Source: a virus. From it: a DNA stretch of 46,330 nt. The notes below the pieces were generated by a model. That model saw only the letters and a program-made list of their open reading frames with translations, made no database searches and was not told where the DNA came from. The DNA lies in the IMG/VR virus record IMGVR_UViG_3300006810_000082, positions 1-46,330 of that record, one strand, 5' to 3'. The translations under genes and the position numbers were made by a program. Shown here in pieces: positions 1 to 46,330 of this stretch. Position 1 is the first letter of the stretch. The number at the start of each line of letters is the position of its first letter.

Positions 1-771
1 AGTGATTACGTTAAGTTACAGCGTAATTTTGATGAAGCGAATCCTGAGGCTTTGCTACGTGACTACCTTAAGGCTACGGAGACAGCTCTTGATGATGACG
101 ATATACAGTCATTAATGGATGAGTACTCCTACGATGCAGACTTAGATGATAAGTCGGATATTAAGAAGGTCAAAGTAGCAAAGAAGAAAGCTATTGCTAA
201 AGCTAAGAACTACTTCGTTGAGCAGCAAGAGAAATACAAGCAACCCCTTGAGTCAAGGCCGGAAGCTATCTCTGAGGGTGAGAAAGAGCAGTACAATGCT
301 TACAAGCAATATTTAAATGAAGCTGCAACGCAGCAAGAGGAGACTAAACGAAAGTCTGAGTGGTTCACACAGAAGACTGACGAAGTTTTTAACAATGAGT
401 TCAAAGGTTTTGAGTTCAATATTGGAGAAGATAAAGTTACGTATAGTCCGGGTAACGCAGAAGAAACCAAAAAGTCACAGTTATCACCTATGAACTTTGT
501 TAACAAGTACTTAGATGAGAACGGGCTTATGAAGGACGCTGCAGGATACCATAAAGCGTTAGCAGTTGCAATGAACCCTGAAAAGTTTGCTCAATATTTT
601 TATGAGCAGGGTAAGGCTAATGCCACAGAGGATGTGATGAGGAAGACTAAGAATATCAATATGACAACTCGTAACACACCTGAGGTATCGTCTAAATCAG
701 GGACACAGTTTAAATCTTTAAATAATGATTCAGGTCGTGGTTTAAAGATTAGAAGTATTAAAAGAACATAA
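1..771 (+). CDS. Scaffold-like protein, C-terminal part (5' end outside window)
   Basis: The frame is open from base 1, so the true start lies upstream; the first possible internal start is a TTG at 52, which I do not believe. The visible 256 residues are strongly charged, rich in Asp, Glu, Lys and Gln, and predicted to be mostly helical, with a basic C-terminal tail (RGLKIRSIKRT). An acidic helical protein with a basic tail placed directly before the major capsid gene is the usual picture of a phage scaffolding protein, whose tail binds the capsid shell during prohead assembly. This is inference from composition and position; no catalytic motif is visible. The gene ends 19 bases before the capsid start, so both are probably on one transcript. 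Confidence 0.65.
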   Translation, partial: SDYVKLQRNFDEANPEALLRDYLKATETALDDDDIQSLMDEYSYDADLDDKSDIKKVKVAKKKAIAKAKNYFVEQQEKYKQPLESRPEAISEGEKEQYNAYKQYLNEAATQQEETKRKSEWFTQKTDEVFNNEFKGFEFNIGEDKVTYSPGNAEETKKSQLSPMNFVNKYLDENGLMKDAAGYHKALAVAMNPEKFAQYFYEQGKANATEDVMRKTKNINMTTRNTPEVSSKSGTQFKSLNNDSGRGLKIRSIKRT

Positions 772-790
772 ATTTTAAAAATTAGAAAAA

Positions 791-2224
791 ATGGCAGGAG
801 CTATTACAGGAGCTGCAGGGCAACCGGCATTACAGCCGAGTGCGGAGCAAGTTGCATTACAGAGCAACTATATTACAGATTTTAACTTCTTAAATCAGTA
901 TCTACCTGATACTTATGAGAAGGAATTTGAGCGTTACGGAAATCGTACCGTAGCATCTTTCTTACGTTTAGTAGGAGCAGAGATGCCTTCTAACTCTGAC
1001 CTTATCAAATGGGCTGAGCAAGGAAGATTACATACTAAATACGTTGGTGTTACAGGTACAGCAGCAGCAGCAGGTGCAGCGTCTAGTGTATTCACTGTTC
1101 CCGCAGGCGAATTAGGTGGAGGTTTACTTGCAGTTCGTGTAGGTCAAACAGCTATGATTATTGACAATGCAGGTGGTAACAGCGTTAAGGTTGTGGTTAC
1201 TAATGTTGACACAGCAGCGGGTACTTTTGTTGGAGCGTTTTACTCTGCAACAGCAGTAATTTCAGCTACAGCAACTTACACTATGTTTATTTACGGTTCT
1301 GAATTTAAGAAAGGTTCAGCAGGAATGCAAGGTTCTTTAGAGGCTGATGACGTATTCTTTGAAAATAAGCCAATTATCTTAAAAGATAAGTATGCAGTAT
1401 CAGGTTCTGATATGGCTCAAATTGGATGGGTTGAAGTAACTACTGAGAATGGTGCTACAGGTTACCTTTGGTACTTGAAGTCAGAGCACGAAACTCGTTT
1501 ACGTTTTGATGACTACTTAGAAACAGCTATGTTGGAAGCAGTTCCTGCAGTAGCAGCTTCAGGTGCAGCAAAAGAGTTTGGTAACGCAGCAGGTACAGAT
1601 AGCCAAGGTGGTTCTGAAGGTGTATTCTACTCTGTAAACCAACGTGGTAACGTATGGTCAGGTGGTAACCCTAACGTATTAGGTGACTTTGATTCAATCA
1701 TTCAACGTCTTGACAAGCAAGGTGCGATTGAAGAGAATGTAATCTTCGTTGACCGTCAGTTTGGATTTGATATTGACGATATGTTAGCAGCACAAAACTC
1801 TTACGGAGCAGGTGGTACTTCATATGGTTTGTTTGATAATGACCAAGAGATGGCGTTAAACTTAGGATTCACAGGATTCCGAAGAGGTTATGACTTCTAT
1901 AAGTCTGATTGGAAATACTTGAATGACCCAACTATGCGTGGTGGTTTACCACAAGGTGCAGGTTCAGGTCGAATCAACGGGTTATTAGTACCTGCAGGTT
2001 CAACTTCAGTGTATGACCAAATCTTAGGTAAGAACGCTAAGCGTCCTTTCTTACACGTACGTTACAGAGCTTCACAAACTGAAGACAGACGTTACAAGAC
2101 TTGGATTACAGGTTCAGCAGGTGGTGCAGCTACTTCTGACTTGGATGCAATGGAGGTTAACTTCTTGTCTGAGAGAGCTGTATGTACTTTAGGTGCAAAC
2201 AACTTCTTCTTATTCCAAGAGTAG
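791..2224 (+). CDS. Major capsid protein
   Basis: A 477-residue protein that I recognise as the HK97-fold capsid protein of crAss-like and related Bacteroidota podoviruses. The N-terminal third has the block FLNQYLPDTYEKEF, then RYGNRTVASFLRLVG and SDLIKWAEQGRLHTKY. An Ala/Gly/Thr-rich beta region follows (about residues 90-170), then a long domain ending with EVNFLSERAVCTLGANNF. It builds the icosahedral shell. The start follows the A-rich leader of Bacteroidota genes, with no Shine-Dalgarno. Codon use is smoother and richer in GCA and GGT than in its neighbours, as expected for the most highly expressed gene. A strong hairpin terminator follows 9 bases after the stop. Confidence 0.9.
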   Translation: MAGAITGAAGQPALQPSAEQVALQSNYITDFNFLNQYLPDTYEKEFERYGNRTVASFLRLVGAEMPSNSDLIKWAEQGRLHTKYVGVTGTAAAAGAASSVFTVPAGELGGGLLAVRVGQTAMIIDNAGGNSVKVVVTNVDTAAGTFVGAFYSATAVISATATYTMFIYGSEFKKGSAGMQGSLEADDVFFENKPIILKDKYAVSGSDMAQIGWVEVTTENGATGYLWYLKSEHETRLRFDDYLETAMLEAVPAVAASGAAKEFGNAAGTDSQGGSEGVFYSVNQRGNVWSGGNPNVLGDFDSIIQRLDKQGAIEENVIFVDRQFGFDIDDMLAAQNSYGAGGTSYGLFDNDQEMALNLGFTGFRRGYDFYKSDWKYLNDPTMRGGLPQGAGSGRINGLLVPAGSTSVYDQILGKNAKRPFLHVRYRASQTEDRRYKTWITGSAGGAATSDLDAMEVNFLSERAVCTLGANNFFLFQE

Positions 2225-2232
2225 TAGATTAT

Positions 2233-2270
2233 AAAGGGAGTCTGTTCGAACAGACTCCTTTTACTTTTTT
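2233..2270 (+). terminator. Intrinsic terminator after the capsid gene, built from the 18-base palindrome
   Basis: The palindrome AGTCTGTTCGAACAGACT (2239-2256) is extended by complementary flanks (GGG before, CCT after, then A/T pairs) to about 14 pairs, and is followed by a T-rich tract at 2259-2270. This is a standard rho-independent terminator on the plus strand and the first of 16 copies of the palindrome in the window. Confidence 0.85.
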
Positions 2271-2290
2271 TAAATTCAAATTAAATTCAA

Positions 2291-3043
2291 ATGAAAAAAA
2301 CAGTAGAGTACGTAGATAAGCAGTACAAGCTATTAGGTCAAGACGCACCTTTATCGTTTATGCTTGCTTCAAGAAATTCAAGAAGATTCCCATTACTATG
2401 GTTTGATGAGGATAAAGGAGAGCAAAGAGCGCTTCGATATGCAAGAAACCAACAGAGTCCATTCGAGGACGAGCAAGATGGCAACGCAATACTAGAGCCA
2501 ATTGTATTTGAGGATGGGTTTTTAACAGTTCCAAAATCAAACCAAGCATTACAGAAGTTTTTAGATTTACACCCTGCAAAGGATGTTAAGTATTCTTTAG
2601 TTGATAAAAACAAAGAGGCTTCTGAAGTACTAGAGGACTTAAACTTAGAGGCTGATGCATTGATTGCAGCTCGTGAGTTAAGTATAGACCAAATCGAGGC
2701 GGTTACTCGTGTAGCATTTGGTACTGACCCTAGTACAATTACATCATCTGAGCTTCGTAGAGATATTTTATTATTTGCTAAGCAGAACCCTGCGGCATTC
2801 TTGCAGGTTGTAGGAGATTCATCTTTACATATTGATTCAATGATACAATCATTCTTTGATAAAGGCGTGTTAGCTTTTAGAAAGAATAAGAAGGAAGTGT
2901 TCTTTAACACTCCTACTAATAAAAAACGGATGCTTGTTATTCCGTTTGGAGAGGACCCGTTATATGTGGTCTCATCTTACTTACAAAGTGATGATGGTCT
3001 AGACGTTCTAGAATTTCTAGAAAAAGTCGCAGAGACTAAGTAG
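2291..3043 (+). CDS. Virion-associated protein of unknown function, downstream of capsid gene
   Basis: A 250-residue protein. Residues about 20-70 carry blocks typical of a family I have seen behind capsid genes of Bacteroidota phages (PLSFMLASRNSRRFPLLWFD, then FEDEQDGNAILEPIVFEDG). The middle is helical and acidic (LEDLNLEADALIAARELSIDQ). The C-terminal half looks globular. No enzyme motif is visible. Position between capsid and decoration-type genes suggests a head or head-completion role, which is inference only. It starts at an ATG behind an A-rich leader (AATTCAAATG) and ends in a terminator hairpin at 3046-3076. Confidence 0.75.
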   Translation: MKKTVEYVDKQYKLLGQDAPLSFMLASRNSRRFPLLWFDEDKGEQRALRYARNQQSPFEDEQDGNAILEPIVFEDGFLTVPKSNQALQKFLDLHPAKDVKYSLVDKNKEASEVLEDLNLEADALIAARELSIDQIEAVTRVAFGTDPSTITSSELRRDILLFAKQNPAAFLQVVGDSSLHIDSMIQSFFDKGVLAFRKNKKEVFFNTPTNKKRMLVIPFGEDPLYVVSSYLQSDDGLDVLEFLEKVAETK

Positions 3044-3045
3044 TG

Positions 3046-3076
3046 AAAGGGAGGCAGAAATGCTTCCTTTTTTTTT
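3046..3076 (+). terminator. Intrinsic terminator
   Basis: GGGAGGC and GCTTCCT pair around the loop AGAAAT, extended by A/T pairs, and run into a block of T at 3068-3076. It closes the transcript of the 250-residue gene. A promoter-like element follows at once, so the next genes probably start a new transcript. Confidence 0.8.
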
Positions 3077-3078
3077 GC

Positions 3079-3086
3079 TATCTTTG
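3079..3086 (+). promoter_or_regulatory. Bacteroidota-type -7 box (TATCTTTG)
   Basis: TATCTTTG fits the TAnnTTTG -7 element of Bacteroidota sigma factors and lies just after a terminator and 41 bases before the next start codon. I see no good TTG at the expected -33 spacing, so it may be weak or depend on a phage factor. Confidence 0.5.
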
Positions 3087-3126
3087 TGACATTATTAATC
3101 ATTTATATAGTTAAAACAAAAAAACA

Positions 3127-3432
3127 ATGGTAAAATTTATCAAAGTAAATGACATTCCAACGCACGAGGTGCTTATAATACCTATTGCGAGTATGGTAAA
3201 AATTCAAACAAATTTAGTTGGACAAACCGATATAGTGTATAGAACGGAAGATGCAGGGTTAGACCGTTGTCAAATATCTCACGCAGCCATGCCTTCAGCT
3301 TCAGATACGGCTATGGTTGATTGGCTTACTAGACAATTTATTGCAGCTAATCAACGTCCTTGGTCAGAGCCGATGTATAACGTATTAGCTTCTGACGCTC
3401 CTTATTCAATTTCTGACATTCAAATAGCATAA
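3127..3432 (+). CDS. Small structural-type protein, first of a row of four with similar N-termini
   Basis: A 101-residue protein starting MVKFIKVND. A beta-rich N-terminal part is followed by a short helical block (TAMVDWLTRQFIAANQRPWSE) and a C-terminal strand. The next protein (97 residues) has the same plan: similar first residues, a strand-rich body, then a helix and a Pro-rich end. The two look like diverged paralogues. Function is unknown. The place between capsid and tail genes suggests a capsid decoration or fibre-base role (inference). The start has an A-rich leader (AAACAAAAAAACAATG). Confidence 0.65.
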   Translation: MVKFIKVNDIPTHEVLIIPIASMVKIQTNLVGQTDIVYRTEDAGLDRCQISHAAMPSASDTAMVDWLTRQFIAANQRPWSEPMYNVLASDAPYSISDIQIA

Positions 3433-3434
3433 TC

Positions 3435-3728
3435 ATGAGAAAGTATATATATCTAAATAACGGAACAAGTGATGTAATCATTAGTAATCTTGAAGGCATT
3501 ATGTCGGTAGGGACAACAAGTTCTACTGTATTAACATTAAAAGTTTATCAAGAAACTTCTCTTTCTAATCTTGGTGTTATAACCATAACTCACGATGCTA
3601 ATGTAGGAGCTCACGATATGAAGATTTGGATTCTTGGAGTTATTCAAGACTTGTTTAGTTCAAATTGGAAAGAGGTCGCTCCATTACAGGTTCCACCTAG
3701 AGCGGTTTCATCAATAGTTTATTCTTAA
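3435..3728 (+). CDS. Small structural-type protein, paralogue-like neighbour
   Basis: A 97-residue protein starting MRKYIYLNNG two bases after the stop of the previous gene, so the two are translated together. It has alternating strand-like segments (DVIISNLEG, TVLTLKVYQE, LGVITITHD), then a helix (HDMKIWILGVIQDLFSS) and a C-terminal VPPRAVSSIVYS. The order strand body, helix, tail mirrors the 101-residue neighbour. No family can be named; probably a minor virion surface protein. Confidence 0.65.
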   Translation: MRKYIYLNNGTSDVIISNLEGIMSVGTTSSTVLTLKVYQETSLSNLGVITITHDANVGAHDMKIWILGVIQDLFSSNWKEVAPLQVPPRAVSSIVYS

Positions 3729-3732
3729 GCCT

Positions 3733-3756
3733 ATGGCAAAGTATTTATGAATACCC
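3733..3756 (+). other. In-frame 5' extension with a TGA codon ahead of the next gene
   Basis: ATG GCA AAG TAT TTA is followed by TGA and then runs in frame into the 297-residue reading frame. Read through, it would give MAKYL-x-IPLKLTGG. That matches the N-terminal style of the next gene (MANFLKLNKSY) and of the two upstream genes. The natural start of the gene is therefore probably here, broken or recoded at the TGA at 3748-3750. Confidence 0.55.
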
Positions 3757-4650
3757 TTGAAACTAACAGGTGGAACGACAGTGACTCCAACCTACGGTAA
3801 TGTAGACTTGATTACTGATGGAGATTTTCCAACAGGCTCTACTGCTTGGACAACAGAAGGTACTTGGACTGTTGGTGGTAATGTTGCTAATAGAACAGCT
3901 AAAAATTCGGGTTTTGAATTAAAGCAAACTTTTACTTCTAACAACACTAAATCTTGGCTTGTATCATTTGAGCTTAAAACTAGAACAGGAGGTGGTGTTG
4001 GAGTAAGATTAAACGGAGGCTCTGTTGCAACATATTATGATACACCCGCTGTTTATACTGAGGTTTTAACCGGAGGAGGTACAGCAACAGATTTAATTAT
4101 TCAAGCAAACGGCACGTTTGCAGGTACAGTAGATAATGCATCTATTATAGAGGTATCACTAGGTAATTACCTTCAAGTAGTTGGGGGTGATTTTTTAACG
4201 ACTTGTAAGGTTGGGGACGTAGTGTTTAATACTACAGATAAAACTGAGGCGGTTATTGTGCAAGTTCTTGATAATAATACATTGTTACTATCTAATGATA
4301 GCCTTTCAACTGCAGGAGATTCGTTCTCTATATTTGCACCTAATGGTGATACAAGAGGGAATCAGATTCTTAGGATTGATAACTATATTATCTCTGAGTA
4401 TGACGAAGCTACGAGTGCACCTAACCAATCATCATTTTGGTTTGCTGCAGGCCCTCAGGCTGACAAGGTAACTCTGCAACAGCTTAACAATGCGGTTAAC
4501 ACATACTTTGTAGCTGACGTGATTGAGAGGTTTGTTCAGAGATTAAACGCTCAGTCAGCAACAGCTAGTAGGTTAGACATTCCTCTTAATGAGTTTAGAG
4601 ACCATAAATATAATCAGGTGTTGACAACAACAGCTATAACACTTTCATAA
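3757..4650 (+). CDS. Carbohydrate-binding-like virion protein; probable true start at 3733 across a TGA
   Basis: The open frame begins at a TTG at 3757; no ATG lies between the upstream TGA and this codon. Residues about 20-130 read as a beta-sandwich module of the carbohydrate-binding kind (LITDGDFPTGSTAWTTEG, WTVGGNVANRT, ending DNASIIEVS). The centre is strand-rich. The C-terminus is helical (QLNNAVNTYFVADVIERF). The 486-residue neighbour has the same architecture. Such modules on phage capsids or fibres bind host or environmental glycans; the role here is inferred. Odd point: the TTG start lacks an A-rich leader, while the in-frame ATG at 3733 is cut off by one TGA. Mutation, sequencing error or TGA readthrough are all possible. 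Confidence 0.65.
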   Translation: MKLTGGTTVTPTYGNVDLITDGDFPTGSTAWTTEGTWTVGGNVANRTAKNSGFELKQTFTSNNTKSWLVSFELKTRTGGGVGVRLNGGSVATYYDTPAVYTEVLTGGGTATDLIIQANGTFAGTVDNASIIEVSLGNYLQVVGGDFLTTCKVGDVVFNTTDKTEAVIVQVLDNNTLLLSNDSLSTAGDSFSIFAPNGDTRGNQILRIDNYIISEYDEATSAPNQSSFWFAAGPQADKVTLQQLNNAVNTYFVADVIERFVQRLNAQSATASRLDIPLNEFRDHKYNQVLTTTAITLS

Positions 4651-4651
4651 G

Positions 4652-6112
4652 ATGGCAAATTTTTTAAAACTAAATAAATCATACTTGGGGCCTGAGGTCC
4701 TGAGTAATGGTTCTTTTGAGGAGTACGGTCCTGACCTAGTAATAAACGGTGATTTTGCTACTGACTCTAATTGGAGTAAAGATGCAGGTTGGAGTATTAA
4801 CAACGGAAAAGCTACTTACGATGGTAGTGCTACTACTAGTGCCATAAGTCAAGCACTTAGTATTGTGTCAGGTAAAATTTATAAATTAGAGTTTACTGTT
4901 GAGGATTATGTTAGTGGTACTTTAAATGCTTTTTTAAGTAATGGTTCGTTAGGATTAAATAGTATAACAGCAAATGGTACTTATTCTCTTGATATAACAG
5001 CAACAGGTACACTATGTGTGTTTAGAAGCACAGATAGCTTTAATGGCTCAGTAACTAATGTTTCAGTACAAGAATCAGGAGCTGTTGAGCTTGTAGATAA
5101 CGGACAGTTTACAGGTATAGCTAACGGTACTGATGTAACTACTTTACCTCAGTGGTCTACCAACAATCTTGCTTCAGCAAATATTGTAGACAATGCACTT
5201 CAAGCTATATCTAGTAGTAATGAGCAATTAGTTAAATTAAATATCCCTACAGTTATAGGTACTGAATATAAGTTTAATGTAGCTAGTGTTACAGGAGATT
5301 TAGCTGACAATAGTATATCTATTTGGAATGTTAACGGAAGTGCTGCAGTAGATGTTGATGTTACGAGTGGTTCAGGTAGTCTTACGTTTGTAGCTGACGC
5401 TACAACCACACAAGTAAACTTTTTTGCAGGGAACAGGTCAGGGGTCAAGCAAACAAACTACACAGGCATCTCTCTACAAGCAACCAATCAGTTTGCTTAT
5501 GGGTATTTAAGGCTAGGTTCAGGTCAGTATTCTGTATTTAATTTACAAGCTAAGACTGTTAGGTTTGTTGCAGAATCTACTACTAGGCGTGCTGTGCAAG
5601 CTGTAGGCTCAACTACTGCTAATCAAGAGTATCTTGTTAAGATTGATGTTGCAGAAGTAGTTGGTTCAGCTCCGTTTGTGTATTGGAATGGTAGTACTAC
5701 TTTTATTAAAGTTAACTTAAAAGTGGGTGAAAATGAGATTAGATATAAAAGAGTAGGGACAAGCAACGGTATTTACTTTGGTATAGAAGCTCAAGACGCT
5801 TCTCAAGTAGGCTCATCAATTACGCTTAACAGTATATCTTGGCAAGAGGTTGTGAACCAACCAAAGCTAATTGGAGTTGATAATGTATCAATGGTGAGTG
5901 CACCAACAGATAACACTGTCGTAATAAACAACGGACTTACTGATGGAGCTGATACTCTTACTATAACTTACGCAGGTGCATCCGCATCTTCAAGAGTACA
6001 GATGAGAAACTTCTTCCAAGACAGCATTATCCGTTTAGCGAATGGTAATAACACTGCTGAGGTTTTAGAGATAACTCCTCCGGTGCTTATAACTGATATA
6101 GTTGCAAGCTAA
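4652..6112 (+). CDS. Virion surface protein with two carbohydrate-binding-like modules
   Basis: A 486-residue protein starting MANFLKLNKSY, two bases after the previous stop. After a short leader (LSNGSFEEYGPDLVINGDF) it carries one beta-sandwich-like module (about residues 27-145, with SNWSKDAGWSINNGKATYDG). A second lies at about 147-260 (VELVDNGQFTG ... ITG-like strands), and a third strand-rich block follows. The C-terminus has MRNFFQDSIIRLANG, similar in place to the helical tails of the three preceding proteins. This suggests a shared capsid- or tail-anchoring tail with variable glycan-binding bodies. No enzymatic residues are seen. It ends in a terminator at 6135-6165. Confidence 0.65.
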   Translation: MANFLKLNKSYLGPEVLSNGSFEEYGPDLVINGDFATDSNWSKDAGWSINNGKATYDGSATTSAISQALSIVSGKIYKLEFTVEDYVSGTLNAFLSNGSLGLNSITANGTYSLDITATGTLCVFRSTDSFNGSVTNVSVQESGAVELVDNGQFTGIANGTDVTTLPQWSTNNLASANIVDNALQAISSSNEQLVKLNIPTVIGTEYKFNVASVTGDLADNSISIWNVNGSAAVDVDVTSGSGSLTFVADATTTQVNFFAGNRSGVKQTNYTGISLQATNQFAYGYLRLGSGQYSVFNLQAKTVRFVAESTTRRAVQAVGSTTANQEYLVKIDVAEVVGSAPFVYWNGSTTFIKVNLKVGENEIRYKRVGTSNGIYFGIEAQDASQVGSSITLNSISWQEVVNQPKLIGVDNVSMVSAPTDNTVVINNGLTDGADTLTITYAGASASSRVQMRNFFQDSIIRLANGNNTAEVLEITPPVLITDIVAS

Positions 6113-6134
6113 TACAGCAAGCAAACAAACTACT

Positions 6135-6165
6135 AAAGAGCTCTTTTATAGGGCTCTTTTTTTTT
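6135..6165 (+). terminator. Intrinsic terminator
   Basis: AAAGAGC (6135-6141) pairs with GCTCTTT (6153-6159) around an 11-base loop and is followed by a T block to 6165. It separates the decoration genes from the connector genes. Confidence 0.8.
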
Positions 6166-6168
6166 GCG

Positions 6169-6176
6169 TATATTTG
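6169..6176 (+). promoter_or_regulatory. Bacteroidota-type -7 box (TATATTTG)
   Basis: TATATTTG fits TAnnTTTG, stands immediately after a terminator and 15 bases before the next ATG. A TTA at 6146-6148 is a near match to the -33 TTG at 20-base spacing. Probably drives the connector and tail genes. Confidence 0.6.
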
Positions 6177-6191
6177 TGAAAAGATTTTAAG

Positions 6192-6905
6192 ATGATAGAT
6201 ACAGTAAGAAATACAGTCCTTGCTATACTTAATAAGAATAACTACGGATACCTTTCCCCATCAGACTTTAACCTGTATGCACAACAAGCACAGTTAGAGA
6301 TATTTGAGAATTGTTTTTACCAATACAATACACAGCTTAACTTAGAGAATGCGCGTAGGTCAGGAACTGAGTATGCTAATTTATCTAAAGGCATACTTGA
6401 GACTATTGATTTGTTTTCAAAGACAGCTCCGTTAGTTCAAGCTGCGACCAACACATACACAATGCCTTCAGATTATTACTTAATCAACAAGGTGCTTTGC
6501 TCAAGTGGTGGTTCATTTAAAGGAGAAGCTGAAAGGGTCAGTCAATCAAAGATTACAATGCTTAACGCTTCAGTTCTTACAGCACCTAGCGTTGATTTTC
6601 CTGCATACACGACTGAAGGTTCTGTAATGACAATTTATCCTAGTACATTTAATGGTGCTGCCGATATATCAGCTCAGTATGTTAGATACCCTGTAGCTCC
6701 TAAATGGACTTACAACACAGCTTTACAAGCACAAGGTCCTGTGTTTAATCCATCTGCAAGTGATTATCAAGACTTTGAGTTACCGCTTGACAACCTAAAT
6801 GATTTGGTTATAAAAATATGTCAGTACGCAGGTGTTGAGATACGTGAAGCGATGGTGGTGCAGTACGCACAGGGAGAAGAACAACAAAATAACTTACAAC
6901 AATAA
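6192..6905 (+). CDS. Head-tail connector / ring protein (crAss-like ring 1 type)
   Basis: A 237-residue protein. Its N-terminus (MIDTVRNTVLAILNKNNYGY, then LSPSDFNLYAQQAQLEIFEN) is a hallmark of a protein widespread in Bacteroidota podoviruses. There it precedes a second ring protein and the muzzle protein. Members form a ring below the portal that connects head and tail. The C-terminal region (DFELPLDNLNDLVIKICQYAGVEIRE) is helical. It overlaps the next gene by one base (TAATG), a sign of translational coupling. The assignment rests on recognition of the N-terminal pattern and on gene order; structural proof is not available from sequence alone. Confidence 0.7.
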   Translation: MIDTVRNTVLAILNKNNYGYLSPSDFNLYAQQAQLEIFENCFYQYNTQLNLENARRSGTEYANLSKGILETIDLFSKTAPLVQAATNTYTMPSDYYLINKVLCSSGGSFKGEAERVSQSKITMLNASVLTAPSVDFPAYTTEGSVMTIYPSTFNGAADISAQYVRYPVAPKWTYNTALQAQGPVFNPSASDYQDFELPLDNLNDLVIKICQYAGVEIREAMVVQYAQGEEQQNNLQQ

Positions 6906-7828
6906 TGGCATATATATCTCAGTATCAGTACTACGAAAATTCAGGAGCAAGCCCTGAGGATGCTAATTGGGGTTCATACCAATACGTTAGCCTAAAGGAT
7001 ATAGTCAACAACTTTATGTTGATGTATCAAGGAAACCACTCTTTAGTGAATAACGAGGACCGATTTAAGATTCTATTTCACGCTAAGCGTGCAGTACAGG
7101 AGCTTAACTACGATGCGTTTAAGGAGATTAAGACTCTTCAACTTACAGTGAATGATGCAGTACGATTCGTGTTGCCTTCAGACTATGTTAATTGGGTTCG
7201 TGTTTCTTTGTATGAGAATGGTGTGCTATACCCAATGACTGAGAATATTCAGTTAACATCAGCACAGGCGTACTTGCAAGATAATAATGCTAAGATATTA
7301 TTTGACGAAGCGGGTAGTGTATTAAAGCCTGAGTTCTCACCAATTGACGTTGATAGGATTACAGGTACTAAGAAGACAATATACTTAAATGAGAATAGCG
7401 CATACAACAATGCAGAGGGTTATTGCTGTGATGGTATGTGGTACTTTGATTTTGCAATAGGAGCTCGCTACGGGCTTAATACGGAGACGGCTAATGCTAA
7501 CCCTACCTTTAGAATAGATTCGAAAGCAGGGGTTATTAATTTTGATTCTACGATGTCAGGCAAGAGCGTGATAGTAGAGTACATATCTGATGGTATGGAA
7601 GGTGGTGATAATTCTCTTATAACAGTTAATAAATTGTTTGAGGAGTACGTGTACGCATACATCCAATATTCTATCTTAGATAGTAAGTTGGGCGTTCAGG
7701 AGTACATTGTAAATAGAGCAAGAAAAAAGAAGTCATCGCTTCTACGTAATGCAAAGATAAGAATTAGTAATATTCATCCGGGTAGATTGCTTATGAATCT
7801 AAGAGGACAAAACAAGTGGATTAAGTAG
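6905..7828 (+). CDS. Tail ring / tubular-type connector protein
   Basis: A 307-residue protein. The first half has the pattern of tail-tubular-A-like connector proteins: NNEDRFKILFHAKRAVQELN, then FKEIKTLQLTVNDAVRFVLP and DYVNWVRVSLYENGVLYPM. The C-terminus is basic and helical (RARKKKSSLLRNAKIRISN) and ends LRGQNKWIK. In crAss-like phages an equivalent protein stacks as rings between portal and muzzle. The start codon overlaps the preceding stop. The next gene begins one base after this stop, so three connector genes are tightly coupled. Confidence 0.7.
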   Translation: MAYISQYQYYENSGASPEDANWGSYQYVSLKDIVNNFMLMYQGNHSLVNNEDRFKILFHAKRAVQELNYDAFKEIKTLQLTVNDAVRFVLPSDYVNWVRVSLYENGVLYPMTENIQLTSAQAYLQDNNAKILFDEAGSVLKPEFSPIDVDRITGTKKTIYLNENSAYNNAEGYCCDGMWYFDFAIGARYGLNTETANANPTFRIDSKAGVINFDSTMSGKSVIVEYISDGMEGGDNSLITVNKLFEEYVYAYIQYSILDSKLGVQEYIVNRARKKKSSLLRNAKIRISNIHPGRLLMNLRGQNKWIK

Positions 7829-7829
7829 T

Positions 7830-10800
7830 ATGGCTAATAGTAAAAGAAATTTTATAGCGGGTAAGATGAACAAGTCACTTGATGAAAGGCTTGTACCTAA
7901 TGGTCAGTACATTGATGCAATGAACGTGCGACTTGGGTCTACCGAGGATTCAGAGATTGGTTCTGTAGAAAACTCAAAGGGTAATACTATTTTAACTTCA
8001 GTAAATCTAGGTATTTATGGTGGTGCCACCACGTATTTTCTTAGTTCCGAAGCTCGTTGCATTGGTGCTTTTGAGGATGGTGTAAATGAAACTATATATT
8101 GGTTTATACACGATAGTAATTCTCCATCGACATCTACAGGTAAGGCTGATTTGATAGTATCATTTAACACTAAAACATTTAACTTAAGATACCACGTAAA
8201 AAGTTTTAAGAACTCTGAAGACACAACTAATACTACCTTAAATTTTAATTCAGCACACCTTATATCTAATGTAAATAAAGTTGGTGATTTATTGTTTTTT
8301 ACAGACAACTACAATCCTCCTAGAAAAATTAATGTAAATGAGTCGTATGCTTACCCTACGAGTATTGATGGTGTCGATAATTTTAATTACAACGACATTC
8401 TTGTTATAGTTAAACCACCATCATATGCTCCGTCTGTTATAAATACAGTGACAGGTTCGTTAGATACATTTATGCAAGAAAGGTTTATATGTTTTTCTTA
8501 TAGGTATAAATATAAAAACAACGAGTACTCAGCCACATCTCAATTTACTAATCCAAGTTTTGTTCCTCAGCCGTTTTCATTATCTTCAGACAATTTTTTA
8601 AATGAGGGTATGGTCAACTCAAAGAATGGGGCCACTCTTACATATAACACAGGGGGTAGTGAGGTTGTTGAGATAGAAATATTATTTAAAGAATCGTCAT
8701 CTAATATTATAAAGGTAATTGAATCTATAGATGCTACTACACTACCAAACAATCAAGACCAACAATATACTTTTGAGGATAGTAAAATATTTACGATACT
8801 TTCAAGTGGTGAGATATTAAGACTTTACGACAATGTACCTTTATTAGCTAAAAGTCAGACCCTTATGGGAAATAGACTTATGTATGGTAATTATGTTGAT
8901 GGATATGATTTAAAGCGTGATGGTGTAAAAACTAAATTTGATTATTATATTGAGTCAATTAGTAAGTCGTTTGGGCTTACACCAATAACTACTTCTAATG
9001 TTCCTTTAAACGGGCAAGAATATATCTTAGCAAACGCAGAAGAGTCTAGTGGTAAAGTAGAAGTAACTCTTAGTGAAATAACAGAATTAAAAGCAGGAGG
9101 TAATCTTACACTTAGCTTTACAATTGAACACGATGATTGGGAGCCTTCAACTCCGAGTGTTACTATCCCCACAAGTATAAACCCTCCTACTACAGTTGCG
9201 TTTAATTATACTCTTTTACAAGACTTTAATAGCGTATCTGAGTTAGTTAATAGTATTGATTTTCAAGAGAAAATGGGTACGGCAAGTAATATTAAAACAG
9301 TAGCTCTTTCAGGAACAGGTTCTACTTTTACAGATATAATAAACGATTCATTATTAACTGAAATAGGTTCATACACTAAATTTCAAAGCGGTATAGCTAC
9401 GGCAGGAGAACCTATATTAGTTACTACAGCCACAGGTTCACCTGTTCTTAATCTATCTGTTATAACTATGGGTTATACTACAGATATTTCGGCTCCCTCA
9501 ACATCCAATACAGTTTACGAGCTTTTTAATTTAACAAACATTGATTTCTCGTATTCAGAAATAGGCAGCTCTTTAAGTTTGCATAGCAATAGAGGGTACG
9601 AAGTTGGTATTGTTTATATGGATGAGTTTAATAGAGCTTCAACAGCTTTAGTTAGTAATAATAATAATGTATATATATCGTGTGCTAATAGTATAAATAA
9701 AAATACTATTAAACTTACAATGCCTACATCTCAAATAGCTCCTGATTTTGCTAAAAGATTTAAGTTTGTAATAAAGCCTGATGGTGAAGATTACGAGACT
9801 ATATACTCTCAATTATACTTTGAGGAAGCGGGTACAAGTTTTACATATTTTAAATTAGAAGGAGAGAATATAGCAAAAGTTGAAGAAGGTGATAGATACA
9901 TTGTAAAAAGGTCAGCATCAGGCCCTTCAGATAGTTGCTTATACGCAACCGTTCTTGAAAAGGTTTCTTTAGCTGAAGGAGATATAATATCAACAGACTC
10001 TAATATAACCGTACCTGCAGGTACGTATATGAAAATACAACCTTCTAATTTTTCTACAAGCCTTGAGGAGAATAGTTATATAAATCCCGGTTCGCAAGAG
10101 TCACCATCTTCAGTTGACGCAGCGCCTACTTTTTTAAATTATAGAAACTTTGAAGATAGTATCACAAGTAATACGTTTAGTAATTACGCTATACCTCAAG
10201 GCTCTTCAATAGAAATGAATCTTGATTTATATAGGAATGCGTCTACCAACTTTACTCAATCTTGTGATTATCTTTACTTTAAATTTAATAGAACATTTAC
10301 AGCTTCAGATAACTATGATAATATTATTGATTGGTTTAATGGTGACAATATAGCTTCTACGTTTTCATCTGCAAATACTAGTAGCGAAATTTCTTTTGAT
10401 TACGATACGCAGGAACAAACAAATATTAATGTTTGGCGTGGTAACACTACGTCAGCATCTAATACCAAAGTAAATTTTGCTTGGTTTAAAAGTACTGACT
10501 CTGCTAATCTTAATGAAATAATATTTTTAATTAGAGGTTTTGATGCTTGCCCATCAAGTGGCTATAGTTCAAGTGGTAGAGCTAAGATAAAAGCATCTTT
10601 TAAGATTATATTATCTGACGGTACTGTTATATTTGAAACTGAACCATCAGAGTCTTTACCTGATGTTTGGTATGAAGGTCAGGACTCATATCCTGTATCT
10701 GCACTAGGTTTTCACGAATCTAATATTACAGGAGATACCAATCAAACCTCATCTGTTGATGGTATATTTAATTTGAATTTCGCTAATTGCTATTCATTTG

Positions 10801-12503
10801 GTAATGGAGCTGAAAGCTATAAGATTAGAGACTCTATTAAGGGTAAGGAGATGAGTATGGGTAATCGTGTTACAACTGTTTCAGAGCAAGATTACAAGAG
10901 AGCTCATAGGAGTTCTGACATAACATATAGTGGTCTATATAACGATGAGACCAACTTAAATAGACTTAACGAATTTAACTTAGGGCTGCTAAACTTTAAG
11001 CCACTTGAGGCTTCTTTTGGCCCTATTAATAAAATGTTTGCTCGTGAGACTGACATACTTGCACTGCAAGAGGACAAGATTTCATACGTACTATCGGGCA
11101 AGAATTTATTGTCAGATGCATCAGGAGGAGATGTTCTTACGTCAGTGCCTGAAGTACTAGGTAAGCAGATAGCTAGAATTGAAGACTTTGGTATTAGTGA
11201 TAATACTGAGAGCTTTGTTTCATACGGAGTTGATAAGTTTTTTACTGATGCTAAAAGGGGTGCTTTAATACAGCTTAAAGGTAGTAGTGCCTCTAACGAG
11301 CAGCTAAATGTTATATCAGAGTATGGTATGCGTAGTTGGTTTAGAGATTTGTTTCAAGATAGTTTTAATACGCAAAAGCTAGGTGGTTACGACCCTTATA
11401 TGAATGAGTATGTTTTATCTAACAACGACATATTATTACCTCAAAAAATTGAATCTATACCTTGTGGCTCTTCTAATACAATTACTCTTGATACTGAGAA
11501 CTCAATATCTTACGTTATTAATCTATCTGATGATATTGGTACGGTAACAACTCAGTTTAGTACTACCGCATCGGTTAATGTTACAGGAACTTGGAATGGA
11601 GTTCAGCAATTTACTGCGGTAGTTTCATCTACTTACTTTCCTACTTTTGTAAAGAACTTAATATTCCCTAACGAGCTTACAATAACTATATCTAAAGTTA
11701 ATACTGCAGATAAACCCGTTATAACAGTAACATCTATATGCCCAACAGCTACTGCGCTTCAGGTTAGGGCTATTGTTCTTACAAACAATGAAGAGGAAGG
11801 TAAGTCAATACATTATCGTTGGACATACAGAGTTGGCTCGGGTAATGAAGGGTTAGTACAAAGCCCTTTTCAGGTGTCTAATTTTGTACAAAACGCTCAA
11901 CCACCTTTTGCATCTTCATATGTAATATATGATGGATTTAAAGGTCACGGAATTATACCATTTAGCGGTGCTACTATGGATATGTCTACCTTTAAGTACT
12001 CGAGTGATACTTATGATGTTAGAAATACAGGTGATAGGCTTGATAAATTTAAGTTTCTTGTAACCCCAATAGTTTATGAGAACAATCAAACAGGGTTACG
12101 TAACTTATTAAATGCTATTCCTGCGGCTAACTCAGCTACACCTATAGGTGTGAATCCTACTTTTGTTGATACGTTTAATCTGCCTGCTATAACGGGTAGT
12201 GATAAGATATTGTATTTGGTTTGGGACTTAAGGGCAGCAAACGAAACGTTGTTGTGTTATGACTCGGATACTACAGCAACAGGATTAGAGGCTGTTTGTT
12301 GTGAGTGTGCCTGTAACGCTGCTGTAGATACCACTTACAGGATTACCAATAATGGTACTAGCACTATAGATGTGACTACATCAGGAGGAAGTCAGGAGGT
12401 TTTTACTAATCAGTCTATTCTTCAGTGTTCAAGCATTTACCCAACCTACACTCCTATAGGTGCTACAGGTATTACTATACAGGTTGCAGATTGTGATTGT
12501 TAA
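7830..12503 (+). CDS. Tail muzzle / stabilisation protein, 1557 residues
   Basis: The N-terminus (NFIAGKMNKSLDERLVPNG, then YIDAMNVRLGSTEDSEIGSV and ENSKGN) is the clear signature of the large tail stabilisation protein of crAss-like and other Bacteroidota podoviruses, called the muzzle in structural work. It forms the distal part of the short tail. The body is long and strand-rich, with a conserved block near residues 990-1130 (FGNGAESYKIRDSIKGKEM, KRAHRSSDITYSG, FGPINKMFARETDILALQ). The C-terminal 80 residues are Cys-rich (CCECACN, then CSSIYP and DCDC), unusual for a phage of a cytoplasmic lineage and perhaps a small metal- or disulfide-stabilised cap. Confidence 0.85.
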   Translation: MANSKRNFIAGKMNKSLDERLVPNGQYIDAMNVRLGSTEDSEIGSVENSKGNTILTSVNLGIYGGATTYFLSSEARCIGAFEDGVNETIYWFIHDSNSPSTSTGKADLIVSFNTKTFNLRYHVKSFKNSEDTTNTTLNFNSAHLISNVNKVGDLLFFTDNYNPPRKINVNESYAYPTSIDGVDNFNYNDILVIVKPPSYAPSVINTVTGSLDTFMQERFICFSYRYKYKNNEYSATSQFTNPSFVPQPFSLSSDNFLNEGMVNSKNGATLTYNTGGSEVVEIEILFKESSSNIIKVIESIDATTLPNNQDQQYTFEDSKIFTILSSGEILRLYDNVPLLAKSQTLMGNRLMYGNYVDGYDLKRDGVKTKFDYYIESISKSFGLTPITTSNVPLNGQEYILANAEESSGKVEVTLSEITELKAGGNLTLSFTIEHDDWEPSTPSVTIPTSINPPTTVAFNYTLLQDFNSVSELVNSIDFQEKMGTASNIKTVALSGTGSTFTDIINDSLLTEIGSYTKFQSGIATAGEPILVTTATGSPVLNLSVITMGYTTDISAPSTSNTVYELFNLTNIDFSYSEIGSSLSLHSNRGYEVGIVYMDEFNRASTALVSNNNNVYISCANSINKNTIKLTMPTSQIAPDFAKRFKFVIKPDGEDYETIYSQLYFEEAGTSFTYFKLEGENIAKVEEGDRYIVKRSASGPSDSCLYATVLEKVSLAEGDIISTDSNITVPAGTYMKIQPSNFSTSLEENSYINPGSQESPSSVDAAPTFLNYRNFEDSITSNTFSNYAIPQGSSIEMNLDLYRNASTNFTQSCDYLYFKFNRTFTASDNYDNIIDWFNGDNIASTFSSANTSSEISFDYDTQEQTNINVWRGNTTSASNTKVNFAWFKSTDSANLNEIIFLIRGFDACPSSGYSSSGRAKIKASFKIILSDGTVIFETEPSESLPDVWYEGQDSYPVSALGFHESNITGDTNQTSSVDGIFNLNFANCYSFGNGAESYKIRDSIKGKEMSMGNRVTTVSEQDYKRAHRSSDITYSGLYNDETNLNRLNEFNLGLLNFKPLEASFGPINKMFARETDILALQEDKISYVLSGKNLLSDASGGDVLTSVPEVLGKQIARIEDFGISDNTESFVSYGVDKFFTDAKRGALIQLKGSSASNEQLNVISEYGMRSWFRDLFQDSFNTQKLGGYDPYMNEYVLSNNDILLPQKIESIPCGSSNTITLDTENSISYVINLSDDIGTVTTQFSTTASVNVTGTWNGVQQFTAVVSSTYFPTFVKNLIFPNELTITISKVNTADKPVITVTSICPTATALQVRAIVLTNNEEEGKSIHYRWTYRVGSGNEGLVQSPFQVSNFVQNAQPPFASSYVIYDGFKGHGIIPFSGATMDMSTFKYSSDTYDVRNTGDRLDKFKFLVTPIVYENNQTGLRNLLNAIPAANSATPIGVNPTFVDTFNLPAITGSDKILYLVWDLRAANETLLCYDSDTTATGLEAVCCECACNAAVDTTYRITNNGTSTIDVTTSGGSQEVFTNQSILQCSSIYPTYTPIGATGITIQVADCDC

Positions 12504-12518
12504 TAATTAAAATAAAAA

Positions 12519-13556
12519 ATGGCAGAATATTCAGATTTTTTTTTAGACGGAGCTAATCTTCAGAGCTCAACTGCGGTCTACACAACAAGTGCTTTAACCA
12601 CTTTTGCTGCAGATGGTTATTATTCTGACGGCTTAGTTGTTAGAAGACAAGTAACAGGTATTGGTTTACTTCCTGTTGAAGACTGCCCTGCGTGCGGTGA
12701 ATTTAATTGCGAGAAAAATATTACAATACAGCCTGTGACGGCATCTGAATGTCGTATTAACTATAAGATGAATGCTTCTCTAGGTGCTATAAAAGTTACT
12801 ATTACAGGAATAACTCAATCAGGTGGTAGACCTATAGGTATATCTATAAGAGGTACGGGTGACTTAGCTGCAGCGTACAACACATTCTCTTCTACAGGAT
12901 TGGCAGGTATTCAGGATAATGTGATTACAGCTCCTAGTAACACGGTGCCTAGTTATTTTTATGTTGATGGTATGAGGATTTGTCAAGGTTGGACTAATGG
13001 AAGTGCTGAGCTTCCTGAGTACAAGTATAATCCAAATACAGTATTATTTGCACCTACCGGAACTACAAGTAGCTTTTCGTATAGCAACAAGATGACAGTG
13101 CCTACTAACGGACTACCAACAACTGTTGGTGATATTGTGACTTATATACCAAAAACTACCGCAGCGCTTGACACTATAGATGTTATTGCAGTCTACCCTT
13201 GTGGTGGCCCAACACCAACGGTTAATGTTGAATGTCCTACTGTTTTACACACTTTTAACTCAAGTTTAAGTACAACTGTTAGTACAACCCAAGGTTCGGC
13301 TTGCGCTAAAAACCTTGGAGGTAGGACACTAGTTCACGGTAAAGTTAGGGGAACTGTAAATGGTAAGTTTAAAAACGGTGATTATATTTTCATAGCAAGT
13401 AGCACAAGCAGCTTTGATTATGAAAAACTTGATGATGGTTGGTGGAAGGCTTTATCTATAGATTTCCCTGAAGCTACCCAAGGTACACCTATACCAAATT
13501 ACACGTGCATTTTTTATTCAAAGGATGGGATAATTAGTCAAGTAGAAGATTGTTAA
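12519..13556 (+). CDS. Tail protein of unknown function with Cys motifs
   Basis: A 345-residue protein following the muzzle gene by 15 bases. It has an early Cys cluster (ECPACGEFNCEKN-like region, residues about 60-72), a strand-rich centre, and a C-terminal domain starting near residue 235. That domain contains GKVRGTVNGKFKNGDYIF and DDGWWKALSIDFPEA and ends VEDC. The end of the muzzle protein is Cys-rich too, so the two may contact each other. The position suggests a tail or fibre component. I do not recognise the family. Confidence 0.6.
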   Translation: MAEYSDFFLDGANLQSSTAVYTTSALTTFAADGYYSDGLVVRRQVTGIGLLPVEDCPACGEFNCEKNITIQPVTASECRINYKMNASLGAIKVTITGITQSGGRPIGISIRGTGDLAAAYNTFSSTGLAGIQDNVITAPSNTVPSYFYVDGMRICQGWTNGSAELPEYKYNPNTVLFAPTGTTSSFSYSNKMTVPTNGLPTTVGDIVTYIPKTTAALDTIDVIAVYPCGGPTPTVNVECPTVLHTFNSSLSTTVSTTQGSACAKNLGGRTLVHGKVRGTVNGKFKNGDYIFIASSTSSFDYEKLDDGWWKALSIDFPEATQGTPIPNYTCIFYSKDGIISQVEDC

Positions 13557-13565
13557 AATAAAGAT

Positions 13566-14363
13566 ATGCCAAACTATACACTTACATACAGCGAAGGGTC
13601 TAAAGGATTTCCTTCATTCTATAGCTACAATCCTGAGTATATGATAGGGATGAATAATTTCTTTTATAGTTTTAAGAATGGTCAACTATATAGGCACAAC
13701 ACTAATGACACTCGTAATAGCTATTATGGCACTACGTATGCGTCTACTATAAAGACTGTGATAAATGAGATGCCTCTAGATAATAAGCTCTTTAAAACGC
13801 TTAATCTTGAATCTACTGATGCGTGGTCCGCAGAGTTACTTACAGATGTGGCGGCTCAGTCAAGCTCTATAGAAAGCACATCATTTGTAAAGAAAGAAGG
13901 CAACTACTTTGCTTACGTTCGGACTAATGGCGTAGCTTCAGGCGGTGCATTAACTGAGTCTGACTTTAAGTCACGAGCTAACGGTGGTGTTGGTGAGGTA
14001 AATTCTTTAGCCGGTGGAGGTTCAGTAACTGATTTAAGATTTGCTGTTTCTGTTGACATTAACAGCCAATTATCTGTAGGTGATTCAATATATGCAGGTT
14101 CGGGCTCTACCCTTTCTTTTGCCGGAGTTGTTACTGCAGTGAGTAATGGTGATACTATAATCACTAACTATATTAGAATAAACAATACAGGAGGTACACT
14201 CCCAAGTGCAGGTAATTTTGTTATGTACTTTAAGAATGCACAGGCTGAATCGCTTGGTGTGATGGGGCATTATACTGAGATAACTCTTACGCTTCCTAAC
14301 ACGGTAACCACAGCTAGTGAGCTTTTTGCTATTGAGTCTGAGTTAATGAAAAGTTATCCTTAA
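13566..14363 (+). CDS. Conserved tail protein (SFYSY motif family)
   Basis: A 265-residue protein. The first 100 residues show a pattern common to tail proteins of Bacteroidota podoviruses: EGSKGFPSFYSYNPEYMIGM, FFYSFKNGQLYRHNTN, then LDNKLFKTLNLESTDAW. The second half is a small beta domain (SVGDSIYAGSGSTLSF, then INNTGGTLPSAGNFVMYFKN). It ends with a short helix (ELFAIESELMKSYP). In related phages similar sequences also occur as the C-terminal domain of the muzzle protein, so this may be a split-off tail component. The family comparison is from memory. Confidence 0.6.
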   Translation: MPNYTLTYSEGSKGFPSFYSYNPEYMIGMNNFFYSFKNGQLYRHNTNDTRNSYYGTTYASTIKTVINEMPLDNKLFKTLNLESTDAWSAELLTDVAAQSSSIESTSFVKKEGNYFAYVRTNGVASGGALTESDFKSRANGGVGEVNSLAGGGSVTDLRFAVSVDINSQLSVGDSIYAGSGSTLSFAGVVTAVSNGDTIITNYIRINNTGGTLPSAGNFVMYFKNAQAESLGVMGHYTEITLTLPNTVTTASELFAIESELMKSYP

Positions 14364-14370
14364 AATTTAG

Positions 14371-14378
14371 TATCTTTG
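14371..14378 (+). promoter_or_regulatory. Bacteroidota-type -7 box (TATCTTTG)
   Basis: TATCTTTG lies 7 bases before the ATG of the GNAT-like gene and follows directly on the stop of the previous gene. The leader would be very short. No TTG is seen at the -33 distance, so support is only the -7 match and position. Confidence 0.4.
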
Positions 14379-14385
14379 CTACTAG

Positions 14386-14790
14386 ATGAAATTCAATACA
14401 ACTCCACTACAGCACGAAGATTACGACAACATCCTTAAGGGATGGTGGAAGGATTGGGGATGGGAAGCTCCTAGCAGAGATTTCTTACCTCAAGATGGTC
14501 AAGGTGGTGTAATGGTTTGGGACGGTGATACGCCTGTATGCGCAGGCTTTTTGTATAACACCAACTCAAAAGTAGCGTGGGTAGATTGGATTATATCTAA
14601 CAAGGAGTATAAAAAATCACGTAAAGAAGCGTTATCAATATTGATACAGACATTAACATCAGTTGCAAAGAACCTAGATAATAAGTTCGCTTATGCCCTT
14701 ATAAAGCATAACGGACTTATTGGTGTTTATGAGCAGCAGGGTTATTCTACAGGTGATTCATACAATAAAGAAATGATTAAAGCATTATAA
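14386..14790 (+). CDS. GNAT-like acetyltransferase fold protein
   Basis: A 134-residue protein with the layout of a short GNAT domain. It has an N-terminal helix region (ILKGWWKDWGWEAP), strands around VMVWDGDTPVCAGFLYNT and VAWVDWIISNKEY, a helix (KEALSILIQTLTSVAKNL), and the final FAYALIKHNGLIGVYEQQGY, which matches the last strand-helix unit of GNAT enzymes. The R/Q-x-x-G-x-G/A acetyl-CoA loop is not well kept (SNKEYKKSRKEAL), so activity is uncertain. Similar genes sit between tail and internal virion genes of several Bacteroidota phages. It may modify a virion or host protein. Confidence 0.6.
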   Translation: MKFNTTPLQHEDYDNILKGWWKDWGWEAPSRDFLPQDGQGGVMVWDGDTPVCAGFLYNTNSKVAWVDWIISNKEYKKSRKEALSILIQTLTSVAKNLDNKFAYALIKHNGLIGVYEQQGYSTGDSYNKEMIKAL

Positions 14791-14791
14791 T

Positions 14792-15712
14792 ATGGCAGCA
14801 GCAACAGCAATAATAGCGGCAGCTTCAACATTAGCAAGCACAGGAATGTCTTTTGTTCAAGCAGGTAAACAAAAAAAGTTAGCTCAGGACGCACAAGCAG
14901 CGGCAGACGAAGCATTTAAAAAAGCTGAGGCTCAGCTTGACGTGAATTACTTTGAGCAGCTTGGTATAAGTAAGACGCCTTACGATAACCAAAGAGAAGC
15001 GATAGCTCAGCAGGCAGCACAAGCAATGGAGATTGGTCGTGAGTCAGAGAGAGGTGGAGCTGCTACTGCAGGCCGAGTACTTGCTCAGTCTAACATAGCA
15101 CAACAAAACATTACAGACAAGCAAACAAAAGATTTAGAGGCTTTAAATAATTTAGTGGCTACAGAAGAATCAAGGTTAGGAACAGCAAGGGCTAACTTAT
15201 CTTTAGAGCAATCTGAAGGTGCAGGAATAGCTGCAGCACAAGCGCAGAACCAACAAAACCAAGCTATAATGTCAGGTGTTTCAGGGCTTGCTAATGCAGG
15301 TATGTCATTGTATGAGAACTCTGAGTTGTATAAACAAAACAACGCAGAACCTAGACTTGATAATACGGCTGTAACTTTAGATACTATAACACCTTCTTCT
15401 ACATCTCAAGCACAATTAATTAGACCTAATGAATTTCAAGGTCCTGTGAGTCAATTTCAAGCACCTGTATCAACTGACCAAAATATGGTAATGCCTAATA
15501 TATACCCACAAGTTGTGCCTTCTCAGAATATGTCACTCCCAATGACCCCTGCTCAGCAGTTTCAAAATACATCGTCAATGTTTAATTTGCAAAACCCTCA
15601 GTTGATTAATCAAAACATACCTAACCCTGTGGGTGCTTTTATGCAAGCCGGAGTAAATGGTAGCGGGCTAACGCAAGAACAATACCTTAATCTAATAAAC
15701 CCACGTAGATAA
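14792..15712 (+). CDS. Internal virion / ejection protein, Ala- and Gln-rich
   Basis: A 306-residue protein. Residues 1-25 form an Ala-rich hydrophobic helix (AAATAIIAAASTLASTGM), followed by a long amphipathic helical region rich in Ala, Gln and Glu. A second hydrophobic patch is near residue 160 (IMSGVSGLANAGMSLY), and the tail is Pro/Gln/Asn-rich. Small Ala-rich proteins with a membrane-active N-terminal helix, placed before very large virion proteins, are typical ejected internal proteins of podoviruses (T7 gp14-like by analogy). The stop shares one base with the start of the next gene. Confidence 0.65.
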   Translation: MAAATAIIAAASTLASTGMSFVQAGKQKKLAQDAQAAADEAFKKAEAQLDVNYFEQLGISKTPYDNQREAIAQQAAQAMEIGRESERGGAATAGRVLAQSNIAQQNITDKQTKDLEALNNLVATEESRLGTARANLSLEQSEGAGIAAAQAQNQQNQAIMSGVSGLANAGMSLYENSELYKQNNAEPRLDNTAVTLDTITPSSTSQAQLIRPNEFQGPVSQFQAPVSTDQNMVMPNIYPQVVPSQNMSLPMTPAQQFQNTSSMFNLQNPQLINQNIPNPVGAFMQAGVNGSGLTQEQYLNLINPRR

Positions 15713-17499
15713 TGGCTAAGTCATATTATAAGCAAAGCGAAAGACCTGTTGTTGAAGGTGTTAATTGGGGACAAATTAGTACTGACCTTAGTGCTAAGTT
15801 ACTAGCTGAAGAAAAGAGACGTGAGGATTTAAAGACAAAACTTGATACTGAATCACGTGATTATATGCGTGAGTTTAATGACACCCCTCAGGGTCAGCAC
15901 GATGGTTCTAACGAAAGAATGTCTAGATTTGCATCTGATGCGTCTGCATATATGCTTGATTTAGACAAGAAACTTAAAGCAGGTCAGCTACCCCTTAGGG
16001 AATACAATGCAATGCGTGCAAACCTTAAGCAAGGAACAACAGATATGTTTGAGGTTTCAAAAAAATTTAACACTGATTATGCAGCTAGTTTAGAAAGAGC
16101 TAATTCGGGTAATGCTTCGGCTGAAGAGGTATACCAAAACGCACAGATACAAGCATTTGGTGACCCTGCTAGTTCGGGTATCTATATAGACCCGTCTACA
16201 GGTCAGATGTCAGTAGCTAAAATGGTTGATGATGGTAACGGGAGACTTGTACCATCTTCAAACCCTAGCGAGCAAAAATCAATGTTTAGTCTAAAGAATA
16301 CCGTTGAGCGTAAGATAGATAACTTTAATGTTAATGAGTTCTCTGAAGGTATAAAGGGAGCGTATGATGTAAAGTTTCAAAAGATACTTAACGACCCGAA
16401 TACTTCAGAGGGTACAAAAACATCTATGCTTCAGAGTGATGACTTTAAAAAAGCTACAAACGATTTAATAAGTAGAGAGTTAGTTAACACTCATAACGCT
16501 GCAAGCATACTTACAAATAGAGCAAATAAAGAGTACAGGTTTGAAACACTCCCAAACAACAAGCTACCTGATGTACAGGAGGAGGGTGTTATATATTTAG
16601 TGCCTGACCCAACCAATCCTAATAGTGGAGCGTCTCAACCATTACTTACTGAGAAGCAGACTAATGAAGCTACAGAGATACTTAGAACGGCTATAAACTC
16701 TAAGATAGGTGTCGAGGTTACTGAGTTTGATGTAGAAAAGAAAAAAGGGCAAGAATTGGCTAATAAGCTAAGTCAAGAAAAGCTAGACCGATACGTGATG
16801 ATGACACCAATAGAAATAATTAAAGAAGGTTTAAATATTGAGCAGCTCAAACAGCTTGGAGAGGAGCGTGCAGCTAAACACGAATCAGATATGGAGGCTG
16901 CTGAAAGCATTGAACAGAAGCGACAGATAGAGCTTAAGTATCTTGATGAGGAGAAGCAGTTAAAGATATTAAATACCGAGACTATGATGGATGAGCGAGC
17001 AGCTAAAAATGAGGCTGACTTGGCTGCGGCTAAGACCACGGAAGAAAAGCAGCGTATACAAATCAAATATCTTGATGACCAACTTAAACTTGACAATGAA
17101 TTATTAGAACAAAAAATAAAGCAAGGTGATAAAAAGAATAGTACAGCCTTGAAAGACTATAACACTTACGTTCAAAATAGATACACCTTGAATGAAGGTG
17201 ATATTTTAGATGAGGACATTGCTGAAGAGAATTTAGTTATGGCTTATGGTGATTTAGGGTTTAAATTTGACACTAATACTTGGTACCAAGATGAGGGTAT
17301 AAAAATTACTAGCCCTGATGGTGAAACAACTATAACTATAATTTTAGATTCCCCTAATGCAGAGCAATCAATACATAGCTTTATAAACCTTAACACCCCT
17401 ATGGAAGATATTAGTAGGCTTAGTAAATCAGGAGGCCTAACTAAGAGTGAAAAGAAAGAAGCTGACAATACAACACCAATAGACACATCAAGTTATTAA
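15712..17499 (+). CDS. Internal virion protein with coiled-coil repeats
   Basis: A 595-residue, highly charged protein starting MAKSYYKQSERPVVEGVNWG. The first 140 residues are helical (LSAKLLAEEKRREDLKTKL). The region about residues 390-480 has two copies of a roughly 45-residue coiled-coil unit. Compare ERAAKHESDMEAAESIEQK, then IELKYLDEEKQLKIL, with ERAAKNEADLAAAKTTEEK, then IQIKYLDDQLKL. The C-terminus is acidic. It lies between the Ala-rich ejection protein and the giant protein, so it is probably a cargo protein released into the host with them. The family is not recognised further. Confidence 0.6.
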   Translation: MAKSYYKQSERPVVEGVNWGQISTDLSAKLLAEEKRREDLKTKLDTESRDYMREFNDTPQGQHDGSNERMSRFASDASAYMLDLDKKLKAGQLPLREYNAMRANLKQGTTDMFEVSKKFNTDYAASLERANSGNASAEEVYQNAQIQAFGDPASSGIYIDPSTGQMSVAKMVDDGNGRLVPSSNPSEQKSMFSLKNTVERKIDNFNVNEFSEGIKGAYDVKFQKILNDPNTSEGTKTSMLQSDDFKKATNDLISRELVNTHNAASILTNRANKEYRFETLPNNKLPDVQEEGVIYLVPDPTNPNSGASQPLLTEKQTNEATEILRTAINSKIGVEVTEFDVEKKKGQELANKLSQEKLDRYVMMTPIEIIKEGLNIEQLKQLGEERAAKHESDMEAAESIEQKRQIELKYLDEEKQLKILNTETMMDERAAKNEADLAAAKTTEEKQRIQIKYLDDQLKLDNELLEQKIKQGDKKNSTALKDYNTYVQNRYTLNEGDILDEDIAEENLVMAYGDLGFKFDTNTWYQDEGIKITSPDGETTITIILDSPNAEQSIHSFINLNTPMEDISRLSKSGGLTKSEKKEADNTTPIDTSSY

Positions 17500-17508
17500 A
17501 ATTAAGAT

Positions 17509-20500
17509 ATGAACGAGCAAGCATTAAAGGATTCTTACGAATTATTTAAACAGAAAGGTTATACTAAATCTTTTGATGAATATGTAAATCTTATAAACAC
17601 AAACCCTAACGCTTTAAATGATTCGTATTCCTTATTTAAAGAACAAGGGTACGGAAAGTCTATAGAGGAATTTTCAACTCTTGTTGGTGTAAAAAAAAAA
17701 GACGAGTCCGTTTCTATTGTTCAAGAGGACGTTACGGAATCCATTACACCGGAAGTTCAGGAAGAAGTTATCTCATCGGATGCTTCGTATCAAAGAGATG
17801 ATTCTATAACTGACAATGATTATCTTGTTGGTCTTAGTAATGGTTCTATAAAAACCAATGAAGGTAGTGTAGCTACCATTACAGAGGTTATTGCTGCAGC
17901 TAAAGAACAAGGCTACCCTCAAGAGGAAATAGACTCCCTAATGGTTGCCTCATCCTCTGACCCTACTGATTCAATAAGCGTATCTGATGTGTCTGTTCAA
18001 GAGGATAAACCTAATTGGAAAAAACAAATAGATGAGTTTGGTGAGTCAGCTTCTATATGGAATGACCCTAGTGCTGCGGGGGTATCAACCGAAGAAATAC
18101 GTGAGTATTACTTATCAACACAACAACCGGAGTCTGTTCCAACAGACTCTACACTAACAGAGCAGGAAGAGATTATCCCATCTGATGTTACCGAGACAAT
18201 AATTCCTAAAAAAAGAAAAGGTGTAAGATTAAATTTTGATGAAGATGGCAATGTAGTCGGAGAATCAACTCACTTAATGAAAAGAGAATTTATACCTGAA
18301 GAGGGGTGGGTTGCCTTTCCATCTTTATTTCAAGATGAAGACGGAGCGTGGATTGATATGTCTAATAAGCCTGATGATGAGTGGCATTCTATTTATAAGG
18401 AAGCTAAATCAAGAGGTGAGGTCTATAATTTTGGCACAGACAAGCAGGCTGCTATTGATTTCGCTGACAAGGGCTCTTGGAAATCAAAAACTTTATCAAA
18501 TCAAGAATCTACGATTACAACTCCTACTGCAGATGTAGTAGAGGAGGCTGTCGTTGAGCAAGCTCCAATCCCCACAGAATTAGACCAACAAATATACCAA
18601 GGAATATACGGCAGGGCTATAGAGCAGGGAGGTACCCCTGTACCTACTATAGAACAGTGGATGAGCACAAGAGAGTCTTCTGCTAAAGATGATAAATATG
18701 GTTACGTGGATGCTGAGGCTGACGTTTTTAGAACAATAGCTAACATACCAAAGACCTTGGAGGCATCTTATGATAAATCATTCCCGGGGTTTTTAGCTAG
18801 AATAATTTCTACTAGCGGTGGTGTTAGTGGCCCTATATCGGGACCTTCATATACAGGTAAGGACGAGCCTTTAATTCCTATTTCTGACGAATACGCTACC
18901 GAACCTATAATAAATATTACAGATTATAAGGAAGGAGATACCAATGAATATGTAACCGATATACTTTCTACTGTTCTAGATATTTTCTCTATGCCTAATG
19001 TTGGTATAGGAGGTGCTCTAACCAAAGTACTACCTAAGTTGCCAATGCTAGGTGTAGCTAAGTACGCTACCGATACTTTAGTTAAACTAGGGCTTAAACC
19101 TTCGGTAGCCTCAAAAGTAATTAAAAAGCAGTTACCTAAAGCTCTTGAAACTATAGATAAAGGGGGTTCTACATTTGCTTTATTTGAAACATCAAAAGAT
19201 TTTCAACGCCAAGTTCAAGAGTTAGGTGGTATGAGTGAAGTTGATTTTACTCAATCACCTGAAGCATTTGCAAAAGGATATGGCCTTGGAGCAGGTTTAG
19301 GATTAATAGGTCAGCTTGGTAGACAAATCCCTAAACTTACTGCTGCTTTAAGAACAGAAGGTAGGGCTGCTGTTGCTGAAAAAGGAGTGTCACAAGCATT
19401 GATTGATAGGGGTTTATCGGACTCTAGGATAATAGGTACGTTAGGCGAAACTATAGGTTTAGGTGGAGAGGTAGCTACCTTTGGTCTCATTAACGCAACA
19501 ACTCCAACCCTTGAGAATCCTGAAGGAGAGTTAACTGCAGAGTCTTTTTCTGAGGGAATGAGCGAGGCGTTAAAGTATATCATAGGTTTTAGGGCTGTTG
19601 GTTTAGCGAGCCGAGTAGCTAAAGGTCAGACTGCATTTAACAAGCAATACTCAGAATTTAATAAGGCAGAGAAAGAGCAGGCTTTTTCTTTGTTTACCGA
19701 AATAAATAATAAGATTAAAAGCGGTGAGTTAACCGAGCAAAGTGCTAGCGAATATTTAAAAAATAAGATAGACGTAAAGATTACGCCTAAACAAATTAAA
19801 GAAAAAATTAAAAGTGGAGAGATAACTGAAGCTAATGCTGCAGAATATTTTTCAAAACAAGAAGTTAAATCTAGCTTACCTATAACCCTTATTGATAAGG
19901 TTCTTCAGGAAATATCAGGGATGAAGAGTAACCTTTCTAGAAAGGATGTGTTTAATAAAGTTTTCGAAATTGAAGCTCAAGCAAAAACTGATGGTACATA
20001 TAGAATCAATACTTACTCTAAGGATGGACTGCTATTAACTACCGCAAATGTTAAAGGACCTGCAGAGGTTAGTGGCTTTATAAATAAATTCAAAAAGGTT
20101 CAAGCTAATGAAATAGAGAAAGCTAATAATGGTCAAGGTAATTACCCTGTAAATAATAAAGTTTCTTACACGATTAACCCTGTACCTTTATTAGAATCTA
20201 AACAGACCACTACAACTGTAGATGGTGATGATATTACTACTACAACTAATATAGTTACAGAAGAATACGCCGCTCAAAAATTAATTGAGGAGGGCGTTCA
20301 GAACGCAACGCCTGAAGAGGTAAAACAAAAGCAACAAGAACTTTTAAAAGAACAAGCCAATGCCATTCAAGAGCCAAGCACAGAGACGGTGGATGTACAA
20401 GAACAAACCGGAGATAGCCAAACAGTGGGAGAGGGAGACACCGAAGTCAGCGAACTTACCACAGAGACTACACAAGAAGTTCAAGAATCTGATGTCGACA

Positions 20501-23500
20501 CGAAGACTGAGGTAACTATTGAAGGAGCTTATGATGAGTATGGTGATATTGATTATGAGGCTGCAAGTGAGGTTGATGCTATTGCAAAGAAAAGAGATTT
20601 AGGAATTACAAGTGACAGAGAGATAGCGTCTATCGCTAGAGATTCTGAAGGAAATATTATTGGAGGGGCTTACACTTCATACGATAACACATCAGGAGAG
20701 TATACTTTTGATGTTGTAGTTGATGAGAGGTTTGATGGTAAAGGTGTCGGCTCTAAGCTCCTTAACGAAGTTATAGAGATTCCTTTTGAGATTCAAGATA
20801 TGAATCCCGATGCTAAGGTAGTAGTTGATGTAGTAAACCCTCAGATGCAATCAATGCTTGAGGCTAGAGGATTTGAAGTTATAGAGAAGACAGGGCCAAA
20901 CAGAGTTAAAATGTCTCCTAAATTAGAAGTTCAAGAATCTGATGTCAGCCCGGAAGTCCAAGCTGAGATAGATGCAATTGAGGCAGATGAAAGAATAGAC
21001 TTATCAGAGCTTGATGCAATAACTCCAACGGAGGAACCTAACTCTAACCTTGAGAGAATACAGGAGTTTTATGATGGTGAAATTGAAGGTATTCAAGAAG
21101 AAATTACTCTAGAGCAAGGCAATACCAAGGAAGGTATAGCTGAGATAAAGTCTAAGATTGCTGATGTAAGAAAGGATAAATCCTTATCAAAGGATGAAAG
21201 GTTTGAAGCTATAGAGGATTTAAAAGCTGAGCTTGAAGACTTTAAGCAGGAGCAAAGAGATGTAATTAGCACGTACAAGGACGATATAAGAGTCGCTAAG
21301 GCTGAGATGAAGGCTGATATTAAGGAAGCGAAGAAGTCAACTCCTGAGTTTAGATTGAAGAGTGCAGATGAAACGCAGGTTGATGCTATAGAGTCAGCTA
21401 AAGTTACGGATGTTATAAATGAAATAGAGTCACCTAATAAAGAAGTTCAATTAGCTTTTCAATCCTCTAGTTCTATAAGTGTAGATGGATTAAATAAAAG
21501 AACGGACACACCTTTAAATTCTACGACACTTAAGGTTGTAGATGGTATACCAACCATATTCACTATTACAGACCAACTCACTACAGGTAATACAGTTAAT
21601 CCTGAGACGGGAAATACTATAGACAACCTCAAGGGTGCTGTTGGTTTTAATGGTACTAAAGGTCACGAGAATTTTGCTTGGGCTAACTTAGGGGTAAATG
21701 AAGGTAACGCTATAATATCAAAAGCTGTTAAAGTAGCTGAAGACAATCCATCTATTTTTGAGAAATGGTGGAAAGAAAACCCTGAGTACAATGGATTAGT
21801 TCCAATGAATGTAGTTAAGATGGGCGAGGGTGCTATGATATCTAATGAAGCTACATTTAGAGTTTTAGCTGACAATATAAGTACACTTCCTACCAAAAAC
21901 AGAAAGGCTGCTTTATCTGCTTTAAAGAGGGAGGTAAAATCAGAAATTAAAAAGTTAAGCTCTATAAATAAACCAACTAGTAATAATAAAAAAGATTTAA
22001 GTCTTTATCGTAAAATACAATCTGAAATTTCTAATGTAAAGGCAACATCTATAGAGCAAGTTTTATCTAATAAGTTTATTGATAATCTTTCTTTAGCCGC
22101 AAGAGTTTTGTTAAGCAACAAGATTACGTATGGTAGTGTAGGTGAGCCGGGCTTAAAAACCAAAACACCGGGCACGCCTAATAAAACTGTAACCAAAGCA
22201 TTATTAGAAGGTCAACCAAAAGAGTCTAGACGTAAATTAAACTTAGGTTTTATAACGGATGTTATAACGGACCCTGAATTACGAAACGTACCTATAGGCA
22301 ATATAGTTGCTTTAGTTGGGGTTGATGTTTTAAATCCTCAAGTATTAGAAACTACACACCCAAATTATAAATACGGAGTAAAAGGTAAATCTATTGGGGT
22401 TTTAGAAAACCCCGTACCTATGGAGAAGGCTTACCCAAAAACTTACGAGAAAAGTTTTAAAGTACTCATAGACAAAGAGTCTAAAGGAATGAAAGCGTCA
22501 GGCCCTACTATAATCGCACAGCAATCAGGAGTCGGAATGGGTATAGCATCACTTGATTACGTTGGTGCAATGACAAGTTCTAATTCTGAGAATGTAAATA
22601 AACTTGTTTCATTTTTAAATGAATCATTCCCAAGTGTAACATTATCTGTAGACTCAAAAAAGTTTAATGACATAATGAATACTGAGGGAGTTAAGAAGTA
22701 TTTAAAAGGTGATGAGGTTGTTTATGGAGTAACAGTTAACGGTGATGTGTACGTAAACCCTGAAGTTCACAACTCAGAATCAGCCTTATTTAATACGGCT
22801 ATTCACGAGATGGGTCATATATGGACTGACTACCTCCAAACAACTAAGAAGGGTAGAGAGATGTACGCTAAAGGTGTTGAGCTTGTAAAAGAAACCGATA
22901 CGTACAGAGAGCAGTTAGAGATATTTAATGGAGATGAAGCTAAGGCAGCAAATGAAGCATTAGCTATCCTTATAGGTAATAAAGGGGAGACTATAACAGA
23001 TGGAGCTACAAACAGTAAATTTAAAGAGTGGTTACTTGGTTTATGGAATTACATTAAGAAACAATTCAAACAATTTAAAGACTTAACAAGTAAAGAAATT
23101 CAAGACTTAACTCTTGACCAATTTTTAGGTACAGCTTTACGTGATATACTTAGTGGTAAACCAATAAAGCTCACGCCTAAACAACGTGCAGCTATGAAGG
23201 CTGATGTTGCGTTTAGAAAAATGTCTCCGTCTAATAAAGTAGTTATAGAGAAAGTTGTAAAAAACTTAAGAAGCATTGGGTATTCCGAGGTTGGTATATC
23301 TGAGCTATTAAAAGCAAAAGGCTTTAACTCTAGAGTCATAAGTGAAATTATGGCTAAAGTAAAGAAAGTTAAGAAAGAATTTAAACCTGATGTGTATATA
23401 AAAGAAGCTAGGGAAGCAAACTTTACTGACGAGCGAATAATGAACTACCTTACTAATAAGAAAGGTATTAATGTAAAAGATGTTAAAGAAATGCTATCTA

Positions 23501-26500
23501 TTGATGGACTTCCTAATTCTTTTGCAAATATAAAAGGTGGGGCAAAAGCAGGTTTAAAGCTATTTAAAAGAGTTAACACTTTTAGAAATAATTTAATATC
23601 TAAAAATAAAGCCACAAAAAAGAATAAGTTATCTGAAGCTCAAATAACAGATAAAATAATTCAGTTTTTAGAGAAGCAACCCGAGTATAAAAATGAATCT
23701 GAAGGTAAAATAGATTTATCAACCACTCAAGCTAAAATGATTACTGAGTTTCAAAGAATGAATACTCTTAGGCAAACTCAAGCTATGAGGGCTAAACTAG
23801 CAACGGCTAGAAGGGATATAAAGCAAAGAGCTAAAGGTGCTAAAGACGTAAAGACCACTCAAGATATACTTAAATCATTTATAAGGAAGACTATTCCTGT
23901 CAATCAATACACAAAAACTGATGTATTAAGTCTTATAAATAAAATAACAAAAGCGGAAAAGGCTTCAATAGATAATTTAATAAACGAGGTCTTTGAGTTT
24001 GCTATCGCTAAAAATGTAAAAACCCTTAATAGTGATATAAAAGATATATTAAATATTAAAACAGAAGAGCTTCAGTCAGGAAGACTTAAAGGTGTTAAAG
24101 TTGATAGTGATACAGCTAAATTAATTAAATTAATCAATAAGAGTGTACTAACTAGCAAGAGCACTGCTGATGAAATTGAAGCATCTAATGAGATTGAGCG
24201 AAAAAAAATAAACGAATTATCCGAAAAACCTAAAGAAAATATTTCAGAGATTATGGCTAGGACTTCTTTGATTGGTATTAACAATTCTTTATTAATGGAT
24301 AATAACGACCCATCAAAAGTAGATGCTTTAGATGTGGCTCTTGAAAATTTAGAGGCTTTAGTTAAAAAAGGTAAGAGTGAATTAGCTGTCTTGATAGAAG
24401 CTCAAAAGACTGAATATAACAAGCAATTTGAAGAAGCCTACCTTGATATAACAGGGCAAGAGATAGATATGTCTAATCCTGATTCTGCAAACTTACTCAA
24501 TCAAGCTAAGCGTGATATAGCTTCTAAAGAGAATAAAAAAAATGTACAAAAGAAACTTAGTGGTTTTGTTAATACTATTCTAGGAGGGACAAGAGACTTC
24601 TTTTATAGCGCAGAAGCACTTCAAGGTTTGATGGATGCTGTATCTAAAATGCCGGGAGAATTATTTGGCGGTAAAATGCAAGAGTTGGTTACCGATAAAA
24701 TTGATGCCTCGACTAGAAGGTTTAAGGAAAGAAGATTAATGTATAACGAAGTCTTGACAAATAAGTTTAAGGATATATATGGGAAAAAATGGAAGTCTAT
24801 GGTTCGTTCCAATGCAATGCCAACAACCCTTATAGAATCTATAGATATGATTTACAGTCAAAACCAATTATATTATTTATATAATCAATTTAAGGACCCT
24901 GCAAACCTACCTGCATTTAAGAGAATGTGGGGGTCTGAAGCTATAAATAAAAAGGATAGTACTGAAGAAAAGAAAAGAAAAAATTCTATAAATAAATCTG
25001 ACACTGAAAGAGTTGCAAAAGAAATAGAATCTAAATTAGACCCTAAGGTAAAAGAGTTTGCTGATTGGCAAGTTAATGAGTATTTTCCAAGTCTTTACGA
25101 GTATTACAATTCGATATATAAAAAAATATACCGAACCGATATGCCTTGGAATGAGTTTTATGCAGGAAGAATATATAGAGATAAGGATATTCCCGAGGCG
25201 ATAGATTTGTTAGGGACAAACTCAATTATACAAACAAGCGTAGGTGGTTCATCAACAAAGTCTAGAATAAACAACACGAAAGAGATTATGGCTATGGATG
25301 GTACTGACGCTCTAATGACGTACCTGAATGATATGGAATTTTTTGCAGCTTATGCTGAAAGTGTTAGGGATATAAATAAAATATTTACAAACCCAAACAT
25401 AAAAGCAGCTATTGAATCTAACCACGGTAAAGCACTCTATACTTTAATACAGGACAGGATACAGCAAGTAGCTAATCAAGGCACAAAAAGTCCTGAGTTA
25501 AGTAAGTTTATAAATCGTATGAATAACGTATTTATAACCACTAGAGTTGCTCTATCTCCTGTCATATTCTTAAAGCAAATGACCTCTGCTATTACATACT
25601 CATCTGAAATTGGATTTAAAAACTATACTAAGTATTCAGTTAAAAATAAATCTAAAATGATTGAAGTATTTAAAGAAATTAAGAATAATTCTGTTTATAT
25701 GAAAAACAGAGGGGCTACTAATATTATGAGAGTAATTGAAAGTTACAGCGACTCTGCTATGAAAAAGTTTGTTCCTAATGAAACTAAAGATTTTTTTATA
25801 GATGCTATGATGTTCTTTGTTAGAACAGGTGATAAAGGGGCTATATATATTGGTGGTATGCCTTTGTATTCCTACTATAAAGCAAAGTTTAAAGATGAAA
25901 ATCCTAACTCCACAGAGCAGGAAGCTATTGATTACGCTATACTTAAATTCGAAAAGGCTACAAAAACAACTCAACAATCTGAGGATATTCAAGATAAGGA
26001 TTACTTTCAAACAGGAGATGCTATAGTTAGAGGCTTAAACGCTTTTAAGACAACTCCCAAGCAGTACCTTAGAAGAGAAATAATGGCTATTAGAAACTTA
26101 TATAGAAAGGCTAAGTCAAGAGATAAAAATGCAGGTAAAGGGACTCTTTATGAAAATGTAAGAGAATTTACTATGTTTCATATGATTATGCCTGCTTTCT
26201 TTCAATGGGTTTCAGCAGGCCTTCCCGGAGTTCTAACCGATTGGGATGATGAGGATGACCAAGATATGATAAGAGCTATGCTTATAGGAAACTTAAATGC
26301 TTTATTTATTCTAGGTGAAGTCATTGGAGGGTTAGGTGATTTAGCTACAGGTAAACCTTGGGCTTCAGACATAGGGAAACAAGTAGGTATACTTGAATTA
26401 TCAGGCTCAATAATTAAGAAGATTCAAAGAGCCAACCAACTTAAAGACCCCGAGAAAAAAGCTCAAGCACAAAAAGAATTGTACGCAGAGATGCTTACTT

Positions 26501-26667
26501 TAATGAAAATACCTGCACCTCAACTACTTAGAATGACTCAAAACGCTGAGAAAATTTCAAGTGAAGAAATGGATTCGGGAGAGCTAATACTTAGGCTTCT
26601 TAACTATTCTGAATACGTAATCAAAGGTAGAGGTAAAAATAAAAAAAAAGGAAAAGGGGATGACTAA
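17509..26667 (+). CDS. Giant polyvalent virion/ejection protein with GNAT and HEMGH metalloprotease motifs
   Basis: A 3052-residue protein. Visible parts in order: two 30-residue repeats at 1-65 (DSYELFKQKGYTKSFDEYV, DSYSLFKEQGYGKSIEEF); a domain at about 240-325 with AFPSLFQDEDGAWIDM and YNFGTDKQAAIDFADKGSW, known from large phage polyvalent proteins; two KIKSGE-x-TE repeats near 740-790; a GNAT domain near 1020-1135 with RFDGKGVG at 1074-1081; a long coiled coil near 1180-1300; a polyvalent-type domain near 1310-1500; a zinc peptidase site H1766-E-M-G-H1770 with E1816 as a possible third ligand; long helical Lys-rich regions; and a C-terminal part with two likely membrane segments (MFHMIMPAFFQWVSAGLPGV, MLIGNLNALFILGEVIGGLG). 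Known biology: such proteins are packaged and ejected ahead of DNA. Inference: it forms a channel and delivers enzymatic domains. Confidence 0.8.
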   Translation: MNEQALKDSYELFKQKGYTKSFDEYVNLINTNPNALNDSYSLFKEQGYGKSIEEFSTLVGVKKKDESVSIVQEDVTESITPEVQEEVISSDASYQRDDSITDNDYLVGLSNGSIKTNEGSVATITEVIAAAKEQGYPQEEIDSLMVASSSDPTDSISVSDVSVQEDKPNWKKQIDEFGESASIWNDPSAAGVSTEEIREYYLSTQQPESVPTDSTLTEQEEIIPSDVTETIIPKKRKGVRLNFDEDGNVVGESTHLMKREFIPEEGWVAFPSLFQDEDGAWIDMSNKPDDEWHSIYKEAKSRGEVYNFGTDKQAAIDFADKGSWKSKTLSNQESTITTPTADVVEEAVVEQAPIPTELDQQIYQGIYGRAIEQGGTPVPTIEQWMSTRESSAKDDKYGYVDAEADVFRTIANIPKTLEASYDKSFPGFLARIISTSGGVSGPISGPSYTGKDEPLIPISDEYATEPIINITDYKEGDTNEYVTDILSTVLDIFSMPNVGIGGALTKVLPKLPMLGVAKYATDTLVKLGLKPSVASKVIKKQLPKALETIDKGGSTFALFETSKDFQRQVQELGGMSEVDFTQSPEAFAKGYGLGAGLGLIGQLGRQIPKLTAALRTEGRAAVAEKGVSQALIDRGLSDSRIIGTLGETIGLGGEVATFGLINATTPTLENPEGELTAESFSEGMSEALKYIIGFRAVGLASRVAKGQTAFNKQYSEFNKAEKEQAFSLFTEINNKIKSGELTEQSASEYLKNKIDVKITPKQIKEKIKSGEITEANAAEYFSKQEVKSSLPITLIDKVLQEISGMKSNLSRKDVFNKVFEIEAQAKTDGTYRINTYSKDGLLLTTANVKGPAEVSGFINKFKKVQANEIEKANNGQGNYPVNNKVSYTINPVPLLESKQTTTTVDGDDITTTTNIVTEEYAAQKLIEEGVQNATPEEVKQKQQELLKEQANAIQEPSTETVDVQEQTGDSQTVGEGDTEVSELTTETTQEVQESDVDTKTEVTIEGAYDEYGDIDYEAASEVDAIAKKRDLGITSDREIASIARDSEGNIIGGAYTSYDNTSGEYTFDVVVDERFDGKGVGSKLLNEVIEIPFEIQDMNPDAKVVVDVVNPQMQSMLEARGFEVIEKTGPNRVKMSPKLEVQESDVSPEVQAEIDAIEADERIDLSELDAITPTEEPNSNLERIQEFYDGEIEGIQEEITLEQGNTKEGIAEIKSKIADVRKDKSLSKDERFEAIEDLKAELEDFKQEQRDVISTYKDDIRVAKAEMKADIKEAKKSTPEFRLKSADETQVDAIESAKVTDVINEIESPNKEVQLAFQSSSSISVDGLNKRTDTPLNSTTLKVVDGIPTIFTITDQLTTGNTVNPETGNTIDNLKGAVGFNGTKGHENFAWANLGVNEGNAIISKAVKVAEDNPSIFEKWWKENPEYNGLVPMNVVKMGEGAMISNEATFRVLADNISTLPTKNRKAALSALKREVKSEIKKLSSINKPTSNNKKDLSLYRKIQSEISNVKATSIEQVLSNKFIDNLSLAARVLLSNKITYGSVGEPGLKTKTPGTPNKTVTKALLEGQPKESRRKLNLGFITDVITDPELRNVPIGNIVALVGVDVLNPQVLETTHPNYKYGVKGKSIGVLENPVPMEKAYPKTYEKSFKVLIDKESKGMKASGPTIIAQQSGVGMGIASLDYVGAMTSSNSENVNKLVSFLNESFPSVTLSVDSKKFNDIMNTEGVKKYLKGDEVVYGVTVNGDVYVNPEVHNSESALFNTAIHEMGHIWTDYLQTTKKGREMYAKGVELVKETDTYREQLEIFNGDEAKAANEALAILIGNKGETITDGATNSKFKEWLLGLWNYIKKQFKQFKDLTSKEIQDLTLDQFLGTALRDILSGKPIKLTPKQRAAMKADVAFRKMSPSNKVVIEKVVKNLRSIGYSEVGISELLKAKGFNSRVISEIMAKVKKVKKEFKPDVYIKEAREANFTDERIMNYLTNKKGINVKDVKEMLSIDGLPNSFANIKGGAKAGLKLFKRVNTFRNNLISKNKATKKNKLSEAQITDKIIQFLEKQPEYKNESEGKIDLSTTQAKMITEFQRMNTLRQTQAMRAKLATARRDIKQRAKGAKDVKTTQDILKSFIRKTIPVNQYTKTDVLSLINKITKAEKASIDNLINEVFEFAIAKNVKTLNSDIKDILNIKTEELQSGRLKGVKVDSDTAKLIKLINKSVLTSKSTADEIEASNEIERKKINELSEKPKENISEIMARTSLIGINNSLLMDNNDPSKVDALDVALENLEALVKKGKSELAVLIEAQKTEYNKQFEEAYLDITGQEIDMSNPDSANLLNQAKRDIASKENKKNVQKKLSGFVNTILGGTRDFFYSAEALQGLMDAVSKMPGELFGGKMQELVTDKIDASTRRFKERRLMYNEVLTNKFKDIYGKKWKSMVRSNAMPTTLIESIDMIYSQNQLYYLYNQFKDPANLPAFKRMWGSEAINKKDSTEEKKRKNSINKSDTERVAKEIESKLDPKVKEFADWQVNEYFPSLYEYYNSIYKKIYRTDMPWNEFYAGRIYRDKDIPEAIDLLGTNSIIQTSVGGSSTKSRINNTKEIMAMDGTDALMTYLNDMEFFAAYAESVRDINKIFTNPNIKAAIESNHGKALYTLIQDRIQQVANQGTKSPELSKFINRMNNVFITTRVALSPVIFLKQMTSAITYSSEIGFKNYTKYSVKNKSKMIEVFKEIKNNSVYMKNRGATNIMRVIESYSDSAMKKFVPNETKDFFIDAMMFFVRTGDKGAIYIGGMPLYSYYKAKFKDENPNSTEQEAIDYAILKFEKATKTTQQSEDIQDKDYFQTGDAIVRGLNAFKTTPKQYLRREIMAIRNLYRKAKSRDKNAGKGTLYENVREFTMFHMIMPAFFQWVSAGLPGVLTDWDDEDDQDMIRAMLIGNLNALFILGEVIGGLGDLATGKPWASDIGKQVGILELSGSIIKKIQRANQLKDPEKKAQAQKELYAEMLTLMKIPAPQLLRMTQNAEKISSEEMDSGELILRLLNYSEYVIKGRGKNKKKGKGDD
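18131..18148 (+). repeat. Palindrome copy inside the giant gene
   Basis: AGTCTGTTCCAACAGACT, identical to the dispersed family except for the two central bases. It is read in frame as ESVPTDS, in a linker rich in acidic and Thr/Pro residues where an insertion would be tolerated. Confidence 0.85.
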
Positions 26668-26770
26668 GTCTGAATTAAAGAAATTTGACCCTGAGTTGTA
26701 TGATATTATGTACAACTCAGAATTTAATGCAGAAATGAAAGCTCTAACAAAACAACTTGAAGATTTTTAA
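26660..26770 (+). CDS. 36-residue hypothetical protein
   Basis: ATG at 26660 overlaps the end of the giant gene (GATGACTAA). The peptide MTKSELKKFDPELYDIMYN continues to SEFNAEMKALTKQLEDF. It is charged and probably one or two helices. Overlap with the upstream stop suggests coupled translation. It is the last plus-strand gene of the virion module. Function unknown. The overlap and sensible composition support it only moderately. Confidence 0.5.
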   Translation: MTKSELKKFDPELYDIMYNSEFNAEMKALTKQLEDF

Positions 26771-26777
26771 TGTAAGC

Positions 26778-26810
26778 AAAAAAAAAGAGAGTCTGTTCGA
26801 ACAGACTCTC
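26778..26810 (-). terminator. Leftward intrinsic terminator at the convergence of the two modules
   Basis: The palindrome at 26790-26807 is extended by GAG/CTC to a 10-pair stem. Read on the minus strand it is followed by nine U residues (A run at 26778-26786 on the plus strand). It ends the leftward replication operon. In the plus direction there is no U tract, though the hairpin could slow polymerase there too. Confidence 0.8.
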
Positions 26811-26877
26811 CAATACAACCGAGCAAGTAACACTCAATTATTTAGCACAATAGTCATAGCAAATATAACAATACTTC

Positions 26878-26970
26878 CTATATAAAATAACATATAGTGT
26901 AAATAATTATTGCACTAACTACTGCCGCAAAGACAAACTCTTTTATGTCAGGTGTTTCAGAATCGTACAT
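26878..26970 (-). CDS. 30-residue single-span membrane peptide
   Basis: The ATG at 26970 overlaps the end of the upstream nuclease gene (ATGTACGATTCTGA). The product is MYDSETPDIKEF followed by a hydrophobic segment VFAAVVSAIIIYTICYFI. One transmembrane helix fills most of the protein, with the acidic N-terminus presumably outside the membrane core. It is the last gene of the leftward operon. Size and topology would fit a small membrane effector; nothing more can be claimed. Confidence 0.5.
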   Translation of the reverse strand: MYDSETPDIKEFVFAAVVSAIIIYTICYFI

Positions 26971-27367
26971 ACTTAAATCCTTTTTGTTGGCTATAATAAA
27001 TCATTAACTCCTCGTCATTAACTGAGTGTGCTCTTGGCTTTCTACCACCCCACCTAACATCGCCTTGTATCTCTGAAACCTTAGCGTAGATAATACCATC
27101 CTCACACGCCCATATCATTACAGGATTCAGTCTCTTGTCGCATAGCTTAACAATCTTACGTGCTGCAACAGGCAAAGGATAAGCCTCTTTAAGAGGTCTT
27201 AGTCTTCCTTTAACCTCAACATAAGCAATGAGTTCATCTGCGCTATTAAACACTCTGTAATCAATATCATTCGGGCCTAGCTTCTTAAAGCTACCACCGA
27301 AAATATCTACAAACTTTTGTATAGCTTGCTGCTCTCTTGTTAAGTCCACCTCAGATTCAAACCTCAT
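26957..27367 (-). CDS. PD-(D/E)XK-type nuclease-like protein
   Basis: A 136-residue protein starting at the ATG at 27367 (MRFESEVDLTREQQ); the frame opens earlier at a GTG, but the ATG overlaps the preceding stop in the usual way. Residues 33-53 (PNDIDYRVF, then ELIAYVEVKGR) carry the D ... ExK signature of PD-(D/E)XK nucleases, with E51 and K53. It is predicted to be a small DNA nuclease or a host-takeover or resolvase-like enzyme. The length fits the minimal fold. This is one of three proteins with this signature in the replication module. Confidence 0.65.
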   Translation of the reverse strand: MRFESEVDLTREQQAIQKFVDIFGGSFKKLGPNDIDYRVFNSADELIAYVEVKGRLRPLKEAYPLPVAARKIVKLCDKRLNPVMIWACEDGIIYAKVSEIQGDVRWGGRKPRAHSVNDEELMIYYSQQKGFKYVRF

Positions 27368-27749
27368 AGTGATGTTCTGCGTGACATCTAGCACATAGTA
27401 CCTGACACTTTTTTATTTCCTTTACTATTCTCTTTAACGATAAACCATTACACACACCTTCCGATACTGCAAACTCTTTATTGTCATCCGTGTGATGAAA
27501 CTGTAAAGCCTTTACATTAAAAGATTTGTGAGTCTTCTTAGAGTATCCACACTTAAAACACTCTAGACTTTGCTTGTACTCTTCAAACCAAACCTTCAGC
27601 TTATGTTTGTAGTTATACTTAGTTGTGTTGTAGCAAATCTTACATCGCCTTCTATAGTACTGCTTACCATTCTTAACACCGGCAGACCAATAATAACTTA
27701 ATGGTTTCTGCTCTTTGCAATCGCTACATTCTTGAGTCTTAGATGTCAT
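27357..27749 (-). CDS. HNH endonuclease with two zinc knuckles
   Basis: A 130-residue protein. It has an N-terminal zinc site (C8-x2-C11 and C36-x2-C39) and a second site formed by C64-x2-C67 with C119-x2-C122. The HNH core has H85-H86 in the QFHHTDDN strand and H123 or H126-H127 near the C-terminus (CARCHAEHH). This is the layout of HNH nucleases with a treble-clef zinc site. It is a stand-alone gene, so it could be a homing-type nuclease or a packaging/recombination nuclease. It overlaps both neighbours by about 11 bases. Confidence 0.75.
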   Translation of the reverse strand: MTSKTQECSDCKEQKPLSYYWSAGVKNGKQYYRRRCKICYNTTKYNYKHKLKVWFEEYKQSLECFKCGYSKKTHKSFNVKALQFHHTDDNKEFAVSEGVCNGLSLKRIVKEIKKCQVLCARCHAEHHYEV

Positions 27750-27930
27750 CCTGTAAGGATTCTAAAACCGATGAGAGCTTTTTAATTAAACGCTTTATCT
27801 CAGCTTTTGATTGCTTATGCTCTCTATCAATAAGGGATTCGTATATGTTATTAGTAGAGTCGTGTATCTCCTTCATCAGTAAATTGATGTGCGTTATTCT
27901 TGACTTGTGGAGATTAGACTTCTGTGACAT
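27739..27930 (-). CDS. 63-residue helical protein of unknown function
   Basis: MSQKSNLHKSRITHINLLMK continues into a Lys/Ser/Leu-rich amphipathic helix (KQSKAEIKRLIKKLSSVLE). It is probably a coiled coil. It overlaps the HNH gene by 11 bases and follows the previous gene by 5 bases, so it is co-translated in the operon. No family recognised. Confidence 0.55.
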   Translation of the reverse strand: MSQKSNLHKSRITHINLLMKEIHDSTNNIYESLIDREHKQSKAEIKRLIKKLSSVLESLQDDI

Positions 27931-27935
27931 TACTC

Positions 27936-28166
27936 TTAATCAAAGCAGGAAAGAAAAGTCTTTCCCATCTGTGGGTTTATTTTTTGGATTACTTTATAAA
28001 TCTTTTTAGATATTACTTTAACATCAGCAATCTCTTTCTTAGTTGAGTCCGAACCTAACTCTGTATACATCTTACAATCTATACGTAGAAGTTCATCTAA
28101 CTTTTTCTTATCATCCCAAGTTGTAAAACCTAAGATGTCTTCTATGTTATTATGAGTATACTCCAT
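27936..28166 (-). CDS. 76-residue hypothetical protein
   Basis: Starts MEYTHNNIEDILGFTTWDDK and is rich in Lys, Asp and Ile, with helices through KKLDELLRIDCKMYTELG and KVISKKIYKVIQKIN. It overlaps the upstream DnaA-like gene by 17 bases. It may be a small partner of that protein, based on coupling only. Confidence 0.55.
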   Translation of the reverse strand: MEYTHNNIEDILGFTTWDDKKKLDELLRIDCKMYTELGSDSTKKEIADVKVISKKIYKVIQKINPQMGKTFLSCFD

Positions 28167-28701
28167 TGAAAAATCTATTTAGTTTAGAATGAATTTTATT
28201 TTCTGTCCCCGGCTTAACTCTTGTGTTAATCATTTCGTGAAGAGACTTATTCTTTTCTGCTTGATTCTCAAGGCTTTGTACCTTCAATTTTAGTAGCTCG
28301 TTTTGCGAATGTAATTCTTTTATATTTAAGTTCAAAGATTTATTATCATTTTCTAACTCATCCACCTTATAATCAATCACAGTATCCTCGTCAACATAGA
28401 ACTTTTCTAGTATAATGTTGTGAAATTTCCTAAACCTTTTGTCAAACTTATAATACACATCAAACTTTTTATCATTGTGTATCACGCTTGAATGGTGTTT
28501 ATTTATTGACCGGCCAATATCTTGCACACCAAAACCTACGTCACGCATAATTCGTATGTAGGATATTCTTGCAGATACGTACTCTCTCTGTCTGTTATTC
28601 CTAGAAATATCTAGCCTATATACAGACTCAACAACAGCTTTTAGTCTTGCTTTAGTCTCTGACTTTGTCTCGTCCCTTACTATTAATTCCTCTATTTTCA
28701 T
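28150..28701 (-). CDS. DnaA domain-IV-like DNA-binding protein with coiled coil
   Basis: A 183-residue protein. Residues 41-80 (SARISYIRIMRDVGFGVQD, then IGRSINKHHSSVIHN) match the DnaA C-terminal DNA-binding signature, in which an IG-x-x motif is followed by (D)H-S/T-x-V-x-H. No AAA+ domain is present. Residues about 110-160 form a coiled coil, suggesting a dimer. It is probably a phage replication initiator-type or transcriptional DNA-binding protein. A second DnaA-C-like protein lies at 35575-35883. The start overlaps the previous gene by 50 bases. Confidence 0.7.
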   Translation of the reverse strand: MKIEELIVRDETKSETKARLKAVVESVYRLDISRNNRQREYVSARISYIRIMRDVGFGVQDIGRSINKHHSSVIHNDKKFDVYYKFDKRFRKFHNIILEKFYVDEDTVIDYKVDELENDNKSLNLNIKELHSQNELLKLKVQSLENQAEKNKSLHEMINTRVKPGTENKIHSKLNRFFNGVYS

Positions 28702-29014
28702 TTAATTCTAGTGTTTGATTGTTATTAATTGCGTCAAGAAACTCATCAACACCTACACCTTCTAGTGATAAGTATGTTGGTCTCTCATCTTCCTCGTTAA
28801 TGAACTCAACCTTAAAGTATACAGGGTCTTCAATCTGAATAACACCATACACATACTGTGCTAAGTCATTAAGAACCTTAAACTTGCTTTGCTCTCTACT
28901 TAAAGTCTTGATTATAAACTCTATCTCATCGTCCTGATAAAAATCTAAATCATCAACAAACTCTTCTGTTAAGAGTAATCTAATCGCCTCTGTAGACTTC
29001 TGTTCTGAATCCAT
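28652..29014 (-). CDS. 120-residue acidic hypothetical protein
   Basis: MDSEQKSTEAIRLLLTEEF opens a protein dominated by Asp and Glu, with a mixed helix/strand region (VLNDLAQYVYGVIQIEDPVY, FKVEFINEEDERPTYLSLEG). Acidic small proteins of this sort in phage replication operons may act as DNA mimics or regulators, but there is no specific evidence here. It overlaps the neighbours on both sides (35 and 50 bases). Confidence 0.6.
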   Translation of the reverse strand: MDSEQKSTEAIRLLLTEEFVDDLDFYQDDEIEFIIKTLSREQSKFKVLNDLAQYVYGVIQIEDPVYFKVEFINEEDERPTYLSLEGVGVDEFLDAINNNQTLELNENRGINSKGRDKVRD

Positions 29015-29222
29015 AACTGTCTAGTTCTTTAAGTCTATACTCCTGTAGTTTAGATACCTTTCCTGTAGGTTTCTTGACCTCACTGAATAACACATCAGCG
29101 TTAGGTTTGAATGCAACCAAGTCGGGAATCCCGTTCTTATTAGTCTTGATTAACTTCAAAACATAATAACCTTGAGACTCCAACTCCTTGATTCTTTTAG
29201 ATTGTATCTGTTGCTCTGTCAT
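28980..29222 (-). CDS. VRR-NUC domain nuclease
   Basis: An 80-residue protein that is essentially one VRR-NUC domain, a PD-(D/E)XK family: GIPD at 31-34 (D34), SEVK at 47-50 (E48, K50), then Q60 in KVSKLQEYRL, ending with GFRTEVYRGD. The catalytic set D, ExK and Q is complete. Stand-alone VRR-NUC proteins in phages are structure-specific DNA nucleases, often next to SNF2-type helicases, and the helicase gene is close by here. It overlaps the 66-residue gene by 26 bases. Confidence 0.85.
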   Translation of the reverse strand: MTEQQIQSKRIKELESQGYYVLKLIKTNKNGIPDLVAFKPNADVLFSEVKKPTGKVSKLQEYRLKELDSYGFRTEVYRGD

Positions 29223-29397
29223 TTAATTGTTTAAATGTTACAGGGTGTTTTGATAAGAATGGTTCAACCTCTTTTAGTTTAGCAAACTTTATATACTTCC
29301 CTTCTGTGTCTAATACTTTAACCATTGATATAACAATCTTCGGCTCTTCATCTACGATTTCGTAGTGGTATCTTGTAATCTCAAAACTTCCTATCAT
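29197..29397 (-). CDS. 66-residue hypothetical protein
   Basis: MIGSFEITRYHYEIVDEEP opens a small, mostly strand-rich protein with a C-terminal helix (HPVTFKQLNDRATDTI). It lies between the helicase and the VRR-NUC nuclease and overlaps the latter, so it is part of that unit. The leader is AAATAAACACAATG, the recurring A/C-rich type of this phage. Function unknown. Confidence 0.55.
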   Translation of the reverse strand: MIGSFEITRYHYEIVDEEPKIVISMVKVLDTEGKYIKFAKLKEVEPFLSKHPVTFKQLNDRATDTI

Positions 29398-29408
29398 TGT
29401 GTTTATTT

Positions 29409-30653
29409 TTATAAAGATAATAAATCTCTTTTAAAGTGGCGTAAGGTATAGTCCTTCTTCTTTGTAACTGCCTTATAGATTTTAGACTCGATACCTCCCT
29501 TGGAGAATATCCAATAAACCTTATTCTTAAGACGTTCTTTAGTTGTCATCCTATCCTTAGACTGCCAATAGCTTGTGGCACTGAAGTCAATGTTATAGTA
29601 GACTAAGCAGTCAGCATCCTTGAGCGATATACCTTCACGTCCTGAAACAATCTGTAAAGCTATATGCTTATTAGTCTGTTGGAACAGACCAAGTTCAGTC
29701 ACTAAGTCATCACCGAACACCTTCTTCAAAGCATTCAACTCCTCTTTAAACTTGTAGAATATTCCAATCTTCTTACCCTTGAAATGCTCTTTAATAAACT
29801 CAGCTTTTGAGTAGTCTACTATCATTGAATTACCACCCTCAAACTTTACTGTGCCTGAGTATATCTGATGTAGCTTCATCATTAACTTCACAGGAGTATC
29901 TGCTAAGACAACCTCATCATTACCCTCAACAACCAAATCTTTCTTTAGCTTATTAGCTAAGTTGTACGTGGTATCTAACATCTTAACCTCAAGAACATCC
30001 TCTGTGGTCTCAGTAACAAACCCTGCTTCCTTCTGCGTAAGGCTTATAGTAAATGGCTTGACTGCATCTAGTATTGATTGCATACCATTTGAATAGTCTC
30101 GAATCATTAAGCCGTTTATCTTTCGCTCCGTTACGTTTACGAATCTATCACAGAATCTGTAGAAGTTTTTAAACATAGCAAATGGATTACCTTTTATTCC
30201 ATACACTTGATGGTACATCTGACTATACGATTCAGGTGTTGGTGTACCTGAAAGAAGTACAACCTTGGCTCCTGTCTTTACAATCAAATCTCGCACACCC
30301 TTAGCCCTCTTATTTGGTTTAGGGAATGCGCCAAGACTATGAGACTCATCACATATAATCACATCCCACTTTATGTTGGGAGCCTTGTGCATTGACTCGT
30401 AGTTGATTGTAAACAAGCTAAACCCTACAGGGCATAGCAAGTCGTAGTCATCACTTATTGATTGTATCGCTTTCTTTTTTGTAAGGAACAATACATTCTC
30501 AGCATTAACCTTCTCACATATTCCAAGGCTAGTAAGAGTCTTCCCCGTCCTAACTTCCATAGCTAGGTACACGAAGTTCTTAGCCTTGAGTATGTTTGTG
30601 GCTCTACCAATTATATCCGATTGGTATTCTCTCCACTTCACAGTTTCTACCAT
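29409..30653 (-). CDS. SNF2/SF2-type helicase
   Basis: A 414-residue protein with a full set of SF2 motifs: a Q-region YQ at 10-11, Walker A EVRTGKT at 33-39, Walker B CDESH at 101-105, motif III SGTP at 135-138, and motif VI region YWQSKDRMTT near residue 365. The order and the short length match phage SNF2-like helicases, which are also found in crAss-like genomes. They remodel or unwind DNA in replication or recombination. The VRR-NUC gene two positions downstream is a common partner. A palindrome copy lies inside the gene at 29673-29690, coding LGLFQQT. Confidence 0.85.
   Translation of the reverse strand: MVETVKWREYQSDIIGRATNILKAKNFVYLAMEVRTGKTLTSLGICEKVNAENVLFLTKKKAIQSISDDYDLLCPVGFSLFTINYESMHKAPNIKWDVIICDESHSLGAFPKPNKRAKGVRDLIVKTGAKVVLLSGTPTPESYSQMYHQVYGIKGNPFAMFKNFYRFCDRFVNVTERKINGLMIRDYSNGMQSILDAVKPFTISLTQKEAGFVTETTEDVLEVKMLDTTYNLANKLKKDLVVEGNDEVVLADTPVKLMMKLHQIYSGTVKFEGGNSMIVDYSKAEFIKEHFKGKKIGIFYKFKEELNALKKVFGDDLVTELGLFQQTNKHIALQIVSGREGISLKDADCLVYYNIDFSATSYWQSKDRMTTKERLKNKVYWIFSKGGIESKIYKAVTKKKDYTLRHFKRDLLSL
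29673..29690 (-). repeat. Palindrome copy inside the helicase gene
   Basis: AGTCTGTTGGAACAGACC on the plus strand, one base off the perfect family palindrome. The gene reads it in a different frame from the copies in the giant and annealing-protein genes, so protein constraint alone does not explain the sequence. Confidence 0.8.
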
Positions 30654-30907
30654 TCGTCTATTGCAAATATTGGAGTCTTCTCTCCAACGTAAGCATCTAA
30701 TGTGTTGAACTGAAAGTATTCGCAGGCTTCATCGTATGTCATACCACCTTTCACAAGTATATTTACGCACTTGCTTGTTGAGTATATCAATCGCCTTGTC
30801 TTGTAATCAAATCCTATGCAGGCAGAATCAAATCCATCTGCCTTTAGGAATGTTTCATCCTCGTAGTGTTCAACGAGAAAGTCTAGTAGTGTATCGTATC
30901 CTTTCAT
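30647..30907 (-). CDS. 86-residue conserved phage protein
   Basis: Has the pattern FDSACIGFDYKTRRLIYSTS, then CVNILVKGGMTYDEACEYF and YVGEKTPIFAIDEW. I recognise it as a small conserved protein found beside replication genes in many unrelated phages, without a known function. It shares one base with the end of the primase-helicase gene and overlaps the helicase start by 7 bases. Confidence 0.7.
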   Translation of the reverse strand: MKGYDTLLDFLVEHYEDETFLKADGFDSACIGFDYKTRRLIYSTSKCVNILVKGGMTYDEACEYFQFNTLDAYVGEKTPIFAIDEW

Positions 30908-33297
30908 TATTGTGTTTTTATGATTATAAATTTACCGTGTACGTCTCTTCCAACCTCAGGTTGAACTCCTTCTTTAAATAGTGCGTATGAAACTAACCAT
31001 TTATAGAACTTGTTTCGTGATAATGAAGAGCGTCCACCTCTTGGTTGATAGTCCGGATACTCTTCAATGAAGTCAAAGAATAATTGATTAGTTGTTAGCC
31101 TTGTATTTGAAGGTAGGTTAGCTGAGCCTTCGCTTCCTTCAACCAATCCACACCATTCAATAAACTCGTGACTTGTATCTGAGGATAGTTGTCGCACGTT
31201 TAGATTAACGAAAGCACTCTTCTTAAGGCCTCCACTTAGGTATCTCTGTAGGCATCCAATCATATAGTTATCAAAACCACACCACTCGTCATCACCCCAA
31301 TCACCAAACATTAACTTACCGAAGTCATCCAACGGAGTAAAGTTCTTGTTGTAATGCTGATGCAATTCAAGTTCCCATTTACGTCTAGCAAATGAATTAC
31401 CTGAACCTTTAATTGCGTAGTTAGTTGTGATTGCAATCTTAGGAGATTTTGAGAATGGTATCTTGATAGCATCCTTGTTCTTCTTCTCTAGCGTAAGACC
31501 TTCAGTAACCACACTGAATAATCTCTCGAAGTCAAAGTGCTTCTTAACGTCATCGAATACAAGTATCTGCGTATCTGCTGATACAAGTTGGTATGCAAAC
31601 GAACGCTCAAACGTAAATGATTTACCATCAATCGTTACAACCTTCTTCATTTTAGATAGAGCATTCATAAATAAACCCTTACCTGTACCACCCTCAGGAT
31701 TATCAGAGATAACCTCATCGTTTAGTATCACTGCCGGACAGTAGGATAGATTCTTGTGTGCGTGAAGCATAAAGCCAATAGTACTCTCCATTGATTTGAT
31801 TCGCTCCGAGTCGCTACCACATACATTGTTTATGAATTTCTTGTAGTCGCAGTCGCCAACCTCACATAGATTAAAGTTCCTATCAATCACGTGGTCACTC
31901 CAAACGTAACCACCTAAGTCTAGGTAGTCTATTGGTTTGATAGCATCCTTGGTAATCTGTACTGCACAATTTCTGTAGTACAAGTACGCTGAGTCTTTGG
32001 TGTCTGATATAAAGTATATATCAATCGTTGATAGCAGAGTAAGAAATTCCTCTCTAAAGAATCGTGTGCTATCTGCAAAGTAGTTGTAGATACTTAAGTC
32101 CTCTAGAGAAATAAGATGACCTAGAATAAAGTCCTTAATCTCCTTCTCTGATGTGTGGTCTATAAGGTTGTTTGTAACCCTTACAAAGACGTAGTTCTTA
32201 CTTCCCTCCGGACAATACTTATAGAATCCGTTGTCCTCTAAGAACGCTTTAAATAGGATGTGAACAATCTTTATAGTTCCCTTGTCATTCTTAGTCCAAA
32301 ACTGTTTTAGGGAATCCTCGTCTAGCACTCGAGATAACACTGACTCTATCACTGCTCCGTCTAGACTCGAGTCTTCTAGTTCTTGACGGATTTCCTTTTT
32401 TGATGCACCACGTCTGAACTGAGACTTGATATTGTTTACCCTCTCTTCGTCTTCGTAGTATTTAGTTCCAAAGTTTTGAGAGTTAGAGTAAGCTGAGTCA
32501 ATCGTTCGGGCTATCTCATTCAAGGTAAAGCCTTCTGTTGAGTAGCTATTAAGAACGTAGGATGCTAAACTTTTATTGATACCGTAGTCGTTAAAGGCCA
32601 TCGCTAAAACAAATGCGTTCTGATTTCTTTGACCTTCAGCCATTGGGTACTTCTTAGTCCACCACTTAACAAGTATCTCTACAATCTTATTCTCATCTGT
32701 GATTGGAATCGTAGGGGCATCTCTTATAACAGACACCTCTTTGTACTCAACGTCTTGAATCACATCCCACACTGAGGATGTATCGTTGACATAGATTAAC
32801 GGGTCATATGACTCGTAACATACCCTTGATATGTTCTTGCAAGTCTTATCAAAATACTCTGAGTTGAAATGATTCTCAAGGGAGTTGAAATAGTTTACGT
32901 GATTGTCAATATCCTGTGGCACCTTTACCAATACCTTGAGGCCATTACCTGATGGAGATATAAATACAGAGTAAACAAATCTATCCTTGCTTAGCTTCTC
33001 CTTCTCGGATAGCATAATTTTTTTCTTTGGATAGCCATCAAAGTCTAAACACATTAGACCACTATGAACGCTAATCGAATCGTCTCTACGTTTTGTGAAT
33101 GTTCCCGAGAAGCATACTGCCGGAAGCAATTTCTTTATCTCGTTTCGTTGTGCTTTGTCGCTCTCTAGTCTGATGCTCTTGACTAGTTCTTTGGATGCAC
33201 CTTCTCTTATTCTTTCTAATACCACTCCTACTTCTCTATAGAATGGAGTCGCAGTTTCCTTGATATTTTTAAATATCGTTACTTGTAATGCTGACAT
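30907..33297 (-). CDS. Primase-helicase (VirE/BT4734-like primase domain plus SF3 D5-like helicase)
   Basis: A 796-residue replication protein. The N-terminal part carries a prim-pol-like fold pattern of the VirE-N/BT4734 type: LDFD at 84-87, ISPSGNGLKVLVKV at 113-126, then ISRVCYESYDP. A helical primase C-terminal-like region follows at about 200-300. The SF3/D5-type helicase domain has Walker A GGTGKG near 534, Walker B LVFDD near 577, and motif C ITTNYAIKGSGNSF near 622. It would prime and unwind phage DNA. The leader contains a 46-base element (33327-33372) shared with the region upstream of groEL. The start has the ACACAATG leader. Confidence 0.85.
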   Translation of the reverse strand: MSALQVTIFKNIKETATPFYREVGVVLERIREGASKELVKSIRLESDKAQRNEIKKLLPAVCFSGTFTKRRDDSISVHSGLMCLDFDGYPKKKIMLSEKEKLSKDRFVYSVFISPSGNGLKVLVKVPQDIDNHVNYFNSLENHFNSEYFDKTCKNISRVCYESYDPLIYVNDTSSVWDVIQDVEYKEVSVIRDAPTIPITDENKIVEILVKWWTKKYPMAEGQRNQNAFVLAMAFNDYGINKSLASYVLNSYSTEGFTLNEIARTIDSAYSNSQNFGTKYYEDEERVNNIKSQFRRGASKKEIRQELEDSSLDGAVIESVLSRVLDEDSLKQFWTKNDKGTIKIVHILFKAFLEDNGFYKYCPEGSKNYVFVRVTNNLIDHTSEKEIKDFILGHLISLEDLSIYNYFADSTRFFREEFLTLLSTIDIYFISDTKDSAYLYYRNCAVQITKDAIKPIDYLDLGGYVWSDHVIDRNFNLCEVGDCDYKKFINNVCGSDSERIKSMESTIGFMLHAHKNLSYCPAVILNDEVISDNPEGGTGKGLFMNALSKMKKVVTIDGKSFTFERSFAYQLVSADTQILVFDDVKKHFDFERLFSVVTEGLTLEKKNKDAIKIPFSKSPKIAITTNYAIKGSGNSFARRKWELELHQHYNKNFTPLDDFGKLMFGDWGDDEWCGFDNYMIGCLQRYLSGGLKKSAFVNLNVRQLSSDTSHEFIEWCGLVEGSEGSANLPSNTRLTTNQLFFDFIEEYPDYQPRGGRSSLSRNKFYKWLVSYALFKEGVQPEVGRDVHGKFIIIKTQ

Positions 33298-33326
33298 TGT
33301 GTTGATTTTGTGTTAAAGATTAGTAC

Positions 33327-33372
33327 CTAACTAACTGATTATCAATAGTAGTGTTAATAATGTTAATTTTAA
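33327..33372. repeat. 46-base repeat shared with the groEL upstream region
   Basis: 41 of 46 bases match 44152-44197. The core GTTAATAATGTTAATTTTAA is identical and contains GTTAAT twice. Relative to the following genes the two copies point in opposite directions, so a protein-binding site or origin element fits better than a promoter. Confidence 0.7.
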
Positions 33373-33404
33373 AGTATAAATATATAAATAAAAAAAATAA
33401 TATA

Positions 33405-33433
33405 AAAGAAAAACCCTAATAGAATATATAGGG
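33405..33433 (-). terminator. Possible second leftward terminator
   Basis: On the minus strand CCCTA and TAGGG can pair around a 10-base AT-rich loop, followed by TTTTTCTTTT. The stem is only 5 pairs, so it is weaker than the hairpin at 33460-33488 just upstream. Confidence 0.45.
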
Positions 33434-33459
33434 ATGTCGAATTAACATTTAACATAGCT

Positions 33460-33488
33460 AAAAAAAAGGGTAGACATATAGCCTACCC
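33460..33488 (-). terminator. Leftward intrinsic terminator after the SSB-like gene
   Basis: On the minus strand GGGTAG pairs with CTACCC across a short loop and is followed by eight U. It separates the recombination genes from the primase-helicase gene, which must then have its own promoter in the 33300-33420 gap. Confidence 0.8.
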
Positions 33489-33511
33489 TCTTCACTCTAA
33501 CTAGGGGGAAT

Positions 33512-33778
33512 TTAGAATGGTAAATCTTCCTCTACCACAGTAGTGGTTTTAGCGTTAGTCGTGTTTGATTTTGGTTCAAACGTATCAAGCTCGATGTATG
33601 GCTTACCACTTCTACCCTTAAGTATATTAAGGTTTACCCATCCACGCTTTGAGCCATGCTCTTTCAAGAATGGTATAGCATCCTCTAACTTGATTGATAC
33701 TCTCCCAACAACGAAGTCAGGTTGGTTGTCTCTCGTGTTGAACGAGAATCCGTCTGCAAAGATTTTCTCTTTTGCCAT
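33512..33778 (-). CDS. Single-stranded-DNA-binding-like protein
   Basis: An 88-residue protein with strand-rich segments (FVVGRVSIKLEDAIPFLKE, GWVNLNILKGRSGKPYIELD), a disordered Thr-rich stretch, and the C-terminal end EEDLPF. An acidic tail ending in Pro-Phe after a flexible linker is the hallmark of SSB proteins, whose tip binds replication partners. The body is shorter than a canonical OB fold, so this is a minimal or divergent SSB. It stands next to the exonuclease and annealing protein genes, which fits a recombination role. Confidence 0.6.
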   Translation of the reverse strand: MAKEKIFADGFSFNTRDNQPDFVVGRVSIKLEDAIPFLKEHGSKRGWVNLNILKGRSGKPYIELDTFEPKSNTTNAKTTTVVEEDLPF

Positions 33779-33813
33779 AGTGTAAATATTTATCCTCCGT
33801 TATAAAGGCTAGA

Positions 33814-33834
33814 CTCGATTGGAGGCACATCGAG
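33814..33834 (-). other. Hairpin with CCTCC loop ahead of the SSB-like gene
   Basis: On the minus strand CTCGAT pairs with ATCGAG, with CCTCC in the 9-base loop. A complementary GGAGG lies about 14 bases further, upstream of the SSB-like start. Loop and GGAGG could pair, giving a small switchable structure in the leader. Nothing beyond complementarity supports it. Confidence 0.4.
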
Positions 33835-33850
33835 TTTCGCCATCTGTGTG

Positions 33851-33868
33851 AGTCTGTTCGAACAGACT
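33851..33868 (-). repeat. Palindrome copy at the 3' end of the exonuclease gene
   Basis: Perfect AGTCTGTTCGAACAGACT whose first bases on the minus strand belong to the TAG stop codon of the exonuclease. The mRNA would carry a 7-pair hairpin straight after the stop. There is no U tract, so it is not a classic terminator. Confidence 0.85.
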
Positions 33869-34601
33869 AATCAATGTACTCTTCAATAAAGTAGTCTTCA
33901 ATAGTGTGCTGAGCGTCCTCTGAAAAGAACTTATTGTACACCTCTATTGCTCGCTCTACCTTTAATTCTCCTCGTCTAATGAAGTCTTCAGATGGTCTAA
34001 AGATTCCTAGAGCGTGAGTTGTCTTATCAATAACTAAGAAGATAAGTGGCTTACCAAATAATTCTTGGTATATGTATGCTTGACTATCGTAGTTATATAG
34101 ATTCGCTGACCTCTTAAACTTCTTAATGTCTCCGGTGGTCTTTAAATCTATCAAGCAGTCTGATGCTACAATATCAGCCTTGCCTTTCCACATCATTCCT
34201 TTAATCTCTTTCACGTTAGGCACCTCAAACTGATTGCCTTCCTCGTAAATCATATCAAAGAAATCCATATTAGCAAGCATTGTATCCACCCAAGACTTGA
34301 TGTCATCAACCTCTTTGTTTAGCAGACAGAAATCTAATTCATTATCTAATACAAAGTCCTTGTACTTCTTAGTATTTCTTGAACCAATATCTAAAGACAC
34401 AACATCTCTAGCTTTCTCCGGCTCAAGTATTAGCTGATGGAATAACCTTCCTTTAGCGAACACGGGATTGTCTGCTCTAGCTACACCAAATTCCTTTGGA
34501 TTGTTTAGTAGCGAGCTGATGTCTGAGTTAGAGAGGTAGTTCTTACCTACCCCTCCATAGTACTCAGCATCGTCACGGAGTTTCTCTATAATATCTGACA
34601 T
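33867..34601 (-). CDS. RecE/RecB-like PD-(D/E)XK exonuclease
   Basis: A 244-residue protein with the motif set of phage-type exonucleases related to RecE and Cas4. It has YLSNSDISSLLNNP at 22-35, a conserved His in GRLFHQLILE (H55), KADIV with D143, IDLKTT with D152 and K154, and the helix motif QAYIY at 174-178. It would resect double-stranded ends to make single strands for the annealing protein encoded just upstream. It begins one base after that gene's stop, so the pair works as a two-gene recombination unit with the SSB-like protein. Confidence 0.85.
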   Translation of the reverse strand: MSDIIEKLRDDAEYYGGVGKNYLSNSDISSLLNNPKEFGVARADNPVFAKGRLFHQLILEPEKARDVVSLDIGSRNTKKYKDFVLDNELDFCLLNKEVDDIKSWVDTMLANMDFFDMIYEEGNQFEVPNVKEIKGMMWKGKADIVASDCLIDLKTTGDIKKFKRSANLYNYDSQAYIYQELFGKPLIFLVIDKTTHALGIFRPSEDFIRRGELKVERAIEVYNKFFSEDAQHTIEDYFIEEYID

Positions 34602-34602
34602 A

Positions 34603-35187
34603 TTACATAGCCTTCTCTAGTTCCTTCTTAACCTTAGCATTCATCTTGTACTTGGTCTCCAAGTTCTTAACAATCTGAGCAAGACCTAAGTTTTTGTTCG
34701 CTGACATATACTTCATAACCTTAACCCAATTGTCGTCTGCAATCTCAAGAGTTATCTTAGACGCTTTAGTCTTAGGCTGTGACTTAACTGTAGTCATCTG
34801 TGGCACATCCTCTCCTGTCCATAGAGACAAGCCTAGCCCGTGCATTGCGATTGCTTTAGCAGTTGAACGCTGAATAGATTTGTTCACATCCATTGACGTA
34901 ACTTTCTCTAATGGTATTGAGTTGTTTCTGTAGTCCATTACCGGAAGGTAATCGATATGCTCTAAGCCACCCACAACAATCCCAACCTTAACGTATGCAG
35001 TTGTTCCATCTGTGAAGTAGTTTAAGTCTGTTTGAACAGACTCATATACAATCCTCTGTGCATCGGGATGTATTGTCTTTAGCATATGCCAAGCATTTGC
35101 CCAAGATAGGTAGTCTAAGTTTCCTTTGCGCTCAACCTTTTCTCTGATAGGGAGCGTAGCTAGTGTAGTGTAATTGTTCTTACTCAT
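34603..35187 (-). CDS. DUF1071-type single-strand annealing protein
   Basis: A 194-residue protein matching the DUF1071 pattern: YLSWANAWHMLKTIHPDA at 26-43, KVGIVVGG at 67-74, LPVMDYRNNSIP at 81-92, and VNKSIQRSTAKAIAMHGLGL at 101-120 followed by WTGEDVP. This family is one of the phage single-strand annealing protein groups and pairs with exonucleases, as here. A palindrome copy at 35025-35042 lies inside the gene and is read as ESVQTD. It overlaps the upstream gene by 8 bases. Confidence 0.85.
   Translation of the reverse strand: MSKNNYTTLATLPIREKVERKGNLDYLSWANAWHMLKTIHPDAQRIVYESVQTDLNYFTDGTTAYVKVGIVVGGLEHIDYLPVMDYRNNSIPLEKVTSMDVNKSIQRSTAKAIAMHGLGLSLWTGEDVPQMTTVKSQPKTKASKITLEIADDNWVKVMKYMSANKNLGLAQIVKNLETKYKMNAKVKKELEKAM
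35025..35042 (-). repeat. Palindrome copy inside the annealing-protein gene
   Basis: AGTCTGTTTGAACAGACT, with only the centre changed. It is read as ESVQTD, the same phase as in the giant gene (ESVPTD). It interrupts a family pattern in the variable segment before YFTDGTTAYVKV, as expected for an insertion into a tolerant loop. Confidence 0.8.
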
Positions 35188-35587
35188 TGCTTAATAGATT
35201 TAATTTATTAGAAATTTTTGCGTAGCGATTCATTATATTCTTTCTACGTGTATGATAGCCTTCTATCTCTTTTTTACTAGCAAGATTAAGAATCGCTTCA
35301 TTAACATTGTAGTCAATCATATCTAACTTCCTTCGATAGTTAGACAAAGATACGTCATAAACACCATATCTCCAACCGTTTACGTGAAATTCTTGGTATT
35401 CTTTTTGGGTAATCTCCTTGTAGTAATCTCCACCTCTTGTGGTATTAAGAATCTCTATAAAGCCACTCTCTCTGTCCCTTACTATCTTAACCCCAAAGAC
35501 TAACCTAGCCTCTACATATGGAGTATCTAGGATAGCTGAGTAGCTATCATTAAGTGCTTCCTTGAATACATCCTCTAAGCTACGCAT
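35180..35587 (-). CDS. 135-residue hypothetical protein
   Basis: Starts MRSLEDVFKEALNDSYS. It has a compact strand/helix region with the phrase FIEILNTTRGGDYYKEIT and FHVNGWRYGVYDVSLSNY, then two basic helices to the C-terminus (IEGYHTRRKNIMNRYAKISN). Similar small proteins occur near replication genes of Bacteroidota phages. No function known. It overlaps both neighbours by 8-13 bases. Confidence 0.6.
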   Translation of the reverse strand: MRSLEDVFKEALNDSYSAILDTPYVEARLVFGVKIVRDRESGFIEILNTTRGGDYYKEITQKEYQEFHVNGWRYGVYDVSLSNYRRKLDMIDYNVNEAILNLASKKEIEGYHTRRKNIMNRYAKISNKLNLLSNE

Positions 35588-35883
35588 AACTCTAGTCTTT
35601 TAATTATTAGCTTATAATCGTTATCCTCGTTAACTTTCTCTTGCATACATTTAATGCCGTGCATTATATTGTTGTGTGCAATATCGTATCCATTGTCTAA
35701 CATAAACTGAGTGATGTACTTAAGTCTCATTGGTCTTGTTGAGCATAAGTAATACAAGGTGTACCTTGCATCCACTAAGTTTCGTCTCTTAGATTTAACG
35801 AATAAGTCATCTTTGCTTATACAAAATAGCTTAACTACTTCGTCTACATACTGATTAAATATCTTTCTTTTCATTGTCATCAA
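35575..35883 (-). CDS. Small DnaA domain-IV-like protein
   Basis: A 102-residue protein. The pattern KLFCISKDDLFVKSKRRNLV, DARYTLYYLCS, then a helix-turn-helix ending NGYDIAHNNIMHGI strongly resembles the C-terminal DNA-binding domain of DnaA, where DAR opens the first helix and the recognition helix carries H-x-x-I/V-x-H. It contains only that domain. Probably an origin-binding or regulatory DNA-binding protein. The paralogous domain at 28150-28701 carries a coiled coil instead. Confidence 0.75.
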   Translation of the reverse strand: MMTMKRKIFNQYVDEVVKLFCISKDDLFVKSKRRNLVDARYTLYYLCSTRPMRLKYITQFMLDNGYDIAHNNIMHGIKCMQEKVNEDNDYKLIIKRLELCVA

Positions 35884-36139
35884 TTGAAATCATTAATAAT
35901 ACTAGGTAACCAACCAAGTCAAACAGAGTATCCTCCGTCTCATCTGATACACCTACGTTCTTTATCCTTGCTAACTTGTCATCTATGCGAGAGCATAGAG
36001 AATTGGTAGCCTTACCCTTACTGAAAATATTCAGAGGCTCAAGGGCAGAACTACCATACGCTCTATTCTTTTGTATCAGCATATCCTGAATCAGGCTTAG
36101 CTTTCTTTTTATCTGATAGTCTCTAGACTTGCTCATCAA
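35855..36139 (-). CDS. All-alpha Nmad1/DUF1599-like protein
   Basis: A 94-residue helical protein with the pattern MLIQKNRAYGSSALEPLNIF, then SLCSRIDDKLARIKN and DTLFDLVGYLVLLM. K-N-x-x-Y-G followed by R-x-D-K-x-x-R-I and the D-T-x-x-D-L-x-G-Y helix are typical of the DUF1599/Nmad1 group, related to all-alpha NTP pyrophosphatases and linked in the literature to nucleotide modification. It may sanitise or handle modified nucleotides. The assignment is from pattern memory. Confidence 0.65.
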   Translation of the reverse strand: MMSKSRDYQIKRKLSLIQDMLIQKNRAYGSSALEPLNIFSKGKATNSLCSRIDDKLARIKNVGVSDETEDTLFDLVGYLVLLMISIDDNEKKDI

Positions 36140-36476
36140 TCAAACTCTTTACGTGATTAAATAACGTCATTTCAACGTGCTTAAAGTCTACGTCCTCGTG
36201 GTAGTTCCAAAAGAACTTATTAGTTCCTACAAACTCAATGCAGAACCCACCTACATACCGGCAAACAGACTTACTGTCCTCTCGTAACTTACGGTGTGGG
36301 TATCTGTCTTTCATTTGGTCTGCCGGCATAATGTGACCGGTGTTTACAAATTGTTGATGGTCTAGCTTATCTAGATTGTCAAGTATCTTTTGGCATCTCT
36401 GCACGTGATACTTATCCGGAGTAGAGCATAGTTTCTCTAACCGAATATCATTTAGTATACTCTGTTTAATGTTCAT
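36123..36476 (-). CDS. 117-residue hypothetical protein, first gene of the replication operon
   Basis: MNIKQSILNDIRLEKLCSTP opens a protein with a basic central part (DRYPHRKLREDSKSVCRYVG) and a compact C-terminal half (FCIEFVGTNKFFWNYHED). No recognised family. It is the first gene behind the promoter at 36507-36537, with leader AAAAATAAACACACAATG, so it would be expressed at the highest level of this operon. Confidence 0.6.
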   Translation of the reverse strand: MNIKQSILNDIRLEKLCSTPDKYHVQRCQKILDNLDKLDHQQFVNTGHIMPADQMKDRYPHRKLREDSKSVCRYVGGFCIEFVGTNKFFWNYHEDVDFKHVEMTLFNHVKSLIDEQV

Positions 36477-36506
36477 TGTGTGTTTATTTTTGGTTTATTA
36501 ATAGTA

Positions 36507-36537
36507 CAAATATAATACATATTTTATACATAAACAA
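36507..36537 (-). promoter_or_regulatory. Leftward Bacteroidota-type promoter of the replication operon
   Basis: On the minus strand TTG (36537-36535), exactly 20 bases, then TATATTTG (36514-36507). Both boxes fit the Bacteroidota consensus perfectly. Transcription should start near 36500, giving a short leader before the ATG at 36476. Confidence 0.75.
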
Positions 36538-36548
36538 ATTATTTAAGT

Positions 36549-36578
36549 AAAAAAAAAGAGTCTGTTCGAACAGACTCT
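36549..36578 (-). terminator. Leftward intrinsic terminator upstream of the replication promoter
   Basis: The palindrome at 36559-36576 with one more G/C and A/T pair on each side. On the minus strand it is followed by nine U (36557-36549). It ends the accessory operon just before the next promoter. Confidence 0.85.
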
Positions 36579-36701
36579 CTTAATATCTTTGATTGCTTTT
36601 GTCTATATATGAAACCTAGAAAAGGTGGTGGTCTAGACTATTAACCTTAAGCAAGCAACCCTTCAGTCCCCAAGACATCGGAGAGACCAAACTGACCACG
36701 C
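36577..36701 (-). other. Gene-free 125 bases after the amidotransferase fusion gene
   Basis: Lies between the stop of the fusion gene and the terminator hairpin. The only frame starting with ATG has 20 codons and is not convincing. The sequence has a higher GC content than its surroundings and a short palindrome (GGTCTAGACC). It could be a 3' untranslated region with a small RNA, but I cannot define a structure. Confidence 0.4.
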
Positions 36702-37631
36702 TTACGAATTTAATATAGCTTCCATATCGTCCCATAAACTAGGAGTGTATGTCTCTGCAGTTGGAGTCGAATAGAAGTTTCTATAGCTATGCTGAACGTA
36801 TGTCTTATGCATCTGAGTATCCTTTGTTATCGTCTTTGGATTGAAATACACCCAACAATTTATTATCCTACCTTTAACGTGGATAGGTACTTGCTTTCTA
36901 ACGTACCACTTTGGATGACCTTCTAGCATATCAAGTCTTGCTAGTGTATCGTCTGATACCTTGAACACATCAACCTGTACATTATAACCCACGCCTTTCT
37001 GCTCTACCATATATGGTAAGCCTTGAATAAGTAAAGGATACCGGTCTTTAGTCACACCACTACCAATAAACTTAGATGTTGTTAGGTAGCTATGGTAGTT
37101 GCTATAATCCTTCTTTAGCGTGCCATATACTGCAATGATATTCTCTTGCAGTACGTTAGCTTTAGAGTACCATATGCCATCTCTGTAATGCCAATCTCCT
37201 CTGTTATACATTTGGAATGAACGATTGCGTATATTCACTGTAACGAATCTACAATCGAACTGCTCTATCTCTTGCTTCCAAGTACGTCTTGGTCTAAGAC
37301 CTAGCTGATTTGCTAGAACCTTTGAGTCGCACATCTCTGCGTTTCCCAATCCTTTGATTGTTCCATTCATCATTAAGTACTCATCCTTCTGAACTCCACA
37401 TACGAACGGATGCGTGTTCTCTCTGTTGATTGCACCAACCGTAGCGTAACGGAAGTGAGCAATGAATGGTCTATCTGTGAGTAGAACTCCATAGTCTTTT
37501 GATTTGTGGTATGTTACCTCGTAGGTATCTAACCAAATAATTCCCAACCCGTGAGGATTGATTCTTGCTGATGTCTTTGCAATTTCTCTTGACATCATTT
37601 GCTCTTTCTGTTTGATAATAATTACACACAT
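36702..37631 (-). CDS. Glutamine amidotransferase (class II) fused to gamma-glutamylcyclotransferase
   Basis: A 309-residue protein beginning MCVIII at 37631. The Cys at position 2 is the N-terminal nucleophile of class II amidotransferases. It is supported by NPHGLG at 25-30, HFRYAT at 59-64, THPF at 73-76, MNGTI at 88-92 and D102. From about residue 165 follows an AIG2/GGCT domain: YGTLKK at 169-174, RYPLLIQGLPYM near 197-208, and the catalytic Glu in LDMLEGHP (E237). The frame is open upstream to 37712, but that stretch covers the promoter and a palindrome hairpin, so it is leader. Known biology: such pairs occur with amidoligases in peptide or metabolite modification systems, and an amidoligase lies at 41474-42430. 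Substrate unknown. Confidence 0.8.
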   Translation of the reverse strand: MCVIIIKQKEQMMSREIAKTSARINPHGLGIIWLDTYEVTYHKSKDYGVLLTDRPFIAHFRYATVGAINRENTHPFVCGVQKDEYLMMNGTIKGLGNAEMCDSKVLANQLGLRPRRTWKQEIEQFDCRFVTVNIRNRSFQMYNRGDWHYRDGIWYSKANVLQENIIAVYGTLKKDYSNYHSYLTTSKFIGSGVTKDRYPLLIQGLPYMVEQKGVGYNVQVDVFKVSDDTLARLDMLEGHPKWYVRKQVPIHVKGRIINCWVYFNPKTITKDTQMHKTYVQHSYRNFYSTPTAETYTPSLWDDMEAILNS

Positions 37632-37651
37632 AGTGATTGTGATTTGTGAGG

Positions 37652-37669
37652 AGTCTGTTGGAACAGACT
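37652..37669 (-). repeat. Palindrome copy in the leader of the amidotransferase fusion gene
   Basis: AGTCTGTTGGAACAGACT between the predicted transcription start (near 37692) and the ATG at 37631. The mRNA leader would fold a hairpin about 20 bases before the start codon. Confidence 0.85.
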
Positions 37670-37698
37670 GACCTCTGATTAATTGTATTTGATTTGTA

Positions 37699-37729
37699 CA
37701 AAAGTAATACAAAATTTAGACACTGCCAA
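37699..37729 (-). promoter_or_regulatory. Leftward Bacteroidota-type promoter of the amidotransferase fusion gene
   Basis: On the minus strand TTG (37729-37727), 20 bases, then TACTTTTG (37706-37699). The -33 surroundings (AAATTTGGCAGT) match those of the promoter at 39821-39851 (AAATTTGGTAGT), so both share an extended upstream element. Confidence 0.75.
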
Positions 37730-37746
37730 ATTTATTTACATTTCTT

Positions 37747-37974
37747 TTACTTACTCCAATCTGAACTCATCCTATTAAATAACTCGATAAAGTTTATCTC
37801 TCTTATATCAATCAAGTCAGACCACATACAAGTACCTATAGTGTTTATTAGGTTTTCGTGTTCTTCTTCGCATTGATTTTTTTCTCTGTTGAAATCAGTT
37901 TCGTTATTTATTTTGTCTCCATAATGAAGGTTAAACAACCAAGTTGCTCTGTTTGTCCATCCGTTATACTTCAT
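37747..37974 (-). CDS. 75-residue protein with N-terminal NGWTNRATW motif
   Basis: The start MKYNGWTNRATWLFNLHYGD resembles a small conserved phage/plasmid protein family in which Y-x-G-W-x-N-x-x-T-W is followed by a hydrophobic strand. The rest is helical and acidic. Function unknown. It is the last gene before a promoter region and has the ACCAAAACAAC leader. Confidence 0.6.
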   Translation of the reverse strand: MKYNGWTNRATWLFNLHYGDKINNETDFNREKNQCEEEHENLINTIGTCMWSDLIDIREINFIELFNRMSSDWSK

Positions 37975-37978
37975 AGTC

Positions 37979-38257
37979 TTAGTTGTTTTGGTTTTTAATA
38001 AATTCTACTACTGCTTTGTAGGTGATGTTTATATCACATTGCTCAAGGGCATAGTACACAAAATCAAAATAATCTAATCGATTCTCTTGTCTACATTTCT
38101 GTACCACCGGCATAAGCCAATCCCAAGAACAATGATAATTTGATTCGTGATGTTTTTGGTAAATTTCTTTACCCATAAATTCTGCTATAAGGATATTACC
38201 CATGTCAATATCGTGTTGCTTACTGCTTTCTATTGCGTCTTTACTTCTTAAATCCAT
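37979..38257 (-). CDS. 92-residue conserved hypothetical protein
   Basis: Contains FMGKEIYQKHHESNYHCSWD followed by WLMPVVQKCRQE, a pattern I recognise from small phage proteins of Bacteroidota (Y-H-x-S-W-D-W-L-M-P-V-V). No function is known. It is predicted helical, ends FIKNQNN, and overlaps the upstream gene by 17 bases. Confidence 0.6.
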   Translation of the reverse strand: MDLRSKDAIESSKQHDIDMGNILIAEFMGKEIYQKHHESNYHCSWDWLMPVVQKCRQENRLDYFDFVYYALEQCDINITYKAVVEFIKNQNN

Positions 38258-38456
38258 TGTTGTCTTCTTTAATGTTAATGATTACCCACTCGTGTGAGCC
38301 TTCCTTCTTAAACGATTCAATCTCTTTCTCACTTTCTAGGTAGAAAAATATATCGTCATCATCATCCTCAATATCTCCTATCTTAAGAATCATATTGTCT
38401 TGGATGTCTCCGTTATCAAGCCACTTGATTGTAGCTACAAATCTCTTATTCGTCAT
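38241..38456 (-). CDS. 71-residue acidic hypothetical protein
   Basis: I choose the ATG at 38456 (MTNKRFVATIKWLDNG), which overlaps the stop of the upstream 57-residue gene (ATGACGAATAA). An ATG six bases earlier (38462, giving MEMTNK) is equally possible. The longer frame open to 38543 would run far into that upstream gene. The protein has strands (MILKIGDIEDDDDDIFFYLE) and an acidic run of five Asp. Function unknown. Confidence 0.55.
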   Translation of the reverse strand: MTNKRFVATIKWLDNGDIQDNMILKIGDIEDDDDDIFFYLESEKEIESFKKEGSHEWVIINIKEDNNGFKK

Positions 38457-38619
38457 CTCCATAGCTATTTTCCTCCATTGCTTGTTGTGTTTCTTGCATA
38501 ATCTCAACGTGCTTCTCATTGTCGGGATTGAACTCACGCTCACGCTGAGCGTTTGTGATTGCTACCCCCTGCATAAGACCTTCTTGCATTGAGATAAATA
38601 ACTCTTTCATCTGTCCCAT
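38446..38619 (-). CDS. 57-residue helical protein directly downstream of a ribozyme
   Basis: The frame MGQMKELFISMQEGLMQGVA continues ITNAQREREFNPDNEKHVE and ends ENSYGDDE. It is Gln/Glu/Met-rich and helical. The ATG lies 23 bases after the predicted self-cleavage site of the ribozyme at 38637-38700, so the processed mRNA would start with 5'-OH UUAACC and a short A-rich leader. It overlaps the next gene. The length is below most gene-finder limits, but context supports it. Confidence 0.65.
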   Translation of the reverse strand: MGQMKELFISMQEGLMQGVAITNAQREREFNPDNEKHVEIMQETQQAMEENSYGDDE

Positions 38620-38636
38620 AATAGTTTAGTTTTAAT

Positions 38637-38700
38637 GGTTAAGACTAAAGTCTGTTCGAACAGACTCTAGTTTCGAGCAATAAGCTCTCATCAGTTAACC
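38637..38700 (-). ncRNA. Hammerhead ribozyme, type I (copy A)
   Basis: Read on the minus strand: stem I GGTTAA; core CTGATGA (38694-38688); stem II GAGC, loop TTATT, GCTC; core GAAA (38674-38671); stem III starting A-C-T-A-G and closed by the palindrome (38666-38649), returning T-T-A-G-T; then C17 at 38643; then stem I return TTAACC (38642-38637). All invariant core bases are present, A15.1-U16.1 pairs, and cleavage is predicted between 38643 and 38642. The stop codon of the upstream gene is the TAA inside stem I. Confidence 0.9.
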
Positions 38701-38895
38701 TTTTCTTATCAAATCTTCCATCTCGTTGATGGCACCCACGTCTAGGAAGTCATATAGGAAGTTGTCTATTGGGACAACGTAATTCGTTGTCCCACATACA
38801 TACTCTATTGACTCCACGTTTAAGCCAAAACCATCGTCCGTGTAGCTTACGATAACCTCGTAGTCTACACCCTCTTTAATTGTCTTCTGAGTCAT
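38695..38895 (-). CDS. 66-residue hypothetical protein ending in ribozyme A
   Basis: MTQKTIKEGVDYEVIVSYTD is followed by a strand-rich acidic protein (GFGLNVESIEYVCG, then NYVVPIDNFLYDFL). The last codon GGT and the stop TAA are part of stem I of the ribozyme, so the C-terminal Gly is ribozyme-encoded. Two other ribozyme-linked genes end the same way. Function unknown. Confidence 0.6.
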   Translation of the reverse strand: MTQKTIKEGVDYEVIVSYTDDGFGLNVESIEYVCGTTNYVVPIDNFLYDFLDVGAINEMEDLIRKG

Positions 38896-39205
38896 AGCCT
38901 AAACTTTCTTCCATATCCTTTGTATCAGCACCCCACTCCTTGACGCACTTAACAACCTCATCGTCTAACGAGAACACACCATCGTATCCATCTAACACAT
39001 TGCCCGTAAACTCAAGCCCACCTTCTCCGTAGTAGTCATCACCACCACTCTCGGTGTCGTATATCTCAAACCAACCTCTCTCTCTACTCTTATCCCAACC
39101 AACGTGGTATTGCATTGTTTTTTTCTCACGCTCTATCGTAGGAGACATTGAACTCTCCCAACCTACGTATCTTACTTTCTGAAAACTCTTTTTTAACTCG
39201 CTCAT
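38876..39205 (-). CDS. 109-residue hypothetical protein
   Basis: I take the ATG at 39205 (MSELKKSFQKVRYVGWESSM), two bases after the stop of the upstream gene. The frame is open to an ATG at 39244, but that would overlap it by 37 bases. A Trp/Gly/Asp-rich centre (HVGWDKSRERGWFEIYDTES, GGDDYYGEGGLEFTG) looks like a small beta fold. The C-terminus is acidic. It overlaps the next gene by 20 bases. Confidence 0.6.
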   Translation of the reverse strand: MSELKKSFQKVRYVGWESSMSPTIEREKKTMQYHVGWDKSRERGWFEIYDTESGGDDYYGEGGLEFTGNVLDGYDGVFSLDDEVVKCVKEWGADTKDMEESLGYDSEDN

Positions 39206-39207
39206 AA

Positions 39208-39420
39208 TTATCTTGTTTTTAATATACTTGTTGAACTTTTCCATTGTGTGTGACCTTCACTGCGTCTCCAACCTATACGTCTGTACTTGTCGGCATCAAG
39301 ACCTCTCTGTAATTGTTTCCACACCTTTGTTGATTGTGGTCTTATGCAGTGCTTTACTGCACCGATAACCTCGTGGCTCTCGCCTACTCTCTCGTAATAA
39401 AATGTTGTTCTAATACTCAT
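39208..39420 (-). CDS. 70-residue basic hypothetical protein
   Basis: MSIRTTFYYERVGESHEVIG, then VKHCIRPQSTKVWKQLQRG and a basic tail (YRRIGWRRSEGHTQWK). It has many Arg and Trp residues, so RNA or DNA binding is conceivable but unproven. It follows a palindrome terminator-type hairpin and has the AAACCAAAACACAATG leader. Confidence 0.5.
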   Translation of the reverse strand: MSIRTTFYYERVGESHEVIGAVKHCIRPQSTKVWKQLQRGLDADKYRRIGWRRSEGHTQWKSSTSILKTR

Positions 39421-39435
39421 TGTGTTTTGGTTTTT

Positions 39436-39465
39436 AAAACGGAGTCTGTTCGAACAGACTCCGTT
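39436..39465 (-). terminator. Palindrome hairpin with short U tract
   Basis: The palindrome at 39443-39460 is extended on both sides (ACGG ... CCGT) to 13-14 pairs. On the minus strand it is followed by four U and then A-rich sequence. This is one of the most stable copies. It probably terminates or attenuates transcription between the 93- and 70-residue genes. Confidence 0.7.
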
Positions 39466-39473
39466 AGTTAATA

Positions 39474-39755
39474 TTAGTTATCTAATGATATAGTTATTGG
39501 TGAAAATTTAATATCATCTACGTCAGGAGAACATTTACTCAAGTCTCTTATCTCCTCGTACTCTTTAACCCAAAAGTTATCAAGTAACCATTCAATAATC
39601 TCTTGTTGAATGTCATCAGCCATTCCCTCTTTACATCTGTTAACGAAATTTTTCGTTACTCTTTTCGGAGATGCGTAACTGATAGTAACATCAAACTTCT
39701 CATTGATTTTGTACTTCTTGTTTTTCAAAGTGTACTGACCTCTTAATTGTAGCAT
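39474..39755 (-). CDS. 93-residue hypothetical protein
   Basis: MLQLRGQYTLKNKKYKINEK is followed by strands (FDVTISYASPKRV), an amphipathic helix (GMADDIQQEIIEWLLDNFW) and an acidic tail. It is the first gene after the promoter at 39821-39851, with a palindrome hairpin in its leader. No family recognised. Confidence 0.6.
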   Translation of the reverse strand: MLQLRGQYTLKNKKYKINEKFDVTISYASPKRVTKNFVNRCKEGMADDIQQEIIEWLLDNFWVKEYEEIRDLSKCSPDVDDIKFSPITISLDN

Positions 39756-39773
39756 AACTCTTTGGTTTTAATT

Positions 39774-39791
39774 AGTCTGTTCGAACAGACT
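39774..39791 (-). repeat. Palindrome copy in the leader of the 93-residue gene
   Basis: Perfect AGTCTGTTCGAACAGACT between the predicted transcription start (near 39814) and the ATG at 39755. The placement repeats that at 37652-37669: promoter, hairpin, then start codon. Confidence 0.85.
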
Positions 39792-39820
39792 TGGTTAGTA
39801 TTTATTGTACTTAATTTATA

Positions 39821-39851
39821 CAAAGATATGTATAATAATTCGAACTACCAA
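39821..39851 (-). promoter_or_regulatory. Leftward Bacteroidota-type promoter
   Basis: On the minus strand TTG (39851-39849), 20 bases, then TATCTTTG (39828-39821), a perfect consensus. It shares AAATTTGGYAGT around the -33 box with the promoter at 37699-37729. Confidence 0.75.
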
Positions 39852-39891
39852 ATTTATTTTTAACTTTCTGATTATTAGATAGTTAACATTA

Positions 39892-39932
39892 CATTGCCCC
39901 AAATGGGCATTTTTAGCCCCAAATGGGCAATG
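39892..39932. repeat. Two GCCCCAAATGGGCA units forming a larger inverted repeat
   Basis: GCCCCAAATGGGCA occurs at 39896-39909 and 39916-39929. Each unit is nearly self-complementary (GCCC/GGGC), and CATTGCCC with GGGCAATG encloses both. GC-rich in an AT-rich gap between ribozyme B and the promoter. It could be an operator pair or a hairpin in the cleaved RNA. Confidence 0.65.
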
Positions 39933-39942
39933 AGATACATTT

Positions 39943-40006
39943 GGTTAAGACACAAGTCTGTTTGAACAGACTTATGTTTCGACTATCAAAGTCTCGTCAG
40001 TTAACC
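39943..40006 (-). ncRNA. Hammerhead ribozyme, type I (copy B)
   Basis: Minus strand: GGTTAA; core CTGACGA (position 7 is C, which the family allows); stem II GACT, loop TTGAT, AGTC; GAAA; stem III A-C-A-T then the palindrome variant (39972-39955) and G-T-G-T, 13 pairs in all; C17 at 39949; return TTAACC. Cleavage is predicted between 39949 and 39948. Stem II and stem III differ from the other copies by compensating changes, which supports selection for the fold. Confidence 0.9.
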
Positions 40007-40381
40007 TTTAACCTTCCACTCGTACTTCACTTTGAATCCATGCTTGTAGTGATGGTGTAAAGCCTTCAATTCATTTAGGAATGTCGTGTAGCTATTCCTC
40101 GCAATGAACTCTCCGTTTAAATATATCGCTCGAGTCAGTTTGTATCTAAACTCCCACCAATACTCATCATCTGTATCTCTACCGAATCTGAATCCAAGTA
40201 CGTCAGAGCGCTCTCCACCATCGCCTTCGCGATAGTATGCGCTATACAAGACACCATCTGTTCCATTATAGTGATGCCCACAATATGGCGCAGTCTCGCC
40301 CTCATAGTGGTTTAACTTACCACGTTTCTCATCTATGCGATAACACGCATCTATTACTAAGTTAATCAATCTCTTTCTCAT
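40001..40381 (-). CDS. 126-residue hypothetical protein ending in ribozyme B
   Basis: Starts MRKRLINLVIDACYRIDEKR. It has a Gly/Tyr/Asp-rich strand region (HYNGTDGVLYSAYYREGDGG, VLGFRFGRDTDDEYWWEFRY), then a helix with a His run (ALHHHYKHGF) and the end VKG. The last Gly codon and stop belong to stem I of ribozyme B. Function unknown. The start overlaps the 51-residue gene. Confidence 0.6.
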   Translation of the reverse strand: MRKRLINLVIDACYRIDEKRGKLNHYEGETAPYCGHHYNGTDGVLYSAYYREGDGGERSDVLGFRFGRDTDDEYWWEFRYKLTRAIYLNGEFIARNSYTTFLNELKALHHHYKHGFKVKYEWKVKG

Positions 40382-40517
40382 CTGTCTGTGTTATTAAGTT
40401 ATACAAATCCTTTGGTTTAATCTCGTTCCACTTACCGACTCCATTTAATCGGTAGAACTTTCCATCCTCGTCAAGTCTTACCAACTTGCCTTCCATTACA
40501 AATGCTTTTGGTTTCAT
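40362..40517 (-). CDS. 51-residue hypothetical protein
   Basis: Frame MKPKAFVMEGKLVRLDEDGK, then FYRLNGVGKWNEIKPKD and the end TDEKEID. A small strand pair with a helix is likely. The ATG has the AAACAATG leader, and the end overlaps the start of the 126-residue gene by 20 bases, in the style of the operon. Too short for many gene finders. Confidence 0.6.
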   Translation of the reverse strand: MKPKAFVMEGKLVRLDEDGKFYRLNGVGKWNEIKPKDLYNLITQTDEKEID

Positions 40518-40529
40518 TGTTTCTAAGTT

Positions 40530-40754
40530 TTAGTTACATCTATCTAGATAATCATCGTGTATGCCTAAGTCAACCTCTTGCTTATGCTCGCACTCAGTCT
40601 CCCATTCTTGTTCTTCGTCAACCTCTGTGACTATCATTCCCTGCTCTTTAGCTTTCTTCTCCAATGCAGGAAGACTAGCTATATACAAATCTTCGCTCTC
40701 GAATGTAGCGACTAACTCTGCGTGAGAATTGCTCTCAAAATATACTTTAATCAT
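40530..40754 (-). CDS. 74-residue conserved hypothetical protein
   Basis: The pattern MIKVYFESNSHAELVATFES, then PALEKKAKEQGMIVTEVDEE is one I recognise as a small conserved phage protein (VYFES-x-SHAELVATF). The C-terminus is acidic. Function unknown. It overlaps the upstream membrane-protein gene by 8 bases (ATGATTAA). Confidence 0.65.
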   Translation of the reverse strand: MIKVYFESNSHAELVATFESEDLYIASLPALEKKAKEQGMIVTEVDEEQEWETECEHKQEVDLGIHDDYLDRCN

Positions 40755-40911
40755 AGTTTCTATGGTTTAACTCGTTTGCAATCAGTAAAATAATCGGTAA
40801 ATCCATTAGCGTGATTAGAAGTTTAATCTCTAGGCAATTGGACATCGTGTACACTGCAATCGTTAGAACGCTAGCTAGCACACCTATCATTGTTAAGGTA
40901 AATTTGCTCAT
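40747..40911 (-). CDS. 54-residue membrane protein with two transmembrane helices
   Basis: MSKFTLTMIGVLASVLTIAV forms the first hydrophobic helix; a short polar turn (YTMSNCLEIK) leads to the second (LLITLMDLPIILLIANEL), and the end HRNYD is polar. Two-helix small membrane proteins in phages can be holin- or superinfection-type proteins. Its place among early genes argues against a lysis role. No family named. Confidence 0.6.
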   Translation of the reverse strand: MSKFTLTMIGVLASVLTIAVYTMSNCLEIKLLITLMDLPIILLIANELNHRNYD

Positions 40912-40920
40912 AATTCCTGC

Positions 40921-41091
40921 TTATTTAGTTAGTGTTTCATTGTAGTACTCAGCACAAGCCTTCGTTAGCTTTAATGCTTCTGCATCTGTAATGTCATACA
41001 CCATCTTAAAGATGGTAGCTATCTTTAACGCACTGCTCATCCCCGAGTCAATGCATCTAGCGTATGTAATTCTGTGTTTTGTGGTAATCAT
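40921..41091 (-). CDS. 56-residue helical protein directly downstream of ribozyme C
   Basis: Frame MITTKHRITYARCIDSGMSS, then ALKIATIFKMVYDITDAEAL and the end NETLTK. Probably all-helical. The ATG is 19 bases after the predicted cleavage site of ribozyme C, so the processed mRNA would begin UUAACCAAACAAACAGAUU directly before AUG. Function unknown. Confidence 0.6.
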   Translation of the reverse strand: MITTKHRITYARCIDSGMSSALKIATIFKMVYDITDAEALKLTKACAEYYNETLTK

Positions 41092-41104
41092 AATCTGTTT
41101 GTTT

Positions 41105-41168
41105 GGTTAAGACGCAAGTCTGTTGGAACAGACTCACGTTTCGACTATTCAAGTCTCATCAGTTAACC
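41105..41168 (-). ncRNA. Hammerhead ribozyme, type I (copy C)
   Basis: Minus strand: GGTTAA; CTGATGA; stem II GACT, loop TGAAT, AGTC; GAAA; stem III A-C-G-T-G, palindrome variant (41134-41117), T-G-C-G-T, with two G-U pairs; C17 at 41111; TTAACC (41110-41105). Every core base fits, and cleavage is predicted between 41111 and 41110. It lies between the 66- and 56-residue genes and fills the gap almost entirely. Confidence 0.92.
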
Positions 41169-41363
41169 TAGCTGAAGAATAACCTCATCGTCAACGAAAT
41201 GAAATTCCTCGTCTCCATTTCTGTCCTCCTCAGAGTACCACTTGTTAACAATAGTACACCCTTCAAGAGAATTAGCGACAATAAACTGCTCGTATCCGTA
41301 CTCAGCACCAATTTCTAGTGATGCAATTTGCTTTCCTTCTGCGTTTTGAATAATTACTTTCAT
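41163..41363 (-). CDS. 66-residue hypothetical protein between two ribozymes
   Basis: MKVIIQNAEGKQIASLEIGA, then a strand-rich acidic protein (CTIVNKWYSEEDRNGDEEFH) ending ILQLG. The final Gly and stop are part of stem I of ribozyme C. Type III ribozyme E lies just upstream, so this gene's mRNA would be released at both ends by self-cleavage. Function unknown. Confidence 0.6.
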   Translation of the reverse strand: MKVIIQNAEGKQIASLEIGAEYGYEQFIVANSLEGCTIVNKWYSEEDRNGDEEFHFVDDEVILQLG

Positions 41364-41389
41364 AATCTGTTTGGTATTAAATTAAAGTT

Positions 41390-41440
41390 CCCGTTTCGAC
41401 CTTTTGGTCTCATCAGCACAAGCACTCACTTGTGGACGGA
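41390..41440 (-). ncRNA. Hammerhead ribozyme, type III (copy E)
   Basis: Minus strand: stem III TCCGT (41440-41436); C17 at 41435; stem I CACAAG, loop TGAGTG, CTTGTG; core CTGATGA (41416-41410); stem II GACC, loop AAAA, GGTC; core GAAA (41397-41394); stem III return ACGGG. All core positions fit. Cleavage is predicted between 41435 and 41434. Here the ribozyme body stays on the downstream RNA. It is unrelated in its stems to the type I copies. Confidence 0.93.
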
Positions 41441-41446
41441 TAGAGG

Positions 41447-41464
41447 AGTCTGTTGGAACAGACT
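41447..41464 (-). repeat. Palindrome hairpin just upstream of the type III ribozyme
   Basis: AGTCTGTTGGAACAGACT with GG/CC flanks, between the amidoligase stop and ribozyme E. After cleavage at 41435 the amidoligase mRNA would end about 12 bases beyond this hairpin, which gives the same end product as in the type I copies. Confidence 0.85.
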
Positions 41465-41473
41465 CCCCAATCA

Positions 41474-42430
41474 TCATCTTAGAGTCTCTGCTCTAAGGCT
41501 TCTAGTGTACAGATGGCTCAGTCTCCCGTATTGGTCAACGAATGGCTGCACTGCGTGGTTTATCTTTCGAGTCATAAGCATCTTTCTGAAGTGCTTTGAT
41601 AACTCCATAACCTCAGACACCTTGTCATCATTGTTATTGTACATCATCATAAGGATTGGCTTTAGCTTACTCAAAAGACCTCTGTGTGTGCCATTCGGCT
41701 TGTTCACTGCGTAGTTAACAATCTCATACATCAATCGGTAGCGTAGATTCAAATCAGTCACAGACTTGATTCTGCTAGGCAATCTGAACTCCACTCGATT
41801 AGAGTCAATACGACAAACTTGGTATTTATCATGACCACTTAAGCCTTCCCAATCGCACTCATCTGCATTCATAAAGATGTTAGCTTGACACCATCTTCTC
41901 TTTAATCTGAAACGATACAGAGCGTATACGATTCCACTGAATGGTCTAAGTGCGTCAGCTAGCTCAGAGCCACTCATACCTTTTACTGCTAGGTTTATGT
42001 GACCTCCACAATCTATATTCGATGGTGAAAATTGGTCATCAACAATGTGCTTAACCTCACTGAACATAGACAATACCTTGTTTCTCCATACAGAACGACC
42101 TATAAGTGGTAACACGTTTGTGATGGCTTCAACACCACAAGAACCATCTGTCTCAAAGTGCGAGAATAACGGATATTCTTTAACTGCATTCCTATGGAAT
42201 TGATTCTTTTCAACCTCAAAGCCAATAGTAAACTTCGCCTCAATCTCACCATCATCAGTTACATTGGTAGTTAAATTCAATTCATTGTGTGGTAAGTGCT
42301 TAATGTCATGTTGGAATGGAGTCTTATCAAAAAATCTGTAAGGTAAGCCATTGCGCTTTGCCCATCCATAGGATAACATACGACCTCTGTCATCGTTTCC
42401 CTCTGTAGTGTAAGTAATCTGTGCATTCAT
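41474..42430 (-). CDS. Amidoligase (COOH-NH2 ligase, glutamine-synthetase-like fold)
   Basis: A 318-residue protein with the motif order of the amidoligase_2 type: IGFEVEK at 69-75, DGSCGVEAITNVLPL at 95-109, CGGHINL at 141-147, then a central helix region and ICRIDSNRVEFRLPS-like residues near 205-222 (read as VCRIDSNRVEFRLPS). These Glu, His and Arg positions bind ATP and metal in the family. The enzyme joins a carboxylate to an amine, such as adding amino acids to a protein or metabolite. A fused amidotransferase/GGCT gene in the same strand region (36702-37631) is the expected partner type. Target unknown. Confidence 0.8.
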   Translation of the reverse strand: MNAQITYTTEGNDDRGRMLSYGWAKRNGLPYRFFDKTPFQHDIKHLPHNELNLTTNVTDDGEIEAKFTIGFEVEKNQFHRNAVKEYPLFSHFETDGSCGVEAITNVLPLIGRSVWRNKVLSMFSEVKHIVDDQFSPSNIDCGGHINLAVKGMSGSELADALRPFSGIVYALYRFRLKRRWCQANIFMNADECDWEGLSGHDKYQVCRIDSNRVEFRLPSRIKSVTDLNLRYRLMYEIVNYAVNKPNGTHRGLLSKLKPILMMMYNNNDDKVSEVMELSKHFRKMLMTRKINHAVQPFVDQYGRLSHLYTRSLRAETLR

Positions 42431-42459
42431 AGTGTTTGGTTTATTTGGTTAATGTTAGA

Positions 42460-42505
42460 GCCCATATGCTCGGCGAAAAGCATTACAACCACTTGGTCTA
42501 TGGGC
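42460..42505 (-). repeat. Inverted repeat GCCCATA / TATGGGC next to the decayed ribozyme
   Basis: Seven-base arms at 42460-42466 and 42499-42505 with a 32-base loop, followed on the minus strand by TTAACC (42452-42447), the usual stem I return sequence. It occupies the place where ribozyme D should have its cleavage arm. Confidence 0.6.
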
Positions 42506-42560
42506 AAAAGTCTGTTCGAACAGACTCACGTTTCGGATATTCAATCCTCATCAGTTAACC
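42503..42560 (-). ncRNA. Decayed hammerhead ribozyme (copy D)
   Basis: The 5' half is intact on the minus strand: GGTTAA, CTGATGA, stem II GGAT, loop TGAAT, ATCC, GAAA, C-G-T-G and the perfect palindrome (42526-42509). The other side does not fit: U16.1 is replaced by C (42504), stem III flanks mispair, and TTAACC does not follow directly. Cleavage is not expected by the family rules. It may be a relic, or the arm at 42447-42452 may be used in a rearranged fold. Confidence 0.6.
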
Positions 42561-43139
42561 TTACGCATTCAATTGCTCTTTAGCTTTAGCTAGTAACATC
42601 TCTAGTGCTTCGATTGACTTAGCATTAACTCCTTCAATCTTACCATCAGATAGTAAACGAAGACTAGCGCCTTTGTCAGACTCAAGTGCTTCAGCCTTAG
42701 CACTGAATGTCATCAGTGTAGTTGATGACTCACTACCTTCAGACTCCTCGTCAGACTCAGCGCCACCATTCTTAACGAATTTAAGACAACCTCTTACACT
42801 ACGATTCTCAGTAGAGTCTTTGTACTCAGAGATTTTATTAGACTGCGCTTCTCTAATCTTTCCTAAGTTAATCATCTCAGAGAAGAATGCTTTCTTGTAT
42901 CCCCAAATATCTCTAAAGTCTTCGGTAGTCATTACAATACCTGCATACTCCATAGCTTGTTTACCCTCTGCAGACTTCCACCATTGGTAAGTAATGTGCA
43001 TCTTAAGAGATAGCTTAACTTGGACGTCGAATGTATTCTTAACTGCAGTCTGAACATCTAAATTCATTGCCATTGCACCATTGAATTCTTGGACATTGTT
43101 TTCTAGTAATTCTTCGAAATTTCTGTTAATTTGACTCAT
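42561..43139 (-). CDS. 192-residue hypothetical protein, first gene of the early operon
   Basis: MSQINRNFEELLENNVQEFN opens a protein with a helical N-terminal half (MHITYQWWKSAEGKQAMEYA, FFSEMINLGKIREAQ) and a Ser/Glu-rich linker (ESDEESEGSESSTTL). A C-terminal helix (KSIEALEMLLAKAKEQ) follows. It is the gene nearest the divergent control region, so it is probably transcribed first after infection. Unlike the other ribozyme-linked genes, its stop precedes the ribozyme sequence. Function unknown. Confidence 0.6.
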   Translation of the reverse strand: MSQINRNFEELLENNVQEFNGAMAMNLDVQTAVKNTFDVQVKLSLKMHITYQWWKSAEGKQAMEYAGIVMTTEDFRDIWGYKKAFFSEMINLGKIREAQSNKISEYKDSTENRSVRGCLKFVKNGGAESDEESEGSESSTTLMTFSAKAEALESDKGASLRLLSDGKIEGVNAKSIEALEMLLAKAKEQLNA

Positions 43140-43413
43140 AATCGTTTGGTTTTGAGCATCTTAGCTCGTTATGGTGGAAGGATATCTCCCACTCGCTCTG
43201 CTAAATTAAGTATAAATTTTGTATAAAACTAATTATACATAAAGAAATGTTTAAAAAATGTACATTCAGTTTAAGATGTCAGTAAATGCTAGGAATAACG
43301 GCAGGCATATTGTGAGCAGTTTGTTTATGGTGTTTTGGTGTAGGGAATGGATAACCTCCATTGTGAGCATATGCTACAAATGGATGTTCACTCTGTGAGT
43401 CTAGACTGATTGC

Positions 43414-43431
43414 AGTCTGTTGGAACAGACT
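43414..43431. repeat. Palindrome copy in the divergent region
   Basis: AGTCTGTTGGAACAGACT in non-coding sequence with no U tract on either side and no hammerhead core nearby. As it is not at a gene end, a DNA-level role such as protein binding is as likely as an RNA one. Confidence 0.8.
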
Positions 43432-43563
43432 ATCTGTAATGCAGTGAATACGTCAAGCCTAATGACAGCAGGAGATACAGAGCGATGACAACAGCGATGC
43501 AGTAGGTTAACTACCACAGGCACAGGCAGTTAGGTAGTGCTATGCAAAAGGCTAAAAAATCGG

Positions 43564-43617
43564 GACACCGAAGCCGAAAAGCGAACCCCGCCCTTTTCGA
43601 GAATGTCGGTTTCTGTC
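43564..43617 (-). ncRNA. GC-rich structured element, possible small RNA with terminator-like end
   Basis: GACACCGA (43564-43571) can pair with TCGG (43606-43609) and TGTC (43614-43617) around a bulge. Inside, CGAAAAG (43575-43581) pairs with CTTTTCG (43593-43599). On the minus strand the structure runs into TTTTTT, as at the end of a terminated small RNA. The GC content is far above the rest of the window. Confidence 0.4.
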
Positions 43618-43678
43618 GGGGGGTAGCGCTGCGCACATCACATATAACCCACAACCCCTATATATCTAAAAATTTTTG

Positions 43679-43686
43679 TATCTTTA
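43679..43686 (+). promoter_or_regulatory. Near-consensus -7 box (TATCTTTA)
   Basis: TATCTTTA differs from TAnnTTTG at the last base and lies 4 bases before the ATG at 43691. Transcription would give an almost leaderless mRNA, so the assignment is tentative. Confidence 0.35.
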
Positions 43687-43690
43687 CCCA

Positions 43691-43843
43691 ATGTACGAGA
43701 TAGAATTACAGAATAGAATGAAGGTAGGATTTGTATTGGGCTTCTCAATATTTCCATCTGACGAAGATTTTAAGTTCGCTGAGTACATATTATACTTAGG
43801 ATTAATTAGTTTACACATAAAAATATACAAAGATGAGCTATAG
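43691..43843 (+). CDS. 50-residue hypothetical protein
   Basis: Frame MYEIELQNRMKVGFVLGFSI, then FPSDEDFKFAEYILYLGLIS and the end KIYKDEL. I recognise this style (GFVLGF, then a short acidic segment and YLGLIS-x-H) from small conserved proteins of Bacteroidota phages. It looks like a compact beta structure or a membrane-associated hairpin. It overlaps the next gene by 11 bases. Confidence 0.6.
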   Translation: MYEIELQNRMKVGFVLGFSIFPSDEDFKFAEYILYLGLISLHIKIYKDEL

Positions 43844-44024
43844 TGGATTGACAGTAAAGAACGGCAGATTAATTAACAATCGCCCGGTAGGAAAAAGTGG
43901 AATCGAGGAAGCAGCAGAACTTCGCAAGATGGTTAAGAAAAATGAAAAGACCAATATGATTGCGGATGGTATTGAGAGAGCTGAGATGAAAAAAGATATG
44001 AATAAATTATTCAAAGGCATTTAA
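43833..44024 (+). CDS. 63-residue basic hypothetical protein
   Basis: MSYSGLTVKNGRLINNRPVG, then a helical charged part (IEEAAELRKMVKKNEKTN, AEMKKDMNKLFKGI). It is basic overall, so it may bind nucleic acid or act as a small adaptor. It starts inside the preceding gene and ends before a strong terminator at 44078-44104. Confidence 0.6.
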   Translation: MSYSGLTVKNGRLINNRPVGKSGIEEAAELRKMVKKNEKTNMIADGIERAEMKKDMNKLFKGI

Positions 44025-44077
44025 GATTCATTGTGTTTGATGGTTGAATTGATTGGGTAGTGACTTTCAATTCGAGA

Positions 44078-44104
44078 AGAGGGATTAAGTTCCCTCTTTT
44101 TTTT
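44078..44104 (+). terminator. Intrinsic terminator
   Basis: AGAGGGA (44078-44084) and TCCCTCT (44091-44097) pair around TTAAGT, followed by eight T. It closes the two-gene transcript of the small proteins. Confidence 0.85.
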
Positions 44105-44151
44105 GACATATAATGTTAAAGTGATGTTGATTTAATGTTGAAATGAAGGAG

Positions 44152-44197
44152 CTAACTATTTGATTATCAGTACTACTGTTAATAATGTTAATTTTAA
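44152..44197. repeat. 46-base repeat shared with the primase upstream region, with nearby ATGTTAA-like iterons
   Basis: 41 of 46 bases match 33327-33372. Just before it, AATGTTAA, GATGTTGA and AATGTTGA occur at roughly 10-base steps (44112-44141), and the repeat itself holds GTTAAT twice. Such spacing suggests a protein bound on one face of DNA, or replication iterons. Confidence 0.65.
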
Positions 44198-44274
44198 CCC
44201 TACTTTATAGGAATAAAAAATAATAATAAAGGGGGAATATATATATATATAGTAGGGCGAGTTGAAACTAACAT

Positions 44275-44304
44275 TTGCGTATTAAAAAATATGTCTTATA
44301 TTTG
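44275..44304 (+). promoter_or_regulatory. groEL: Bacteroidota-type promoter of groEL
   Basis: TTG (44275-44277), 19 bases, TATATTTG (44297-44304): a full consensus match. Start of transcription is expected near 44311, leaving a short leader with AAGTACAAAATG. Confidence 0.8.
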
Positions 44305-44327
44305 CATTAAATCAAATCAAGTACAAA

Positions 44328-45935
44328 ATGAATCAATCAGGTTACACTCCAAAGGAGTTGCATTTCTCAGACGAAGGTAGAACTAAGTTGTTTAATGGTC
44401 TAGAGAAAATCACTAACGCAGTACAAAGCACACTTGGACCTCAAGGGCATACAGTGCTTATCGAATCACAAGAACATTTATCGGGAATGACGGTTACTAA
44501 GGATGGAGTCACGGTGGCTAAATCTATTAGCTTGCTTGACCCTGTGGAGAATCTTGCAGTCAGAATTGTAAAGGAGGCTGCGGAGAAGACTGCTGTATCT
44601 GCGGGTGATGGAACCACAACGGCTATCGTGTTGTCTAACGCCTTGGTTCGAAATGGAGACGAGCATATAAAGGACGGGTTGAATAAGACCGCTGTCTTTC
44701 GTGAGATGGTTAAGGGTACAGAAGATATTGTGAAGAGCCTTAAGAAGATGAGTAAGCCTGTTACTGATAAGACGTTGGCTAGTGTAGCAACCATATCAGC
44801 TAACAACGACCCATTTATAGGCGGTGTGATAGCAGATGTCTACAAAGAGGTAGGTAAGGATGGTATTGTTACCGTTGAACGCTCACAGACCCCTGATACT
44901 TACTTTGAGACTACAAAAGGAATAAAGGTAGATAGAGGGTATTCATCTAACTTGTTTGTGAATAATCATAAGAAGGACGAGTGTGTCTTTGAGGATGTTC
45001 GTATATTGGTTAGTGATGCTGAGATAAGTAATATACTACAGATTGAGAATGTGTTAAAGCCAATTATACAGGAAGGGAGTAAGCTGCTTATCATCGCACC
45101 TTGTTCGACTAACGTGATTAATACGTTATCGGCTAACGTGATGAAGAATGGTTTGAAGGTGTGTTGCATTCAGCCACCTAACTTTGGCTACAAGCAGCAC
45201 GAGTTAATGAATGACATTGCTCTTTCGGTTGGTGCTACTTACTACAGTGAGAAGACGGGTGATGATTTGAGTTTAATTATGCCAAATGATTTAGGTAAAG
45301 CTAAAAAGGTTATAGTTAGCAGAGCGTCTACGATTATTGTGAAGGATGAGGTTGTTGTTTCGCAGGACGATATTGACAAGAGAGTTGAGCAGTTGTATTC
45401 GGCACAGCTTTTATCTAAGACAAAGGAGGAGAAGGAATTTATTCAATCAAGGATAGCATCTCTTACCGGTGGTGTTGGAGTGATATACGTAGGCGGTCAG
45501 ACTGAGTTAGAGCATAAAGAGCTGTATGACAGAGTTGACGATGCTGTATGTGCAGTGCGTTCAGCTACGCTCGAGGGTATACTACCGGGTGGTGGCTTAG
45601 CTCTTGAGAACATCTCAAGGTTTATGACTATAAGTGACAAGTGGTCTGATGAGAAGAAGGTTGCTTACAAGATACTTAAGCAGTCATTGCTTGCACCTAT
45701 AAATACTATACTGTCAAATGCAGGGCTGAGATATGATGACCTGTATAATGATGGGACGCCAAGAGGTTTCGGGTATGACGTAAAGAATGATAAGAGAGGG
45801 AGATTGATGACAATGGGTGTTATTGACCCGATGAAGGTTACAAAGAGCGCACTTCAAAATGCTGTGTCAGTAGCTGTCACTCTTCTAAGTACTAACGCTA
45901 TTGTAACGATGGCACGAAGTTATGAGACAAAGTAA
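44328..45935 (+). CDS. groEL: Phage-encoded GroEL-type chaperonin
   Basis: A 535-residue group I chaperonin subunit, close to the usual length of about 545. Seen: TKDG with D59 (E. coli D52), GDGTTTA at 93-99, the hinge/apical region with RGYSSNLFVN, and DDAV with D405 (E. coli D398) followed by ILPGGGLALEN. ATPase residues are therefore kept. The C-terminus ends MARSYETK and lacks the Gly-Gly-Met tail. The apical domain is the most diverged part. No groES was found in the window, so it may use the host co-chaperonin or work without one. It has its own promoter and is followed directly (TAATG) by a tiny gene. A role in folding capsid or the giant virion proteins is inference. Confidence 0.92.
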   Translation: MNQSGYTPKELHFSDEGRTKLFNGLEKITNAVQSTLGPQGHTVLIESQEHLSGMTVTKDGVTVAKSISLLDPVENLAVRIVKEAAEKTAVSAGDGTTTAIVLSNALVRNGDEHIKDGLNKTAVFREMVKGTEDIVKSLKKMSKPVTDKTLASVATISANNDPFIGGVIADVYKEVGKDGIVTVERSQTPDTYFETTKGIKVDRGYSSNLFVNNHKKDECVFEDVRILVSDAEISNILQIENVLKPIIQEGSKLLIIAPCSTNVINTLSANVMKNGLKVCCIQPPNFGYKQHELMNDIALSVGATYYSEKTGDDLSLIMPNDLGKAKKVIVSRASTIIVKDEVVVSQDDIDKRVEQLYSAQLLSKTKEEKEFIQSRIASLTGGVGVIYVGGQTELEHKELYDRVDDAVCAVRSATLEGILPGGGLALENISRFMTISDKWSDEKKVAYKILKQSLLAPINTILSNAGLRYDDLYNDGTPRGFGYDVKNDKRGRLMTMGVIDPMKVTKSALQNAVSVAVTLLSTNAIVTMARSYETK

Positions 45936-46015
45936 TGGTAGTAAATATTGTAATTATACTAGCCACAATAACATCGATATCTGTTATTGTAAATGCCTTC
46001 TCAAGTGATAAGTAG
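45935..46015 (+). CDS. 26-residue single-span membrane peptide coupled to groEL
   Basis: The ATG overlaps the groEL stop (TAATG). Product MVVNIVIILATITSISVIVN then AFSSDK: one hydrophobic helix and a short polar end. The overlap suggests coupled translation with groEL. Such a short frame could be chance, but the composition is clearly membrane-like. Confidence 0.4.
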   Translation: MVVNIVIILATITSISVIVNAFSSDK

Positions 46016-46044
46016 TTTATCAGTATTAACCAAAGCAATTAAAG

Positions 46045-46194
46045 ATGCGTGGAATAATATCAAAGGCTCTTCGAGCCTCAATCAAAAAAGGTATGACGCT
46101 AAGCGTTGTTCAAAGGTATCTAAGGATAAAGCACAAAATTGCAACGACTGTAGCTGTTCTAAATAAACGAATAAAAAATTTAGATGAGCAATAA
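46045..46194 (+). CDS. 49-residue basic hypothetical protein
   Basis: MRGIISKALRASIKKGMTLS, then VVQRYLRIKHKIATTVAVLN and KRIKNLDEQ. It is strongly basic and helical, so nucleic-acid or membrane binding is possible. It overlaps the start of the next gene by 11 bases (ATGAGCAATAA). Function unknown. Confidence 0.5.
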   Translation: MRGIISKALRASIKKGMTLSVVQRYLRIKHKIATTVAVLNKRIKNLDEQ

Positions 46195-46330
46195 AGATAA
46201 GAAGCCACCTAGGGGAAACGTGAAGTTTAATATAACTTTATCGGACGAGCAAAAGAAAGCAAAGGAGAATATAATGAATCACGCCTACAGCTTTATTGTA
46301 GGGAAAGCAGGCTCAGGTAAGACTCTCTTA
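46184..46330 (+). CDS. phoH: PhoH-like P-loop ATPase, N-terminal part (3' end outside window)
   Basis: The 49 visible residues end in a Walker A motif (FIVGKAGSGKTLL). The preceding LSDEQKKAKENIMNH segment is typical of PhoH-family ATPases in phages, where a Q-rich helix precedes the P-loop. PhoH proteins are ATPases, some linked to RNA metabolism; in phages the role is unclear. A helicase or terminase-like ATPase cannot be ruled out from the N-terminus alone. Confidence 0.6.
   Translation, partial: MSNKDKKPPRGNVKFNITLSDEQKKAKENIMNHAYSFIVGKAGSGKTLL

Follow-up and report, generated by a model that had tools for sequence, protein, structure and literature searches.

Does the hammerhead-like sequence between two genes of a phage operon act as a ribozyme, and if so, what would the phage gain from cutting its own message there? 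We followed this question in one IMG/VR virus record of 46,330 bases, classed as linear and analyzed over its whole length (the window), in which early-type genes run leftward. Its primase has relatives in Flavobacterium, Polaribacter, Cellulophaga, Maribacter and Bacteroides phages, and because of these a Bacteroidota host is likely. The sequence in question (41390-41440, minus strand) lies between an upstream gene for a 318-aa protein (g2, 41474-42430, minus strand) and a downstream gene for a 66-aa protein (g3, 41163-41363, minus strand). The first-pass annotation had proposed a compact type III hammerhead here, and its coordinates proved right to the base, with all parts found on the minus strand. 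The stem III 5′ strand UCCG (41440-41437) is followed by U16.1 and C17 (41436-41435), with the predicted cleavage site between 41435 and 41434, then by stem-loop I, CACAAG-UGAGUG-CUUGUG (41434-41417), the core CUGAUGA (41416-41410), stem-loop II, GACC-AAAA-GGUC (41409-41398), and finally GAAA (41397-41394) with the stem III 3′ strand CGGG (41393-41390). This order, in which stem III is the open helix, is the type III permutation. The core elements C3UGANGA9, G12AA14 and A15.1-U16.1 are all present, as are the three helices and a UH cleavage site, here GUC. Stem III is short, with three Watson-Crick pairs and one G-U. When the strand is folded in isolation, CCGUC pairs otherwise at minimum energy, and the active fold thus differs from the predicted optimum.

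On sequence and predicted fold features the element fits a type III hammerhead, though it stays below the Rfam cut-off. With RF00008 (Hammerhead_3) it scored 18.9 bits against a gathering cut-off of 48.5 and thus is not a member by the Rfam rule; the Rfam alignment omits stem I, the stems here being shorter than those of the family. The window copies share core and permutations with RF00008 and RF00163 (Hammerhead_1), but their stems are compact and none reaches the gathering score; at gathering scores, Rfam matched neither the window nor any of ten relatives rich in ribozymes. A structural descriptor found this type III copy on the minus strand, together with three intact hammerheads of type I (core starts 41162, 40000 and 38694), and gave no hammerhead match in 100 shuffled windows. 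A type III family model assigned 86.2 bits (E 8.7e-22) to 41382-41446, a circular score, since the 24 sequences used for training include the window; the relatives are independent.

The same place was then compared in related phages. Eight loci were retrieved by the 318-aa g2 protein alone, with no ribozyme criterion, and one of them is truncated inside the gene. A type III hammerhead stands directly behind the g2 homologue in 7/7 usable loci, at protein identities from 95% to 41%. The core conservation at homologous phage gaps that the first-pass annotation had named as a check was borne out, the core being intact in all seven of these relatives that have the gap. MW202828, a g2 relative of 43% identity, gave no hammerhead with either the type I or the type III model. 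Homologues of g2 also precede a type III copy in more records, found via the ribozyme pattern, and the genes downstream vary. These further copies came from pattern scans, which fix parts of the core by construction.

In an alignment of 24 type III sequences (23 distinct), 96.0% of the cells in the 14 stem pairs were paired as standard, and 64 pair cells were doubly compensated, compared with at most 8 doubly changed cells in slid controls. Eleven of the 14 pairs had changed on both sides, including all six of stem I, which was paired to 100% in the 24 sequences, and three of the four in stem II; covariation backs stem III as well. Loops I and II, which would make a tertiary contact in a hammerhead, are narrowly conserved, with TGTGTG or TGAGTG dominating in loop I and AAAA in loop II, the latter partly fixed by the search pattern. 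The type III model found a strong copy in 21/21 records searched, most of them training records. For comparison, an alignment of 20 type I copies was 99.7% paired and had 71 doubly changed cells.

The type III copy does not stand alone. On the minus strand, a hammerhead cluster at 38638-42562 holds four intact copies and a broken one. Three of the intact copies are type I hammerheads in which a palindrome forms stem III: 41106-41170 (88.1 bits), 39944-40008 (86.0 bits) and 38638-38702 (85.9 bits). Their best Rfam match is RF03152 (RAGATH-1-hammerhead; 31.6, 30.1 and 24.1 bits), below its cut-off of 56.3 and with the extra 5′ helix of that family poorly matched. The fourth type I, at 42496-42562, is damaged (57.6 bits, broken pairs): only its 5′ half is left, the cleavage site and stem I 3′ strand having been displaced by another element. 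According to the first-pass annotation, the type III copy did not arise by copying the type I elements, and we come to the same view. With the type III model, the type I copies go unrecognized (12.8 bits, E 0.27), and a type I model search of the window did not return 41390-41440 among its matches. As the models do not cross-match, 41390-41440 is of a lineage distinct from the type I elements and is not a copy of them. Among 149 type I copies with a GGUUAA stem, the upstream stop codon usually lies inside or touches the ribozyme (at +3 in 48, +7 in 18 and -2 in 18), and the next AUG mostly follows 12-20 nt behind it.

An exchange of such elements can be seen one gap upstream, between g1 (42561-43139) and g2. 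In the nearest relative, L033, this gap holds an intact type I hammerhead, while in L034 and L035 a type III takes its place, between orthologous g1 (44% identity in L034) and g2 (85%). In the window the gap holds a type I whose second half is replaced behind the palindrome, and this copy was broken by recombination there. Furthermore, L033 is without the unit made of g3 and its type I ribozyme, and its type III runs straight into the next gene. From the type exchange and the missing unit it follows that genes and ribozymes behave as exchangeable units; from the loss of an intact type I before g2 it follows that hammerhead cleavage is not indispensable at every gap. That the gap behind g2 is under selection for self-cleavage, as proposed earlier from the two ribozyme lineages, gains support from the seven intact cores, the 11/14 doubly changed pairs and, as a strengthening argument, the type exchange before the 318-aa gene.

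What displaced the type I half is an element predicted to form a three-way junction (42455-42507, minus strand), fused to the remaining half at the palindrome. Further copies lie in L036 (7627-7679, plus strand) and L324 (4978-5030, minus strand). The three copies come from two phage groups, and each lies between genes of an operon that bears hammerheads, shortly upstream of a start codon. They share an invariant GACC-AAGU-GGUU hairpin and a GUA joint, with six doubly changed pairs. Rfam had no match for this RNA, and a search of 48 whole records and another 100 loci gave no further copy above noise; six genome matches to its pattern were rejected by a pairing filter. It is a candidate for a new processing or self-cleaving RNA. 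One could go further and regard the operon gaps as interchangeable sockets for self-cleaving RNA, in which hammerhead types swap, recombination at the palindrome swaps halves and 42455-42507 would be an undescribed self-cleaving RNA, a generalization that we find rather doubtful.

Directly upstream of the type III ribozyme, a palindrome hairpin spans 41445-41466 (minus strand), with AGTCTGTTGGAACAGACT at 41447-41464, where the first-pass annotation had located it. The accompanying proposal was that the upstream RNA would end near a hairpin as in the type I cases, and a hairpin before the predicted cut turned out to be general. Among 144 distinct compact type III copies, the 45 nt up to the cleavage site had a median folding energy of -16.4 kcal/mol, compared with -5.3 kcal/mol for random stretches of the same loci, and fell below -12 kcal/mol in 73% of the copies versus 6% of control stretches. 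In the window this hairpin is the palindrome; in other phages unrelated sequences form it. Type I copies have such a hairpin in their own stem III, so that either type would leave a hairpin at the new 3′ end of the upstream RNA.

The palindrome itself is not confined to the ribozymes. As AGTCTGTTnnAACAGACT it occurs at 16 sites in the window, from 2239 to 43431, and at 15 in the relative G002. Three other relatives (G010, G012 and G014) carry only GTCCGTTnnAACGGAC, 13-16 times each, and in G005 one site combines one arm of AGTCTGTTnnAACAGACT with the other arm of GTCCGTTnnAACGGAC. Such a concerted change throughout a genome suggests a trans-acting binder. At 26787-26810, between convergent gene blocks near 26.8 kb, and at 36555-36581, the palindrome has flanking A and T runs and resembles a bidirectional terminator.

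From the observed sequence, covarying structure, place, type exchange and hairpin we infer cleavage and an effect on expression: very probably, 41390-41440 is a functional, selected type III hammerhead that splits the polycistronic RNA of a leftward phage operon. The ribozyme would cut co-transcriptionally between 41435 and 41434. The upstream message, with the 318-aa gene as its last, would then have a 3′ end made up of the palindrome hairpin and some 10 nt, which would resemble one made by a terminator, without RNA polymerase being stopped; a scan of the minus strand from 38000 to 43500 found no U-tailed terminator. The downstream message would begin with a 5′-OH, and the ribozyme core would remain on it as a folded leader in front of the 66-aa gene. 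RiboJ-type insulators, which come from the satellite tobacco ringspot virus hammerhead, likewise keep a type III core as a folded 5′ leader downstream; unlike these, the window ribozyme is natural, sits between operon genes and has an upstream hairpin for the other product. The neighboring type I ribozymes may do the same job with the palindrome serving as stem III, and their cutting could also depend on the ribosome clearing the stop codon. In this way the RNA of each gene would have separate ends, and possibly a separate lifetime, without transcription being halted.

Other explanations have to be weighed against transcript splitting. The Rfam score, far under the cut-off, might be taken as a sign of chance or convergent resemblance, which we consider extremely improbable. 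The likeness is not due to chance, because shuffling produced 0/100 matches, 64 doubly compensated cells are spread over 24 relatives and all seven protein-found relatives keep the element at its place. It also seems unlikely that cleavage was lost and that the structure now acts as an mRNA-stability or anti-read-through element, with the hammerhead shape as an inherited scaffold. Such a role would agree with the conservation of the hairpin alone, with palindromes at many sites that have no ribozyme, and with an isolated fold that does not favor stem III. However, the unpaired catalytic bases are kept in the protein-found relatives while the stem pairs change, and a scaffold would not need G5, G8, G12, A13, A14 and the UH cleavage site.

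One might also regard the ribozymes as part of selfish repeats that spread along with the palindrome and serve no purpose for the phage, given that the window has 16 copies of the palindrome, that units of gene and ribozyme are gained and lost between relatives, and that a chimera has formed at the palindrome. We hold this to be very unlikely, since there is no palindrome in the type III ribozyme, which follows the same gene from relative to relative and in other phages stands behind unrelated hairpins, and since the ribozymes fit precisely between stop codons and start codons.

Transcript splitting as such has been discussed before. Perreault et al. (2011; PMC3088659) described clustered type I, II or III hammerheads in prophages that flank single genes or short blocks, demonstrated cleavage for three arrays, and proposed that cutting of long phage RNAs yields mRNAs the length of an operon or a gene. 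The window agrees with these clusters in having several hammerheads that flank genes on one phage strand, and since splitting by clustered phage hammerheads was already proposed in 2011, this kind of system is known. In contrast to that work, however, the elements here are on free phage contigs, and the predicted type III cut is preceded by a hairpin; type I and type III replace each other at an orthologous gap, and the type I copies use as stem III a palindrome that recurs throughout the genome. New are the module of hairpin plus ribozyme, the type exchange and a coupling within the core. The role of bacterial and phage hammerheads has been called an open question (PMC6155905), and the conserved place, the type exchange at one gap and the pre-cut hairpin make the splitting idea directly testable. 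Isolated Flavobacterium phages with both hammerhead types help in this: the cultured elemoviruses NC_055852-NC_055854 each have, in their leftward region, one type III candidate (33.7 bits) and one type I candidate (52.0 or 41.6 bits); in NC_055852 the candidate cores are at 19112 (type III) and 17341 (type I), both on the minus strand. A near-identity search of annotated phages gave no match, and short-query searches led to these phages for type I only; none of the candidates is annotated in the three records, and the Baltic phage paper does not mention ribozymes.

The coupling joins base 17 at the cleavage site to the 10.1-11.1 pair. Among type III copies in viral contigs, 65/70 with C17 have G-C at 10.1-11.1, and 62/74 with A17 or U17 have U-U or A-A (Fisher p 3e-22, calculated over related sequences). 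In a tree built from the other columns, 17 branches change both positions and 26 change one, the tree being rough because the sequences are short. No other column is as informative, and type I copies show coupling in the same direction. U10.1-U11.1 itself was already known (PMC3088659); we found no published report of the coupling in the hammerhead literature examined. It makes a clear prediction about the catalytic core. In L324, type I copies that have U-U at 10.1-11.1 together with a GUA site (6608-6657 and 7936-7997, minus strand) share an operon with a neighboring copy that has G-C and GUC.

As for the neighboring genes, the 318-aa protein had no PHROG match and no credible Pfam or PDB match, its AlphaFold model was too poor for use (mean pLDDT 46.9), and a likeness to amidoligases is not supported. 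A scan of bacterial genomes with this protein gave no relative. Elsewhere, 44328-45935 (plus strand) encodes a GroEL-like phage chaperonin (PHROG 5725, E 9e-133), and groEL is also present in the elemoviruses. The gene at 36702-37712 (minus strand) joins a glutamine amidotransferase-like part to a gamma-glutamyl cyclotransferase domain; a palindrome lies within its start region, where the other arm sequence is present in a relative.
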